From the IMG/VR virus record IMGVR_UViG_3300017949_000091, positions 1 through 20,325 of that record: a stretch of 20,325 bases of DNA; one strand, written 5' to 3'. How positions within the stretch are numbered: the stretch's first letter is position 1; every line of letters begins with the position of its first letter. A program made the position numbers and the translations under genes. Shown here in pieces: positions 1-20,325 of the stretch. Source of the DNA: a virus. Below the pieces are notes generated by a model. That model saw only the letters and a program-made list of their open reading frames with translations. It did not search any database and was not told the origin of the DNA.

Positions 1-81
1 ACTAAGTCAAGATTAAGAGCATTAGGCGTTGACGTGTACACTAAGAATTTTATTACTTATGTAAATGGTGAGGAGATTTAA
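1..81 (+). CDS. 3' end of an unidentified upstream gene (partial)
   Basis: Frame 1 is open from the first base to a TAA at 79-81 and gives 26 residues ending in VYTKNFITYVNGEEI. The start lies outside the window. The fragment is too short to assign a function. Its last codons hold the GAGGAG Shine-Dalgarno site of the next gene, which begins one base after the stop. This tight spacing is typical of this operon and supports the fragment as the tail of a real gene. Confidence 0.5.
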   Translation, partial: TKSRLRALGVDVYTKNFITYVNGEEI

Positions 82-82
82 A

Positions 83-262
83 ATGATTAACATGAATGAA
101 TTTAATGCGGATATAGATCACAACTGGACTGCGTCTGAAATACTTGAGGAGTTTGCGCCTCATATATTAAAAACATTGCAAGAGGAGTTCTATGATTTAC
201 GTATAACAGAAGGAGATATACGTTTTGACTATGATGGCACTCCCTATTGGGTGGAGGATTAA
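83..262 (+). CDS. Small acidic phage protein, unknown function
   Basis: A 59-residue protein starting MINMNEFNADIDHNW. I chose the ATG at 83 over an upstream alternative at 65 because GAGGAG lies about 8 bases before 83, and because 65 would overlap the preceding gene. The protein is rich in Asp and Glu and predicted mostly helical, with an aromatic C-terminal part (FDYDGTPYWVED). No domain was recognised. The stop is 2 bases before the start of the next gene, and that gene's GGAGG lies within its last codons, so the two are probably translated together. Confidence 0.7.
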   Translation: MINMNEFNADIDHNWTASEILEEFAPHILKTLQEEFYDLRITEGDIRFDYDGTPYWVED

Positions 263-264
263 CT

Positions 265-783
265 ATGAATATATTTTTCTTAGATACTGATACTAAACAA
301 TGCGCTAAATACCATTGCGACAAGCATGTCGTTAAGATGATACTAGAGTATTGTCAACTATTGAGTACAGCGCATCGTGTATTAGATGAAGGTGAATTAG
401 ATGAATGGATGGATGAGGCACTCTATAAAACAACGCATAAGAATCATCCAAGCTCAGTTTGGGTAAGACAAAATGCACGTAACTATCAGTATGTATTTGA
501 TCTATTGTTTAGTTTGAGTCAAGAGTATAAAGCAAGGTATGGCAAGTCTCATGCCTCATGGCAAAAGCTTAGGTTTGCATTGTGCATGTACCCTAAGAAT
601 ATACCATTAGATAATATAAAGGAGCCTTTAGACATCAATGAGGCACCTCAATGCATGCCTGACGAGTACAAAAATGAGAGTACAATACAAGCATATAGAA
701 ACTACTACAACGGAGGTAAAGCGTACATGGCAAAGTGGAAAAATACAGTAACGCCAGAATGGTTTAAGCCAGTAGAAAATTAA
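265..783 (+). CDS. Conserved phage protein, unknown function
   Basis: A 172-residue protein. The ATG at 265 has GGAGG 7 bases upstream, which favours it over an in-frame start at 247. The N-terminal pattern MNIFFLDTD..QCAKYHCDKHVVKM, the central NHPSSVWVRQ..NYQYVFDL and the EYKARYGKSH segment match a protein family I recall as common in marine and T4-like phages, usually annotated as hypothetical. Conserved Cys and His residues (AKYHCDKHVV) and the late Trp-rich part (MAKWKNTVTPEWF) are characteristic. The HP..W..N..Y/EY..RYG.H pattern loosely recalls pyrimidine-dimer glycosylase-like proteins, but I would not assign that activity. It is the longest gene in the left cluster. Confidence 0.8.
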   Translation: MNIFFLDTDTKQCAKYHCDKHVVKMILEYCQLLSTAHRVLDEGELDEWMDEALYKTTHKNHPSSVWVRQNARNYQYVFDLLFSLSQEYKARYGKSHASWQKLRFALCMYPKNIPLDNIKEPLDINEAPQCMPDEYKNESTIQAYRNYYNGGKAYMAKWKNTVTPEWFKPVEN

Positions 784-787
784 GAAA

Positions 788-805
788 GTGGTTTTCTTAA
801 ATCAC
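788..805. other. Hairpin after the 265-783 gene
   Basis: GTGGTTT (788-794) pairs with AAATCAC (799-805): 7 bp with one G-U pair and a TCTT loop, just after the stop at 783. On the + strand no U run follows, so it is not a classical terminator there. On the minus strand the stem is followed by a T-rich run, so it could weakly end leftward transcripts. An RNA-processing or spacer role is equally possible. The stem is AT-rich and weak. Confidence 0.25.
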
Positions 806-829
806 GACTAAAATAAACGGAGGTAAGTA

Positions 830-1063
830 ATGAATAAACAAGAGCGTAAAGCTAAAATTAAGTTAGCTAAAAACCTGTATGAAAAATATAAGTTTGCTAA
901 ACAACAGGCAAGAGAATTTAAATTTAAGATTGTAAAGATATCAGATGAGGTTTGCGATACCATGTACGGAGGGCAAGGTAGGGAGATTTACACTCTAGAA
1001 CAGTTTGCTCTTGATGTTGGAGTTAATATCGACTACATTACAGAAGCGGAGCGAGGAGTATAG
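830..1063 (+). CDS. Lys-rich small protein, unknown function
   Basis: A 77-residue protein with a strong SD (GGAGG at 819-823, 6 bases before ATG). The N-terminal half is very basic and probably helical (KQERKAKIKLAKNLYEKYKFAK). The second half is mixed and ends DVGVNIDYITEAERGV. No family was recognised. The final segment (YTLEQFALDVGVN) faintly recalls a helix-turn-helix turn, but this is not enough to call it DNA-binding. A protein-like reading frame continues past its stop in another frame (see the 1014-1160 entry). Confidence 0.65.
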   Translation: MNKQERKAKIKLAKNLYEKYKFAKQQAREFKFKIVKISDEVCDTMYGGQGREIYTLEQFALDVGVNIDYITEAERGV

Positions 1064-1160
1064 AAACATTGTAGGTAAAATAAATGACATGTTAAATCCA
1101 TTTAGTGAACGCATTATTAAAGAAGTGAATAATACAAGACGGAGGTATGATAATGTTTAA
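1014..1160 (+). CDS. Possible small overlapping ORF or frameshifted extension
   Basis: A 48-codon ATG reading frame overlapping the end of the 830-1063 gene in another frame. Its later part reads SEEYRNIVGKINDMLNPFSE, followed by RIIKEVNNTRRRYDNV, and looks like natural protein. No SD precedes the ATG at 1014 or the internal ATG at 1089. GAGGAG at 1053-1058 sits near only an ATT codon. It could be a separate small gene, a remnant, or the true C-terminus of the upstream protein reached by a frameshift near 1045-1060. It also overlaps the start of the next gene. Confidence 0.3.
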   Translation: MLELISTTLQKRSEEYRNIVGKINDMLNPFSERIIKEVNNTRRRYDNV

Positions 1161-1431
1161 AGGTGTCCAGATAAAAAAATATAAACAAAACAGGAAATTC
1201 TATGCTAAGGAGTTAAGTAAATATGTAAAGCTTGAAGAGATTGCTAACTTGTTTTTGGAGGGTAGAGGTATGATCATTAGAGAACATCCTACCAATCAAG
1301 ACATAACAGTTAAGACAATCGTTGCCGCCTTAGCGAGGATCGGGCATTTTGACGATCAAATTGAAGTGCGCAACCTGAGTAATATTGGCAGTAACTTGGA
1401 AGAGCGAGGTATAAATGTCCAAGTCAAATAG
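1153..1431 (+). CDS. Hypothetical phage protein
   Basis: A 92-residue protein. GGAGG at 1141-1145 is only 1 base from the ATG at 1147 but 7 bases from the ATG at 1153, so 1153 is the likely start (MFKGVQIKKYKQNRKFYAKE). The N-terminus is strongly basic. A helical region (VKLEEIANLFLEG) follows, and the C-terminal part holds TVKTIVAALARIGHFDDQIEV, ending with hydrophilic residues. No domain was recognised. It overlaps the next gene by 17 bases, which suggests translational coupling. Confidence 0.65.
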   Translation: MFKGVQIKKYKQNRKFYAKELSKYVKLEEIANLFLEGRGMIIREHPTNQDITVKTIVAALARIGHFDDQIEVRNLSNIGSNLEERGINVQVK

Positions 1432-1819
1432 ATGGATGTGTACATGTAATAAAGGAAAGCAAGTTTGCATTAGTCCTAAGCATCAAAAGTTATATCCTAC
1501 CGAAGTAGATGAGGAGGAGATATGTATTTATTGTGGTTTCTATGCCTATGCAGAACCTAGCGAGAACCATGAATTATATCCTTTGAAGAAAATACGCAAT
1601 GGAAAGTGGTTAAGGGAAATTAGCAGGAGCAGAAGTGAATGGTATCGTAAGTTTGGCGTGGGTGGTAAAGCCGTTTATAAAGCATGGAAAGGCGATAATG
1701 ATTTAGTAGCGCATGGATTTAATGATCAAGAAGTATTTGTAAAGGAGGATAAGGCAAATGAAAAAAACGAATGGGGAGAGTACATTGAACATAAACGATC
1801 TAGCGGAAGCGTTAAGTGA
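1415..1819 (+). CDS. Cys-rich, possible zinc-binding protein
   Basis: A 134-residue protein beginning MSKSNRWMCTCNKGKQVC. Cysteines at about residues 9, 11 and 18, followed by a CIYC pair near 37-40, give a C-x-C...C...C-x2-C arrangement consistent with a structural zinc site. No further domain was recognised. The middle is basic (KIRNGKWLREISRSRSEW), followed by a Gly/Lys-rich part. AGCGAGG lies ahead of the ATG. The last 20 codons overlap the start of the small 1758-1925 gene, and its SD (AAAGGAGGAT) lies inside this coding region. Zinc binding is inferred from the Cys pattern only. Confidence 0.65.
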   Translation: MSKSNRWMCTCNKGKQVCISPKHQKLYPTEVDEEEICIYCGFYAYAEPSENHELYPLKKIRNGKWLREISRSRSEWYRKFGVGGKAVYKAWKGDNDLVAHGFNDQEVFVKEDKANEKNEWGEYIEHKRSSGSVK

Positions 1820-1925
1820 TTTAACTATAGAGGTAAGGGTTTTAGAGGCAAAAGTTCAACGGTTATCAGAATTTCGTGATGTGGCAGGTTATGTGCCAAT
1901 TTCCGAGAATGGAGGTTCACAATGA
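1758..1925 (+). CDS. Short coiled-coil-like protein, 55 aa
   Basis: An overlooked short gene with one of the best SD sites in the window: AAAGGAGGAT ending 9 bases before the ATG. The product starts MKKTNGESTLNINDLAEALS and then has a leucine/valine-spaced helix (LTIEVRVLEAKVQRLSEF), typical of short phage coiled-coil proteins. It overlaps the previous gene by 62 bases in another frame. It also overlaps, tail to tail on the opposite strand, the last about 34 codons of the RusA gene. Its own end carries GGAGGT and an ATGA junction to a 20-codon frame that I do not call. Function unknown. Confidence 0.55.
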   Translation: MKKTNGESTLNINDLAEALSDLTIEVRVLEAKVQRLSEFRDVAGYVPISENGGSQ

Positions 1926-2295
1926 ATTTGTCGTCAATGTCAAAATTTTCAATGATAACGCCTTGGATTTCCCTACCATTGTAGCGATGTTCAAATAGAT
2001 TATCTTGAATTAACTTTTCAATATTGGTGAGGTCCATTGATCTCTTTGAGACTTCACCTTTTTTAGTATAAAGGATTTCAGATGGATAGAAAAAGTCGTA
2101 TGAGACAGATAGGCAATGTTTTGAAGAGTGCCACATTGACTTTAGTGATTGTATTTGTTGGAGTACCTCTGGTTTCTGCAATTGAAGTAGAAAATCCTGC
2201 CTCCACTGCCGTGCTTCTTGGGTTAATTGCCTGTTCTTATAGTACGCTTTATTTACGCTAAAGGGCTTGGCTTTTATGGAAAAGGAGACAATCAT
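1825..2295 (-). CDS. RusA-family Holliday junction resolvase
   Basis: A 156-residue protein with the whole RusA layout. An N-terminal strand leads into PFSVNKAYYKNRQLTQEARQW (compare E. coli RusA [21 protein letters not shown]), followed by a helix. The acidic metal-site motif is RSMDLTNIEKLIQDNLF (compare RRRDLDNLQKAAFDAL), then DIDDKFIVNLHSRK (compare WLDDAQVVDYRVVK) and a final strand ILITVELLPL. RusA dimers cut four-way junctions, which suits replication/recombination intermediates or DNA debranching before packaging. It is the only minus-strand gene in the left arm. Its ATG and the ATG of the 2294 gene share the bases CATG (2293-2296). No SD precedes it. A leftward promoter candidate lies at 2681-2708, about 380 bases upstream. 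Confidence 0.85.
   Translation of the reverse strand: MIVSFSIKAKPFSVNKAYYKNRQLTQEARQWRQDFLLQLQKPEVLQQIQSLKSMWHSSKHCLSVSYDFFYPSEILYTKKGEVSKRSMDLTNIEKLIQDNLFEHRYNGREIQGVIIENFDIDDKFIVNLHSRKLAHNLPHHEILITVELLPLKPLPL
2082..2261 (+). CDS. Possible small membrane protein opposite RusA
   Basis: A 59-residue ATG frame with AAAGGA about 6 bases upstream, lying wholly antisense to RusA in a different codon register. The product begins MDRKSRMRQIGNVLKSATL, followed by a hydrophobic stretch (LTLVIVFVGVPLVSAIEV) and a second one (TAVLLGLIACSY). This would fit a basic N-terminus plus one or two membrane helices. It could be a chance shadow of RusA, whose homology is clear. The SD and the sensible protein shape keep it in play. 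Its stop is 32 bases before the start of the next + gene. Confidence 0.3.
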   Translation: MDRKSRMRQIGNVLKSATLTLVIVFVGVPLVSAIEVENPASTAVLLGLIACSYSTLYLR

Positions 2296-2515
2296 GCAAG
2301 AATCATACCATAAATTGACTACAAATGAAAGGCAATTGTTATTTAAGGTATTTAGAGAATCAAGTTTTTATAATTTTGTACAGTTTTTAAATCATGTAGA
2401 GGAGTTATACGATGGAGACTATGAAAAAGCGTTACGAGAAGACTTTCGGAAGGTGTCAAAGAGCTATGATGCAAGTGGAAAATCACTTAGAAAAAGCACT
2501 GGAGGAGCATCCTGA
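2294..2515 (+). CDS. Small helical protein, unknown function
   Basis: A 73-residue protein starting MQESYHKLTTNERQLLFKVF. GGAG at 2284-2287 places the start at 2294 rather than at in-frame ATG codons upstream (2276 or earlier). The sequence is predicted helical (QFLNHVEELYDGDYEKALREDF), then becomes low-complexity (SYDASGKSLRKSTGGAS) where it overlaps the next gene by 104 bases in another frame. Its SD lies inside the first RusA codons and its ATG overlaps the RusA ATG on the other strand. No family recognised. Confidence 0.55.
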   Translation: MQESYHKLTTNERQLLFKVFRESSFYNFVQFLNHVEELYDGDYEKALREDFRKVSKSYDASGKSLRKSTGGAS

Positions 2516-2645
2516 GGAGTTCACTGATATCCTGTACGAGAAAGCTCATGATAGCCTAAAAATGCTGATATTGGCTAGTTTCGGAGATGATGGATATCTT
2601 GAGGTAGCTGAGGATGTACTGGATTTTTTTGAACGTATAGATTAA
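2412..2645 (+). CDS. Acidic helical protein, unknown function
   Basis: A 77-residue protein with AGAGGAG 7 bases before the ATG at 2412. An alternative ATG pair at 2466/2469 would remove about half of the unusual 104-base overlap with the previous gene and has a weaker GGAAGG/AAAGAG site. The likely core is VENHLEKALEEHPEEFTDIL followed by LKMLILASFGDDGYLEVAED, acidic and helical, ending DVLDFFERID. No domain recognised. It is the last gene before the non-coding gap with the promoter and repeats. Confidence 0.6.
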   Translation: METMKKRYEKTFGRCQRAMMQVENHLEKALEEHPEEFTDILYEKAHDSLKMLILASFGDDGYLEVAEDVLDFFERID

Positions 2646-2648
2646 TCT

Positions 2649-2663
2649 CTATGCTTTGCATAG
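2649..2663. other. Perfect 6-bp inverted repeat in the intergenic gap
   Basis: CTATGC (2649-2654), TTT loop, GCATAG (2658-2663), 3 bases after the stop at 2645. No U run follows on either strand, so an intrinsic terminator is unlikely. If the leftward promoter at 2681-2708 is used with a start near 2674, this palindrome falls about 11-25 bases into the transcript. It could be an operator or a 5' leader hairpin. Confidence 0.35.
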
Positions 2664-2680
2664 TGACTTATCTACAGACT

Positions 2681-2708
2681 ATTCTATATATATTTATATA
2701 AATGTCAA
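2681..2708 (-). promoter_or_regulatory. Leftward sigma70-like promoter candidate
   Basis: Read on the minus strand: a perfect TTGACA -35 hexamer (2708-2703), a 16-base AT-only spacer, and TAGAAT (2686-2681), one mismatch from TATAAT. Predicted start is near 2674. It points left, antisense to the 2412 and 2294 genes and toward RusA, the only minus-strand gene in this arm. The region is AT-rich, so a chance TATA-like -10 is easy, but an exact TTGACA at suitable spacing is less so. Confidence 0.4.
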
Positions 2709-2788
2709 GGGAAAAATGTAAAAAGTGAATAATTATAGGGCTTTACTTACTGGATTAATATATGAGGGGGCGGCTTTTTTACGCAAAA

Positions 2789-2847
2789 GGTGTATAAAAG
2801 GTGTATATTGGTGTATAAATCGCTCCAAAGGTGTATAAAGGTGTATG
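2789..2847 (+). repeat. Five GGTGTATA repeats in 10-bp phase
   Basis: GGTGTATA occurs at 2789, 2800, 2810 and 2830, with GGTGTATG at 2840. Start-to-start steps are 11, 10, 20 and 10 bases, as if one unit of a 10-bp array (near 2820) had decayed. Most copies are preceded by AAA. All copies face the same side of the helix, as in iterons or cooperative operators. The array lies between the promoter-bearing gap and the first downstream gene. It can also be read as codons if that gene starts at the GTG at 2790. Confidence 0.6.
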
Positions 2848-3086
2848 AAATAGGATGGATAGGTGGATTGTGTTTAGCGTTATGCGCTCTACCGGAAGTA
2901 ATTGAGTGTCTAAGGAAGGGCAGAACAGGATGTTCATGGGGACTATTGATCTTGTGGTTAATAGGAGAGGTATGTTTACTCGCTGTAGAATTACAGGACA
3001 TCTACATGCCTCGTTTATTTAATTATATTGTAAATATTATTTGCCTTATTTATTTGGTAAGGTGTAAGATAAAAGAGAGGAGGTAA
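2841..3086 (+). CDS. PQ-loop-like small membrane protein
   Basis: An 81-residue protein if it starts at the GTG at 2841, which has AAAGG about 9 bases upstream. The frame stays open to a GTG at 2790, but that extension only translates the repeats and has no SD. Three hydrophobic segments are visible: about residues 5-18 (GWIGGLCLALCALPE), 32-50 (SWGLLILWLIGEVCLLAVE) and 57-73. The GWIGG...LPEVIECLRKG...SWGLLILWLIGE pattern fits one PQ-loop repeat, with LPE in place of the usual PQ. Single-repeat, three-helix members such as SemiSWEETs work as dimeric transporters. The substrate and role here are unknown. Confidence 0.6.
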   Translation: MYEIGWIGGLCLALCALPEVIECLRKGRTGCSWGLLILWLIGEVCLLAVELQDIYMPRLFNYIVNIICLIYLVRCKIKERR

Positions 3087-3088
3087 AT

Positions 3089-3475
3089 ATGTTGACAGAA
3101 CTTACATTAGGTGGACTAATATTTCACACGTTATCATTAGAACCACAAATACCAGATGTTATGGTGGCACCAAACGTCTTAATGAAATTTAATAATCACA
3201 ATGTTTTACTAGGAGAGAATAGTGTTAGGGAACCTATTGTTGGGTACGGTTATGATTTTAATCTTATTACACATGACACAGCAGTTATAGATTTTAAACT
3301 AGGAGGATATTTCCAGGAAGAGAAACCATTTAGGGATAAAGGGATAAAACTTCCTTTTCATGAGTTCATGCCTGTTATGGGATTTGAACTTGACTTTCCT
3401 ATTAGTGAAAGCGTAGCATTAACTACAATGATAACTCCACTAATGACTTTTAGTGGTATAACTTTTAGGTTTTAA
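3089..3475 (+). CDS. Beta-rich protein, possibly barrel-like; unknown function
   Basis: A 128-residue protein with a strong GAGGAGG SD, two bases after the PQ-loop gene. It is strongly beta-patterned: alternating hydrophobic residues, GYGYDFNL, IDFKLGGYF, MPVMGFELDFPI and a terminal GITFRF ending in Phe with Phe at -3. Outer-membrane barrels often end like this, and the layout loosely recalls the second half of PagP-type barrels. There is no convincing signal peptide (MLTELTLGGLIFHTLSLEPQ is only weakly hydrophobic), so membrane location is uncertain. A soluble beta-sandwich is the main alternative. Confidence 0.55.
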   Translation: MLTELTLGGLIFHTLSLEPQIPDVMVAPNVLMKFNNHNVLLGENSVREPIVGYGYDFNLITHDTAVIDFKLGGYFQEEKPFRDKGIKLPFHEFMPVMGFELDFPISESVALTTMITPLMTFSGITFRF

Positions 3476-3476
3476 T

Positions 3477-3632
3477 ATGATTAAATTTACAAAGACAGCA
3501 AACCATTTTGATCACATGTCAGATAATTGTACTATTGAAATTAGTACAGAAGGATTAGAATTAGAGGACATTGATGAAGCATTTGTAAAATTTTTAAAAG
3601 CTATAGGCTACACTGTAGAGGATAGAGAATGA
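3477..3632 (+). CDS. Short acidic protein, 51 aa
   Basis: An overlooked small gene: ATG one base after the previous stop, ending in an ATGA overlap with the primase gene. The product begins MIKFTKTANHFDHMSDNC, continues TIEISTEGLELEDIDEAF, and ends KFLKAIGYTVEDRE. Short phage proteins with a similar acidic helix and an F..FL.a.GY ending are common, and their role is unknown. The SD is poor (TTAGG), so it may depend on coupling to the gene before it. The exact fit between two genes and the natural composition support it. Confidence 0.65.
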   Translation: MIKFTKTANHFDHMSDNCTIEISTEGLELEDIDEAFVKFLKAIGYTVEDRE

Positions 3633-5737
3633 ATTTATATAAACAATATGCAAGAGAGTTTACAGACGCAGGTTACTCTGTAATACCAGATAAATTTGCA
3701 TCTAAACAACCTGCAATTAAAGGGTGGACAAATTATTGTGAAAATAAACCCACCGATCAAGAAATAGAAAACTGGGGTAACAGTTTTGACCAGACAAATG
3801 TAGCAGTATGTTTAGGAAAAGCATCTGGCATTGTCGCTGTAGACTTTGACTGTACAGATCCCCAAGTAGCTGAAATCATGGAGCTTTTAACGCCTCCAAG
3901 TAGAGTAGAAAAGGTAGGCACTAAAGGATGGACACGATTTTATCGCTGGCATCCTGGGATTAAAACAGACAACTTAAAAATAAATGGGAATATAATATTT
4001 GAAGTTTTGTCAGATGGAAAAAAGACAACTATTCCCCCAAGCAAACATCCTTCAGGAATGTCGTATGAGTGGAAAGGTGAGTCCCTATCTACCGTACGTC
4101 CTGAAGACTTGGGTATGTTTCCAATGAATTTAATAAATAGTGTACGTGACATGATTGTTAGTAAGATACCTACTTATAGAAGTGGTCAAGTAGAGTCTTA
4201 CAATAAAGTTGTTCAAGGAAGGAATGATTTAATGTCTAAGTACGCTGCGGAAGTTATTAAAAATGAGAATGAGATAGGAGTGGTGATTAACATGCTCATA
4301 GAGTATGATCAGCAACACAATGAGCCTCCTTTGTTTACCGATCCTTCCGAATTTGGTAATGATGATGCTGCTACCAATGCACTTGCTTTTTTCTCTTCTC
4401 ACCTTTCGTCTTGGAATACGAAAAGATTTAATAACAATCAATCCTATGAGCATTTACTTATTCCTAAGGTAGGTGACGAGGGAAAGTCAAAAAGCGAGGC
4501 ATCAGAAAACTCAAACAACCCAGAGTTACCGAAACCGGAAGGTGTCCTCGCTGCAATCATGACTTACATACTAAAGAATAGTTACATAGAGCAACCTGCT
4601 TTTGCTTTCTCAGCAGCTCTATCGTTAATAGCCACATTGTCAGGTAGAAAATTTGAGTTTGAGGGAGTAGCTCCAAACCTCTACCTGCTAAACGTAGCAC
4701 CGTCAGGCTCAGGTAAGAACGCACCTCAAGAAAAGATCAAGGAGGTCCTAATAGATGCAAAATGCGACTATCTACTGGGGAGTGGAGATTATGTCTCAGA
4801 TGCATCATTAATGGACGGATTACCTGAGTCCCCTGTACGGCTAGACATCATTGATGAGGCAGGAGGTATGCTTAAATCAGTGAATAGGGGAGGAGCTACA
4901 TACAATGGTAAAATGGCAGATATTTTGGCAGAATTATATACAACTTCAACATCAATATTCCTTGGCAGACAGACTGCTGAGGGAAATAAGGGTCGAGCTT
5001 TAAGACCTAACGTCAACCTCCTTTGCTCAACTACGCCTACTGGTCTTTCCGAAGGAGTTACCGTTAGTGCGATTGAGAAAGGTCTTATGGGTCGATTCCT
5101 TATTTTTATAGGCGACGGAGATAAAAAAGCTAGAAGGGTAGAGCATCCTACACGACTAGACACTAAAACTATATTGAACCTACAGCAGTTAGCAAGTTAC
5201 CAACCTGAGAAATCTGATAAAGTAATTGCAGGACACGCCCAGGACATCACATTCCTTACTAAGACTGATCAAGCCAATGTTATGCTACAGCATGCCTTTG
5301 AGGAGTTTGACAAGCTTAGAATCGATTCTGAGGGCAATGATGTTATGTTACCAATTATATCAAGATTATATCAGCAAATGCTAAAGGTTACAATGATCCA
5401 TGCTATATCTCGTCAAATATTTAAAGATGTGCCGGAAGTAGATCACAATGATGTGACATTTGGCTACCAGACTGTACAATACTTTTATCACCACATGAAA
5501 AATATTATTGAGCAGTGTGTATTTAGTAATAAAAATGAGCAGAACGTACAGAAAGTATTAAATGTAATTAAGAAAAGCAAGGAAGGATTAAATAAAAAAT
5601 CATTATCTAATAGGACTAGGTTCTTAAAAAAGAAAGAGCGTAACGATATACTAGAGGATTTACTAGAAGCTGGTCAAATAGAGTATGTTCAATTAAAAGC
5701 TGATGGGAAGGTTAGCTATGTGTACAGGAGTTTGTAA
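3629..5737 (+). CDS. PrimPol-DUF3987 primase-helicase-like replication protein
   Basis: A 702-residue two-part protein. Residues 1 to about 165 match the bifunctional primase/polymerase N-terminal domain: the SVIPDKFASKQPAIKGW start, the metal-binding VDFD (71-74) and the SKHPSG motif (138-143). After a linker, a DUF3987-type ATPase follows: Walker A APSGSGKN (357-364), Walker B-like LDIIDEAGG (405-413), a sensor-like NVNLLCSTTP (461-470) and GLMGRFLIF (485-493), a possible arginine-finger region. The last about 60 residues are basic and winged-helix-like. It probably primes and helps open or load at the phage origin. It starts by ATGA overlap with the 51-aa gene and ends by TAATG overlap with the RecE-like exonuclease. 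Confidence 0.88.
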   Translation: MNLYKQYAREFTDAGYSVIPDKFASKQPAIKGWTNYCENKPTDQEIENWGNSFDQTNVAVCLGKASGIVAVDFDCTDPQVAEIMELLTPPSRVEKVGTKGWTRFYRWHPGIKTDNLKINGNIIFEVLSDGKKTTIPPSKHPSGMSYEWKGESLSTVRPEDLGMFPMNLINSVRDMIVSKIPTYRSGQVESYNKVVQGRNDLMSKYAAEVIKNENEIGVVINMLIEYDQQHNEPPLFTDPSEFGNDDAATNALAFFSSHLSSWNTKRFNNNQSYEHLLIPKVGDEGKSKSEASENSNNPELPKPEGVLAAIMTYILKNSYIEQPAFAFSAALSLIATLSGRKFEFEGVAPNLYLLNVAPSGSGKNAPQEKIKEVLIDAKCDYLLGSGDYVSDASLMDGLPESPVRLDIIDEAGGMLKSVNRGGATYNGKMADILAELYTTSTSIFLGRQTAEGNKGRALRPNVNLLCSTTPTGLSEGVTVSAIEKGLMGRFLIFIGDGDKKARRVEHPTRLDTKTILNLQQLASYQPEKSDKVIAGHAQDITFLTKTDQANVMLQHAFEEFDKLRIDSEGNDVMLPIISRLYQQMLKVTMIHAISRQIFKDVPEVDHNDVTFGYQTVQYFYHHMKNIIEQCVFSNKNEQNVQKVLNVIKKSKEGLNKKSLSNRTRFLKKKERNDILEDLLEAGQIEYVQLKADGKVSYVYRSL

Positions 5738-6528
5738 TGTTAAAAATAGGAATTAACAATTGTGATAATGAAACCTATCACAGTGACAGGAAGTTTAAAT
5801 CAAGTTCAACCCTAAAGTTGTTTTTAAAAGATCCCAGGGAATACCACAAAAGGTATGTACTAGGAGAGGAGCGAGAGGACACTTATAAAAGTGCGTATGA
5901 CTTTGGTTCTTATATGCATAGCTTATTACTTGAACCTGATAAAACAGACGATGAATTTGCAGTATTTGAAGGAGCTACTAGACGAGGTAAAGTATATGAA
6001 GAGTTTAAATCCAATAACGAAGGTAAAACAATTATTACAGCGTCTCAAGCGCAACAAGCTCTCGATCTTTATAACCTCTATCATGAGCACCTGGACACTA
6101 AAGGATTGATTGAAGATGGAGTAGCAGAACATACGTTATGTGTAGAACTAGAAGGCATGCCAATAAAGGTACGAGCTGACTATATAAAAGAAGGAATGAT
6201 TATAGATGTTAAAACTAGTAGCGATCCTGTTGATAAATTCTCAGCAGCTAAGACAATCATTAGGTTTGATTATGATTTATCTGCTGCTCTCTATGTTGAC
6301 GCATTTAAAAAATACACTGGACAAGACCATGACTTCATATTTGCATTTCTTAACAAACAAACTGGAGATGTGGGTATATTAAAAGCCAGTGAAGCTTTAT
6401 TAGAAAATGGTAGAAAAAAATATAAAACAGCGATAAAAAAACTTGCGGAAGCTGAGAAGACAGGTATATATTATAAGGAGGGGATACAAGAAGTTGATCT
6501 ACCAAGCTGGGCTGAGTTTAAGGAATGA
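5737..6528 (+). CDS. RecE-like PDDEXK exonuclease
   Basis: A 263-residue protein colinear with the nuclease domain of E. coli RecE (exonuclease VIII). An N-terminal SDRKFKSSSTLKLFLKDPREY segment aligns with the RecE ISKSQL region, followed by DFGSYMHSLLLEP, then the active-site strand VRADY (145-149) and IIDVKTS (155-161), giving D148, D157 and K159. It ends in LPSWAEF like RecE LPRWAKEY. RecE-type enzymes resect double-strand ends 5' to 3'. The Gln of the RecE-type YxxQ/QxxxY helix is Ser here (YDLSAALYVD). No RecT-like annealase was recognised in the window. It overlaps its neighbours by 1 and 4 bases. Confidence 0.87.
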   Translation: MLKIGINNCDNETYHSDRKFKSSSTLKLFLKDPREYHKRYVLGEEREDTYKSAYDFGSYMHSLLLEPDKTDDEFAVFEGATRRGKVYEEFKSNNEGKTIITASQAQQALDLYNLYHEHLDTKGLIEDGVAEHTLCVELEGMPIKVRADYIKEGMIIDVKTSSDPVDKFSAAKTIIRFDYDLSAALYVDAFKKYTGQDHDFIFAFLNKQTGDVGILKASEALLENGRKKYKTAIKKLAEAEKTGIYYKEGIQEVDLPSWAEFKE

Positions 6529-6710
6529 AAAAAGAGGAGTTAATTTACATGATTAGAGATTACAGAGATGCTATAAAACTTGTAAACAATCATTTAGAAT
6601 TAAATCCAGTTAGTGCTGATATACCTATGTGGGTAAATGAATTGCGTAATCTAAAAAATAGATTAGCAGAATTAGAAGAGTGTTTACACTTGGGAGAGTA
6701 TGATGAGTGA
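6525..6710 (+). CDS. Small coiled-coil protein, 61 aa
   Basis: Starts by ATGA overlap with the exonuclease gene, with AAGGA just upstream. The product is two predicted amphipathic helices (ELIYMIRDYRDAIKLVNNHL and MWVNELRNLKNRLAELEECL) joined by a Pro-containing turn. It resembles the short helical hairpin proteins common in phage replication blocks, but no function can be given. The stop overlaps the start of the next small gene. Confidence 0.7.
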   Translation: MKKEELIYMIRDYRDAIKLVNNHLELNPVSADIPMWVNELRNLKNRLAELEECLHLGEYDE

Positions 6711-6825
6711 GATGACTTTAAGAGTTATAGAGGGATTAGTAATATATGATTTATTTCGTATAGGATTAAATTTAACACTACGTTTATTACTAGGCGTAAC
6801 ACAAGGAGATGAGAATGGCAAATAA
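6703..6825 (+). CDS. Small hydrophobic/amphipathic protein, 40 aa
   Basis: An overlooked short frame. ATG codons at 6700 and 6703; GGGAG at 6692-6696 favours 6703. The product is MSEMTLRVIEGLVIYDLFRI followed by GLNLTLRLLLGVTQGDENGK, one long hydrophobic helix with regularly spaced Arg. This could be a peripheral or single-pass membrane peptide. It overlaps the genes on either side by 8 and 11 bases, and the next gene's AAGGAG lies inside it. Function unknown. Confidence 0.55.
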   Translation: MSEMTLRVIEGLVIYDLFRIGLNLTLRLLLGVTQGDENGK

Positions 6826-6985
6826 GAAAGAATTAGAATTAGAAAGAAATGCTTTACTGCTAGACATGGCAGGTAAAGTAGATATTATATTTCAAATACT
6901 AACTCAAGCGAGTATTCAACAAGCTGAACCTGTACAGGAGAAAAAAAGTGAACGGAAGACTAGCAAGAAAGCTAAGAAAGATTAA
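6815..6985 (+). CDS. Small protein with Lys-rich tail, 56 aa
   Basis: An overlooked gene with a good SD (AAGGAG at 6803-6808, 6 bases before the ATG). It begins MANKKELELERNALLLDMAG, has a helical middle (KVDIIFQILTQASIQQAEPV) and ends in a Lys/Ser-rich tail (KKSERKTSKKAKKD) that may bind nucleic acid. It overlaps the 6948 gene by 38 bases, and its AGGAG near 6937 serves that gene. Function unknown. Confidence 0.6.
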   Translation: MANKKELELERNALLLDMAGKVDIIFQILTQASIQQAEPVQEKKSERKTSKKAKKD

Positions 6986-7175
6986 TGAATTTGACCCCCA
7001 CGCAGAAAGGTATTATTTTTGCCTTAATAATGCTAACAATTTCGTTATCGGTAAGACAGGGCAGCCTGAAAGAATTGGAGGTACTATTATTGAAGCTACT
7101 AAAGATAAAAATCCTGTAACAGCAAGAGCTAAATATAAATTTATGAAACAAGGAATATACAATGGAACCCTTTAA
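6948..7175 (+). CDS. Hypothetical protein, GTG start, 75 aa
   Basis: The start is a GTG, placed by AGGAG followed by a run of A about 6 bases upstream. The N-terminus is very basic (NGRLARKLRKINEFD). A compact middle follows (ERYYFCLNNANNFVIGKTGQ), then TIIEATKDKNPVTARAKYKF. The composition is natural, but no family was recognised. It overlaps the previous gene by 38 bases and the next by 14. Confidence 0.6.
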   Translation: MNGRLARKLRKINEFDPHAERYYFCLNNANNFVIGKTGQPERIGGTIIEATKDKNPVTARAKYKFMKQGIYNGTL

Positions 7176-7365
7176 TGAAGCTACGATGTTTGATGTTATA
7201 CAAGAAGTAATAAATACAGAACACTTAGATCATTTATCTATAGAAGATCAAATGCTAGTGCTAGATATTGTAGCTGATAGTATTAGACGCTATAAGGCTA
7301 TTGAACTAGATGTATTTTTAAATGATGTACATAACGAATATAATAAAAAGTTGTCAGACTTATAA
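7162..7365 (+). CDS. Acidic helical protein, 67 aa
   Basis: ATG with AAGGA upstream inside the end of the previous gene. The product is acidic and predicted entirely helical (MFDVIQEVINTEHLDHLSIE, DQMLVLDIVADSIRRYKAIE). No family was recognised. Its acidic nature next to a DNA-replication block would allow a protein-binding or DNA-mimic role, but nothing in the sequence shows this. A 23-base gap with AAGGAG separates it from the DUF669 gene. Confidence 0.65.
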   Translation: MEPFNEATMFDVIQEVINTEHLDHLSIEDQMLVLDIVADSIRRYKAIELDVFLNDVHNEYNKKLSDL

Positions 7366-7388
7366 CCTGCCAAATACAAGGAGAATAC

Positions 7389-7802
7389 ATGGCAATACAA
7401 GGAATACAAACACAAGCGTCTGGAGAGAGAAAAGAATACTCTCCCTTACCGGATGACAGTTACACAGTAAGTCTTAACAGAGTAGGTGAGAAATCTACCA
7501 AGGCTGGAAATGGTACAATGGTAAATGTGTCCTTTCAAGTTACAGACGGAGAGTTTAAGAACCGCTTAATTTGGGACTCATTCTTAATTAGTCACCCTAA
7601 CGCTAAGGCAGCAGGGATAGGCTTGCAGAGGCTAGACAGCATGCTCAAGTCTATCGGTGTATATGGAGGATTTGAAGCCTTAGGTAATGATAGTTCTCAA
7701 CTGGAGCAGTTTATTGGTAAGGAATTTATTGTAAACACTGCGGTTGAAAGTAATCCAGGTTATAAACCTCGGAATGTTGTAAAGAAATACAGTAGGAAGT
7801 AG
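7389..7802 (+). CDS. DUF669-family phage replication protein (likely ssDNA-binding)
   Basis: A 137-residue protein with AAGGAG before the ATG. The order LPDDSYTVSLNRVGEKSTKAG - GTMVNVSFQVTDGEFKNRLIW - HPNAKAAGIGLQRLDSMLKS - GKEFIVNTAVES matches the DUF669 pattern: a beta strand with the polar turn, a strand ending in R-L-I/W, an N-x-x-A-x-x-x-G helix and a final strand. DUF669 proteins sit beside phage polymerases and recombinases and are thought to have an OB-like, single-strand-binding role. It ends 3 bases before the polymerase gene, so it may coat the template for that enzyme. The binding role is inferred. Confidence 0.75.
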   Translation: MAIQGIQTQASGERKEYSPLPDDSYTVSLNRVGEKSTKAGNGTMVNVSFQVTDGEFKNRLIWDSFLISHPNAKAAGIGLQRLDSMLKSIGVYGGFEALGNDSSQLEQFIGKEFIVNTAVESNPGYKPRNVVKKYSRK

Positions 7803-7805
7803 TAG

Positions 7806-9509
7806 ATGATATTCAATGGTGAGGAATACACAATTCAATTCTGGCAGGGAGAGAGTCTGGGAAGCATCCTTGCCATTGATACTGAAACTACAATTGCACC
7901 TTTTACAGAAACTCCTGACTTGGTGACATTCCAAGTGTTTGATGGAGAATCTCTGTACTATGTTGATCGGAGCTTAGTAGACGCCTTTTTAAAAAAGCAT
8001 GTGACTCGAACACTCGTCTTTGCTAATGCTCCTTTCGATATAGATGTACTGCGTAAGTTTACGGAAGACAAATACCTTCTGAAGGAGCAGATAGAACGTG
8101 ATAGGATTTTTGATATTAATATTTTGTATAGGTTATGGAACCTTGCTGTTATTGGCGATGTACCAAGGAAGTATGGGCTCGCTAAGATTAGTAAAGAACT
8201 ACTTGGGCAAGACCTCGATAAAAACGAAGAAGTCAGATGTAACTTTGCCGAGTACAAGGACACACCGTTACAAGAAATCCCACAAGCTTTTCTTGACTAT
8301 GGAGCAGCAGACGTTATCGCAACATACTATTGTTTTATCAGACTCAGATTGGAAATATCTAAATTAAATACAAATACCATGTTATCACATCATATACAAT
8401 TACTCGGAGCTTTAGCTCTTAACCGGATGTATAAAAATGGTATTGGGTTTGATGAGGAAAGAGCGCAGAAACTATTAACAGAACTTAACTCTAAACTGGA
8501 GGTATTACATGCAAAGATGTCTGCTTACGGATTTGTAAAAGGCATCAAAGGTAATCAAGCTGCATATAATTATGTAATAGAATTTAGTGGACTACCACTA
8601 CCTAAAACAGATCAAGGGGATTATTCCATGAAGGAGAGTGATCTGGAAAAGTATAGCGATAATCCCTTTATATCATCATTCTTGGATTACAAACGTACTG
8701 AAAAAACAACATTTTTTATTCGTAAACTTACAGGCAGTAGAGTACATCCAAGATATGATATACTAAAAAATACAGGTAGGACAGGATGTTCTTCACCTAA
8801 CATACAACAGCTCCCTAGAGATGGGGATATACGATCAATGTTTAAAGCTAGGGAAGGCAATACATTACTGATAACTGACTACAGCGCAATTGAGCTTGCT
8901 ACCTTAGCTCAACATGTCTACACAAATTACGGTAGTTCAGTAATGCGTAACAAGATAAATGATGGGGCAGACTTGCATAAATACTATGCGTCTGTCCTAT
9001 TTGGTGTACCAGAAGATAAGGTAGAGAAATGGCAGCGTCAGGCTGCTAAGGCTGCAAACTTCGGTTTCCCAGGAGGGCTTGGGATAGAAACCTTTATTGA
9101 GTTTGCGAAAGGATATGACCTTAATGTAAGTGAGCATGAGGCTCAGAAGATGAAGGATACATGGTTTGAAGCGTTCCCTGAGATGAAAGAATACATGAAG
9201 GGAGAGGAAGGGTCTGTAACCACCCTTACAGGACGCATAAGAGCCAATACAACATACTGTGCTGAGAAGAATACACCTTTCCAAGGACTAGCAGCAGATG
9301 GAGCCAAAATAGCTTTATATAACCTCATGGATGCAGGATTTGAGCTGGTAGGGTTTGTGCATGACGAAATAATTACAGAAGTACCTGAAAATACAGCAGA
9401 AGAAATGCGTAGACTCCAGGAGGAAATTATGGTAAACTCAATGTCACTCGTAGTACCTGATGTTAAAATCAGTGTAGAGTCAACAATCTCACCAAGGTAT
9501 TGTAAATAA
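7806..9509 (+). CDS. Family A DNA polymerase with 3'-5' exonuclease
   Basis: A 567-residue replicative polymerase of the T7/Pol I type without a 5' nuclease domain. The proofreading domain is complete: DTE (25-27), N74 with FD (77-78), and YGAAD (165-169). Polymerase motifs: motif A DYSAIEL (358-364), motif B RQAAKAANFGFPGG (411-424) and motif C VHDE (518-521). F419 sits where E. coli Pol I has F762. Motif B carries FPGG instead of the usual LIYG, a form I recall from other phage polymerases. The NTGRTGCSSPNIQQLPRDG segment is intact. It probably copies the phage genome with the PrimPol-helicase and DUF669 protein. The next gene starts in its stop codon (TAATG). Confidence 0.95.
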   Translation: MIFNGEEYTIQFWQGESLGSILAIDTETTIAPFTETPDLVTFQVFDGESLYYVDRSLVDAFLKKHVTRTLVFANAPFDIDVLRKFTEDKYLLKEQIERDRIFDINILYRLWNLAVIGDVPRKYGLAKISKELLGQDLDKNEEVRCNFAEYKDTPLQEIPQAFLDYGAADVIATYYCFIRLRLEISKLNTNTMLSHHIQLLGALALNRMYKNGIGFDEERAQKLLTELNSKLEVLHAKMSAYGFVKGIKGNQAAYNYVIEFSGLPLPKTDQGDYSMKESDLEKYSDNPFISSFLDYKRTEKTTFFIRKLTGSRVHPRYDILKNTGRTGCSSPNIQQLPRDGDIRSMFKAREGNTLLITDYSAIELATLAQHVYTNYGSSVMRNKINDGADLHKYYASVLFGVPEDKVEKWQRQAAKAANFGFPGGLGIETFIEFAKGYDLNVSEHEAQKMKDTWFEAFPEMKEYMKGEEGSVTTLTGRIRANTTYCAEKNTPFQGLAADGAKIALYNLMDAGFELVGFVHDEIITEVPENTAEEMRRLQEEIMVNSMSLVVPDVKISVESTISPRYCK

Positions 9510-9778
9510 TGTTTGAGAATGGGGATTGGGTACGAATTACGAGGGAGGGAATAAGTCATGGTAGCTTAGGAGCCATAGTAGGTAGAGAGCTATATAAAGG
9601 TGACTACATCTATAGAGTAATTCTACTCGAAATGCCAGACATAGAAATTACATGCCAGGGTAAAGATTTAGAACGATGGACTGATCATATCAGAAAGAAG
9701 AATTTGCCATCTATTTGCGAGTGTGGAGGCGATAAACTGGACATACCACATCACTACGATTGGTGTCCTAAGGGCTAG
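9509..9778 (+). CDS. Small SH3/KOW-like protein with Cys/His tail
   Basis: An 89-residue protein coupled to the polymerase by TAATG. The N-terminal 50 residues (GDWVRITREGISHGSLGAIV...YRVILLEMPDIEI) look like a small KOW/SH3 barrel, as seen in proteins binding nucleic acid or translation factors. The C-terminus holds C-x-C (CEC), then HH, then a final Cys (DWCPKG), a possible metal site. Both readings are inferences from pattern only. Function unknown; the coupling suggests expression at polymerase level. Confidence 0.65.
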   Translation: MFENGDWVRITREGISHGSLGAIVGRELYKGDYIYRVILLEMPDIEITCQGKDLERWTDHIRKKNLPSICECGGDKLDIPHHYDWCPKG

Positions 9779-9780
9779 TC

Positions 9781-10029
9781 ATGAGCAAGATAATGAAAAT
9801 GAGAGACAGCAGAGACAAGATTATTGATCAACTCATTGATGACAAGAACAGAATTTATACAAGACTAAAAAGAGAAGAGAGGGAGAACCAAGTATTTAGA
9901 TCTCAAGTAAAATATTTGAAGCAGAGATTAGAGTATGCTGAAAAAAAGATAAAGGAATTATCTGATGAAATCATTAACAGTAGAACTAAAGAAGAAGGAT
10001 CTGGAGAAGGCGACTCAGTTTGCCAGTGA
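9781..10029 (+). CDS. Coiled-coil protein, 82 aa
   Basis: Begins 2 bases after the previous stop with only a weak SD (AAGGGC). The product is almost all charged helix with heptad spacing (MRDSRDKIIDQLIDDKNRIY, FRSQVKYLKQRLEYAEKKIK), predicted as a coiled coil for residues 10-65. The end (RTKEEGSGEGDSVCQ) is low-complexity and overlaps the start of the next gene by 65 bases in another frame. No function recognised. Confidence 0.65.
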   Translation: MSKIMKMRDSRDKIIDQLIDDKNRIYTRLKREERENQVFRSQVKYLKQRLEYAEKKIKELSDEIINSRTKEEGSGEGDSVCQ

Positions 10030-10579
10030 CAGAGTACATCTTTCTATAGATCATTATAAGAAGAGAGGACAGGGTAGCCTAGACAAGATTACCCATGATA
10101 TTACTATTGGAGCTTTAGGAGAGATAGGCATCTATAGGGCTCTTAAACGGCTGGGCATCAAGGCTACAGCACCGGACTTTAACGTATATGAAACTAAGAA
10201 GAAGAGTTATGATGCTGACATTACAGATAGTTCTGGTAACAGATTTCATTGTAAATCACAATGCGTTGAGTCGGCTGCTAAGTATGGTAAGTCCTATATA
10301 CTACAGTATGGTGGTAATGGTATGGGACATGTTGATAAACTATTCAGAAATGTTACTAATCGTGATTTTCTTATCCCTTGTCTTGTCGATGTGGAAAACA
10401 TGGAAGTCATAATATTTGGCTGTATTAAGATTGAAACTATAATGAAGAAAGATCTTATTAAGATGCCTAAGGTCAAATGGCTAGAATACAGTAAAAGAGC
10501 TATATATCTAGAGGACCTATTTACTTTATCTTGGTATGAAAGATGGGGTAGACTTAAAAAGCAAAGTGTGATAGAATAA
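9965..10579 (+). CDS. Putative PDDEXK nuclease (Hjc-like pattern)
   Basis: A 204-residue protein with AAGGA upstream inside the previous gene. Residues about 45-100 show the order of a restriction-enzyme-like fold: an acidic helix IGALGEIGIYRALKRLGIK, then PDFNVYE, YDADI and FHCKSQ. This parallels archaeal Hjc-type resolvases (G..gE....L...G, then D, then E-C-K-S). His occupies the position of the usual Glu in E-x-K, so activity is uncertain. The rest (YILQYGGNGMGHVDKLFRN, the C-terminal Trp-rich ERWGRL) is unfamiliar. It follows the polymerase block, where phages often place a recombination nuclease. Assignment is by motif reading only. Confidence 0.6.
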   Translation: MKSLTVELKKKDLEKATQFASDRVHLSIDHYKKRGQGSLDKITHDITIGALGEIGIYRALKRLGIKATAPDFNVYETKKKSYDADITDSSGNRFHCKSQCVESAAKYGKSYILQYGGNGMGHVDKLFRNVTNRDFLIPCLVDVENMEVIIFGCIKIETIMKKDLIKMPKVKWLEYSKRAIYLEDLFTLSWYERWGRLKKQSVIE

Positions 10580-10582
10580 AGT

Positions 10583-10647
10583 ATGGGTCATGGACCGAGT
10601 GTCAACCGGAGGGTAGCTTAGACTTTAAAACCGCCCTCCAGATCCAT
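10583..10647 (+). ncRNA. Possible structured RNA element between genes
   Basis: An 80-base gap between closely packed genes holds nested inverted repeats. ATGGGTC (10583-10589) pairs with GATCCAT (10641-10647): 7 bp with one G-U. GGAGGG (10608-10613) pairs with CCCTCC (10634-10639): 6 bp, with a further U-G. GAC/GTC (10593-10595, 10601-10603) may close a small third arm. The shape is a three-way junction. It is not a tRNA: there is no anticodon arm or T-loop, and the second stem is too long. No U run follows. It could protect an mRNA end, mark a processing site or control the next gene. Confidence 0.35.
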
Positions 10648-10659
10648 TAAAGGGAGTAT

Positions 10660-11022
10660 ATGTATAGAGAGTATTTAAAAGAAGCAGAAGGTAAAGAACT
10701 TTATGAATTTAAAGAAGGTTTAATTATATATCACTTAATGGGAGAAGGACAAGGTACTTATATAGATGCTATTTATATAAAACCAGAGTTTAGAACTAAA
10801 GATTCTGCTTTAGAGTATTCAGCTAAATTTTTAACAGTAATAAAAAAATATGAAGAAGATGTCTATGGAGAAGTAGATGAAGTACATCCTGAATCAGGTA
10901 AGATGTTATCTTTATATCTAAATATGGGATTTGATATACACAAAATAGAACATAAAAAAATAATTCTTAAAATGCCTCATACTACAGTAAAAAAACTATG
11001 GGATACTGTTAATGGAAGGTAA
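10660..11022 (+). CDS. GNAT-fold acetyltransferase-like protein
   Basis: A 120-residue protein with AGGGAG before the ATG, first after the structured gap. Parts of the GNAT order are visible: IDAIYIKPEFRTKDSALEYS (strand plus acetyl-CoA loop and helix; the usual R-x-x-G-x-G/A pattern is degraded to RTKDSA), a helix FLTVIKKYEED, then MLSLYLNMGFDIHKIEHKK (the typical LY..mGF signature) and a last strand IILKM. Loss of the canonical P-loop glycines makes acetyl transfer uncertain. Phages often keep such proteins with unknown targets. It overlaps the next gene by 11 bases. The gene is more AT-rich than its neighbours by eye. Confidence 0.55.
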   Translation: MYREYLKEAEGKELYEFKEGLIIYHLMGEGQGTYIDAIYIKPEFRTKDSALEYSAKFLTVIKKYEEDVYGEVDEVHPESGKMLSLYLNMGFDIHKIEHKKIILKMPHTTVKKLWDTVNGR

Positions 11023-11287
11023 AAAGTTTGATACAGATAAACCACAATACGACCTTATAGATGCTCACGCCTTAGAAGACCTAGCTAAGGTTTTAACTAT
11101 AGGCGCACAGAAATATGATAGATATAACTGGAAGAATGTAGAACCTCACAGATACGAAGCAGCCTTACTTAGGCATATACAAGCCTGGCGTATGGGAGAA
11201 CAGCAAGATCCAGAGACAGGTTTACATCACATGGCTCATGCCTTAGCAAACGCAATGTTCTTATATTGTCATGATAAATTAAAGTGA
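11012..11287 (+). CDS. dATP/dGTP diphosphohydrolase (MazZ/MazG-like)
   Basis: A 91-residue all-helical protein matching the phage dATP/dGTP diphosphohydrolase family: KFDTDKPQYDLIDAHALEDL, VLTIGAQKYDRYNWKN, RYEAALLRHIQAWRMGEQQD, PETGLHHMAHALANAMF. Family members are MazG-like pyrophosphohydrolases that turn dGTP or dATP into the monophosphate. Some (MazZ) feed 2-aminoadenine synthesis in Z-genome phages, but that needs PurZ, which is absent from this window. A general dNTP-pool role is the safer reading. It is the last + gene and ends 6 bases from the holin stop on the other strand. Confidence 0.85.
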   Translation: MEGKKFDTDKPQYDLIDAHALEDLAKVLTIGAQKYDRYNWKNVEPHRYEAALLRHIQAWRMGEQQDPETGLHHMAHALANAMFLYCHDKLK

Positions 11288-11293
11288 CCTTTC

Positions 11294-11683
11294 TTACTTT
11301 CCTAGCTTACTTGCAGCTACAATCTTTTCTATGGTTCGTCCTCCAACATAGGCACCTAAGAATATCTCAGCAAGTTTGTATAACTCAGGACCTGGAGAAC
11401 AAAGACCAAAAGAAGCCAACACAATAATTGTGACCAGAGCGGTCGAGCAGATGGGTCGCCATAAGGCAACAAAAGGATGAGGCGAATTAGCCTCTGCAAT
11501 TAGAAGTTTGTGTCGATATTCTGCCAGCTTACTTTCGTAGTCTAGTATTCTATCTTGTGCTTTACCTTGTATCTTAGCCAGTTCATTTTTTAGCGTAAGC
11601 TTTTCTTCCTCAGAAGTATGAAGCTCATCAACTATCTTTGAAGCTGGACTAAATATGTTACTTATAAAATCAAATAATCCCAT
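11294..11683 (-). CDS. Holin, GTA 3TM family
   Basis: A 129-residue protein matching the holin family first described for gene-transfer-agent release. A charged N-terminal helix (SEEEKLTLKNELAKIQG, then DYESKLAEYRHKLLIAEANS) precedes the signature FVALWRPICSTALVTIIVLA, followed by PELYKLAEIFLGAYVGGRTI. Holins open the inner membrane to start lysis. Two hydrophobic segments are clear (about residues 70-95 and 100-120); the third helix of the family name is less evident. It overlaps the upstream gene by 1 base, lacks a clear SD, and is probably coupled to it. It is the last late gene before the convergent junction. Confidence 0.85.
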   Translation of the reverse strand: MGLFDFISNIFSPASKIVDELHTSEEEKLTLKNELAKIQGKAQDRILDYESKLAEYRHKLLIAEANSPHPFVALWRPICSTALVTIIVLASFGLCSPGPELYKLAEIFLGAYVGGRTIEKIVAASKLGK

Positions 11684-11904
11684 TATTTAGACCATGGAAA
11701 AGCTTTACCTGATTTTTTATCACTAAACTTTTTTACTTTTTCAGATGTATTTGCTCCTACACCACCTTTTTCTTTAGTTTCTTTGGTAGCTTTTTTCCTT
11801 CTAAACATCTTTTTTGCAAATTCTGTTACTGATCCCACTCTTTTCTCCTTTTTATACTTAGTTTTAAATAATGCAGATGCATTTTTCATATTAAATTCAG
11901 CCAT
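11683..11904 (-). CDS. Lys/Arg-rich small protein, unknown function
   Basis: A 73-residue, strongly basic protein: MAEFNMKNASALFKTKYKKE at the start, a VTEFAKKMFRRKKATKETKE middle and FSDKKSGKAFPWSK at the end. It is probably disordered or short-helical and could bind DNA or the membrane surface. It lies between the holin and other Lys-rich small genes in the late operon, so it may be a virion-packaged or lysis accessory protein. No family was recognised. Only a weak AAAGAG precedes the ATG. Confidence 0.65.
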   Translation of the reverse strand: MAEFNMKNASALFKTKYKKEKRVGSVTEFAKKMFRRKKATKETKEKGGVGANTSEKVKKFSDKKSGKAFPWSK

Positions 11905-11906
11905 TT

Positions 11907-12086
11907 TTATTTACTCTTTGATAGTTTCTTTTTAGCAGCTTTTTTTGCTATTTCTTTATCTTGTTGTTCATATCTATCTTTTTTTCTTTGTTCATAAGCC
12001 ACATCTCCCATCTTTTTTCCTTTTTTATGGGTAAAAGATTGAGCTGCCATTCCCATGAATACTAAAGGCATAACTTTTTTAAGCAT
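11907..12086 (-). CDS. Small membrane-anchored Lys-rich protein
   Basis: A 59-residue protein from the ATG at 12086, which has GGAG about 8 bases upstream. A longer frame starting at 12116 is possible but overlaps the previous gene by 38 bases. It has a short hydrophobic N-terminus (MLKKVMPLVFMGMAAQSF) and a highly charged, Lys-rich tail (ERYEQQD-type helix, ending KKAAKKKLSKSK). The shape suits a small membrane-attached protein or a lysis accessory such as a short spanin-like partner, but no lipobox or family match is visible. Confidence 0.6.
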   Translation of the reverse strand: MLKKVMPLVFMGMAAQSFTHKKGKKMGDVAYEQRKKDRYEQQDKEIAKKAAKKKLSKSK

Positions 12087-12312
12087 ACTTAATACTCCAC
12101 ATAACAATTGATGCAATGCATCCTAGCAACAGTAAAATGAAACGGCTATTTTCCTTCAACCAATTCCACACAATTAACGGTTTCAATAATTCAGTATTTT
12201 TATCTACTTTTTCTTCAAGCAAGTCAGTTCTCTTAATATGATATTTAAGATCCTGTTCCATGCGGATTTGTGATTCTCTTATTACTTGAATGTCTTGCTT
12301 TAACTCTTTCAT
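12079..12312 (-). CDS. XhlA-like protein: coiled coil plus C-terminal membrane helix
   Basis: A 77-residue protein. An N-terminal helix (MKELKQDIQVIRESQIRMEQ, then DLKYHIKRTDLLEEKVDKN) forms a predicted coiled coil. It is followed by a linker and a single membrane segment (FILLLLGCIASIVMWSI). This is the layout of hemolysin XhlA-type phage proteins, and the HIKRTDLLEE piece is one I recall from several phages. XhlA assists cell lysis together with a holin, and a holin gene lies three genes downstream. The role is inferred from the family. Confidence 0.75.
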   Translation of the reverse strand: MKELKQDIQVIRESQIRMEQDLKYHIKRTDLLEEKVDKNTELLKPLIVWNWLKENSRFILLLLGCIASIVMWSIKYA

Positions 12313-12313
12313 A

Positions 12314-12625
12314 TTAACAGTTCCATTTACGCAGCGACTTATTGATTCTACTATTAGGATCTCTTGCTGTCTTTGCTGAGGTTAATCTCTTCTTCATTCC
12401 ACTCATTCTAGCACAAAATGATTTACGTCTATTAGCAGCTTTACTACCTGGCTTTAACTTACTCGGCTTAGTAGTTACTGCCATCTTTAGCTTACTACCT
12501 GGATTCGCTCTACGATAAGAAGCTACACCCTTAGCGTTAAGTCCACCACTCTCGCTCTTACCTTCTTTACGTTGCCATGCTGCTGACAATTTTTTCTTTG
12601 CTACTTTTTTTGCCACATCTTTCAT
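12314..12625 (-). CDS. DUF6321-like conserved basic phage protein
   Basis: A 103-residue, very basic protein with AAGGA before the ATG, coupled to the end of the 959-aa gene (TAATG). The line SAAWQRKEGKSESGGLNAKG, followed by RRKSFCARMSGMKKRLTSAK and DPNSRINKSLRKWNC, matches a phage protein family I know as DUF6321-like. It is strongly conserved in marine and cyanophages but has no known function. The many Lys/Arg and the late-operon position would suit a DNA-associated virion component. Cys residues (FCARM and the terminal Cys) are typical of the family. Confidence 0.75.
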   Translation of the reverse strand: MKDVAKKVAKKKLSAAWQRKEGKSESGGLNAKGVASYRRANPGSKLKMAVTTKPSKLKPGSKAANRRKSFCARMSGMKKRLTSAKTARDPNSRINKSLRKWNC

Positions 12626-15504
12626 TAGTAATCCTTAATAAATTTATTTTGTTTCTTTTTAAATTGAAAGAAGTTAGCTGGATCACTTTGCTTTTCTTCA
12701 TACAATTCTTTAGGAATCATTCTAAATGACTCAGAAGATTGATTATTAAAAGCAGTAGATAATTCTTTTCTTCTTCTAGTATTTCTAATTTTTCCAATGT
12801 CAGCATTTACTTTTGCAATATCTTCTTCACTAAAAGCTCTACCTCCAAACCCTATACCTGGCTGTACATATTGAGCTGGTACGGCTCTAATTACCTGATC
12901 CATTAAAGCACTAACTGAACCTAGATCTCTATTGTCTATAGCTGTACTTAAATTACTAGCCATTTCAGGATCAATATCTTCTACTAAATGAAGTATTTTG
13001 TCAGCTCTTCTGATTACTTCATTAGGATCTCTAGCTAACGGCTGATCAATAAATGTAAGTTCTGCCATAGCTCTTGTCATGTTATCAAATTGATCGTTAG
13101 CACTCAAACTACTGGAAGTAACTAATCTATTAGCAATAGCAGCAGTAGCCTCAGGATTTTTTTCCATTATTCTTATAGCTTCGTTAGCTGACTTAGTTAT
13201 AGCTCCATTAAATCTTTTACTCATAGCTACGCCTCTAAGTCCTGCAATAGCTATACCTGTTTTAGCGTATGGAAGTCCTACAGTAGTTCCTAAAATACCA
13301 GCAGCAGAAGTATATCTAACAATAGAGTCAGTAAATACTCTGGACAATAAACTTTTACCGTCATCTATGTTCATTTGATTTTTAATAAATGAAGAAGCCT
13401 CCGCTAAGTCTCCATACTTTTGCTTTAAGCCCACATATTGTTGTCCTACATCAACTCCTAACTTACTACTCTCTTTTGCTAATGTTTCATCAATTATGTC
13501 ACCCATGATAGATCCTATTTGATCTTTACCTTGAGCAATTCTATATTGAATAGCTGCCTGAGCATCAGCCTCTTTAGGCATCCTAACGGATCTATACATA
13601 CGTTGTAATTGACTTTTTTGTTTAGATAATTCTGATAGATTCCATTGCTGAGGTTCAAATACTTCTTTTAATATATTAGCTCCTGTCTTAGGATCTACAG
13701 ATTGCTCAACGGATTTTAAACTTTGAGTAAGATTTATTAAGTAGTCATCAAGAGCTGCTGCTACAGCCTTATCTTCAGGTAAAGATTTAACAGCTTGCAT
13801 AGGTTTAATAATTTGTTCTCTAATTCTTGTTCTTAATTCATAGCCATTTATAGAAGGCTGCCCTAACATTTCGTCTACTTGATTTAGTAGAGCAGACATC
13901 TCTCCCCCTACAACATCAGCATTTTTATTTACAGAATTGTAAAAATCTTCTCTGTTCATAGTAGGTTTAATAAGTGGAGTTCCATCTAAGTCAGTGTAGT
14001 TTACCATTCTTTCTGCAAAAGCGTCTACTTGTTTACCTACTTGAGCTAACTTTGCTTTTGCTGTCAAAGAACCTGCTTTACTAGGCTGTCTATAGCCTCC
14101 AGTTAAAAAGTTTACTAAAGCAGAAGATCTTACTTTACCTAATGTATCCGTTACAGCTTCTACCCCAGCTCTATATGCTGGCATCATTGCTTCCCCAATA
14201 CCTCCTATAGCTCCGCCTATTGCCATATCTTTAGCAGCACCTTCTATGGTTTGTGCTTCAGTCCTACCTGCTTCATGAGCAATCCCACTAAGAGTTCCGT
14301 ATAGTACGCTACCTCCTCTTGTAAGTACACCTGCTCCAAAGGCAAGAGGTCCTACAGTAGCATAGTTTAATGCAGTACCAGCTAAGTCACCTGCCATATA
14401 AGATATTGGGTTATCAGTTCTGTACTGATCTACTAATTCTTTTTCAGAATTTTTATGTTTTCTATATTGTTCAGCTAAACGTGTTATTGGCATTTGATCG
14501 CCATCTAACTGAGCCTTAGTAAAGCTGGCTAAGGTATCATTAACAACTTGCTTACCTAAGTCAGTAGTGAGTACATCGTTTACTGTAGCAGCTCCAGCAG
14601 AAATTTCATCTTCAAGTCCGTAGCTAAATCCTTGTCCCATACCCTTCATAAAAGACTGTCCCATGCTAAACTCAGGTCTAGAAGGTTGTTCAGGTTGAGG
14701 AGCTTCAGTAGGTTGACTACCTTCTGGTCCTGATACTAATGTAAATGTTTTCTCAGGCTCTTGTCCTTCTGGACCTCTAACCAGTGTAAATTGTTTATCT
14801 GGATTTTCAATCTTTTCTGCCATTTCATTCCCCATAGCTGGTGCCAAAGGGTTTAAGTCTCCCAATGGGTTAGCTGATTCTTTTAATTCTTCTTTTGCTT
14901 TTTGTCTTTCTAGTACAGATTGTTCTGCTTCTGAATATATATCTTTTCCTATATATTCTCCTACTTCATCTGCTCCTGTCCATGTAGGCTGTCCATATTT
15001 GTACTCACCTTTACTATCTGGTAACGATGCCCATATTGTAGCCAAAGCATCTTGAGCAGCTTTTGGTTTACCAGATTCTAATTTTTTAAAAAACTTTGCT
15101 TGCTTTAATCTTTCTTCTACTAATCTGTCTTGTAACTCAGGACTAAATTTTTCATCCATAGATAGTTTTAATTTTTGAACTAGCCCAGGCATAAATTTAC
15201 CTGTTTTCTTATTTTTTGCTCCGAACAAGGTTGACTTAGTAAATTGATAGGCTCCAGCAGCAGTAGAATTTAATTTATTGTCTTTATTAGCTAATATACC
15301 TTCTTGATGTTTTTTTAATTCTGCAAGAGTCATTTCACTTACAGGTTTATCAGAAGCAGGGTCATATATACCATGTCCAAGAGTAACATCATAACTAGAT
15401 TTATATCCTTTTTTCTTAGCCTTAGGATGCTCTAAAGTAGTCCCCTCAGCTTTAATAATGTCAGCTCTTAATTTTTCTAAAAACTTCTTTCTTCTATCAC
15501 TCAT
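12625..15504 (-). CDS. Large ejection/internal virion protein with lambda-R-like transglycosylase domain
   Basis: A 959-residue protein. Residues 7 to about 170 follow the lambda R endolysin line: IIKAEGTT (E20 aligns with the catalytic Glu of lambda R), YDVTLGHG (38-45), STAAGAYQF (80-88), FSPELQDRL and TIWASLP (156-162). This predicts cleavage of peptidoglycan glycan strands without water. A Pro/Glu linker with two FTLVxGPEG repeats (239-262) follows. Then comes a long helical body with a Gly/Ala-rich hydrophobic stretch (about 370-440) that could insert into membrane, and a charged tail. The layout resembles T7 gp16-type injection proteins, which drill the cell wall during DNA entry. AGGGA precedes the ATG. 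No separate endolysin gene lies in the window. Confidence 0.8.
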   Translation of the reverse strand: MSDRRKKFLEKLRADIIKAEGTTLEHPKAKKKGYKSSYDVTLGHGIYDPASDKPVSEMTLAELKKHQEGILANKDNKLNSTAAGAYQFTKSTLFGAKNKKTGKFMPGLVQKLKLSMDEKFSPELQDRLVEERLKQAKFFKKLESGKPKAAQDALATIWASLPDSKGEYKYGQPTWTGADEVGEYIGKDIYSEAEQSVLERQKAKEELKESANPLGDLNPLAPAMGNEMAEKIENPDKQFTLVRGPEGQEPEKTFTLVSGPEGSQPTEAPQPEQPSRPEFSMGQSFMKGMGQGFSYGLEDEISAGAATVNDVLTTDLGKQVVNDTLASFTKAQLDGDQMPITRLAEQYRKHKNSEKELVDQYRTDNPISYMAGDLAGTALNYATVGPLAFGAGVLTRGGSVLYGTLSGIAHEAGRTEAQTIEGAAKDMAIGGAIGGIGEAMMPAYRAGVEAVTDTLGKVRSSALVNFLTGGYRQPSKAGSLTAKAKLAQVGKQVDAFAERMVNYTDLDGTPLIKPTMNREDFYNSVNKNADVVGGEMSALLNQVDEMLGQPSINGYELRTRIREQIIKPMQAVKSLPEDKAVAAALDDYLINLTQSLKSVEQSVDPKTGANILKEVFEPQQWNLSELSKQKSQLQRMYRSVRMPKEADAQAAIQYRIAQGKDQIGSIMGDIIDETLAKESSKLGVDVGQQYVGLKQKYGDLAEASSFIKNQMNIDDGKSLLSRVFTDSIVRYTSAAGILGTTVGLPYAKTGIAIAGLRGVAMSKRFNGAITKSANEAIRIMEKNPEATAAIANRLVTSSSLSANDQFDNMTRAMAELTFIDQPLARDPNEVIRRADKILHLVEDIDPEMASNLSTAIDNRDLGSVSALMDQVIRAVPAQYVQPGIGFGGRAFSEEDIAKVNADIGKIRNTRRRKELSTAFNNQSSESFRMIPKELYEEKQSDPANFFQFKKKQNKFIKDY
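14716..14790 (-). repeat. Two FTLVxGPEG repeats in the ejection protein linker
   Basis: Residues 239-247 (FTLVRGPEG) and 254-262 (FTLVSGPEG) of the 959-aa protein repeat with a 15-residue period inside a Pro/Glu-rich linker. They sit between the transglycosylase domain and the helical body. A tandem duplication of about 45 bases is the likely origin. The linker probably gives the enzyme domain freedom to move. Confidence 0.6.
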
Positions 15505-15506
15505 AT

Positions 15507-16520
15507 TTATTTTTCCCTATAAGATCCATCTGGCATTACTACATATTGTTTACCTGACTGATCCTGTATAATAGATCCTGGAGCAAATTGTTGTGATCTT
15601 TGTCTTTCTGCTCCTTGTTTTTTCTGAAGTAATTTTTGCTGTTCGCCTAAAGCTTTCTGGTATCCTTGTAGCCATTCATCAATAACTTTTTTAGAGGAGC
15701 GTAAAGTAGGTACAGCTTTTTGAGCAAATCTTAATTCAAAGTCAGACTTTTGACCTGTAAGTTTTTGTAGTTTTTCTAATGCTTTGGAGTCAAATATTGT
15801 TTGAAGTTTAAACCTAGTACCTTCTCTTCCCACAGCATCAGCATCATCAGACATTTTATCAAGAGTTCTAAATTGCTCAGATCCAGCAAAGTACCCTACT
15901 GATTTAGGAAACAGTTTTAAATCTTTCATAGCATCAGTAGTTTGTTGAATTGTTTGATTTATATCCTCCATAGAGGTTTGTTGTTTCTCTATCTTTTCTC
16001 TAGATTTTTCTTCTTTCTCTTCTTCATATTTTTTCTGCTCAAAAGCTAGTCTTCTATCTGCTGTAGATTGCGGAGTTACCCCTTTTTTTCTTTGATCCAT
16101 TAAAAATTTTCTATCTTCAGCATGTTCTTTAGCAGCTAACTGACGAGCTTGATACCCTTCAAACCCACTCATTATTTTATCAGTCATAGCCATTGCAGAG
16201 TTACCTCCGAACAATTGCGCTACAAGCCGAGGTCCAAAGTATGACATTGCATCTTTAAATTGTGTGTCTAAAGAATCTCTAGTTCTGTTAAGAAACTCCT
16301 GTTTATCAGAGCCTTGCTGTTGAGCTTGCATCTCTTGAGCTTTAGCTTGTTTAGCTTGATTAATAGAAGCTACACCTTGCTGCATGGATTGTTGAGAAGT
16401 GTTTGCAGCAGAAGTATTCTTATTAATCTCTTTCTTTAACTTATTCTCGTCATCAATAGGCTGGTCTTGAATCTCAGTATCAGCTAAATTTGTAGCTTTT
16501 TTTAGTTTCTCATTTGCCAT
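15507..16520 (-). CDS. Gln/Lys-rich internal virion protein candidate
   Basis: A 337-residue protein with AAGGA 8 bases before the ATG, overlapping the Hint gene by 11 bases. The N-terminal 90 residues are low-complexity and Q/A-rich (MQQGVASINQAKQAKAQEMQ). The middle is charged helix (RRLAFEQKKYEEEKEEKSRE) likely to form a coiled coil. The C-terminal third has more order (LKLFPKSVGYFAGSEQFRTL...RFAQKAVPTLRSSKKVIDEW) and ends GKQYVVMPDGSYREK. Its place between the 394-aa and 959-aa genes mirrors the three-protein ejection modules of podoviruses (for example T7 gp14/15/16, P22 gp7/20/16). No direct homology is seen. Confidence 0.65.
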   Translation of the reverse strand: MANEKLKKATNLADTEIQDQPIDDENKLKKEINKNTSAANTSQQSMQQGVASINQAKQAKAQEMQAQQQGSDKQEFLNRTRDSLDTQFKDAMSYFGPRLVAQLFGGNSAMAMTDKIMSGFEGYQARQLAAKEHAEDRKFLMDQRKKGVTPQSTADRRLAFEQKKYEEEKEEKSREKIEKQQTSMEDINQTIQQTTDAMKDLKLFPKSVGYFAGSEQFRTLDKMSDDADAVGREGTRFKLQTIFDSKALEKLQKLTGQKSDFELRFAQKAVPTLRSSKKVIDEWLQGYQKALGEQQKLLQKKQGAERQRSQQFAPGSIIQDQSGKQYVVMPDGSYREK

Positions 16521-17694
16521 AATTAATTCCTTTCATTCTATATGTCATGTCTTCTCTTACTTCTCTATAGTTCTCTTCCATGCCAAAGTCACCTGATACA
16601 AAACTAGTTACATAACATCTATTCTCTGTATATATTGGGTATACTACATCATGATTAGCACCAGTATAAAGTGAAGCATGAACAGATTCGTCAGCTCTTT
16701 GATATGTTTCTGATTTAGGATCAAATATTAAGTGAGATTGAGTGAATACTTCTCCATTTAAAGTGTACATAAGTTCTTTAGTAAGGACAGTTCCAGTACC
16801 TTCTACCTTACCTCCTAGCATTACTTCGTCACCTATTTTTATATCTTCTATATTTTTGTAAGAGTGGTCAGCCATAAGAACTTTAGTACCTGCTATGTGA
16901 CACCCTCCACCTCTTTTTGCAGCCGCATCTGCTTGCATTTGAGCAGCTCTTTCAGAACTAGCCATTTGCTCATATCCCATAATAGATTGAAACATGATGT
17001 CTCTTTCTTTAGCAGCCTGTCCAATGTCAAAAGTTTTAACTTCTCCTAATGAAGATGAGTAAGATTCTAGTCCCTGTCTTTTGGCAGATTCTTGAGCCAT
17101 GAAAATATCTGACTCTATATTAGCTCTAGCAGCCAAGCCTTGCGCAGCCAAACTTCGCTGTTGAGCCGCAACCCCAGCACCCTTAGCACCGCCTAATGCA
17201 CCGCCTAACTGGAACCCTGCCATTTGTTGAGCTTGTCCCATCTGTTGAGCCATTCGAGCCCTCATTTGCTCACGCTCTGCTGAACTAATACCTTCGTCTG
17301 CTATCTTCTTCTTTCTTCGTAATACTTCCTGAACATCTCTGTCAGCTCCCATTCGCTCTAGTCCGTCTGGACCTAGAATTTCAAGACCTGTCTGAATACC
17401 TTTTTCTTTTGCAGATAATTCAGGATTTTGTAAACTTTTTATTTGAGCATCTATACCTGCTTGCTTAGAATCAAACTCTTGCTGCTTCATTTGATCTTGC
17501 CTCTGTCTTTCTCTACGTTGAGATGTAGAAGCTCCGTATAGAAAAGCAGAATTAGATGCTTGATCTGGTTTAGATGCATCAAAATTAGCCTGATTCTGTA
17601 TTTTCTGTTGTTCTAATTTTTTTATTTCAGAATTTCTACCAGCCTGAGCTTGCTGCTGCTGTCGTTGATAACTCTTTACATAATTACTTGCCAT
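16510..17694 (-). CDS. Q/A-rich virion protein with C-terminal Hint (hedgehog/intein) domain
   Basis: A 394-residue protein; the ATG at 17694 has GAGG 6 bases upstream. Residues 1-261 are Gln/Ala-rich helix (ARMAQQMGQAQQMAGFQLGG), like small ejection proteins. After GGG the rest is a Hint domain: C265 starts CHIAGTKVLMADHSYKNIED, then IKIGDEVML (block A), FTQSH (T318-x-x-H321, block B) and VYPIYTENRCY (350-361, block F-like). Hint domains attack their own N-terminal peptide bond at the Cys. There is no C-terminal His-Asn and no extein after it, so splicing is unlikely. Release of a 264-residue mature protein or attachment to a nucleophile is possible. The His that often stands in the block F TxNH motif is Arg359. 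Confidence 0.82.
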   Translation of the reverse strand: MASNYVKSYQRQQQQAQAGRNSEIKKLEQQKIQNQANFDASKPDQASNSAFLYGASTSQRRERQRQDQMKQQEFDSKQAGIDAQIKSLQNPELSAKEKGIQTGLEILGPDGLERMGADRDVQEVLRRKKKIADEGISSAEREQMRARMAQQMGQAQQMAGFQLGGALGGAKGAGVAAQQRSLAAQGLAARANIESDIFMAQESAKRQGLESYSSSLGEVKTFDIGQAAKERDIMFQSIMGYEQMASSERAAQMQADAAAKRGGGCHIAGTKVLMADHSYKNIEDIKIGDEVMLGGKVEGTGTVLTKELMYTLNGEVFTQSHLIFDPKSETYQRADESVHASLYTGANHDVVYPIYTENRCYVTSFVSGDFGMEENYREVREDMTYRMKGINYGK

Positions 17695-17696
17695 AT

Positions 17697-18020
17697 TTAC
17701 CTCATAAATACAACGGTAGCTTTAACCGTTTCATTTCCATTATTCTTCAAATATATATTATCTATATTCCATTGAATAGTTTCTTTACCGTCTTGTAAAG
17801 TGGTTTTAGTTAATAGTCCGTTGCCTTCTTGCGACACAATTATATACCTAGTAGGCGTAGAAGTCAACTTATTTCTTATAGTTACAGTCTTTCCAGCCGC
17901 TACTGAGAACGTAGTTTCAAAGGTTTCCATGTTATCTGCGAAGGTAAGCCTTCCCAAACCATGCGTAAGTTTGCTCACTAACTCCTCAATATCTTTAATA
18001 GTTTCTAGACTAAATTTCAT
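17697..18020 (-). CDS. Conserved small tail-associated protein
   Basis: A 107-residue protein coupled by a 1-base TAATG overlap to the large tail gene. The N-terminal helix MKFSLETIKDIEELVSKLTH leads into GLGRLTFADNMETFETTF and then a beta region (KTVTIRNKLTSTPTRYIIVS, QEGNGLLTK, ETIQWNIDNIYLKNN, TVKATVVFMR). I recall this helix-plus-beta-sandwich pattern, with the LGRLTFADN and PTRYIIVSQ lines, next to tail genes in other podoviruses. Its position suggests a minor tail, adaptor or chaperone role. No function is established. Confidence 0.7.
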   Translation of the reverse strand: MKFSLETIKDIEELVSKLTHGLGRLTFADNMETFETTFSVAAGKTVTIRNKLTSTPTRYIIVSQEGNGLLTKTTLQDGKETIQWNIDNIYLKNNGNETVKATVVFMR

Positions 18021-20325
18021 TACTCTTTGATCTCCGGTCTATATGGAGCTGCTATTTCAAGCTCATAGTTAGTTATTAGCACGTTTTCATTGTTCTCATT
18101 ATTAGCAAATCTTATTTTAAAAGACCTAGCTTTACCTGTAGGCAATTTACTCTTTAAATATTGAGCAGGAATAGATCCCCAGGAATCACTCCCCCAGGCA
18201 AAATTACCCCAGCCTCCACCAGTAATAGCTCCAAAGTCAAAAGTTATCTTTCCTTCATTATAGTTTTGATAATTCTTTTGAATACCTGCTTCAAGTAAGA
18301 ATCCTGGAGACTCAAATACACCGTCAGTGTCAAAGCTATGTACTTTAATACGCAAAAACTTTTTAGGTGTTGTAGGATCTCCTAAAGATTCCCAATTAGT
18401 TTCATACACAAAGTTTATAGGGTTCCCATTATCACTATAATCGTCAGTATCTCCTTGATTATTAACGGTAGCTAACGTGTTTGTAGTGTTTGTCAATTGA
18501 GCAAAGTTTAAAACCCCATCAACTTCTGTAATACCATTAGTAAATTCTATAGTATCCCAGCGTAACCATGCTCCCCTATAGTAATCAAAAGCTAAAATTA
18601 AACTATCTTTAGATATATAGGCATCCATAGTATCATTTATAATACTATACTCTTGATCTCCTTGAACTATGTAGTCAGGTATACATATAAGAAGTAGGTT
18701 TCTATCCGTCCAATTGTAAGTAATAGCTTTTTCTTTTATAAACTTATCTTGTAAAAATAGTGGTTTAATAATTTCAGATATTTCAGACAATCCTTGATTA
18801 CTAATACTAAATACTCCTGTATGAGATACGAAGGCAAGACCTCCTTTAAATTCTTCGATGGAAGCTTGACTAGTACACCCTACGCCCCCTTCTTTAGTAA
18901 TTAAGTTTACAGAAGGTAGCTCTAACTGGTTTATATTACCAGTAACACTAAATATACTATCTTTATGAAATACAAAAAGAGCATCTCTAAGAGCCGCTAC
19001 GGCAGTAATTTTTGAACCAAATGGAGATTCTACTACAATACCGTTATCATCATCTGGAAAGTATTCAGAACCTATCTCACCTGTAGTAAAGTTTTTAGGT
19101 AATGAGTATTGAACATTATTAACATTATCATTTTGACCAGCTATAACTAAACAGTTTTTAAATATGGTCAAATATTTTCCCTTAGGTGGGGGGTCTTTCC
19201 TTTTTATAGGTTCTACAAACGCTAAGAAAGGGTTTATTACTGGGTCATATTGTGTAGCTGCTTCTGCATCATTTGGCTCATCGTGGTATGTGTCTGTAAA
19301 TGTGGTAGGTAAAAAAGTACCTGGATTATTTGGATCCTCTGTTCCTCCAGCCACATATTCTAAGTCTGCTATTTTATAGTATTGTCCTACAACTTCACCT
19401 GCTATAGGAGAATATCCTTTTGATCTATATACTAAAATACGCAGCCTATTTTCTCCACTTAATTTTTCTATTGGATAATTAGTATCTGTTAAAGTAGTAC
19501 CTAAAGTAACTCCATTAGCTTCTTGCCAGGCTGTATCAAATACACCGTTTGTTTTAAAGGTACTTAAATCTGATATAGTTAATGGAAAAGTTAGATTTAC
19601 ACTTCTACCAGAACCTACAACTAGTTTAACTGGATCTGAAGGTTGACTACTTATAATGTTTCCTTTATAGTCAGTGTACTCATAAGCAAATCTATATTCG
19701 TAAGTTCTATCTCTTACAGCAGAAGAGACATCAACAATCTCTAGATCTCCATATATTAAAGCTTTATCTGATGGAACAGCTCCAGTATTATCTGTAAACA
19801 TTGCTTTAGTTATTCTAATATGGTTTGTATAATTGCCGTTAGCATCTTCTCCTAAATAACTAGTACCTTTTTCTACTGTATAATAATTTTTAATTCCTCC
19901 ATTACCATCAGTAATTACTTCTATCTGCAATCCTGTTCCAGATACTACAGTAGCTCCCTGAGCTGTGGTAAGTAAGTAAGTATTGTAAGCCTTTAAACTT
20001 CCAAAACTAGAAGGGTAACTAGAACCTACTGGCGCCTCTTTTCTATAAAATCCATCTGCATCAAATTGAAATAAATATTTGTAATCAGCAGTTAAATTTT
20101 CTGATACAATAGATTCCCCTGTAGAAGGATCTAGAACAGGGCTATACGTAGTATCATTAAAAGTAAAAAATTCTACTTGACCAGGTTGAATCTTGTGCAA
20201 ATAATTTGTATTAGGGCTAGTAATAGTATTAAAACTAAATGTAGCTATATCTTTACTACAATTAGGTAGACCTGCTCTATATACAGATTCTCCATCATAC
20301 TTTAATAGAGGATCTATACCATTAG
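18020..20325 (-). CDS. Large tail protein, nozzle-like (5' end beyond window)
   Basis: The reading frame is open from the window edge to 18020. A TTG at 20200 could be read as a start, but coding continues above it (GIDPLLKYDGESVYRAGLPN, followed by ITSPNTNYLHK), so the gene is truncated, with at least 767 residues present. It is beta-rich with an immunoglobulin-like middle (YEYRFAYEYTDYKGNIISSQ). A propeller-like set of repeats follows: KGKYLTIFKNCLVIAG, FGSKITAVAALRDALFVFHK, DSIFSVTG, GGLAFVSHTGVFSISNQ. Similar text occurs in podovirus tail nozzle proteins (T7 gp12 type), which carry DNA to the cell envelope. A gene at the head of this ejection/tail cluster fits. Confidence 0.65.
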   Translation of the reverse strand, partial: NGIDPLLKYDGESVYRAGLPNCSKDIATFSFNTITSPNTNYLHKIQPGQVEFFTFNDTTYSPVLDPSTGESIVSENLTADYKYLFQFDADGFYRKEAPVGSSYPSSFGSLKAYNTYLLTTAQGATVVSGTGLQIEVITDGNGGIKNYYTVEKGTSYLGEDANGNYTNHIRITKAMFTDNTGAVPSDKALIYGDLEIVDVSSAVRDRTYEYRFAYEYTDYKGNIISSQPSDPVKLVVGSGRSVNLTFPLTISDLSTFKTNGVFDTAWQEANGVTLGTTLTDTNYPIEKLSGENRLRILVYRSKGYSPIAGEVVGQYYKIADLEYVAGGTEDPNNPGTFLPTTFTDTYHDEPNDAEAATQYDPVINPFLAFVEPIKRKDPPPKGKYLTIFKNCLVIAGQNDNVNNVQYSLPKNFTTGEIGSEYFPDDDNGIVVESPFGSKITAVAALRDALFVFHKDSIFSVTGNINQLELPSVNLITKEGGVGCTSQASIEEFKGGLAFVSHTGVFSISNQGLSEISEIIKPLFLQDKFIKEKAITYNWTDRNLLLICIPDYIVQGDQEYSIINDTMDAYISKDSLILAFDYYRGAWLRWDTIEFTNGITEVDGVLNFAQLTNTTNTLATVNNQGDTDDYSDNGNPINFVYETNWESLGDPTTPKKFLRIKVHSFDTDGVFESPGFLLEAGIQKNYQNYNEGKITFDFGAITGGGWGNFAWGSDSWGSIPAQYLKSKLPTGKARSFKIRFANNENNENVLITNYELEIAAPYRPEIKE

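Follow-up and report, generated by a model that had tools for sequence, protein, structure and literature searches.

The window analysed here is a complete IMG/VR virus record of 20,325 bases. Its genes of interest (Table 1) are arranged in the order gp11-like protein, 1247-aa tail/virion protein, 107-aa protein, 394-aa protein with a C-terminal Hint domain, 337-aa protein, 959-aa protein. The N-terminal part of the 394-aa protein (below, the N-part) ends in a Gly-rich junction, AAAKRGGG. In the remainder of this reading frame all motifs named in the initial annotation are present, that is, Cys265, GTKV..AD..YKNIEDIKIGDEV, T318 and H321, and VYPIYTENRCY (residues 351–361).

Table 1. Features of the Hint locus in the window and of the alternative module in syntenic phages
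Feature	Position	Strand	Basis or remark
394-aa protein, gp14 position: N-part and C-terminal Hint module	16510..17694	-	ORF translation, relatives
N-part, residues 1–264	16903..17694	-	homologous in syntenic relatives with and without Hint
Hint core, residues 265–370	16585..16902	-	HMM, AlphaFold model, PDB matches
Cys265, Hint residue 1, expected nucleophile	16900..16902	-	invariant in relatives; 56/56 complete wider-family members
Thr318, block B (TxxH)	16741..16743	-	unchanged throughout the close family, replaced by Ser or Ala in the wider one
His321, block B histidine	16732..16734	-	invariant in the close and wider family; Gln in L215
Asp369, aligned with the intein penultimate His	16588..16590	-	wider-family alignment, structure match
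Phe370, aligned with the intein terminal Asn; the wider family has Tyr/Phe	16585..16587	-	alignment, structure match
C-terminal tail, 24 residues (371–394)	16513..16584	-	no extein
337-aa protein, gp15 position; 11-base overlap with the Hint gene	15507..16520	-	order conserved in relatives
959-aa gp16-like protein, N-terminal peptidoglycan hydrolase	12625..15504	-	phrog_90, 4e-18
Tail/virion protein of 1247 aa, C-terminal part, upstream neighbour	18020..20323	-	PHROG 5107, 511, 3287
VVCTELHxQG module, about 113 aa	L105:13994-14329; L108:7640-7978; L113:8631-8969		invariant Cys near the start

In the window and its syntenic relatives, the gene order ahead of the gp15-like and gp16-like proteins matches that of a podovirus gp14-like ejection protein. 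Ejection proteins follow the order gp14, gp15 and a gp16-like protein with an N-terminal peptidoglycan hydrolase, and their conservation is mosaic (PMC8954989). The hydrolase of the gp16-like protein is swapped among the relatives (L029, L006, L003), being phrog_90 endolysin-like, PF00959 Phage_lysozyme, GH108, or none found. The ejection proteins T7 gp14 and P22 gp7 are similar to the window protein in gene order and mosaic conservation, but their reported length is 181–240 aa (PMC8954989) compared to 264 aa of the N-part, and the window protein has no sequence match to them and carries an added Hint domain. The N-part yields no convincing Pfam or PHROG family match, and no transmembrane segment stands out in it, the highest 19-residue hydropathy being only 0.81 by a crude measure. 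Hence the label of ejection protein given initially is a positional one, derived from gene order: the place in the ejection-protein block and the interchangeable hydrolase domains downstream agree with it. The structural protein of Pelagibacter phage HTVC115P is a weak match to the upstream gene, and the genes after it show no Hint. The window also encodes, at 12314–12625, a 103-aa protein with the end DPNSRINKSLRKWNC, which is near-unchanged in relatives and matches the C-terminal end of the far longer phrog_727, 3477 (function unknown).

The Pfam search produced two Hint matches (PF05203, 1.4e-6; PF01079, 1.1e-3), both covering the N-terminal block only and both under the curated cut-off; taken alone, they would be weak support for a Hint domain. 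We then relied on an HMM trained on 32 distant terminal phage Hints, with the window, its relatives and the distant phage L049 excluded. Of the 274 ORFs in the window it picked only the 394-aa one (E 3.2e-17, 56.7 bits), the match extended beyond block B to TENRC (residue 360), and the domain scored 60.2 bits against 8.6 bits for the best of 1000 shuffles. The PDB sequence search with the domain gave no match under E 0.25, and the GTDB scan gave general Hint or intein-block matches only. An alignment with ordinary HN-type phage Hints, in which block B and the C-terminal half were misplaced, was left out.

The AlphaFold model of the domain (113 aa), built on an alignment of 38 sequences, has pLDDT 85.8 and pTM 0.76. 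The 50 PDB entries listed by Foldseek and VIA-align for this model are Hint, intein, BIL, hedgehog or Vint structures with Z of 9.4–12.7, including BIL2 (Z 12.7, rmsd 2.4 over 110) and hedgehog 1at0 (Z 11.4, rmsd 2.2 over 104 residues). Thus residues 265–370 are confirmed as a true Hint domain, a member of the Hint superfamily. The initial annotation had proposed such a domain at residues 265 to about 378, to be checked by profile search, structure prediction and conservation of Cys265 and His321. Its start is retained, whereas the core stops at residue 370 and is followed by a tail; the predicted fold and the conservation agree with the proposal, and so do the profile searches, firmly with the family HMM and weakly with Pfam.

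Phe370 (model residue 109) falls on the terminal Asn in several inteins and on Cys400 in hedgehog, both correspondences being taken from where the aligned regions stop rather than from residue-by-residue output. As many of these regions stop with Phe370 on the intein terminal Asn, the pair Asp369-Phe370 occupies the place of His-Asn, and 24 residues follow it. The initial reading that this domain, having neither C-terminal Asn nor extein, is not a splicing intein therefore stands. Since His-Asn is replaced and no extein exists, splicing and C-terminal cleavage are excluded on known chemistry, which leaves the N-terminal reaction as the only one possible.

The best structural matches are the BIL domains, namely T. 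thermophila BUBL1 BIL2 (6y75, 6tmm) and the C. thermocellum BIL (2lwy), with Z of 12.7, 12.2 and 11.9. They share Cys1 and the lack of a +1 nucleophile with the window Hint; however, a terminal Asn is named in the solved BIL2 construct (N143A), and in the window Asp-Phe stands for His-Asn with no extein after it. A-type BIL domains are defined by a His-Asn end without the +1 nucleophile, and Asp369-Phe370 stands at this position in the window; B-type BIL domains have conserved motifs of their own and perform N-terminal cleavage. The hedgehog Hog domain (1at0), which uses the N-terminal reaction only, has its layout in common with the window domain, being a C-terminal Hint that ends its protein. 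Its junction, Gly-Cys-Phe, is the same in the wider family described below and is Gly-Cys-His in the window. The terminal Asn position is replaced in hedgehog too, but the window domain has no Cys at Phe370, belongs to a phage protein, and lacks a sterol-recognition region. Class 1 and 3 splicing inteins have the Hint fold, Cys1 and block B TxxH in common with the window domain, and differ from it in having the terminal His-Asn, a C-extein with +1 Cys, Ser or Thr, and an endonuclease.

Full-length relatives of the 394-aa protein show overall identity of 100% (L001, L002), 80% (L003) and 41–47% (L004, L005/L006, L029); none was found among 50,697 phage records. Cys265, Thr318, Ser320, His321, Asp369 and the stretch TENRCYVTSFVSGDFGME are invariant in all of them. 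At residue 264, the last before the junction (position -1), the window and L003 have Gly, and L004, L005 and L029 have Gln. The Hint domain is 63–68% identical between the two clades, compared to 41–51% for the N-part, while within clades the picture is mixed (83% for the N-part and 76% for the Hint between the window and L003). The Hint domain is under purifying selection, with dN/dS well below 1 (dN 0.18, dS 1.09 for the window and L003; dN 0.15, dS 1.02 for L004 and L029).

L049, a distant phage whose upstream PHROG neighbours are the same, shares the layout at an identity of about 30%. The wider family, collected by a DNA pattern scan and then a family scan, comprises 57 distinct modules with the consensus GCF.AGT...GG...SGSH...VYxFGTENRR....FTDYFE and 24–38% identity to the window domain. 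Cys is the first residue in each of the 56 modules whose start is complete. The block B pattern [SA]G[STED]H is found in 56 of the 57, as is the block F pattern TD[YF], the remaining one being L354, which is an ordinary intein and also the only complete module with a residue other than Gly at -1 (Gly in 55/56). Gly264 as the fixed site of cleavage, as initially suggested, is weakened by the Gln of the close relatives, although the wider family has Gly. The Hint terminates the carrier in every case, with 2–40 residues beyond the last motif. In the distant member L215, Gln replaces the block B His and Cys replaces the Asp, and therefore the members cannot all work alike.

The carriers comprise Gly-rich proteins about 480 aa long, a 1,370-aa protein with DUF4815 (PF16075, 3e-55), Gly-zipper proteins, and proteins with weak tape-measure PHROG matches, that is, several unrelated virion-type proteins; many have Gly-rich linkers or Gly-zippers just ahead of the Hint. 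The window domain is a member of this large phage family, in which the Hint is always the last domain and has Asp-Tyr/Phe instead of His-Asn. We found no description of it in the open-access literature, and this absence is weak evidence, as only open-access papers were covered. Five loci (L297, L246, L324, L327, L353) contain tandem Hints, where a Hint ending in His-Asn-Lys-Gly comes immediately before one of the terminal Cys...FTDYF type. RecA-like proteins in L030-L032, L042-L048, L057 and L068 end about 100 residues into the N-half of a Hint, like the N-parts of split inteins.

Syntenic phages were gathered by a scan with the gp11-like protein. The N-part at the gp14 position is homologous in them, and the sequence after the junction varies. 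It is a Hint in L102, L104, L109, L110 and L112, the VVCTELHxQG module in L105, L108 and L113, a Gly-rich hydrophobic or short tail in L111 and L115, and different again in L114, L116 and L117. No module follows the junction in L106 and L107, which end in SKSGGGKK; L106 terminates with SEAASKSGGGKK, two residues past the junction, and cleavage would leave the window protein with the end AAAKRGGG. The VVCTELHxQG module has no Pfam or PHROG match and is possibly present in a protein of phage HMO-2011 (a weak match, E 0.2). It also terminates Gly-zipper proteins (L360, L363, L364), a carrier type ending elsewhere in a Hint, so the two modules appear to replace each other on two kinds of carriers; the module occurs in L360-L364. 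On the tree of the gp11-like protein, the six module labels need six changes, the least possible number being five, which is compatible with one gain of the Hint or with several. In two Hint-less relatives a small GNAT-like ORF lies beside the gp14-position gene (L106:12190-12540, L115:12714-13061), and the window ORF 10660-11022 is similar-looking.

Since relatives have the other module, a Gly-rich tail or nothing at this position, the Hint is an exchangeable end module and not an obligatory maturation switch. It is dispensable for the gp14-position protein as such, and the built-in maturation switch proposed initially is weakened accordingly.

We predict an N-S acyl shift at 264/265, resolved by water or another nucleophile, with a probability slightly above one half (about 0.52). 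Cys265, aided by His321 and Thr318, would attack the preceding peptide bond, and the N-part would then be held as a thioester. With neither Asn nor extein available, the reaction would stop short of splicing; the thioester would be resolved by water or an outside nucleophile, perhaps with the help of Asp369, and the N-part would be either released from the Hint domain or joined C-terminally to something else. The module itself is an exchangeable end piece on the gp14-position protein of this phage lineage rather than an intrinsic maturation step. Precedents are hedgehog, which performs the N-S acyl shift only, and BIL domains without the +1 nucleophile, which mainly cleave (PMC7664689). We counted in favour of the reaction the Hint fold, the sequence matches, the conserved residues, purifying selection, the slower change of the Hint compared to the N-part between clades, and the end of the Hint-less L106 protein close to the junction. 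Counted against it were Ser or Ala for the block B Thr in the wider family, Gln at -1 in three close relatives, the L215 substitutions and the relatives without the domain.

A less probable but serious competitor is a stable, non-cleaving Hint that forms an end piece with a structural or binding role, its Cys and His being kept for folding or a disulfide. The exchange at one and the same junction with nothing, or with a module of no Hint similarity, agrees with this, as does the variable block B Thr. Moreover, VVCTEL and Hint modules share Gly-zipper carriers, and therefore their common role need not be catalysis. However, Cys1, the block B His and the Asp are retained across proteins only 24–38% identical to that of the window, and structure alone would hardly account for the Gly that the wider family has at -1.

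As a special case of the N-terminal reaction, the domain could be a putative transferase that passes the thioester to a virion partner, a lipid or a cell-wall amine and so anchors or cross-links the protein; we consider this rather unlikely. Hedgehog joins its protein to cholesterol. A terminal Hint would be of little use if merely shed, many carriers have a Gly-rich linker or a Gly-zipper ahead of it, a hydrophobic Gly-rich tail is found at the junction of the Hint-less L111 and just before the junction in the carrier L331, and Asp369 could, from its position, serve as a base. On the other hand, there is no known acceptor, and the short tails after the Hint (24 aa here, 2–40 aa in the family) contain no region resembling the sterol-recognition one. 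Similarly doubtful is the extension to the whole family, by which widespread phage terminal Hint transferases would join C-termini of virion proteins to a partner or a cell-surface molecule in a hedgehog- or sortase-like manner; the carriers would then tentatively include ejection-block, DUF4815, Gly-rich tail-like and Gly-zipper proteins.

A degenerate intein, that is, a decaying selfish element that has lost its C-extein, would explain the absent terminal Asn and +1 nucleophile, but is very improbable: the domain is under purifying selection, the same layout recurs in more than 50 distinct modules on unrelated carriers, and no extein remnant is seen, the next gene directly adjoining and being conserved in relatives. 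We rejected a relict intein on selection and wide conservation. Finally, chance likeness of a non-Hint domain to the N-terminal intein block, compatible with Pfam matches that span just 28–57 residues under the cut-off, is ruled out by the predicted fold, the PDB structure matches, the distant-Hint HMM and the full-length family alignment, and has a negligible probability.

If the N-terminal reaction takes place, the family would represent an autoprocessing or ligating module inside phage particles, common to unrelated virion proteins, and would offer an example of covalent protein processing in assembly or DNA entry that can be tested directly. It would also be a natural half-reaction Hint, possibly useful in the way inteins are. 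If the domain is inactive, Hint domains would have been reused by phages as exchangeable end pieces.
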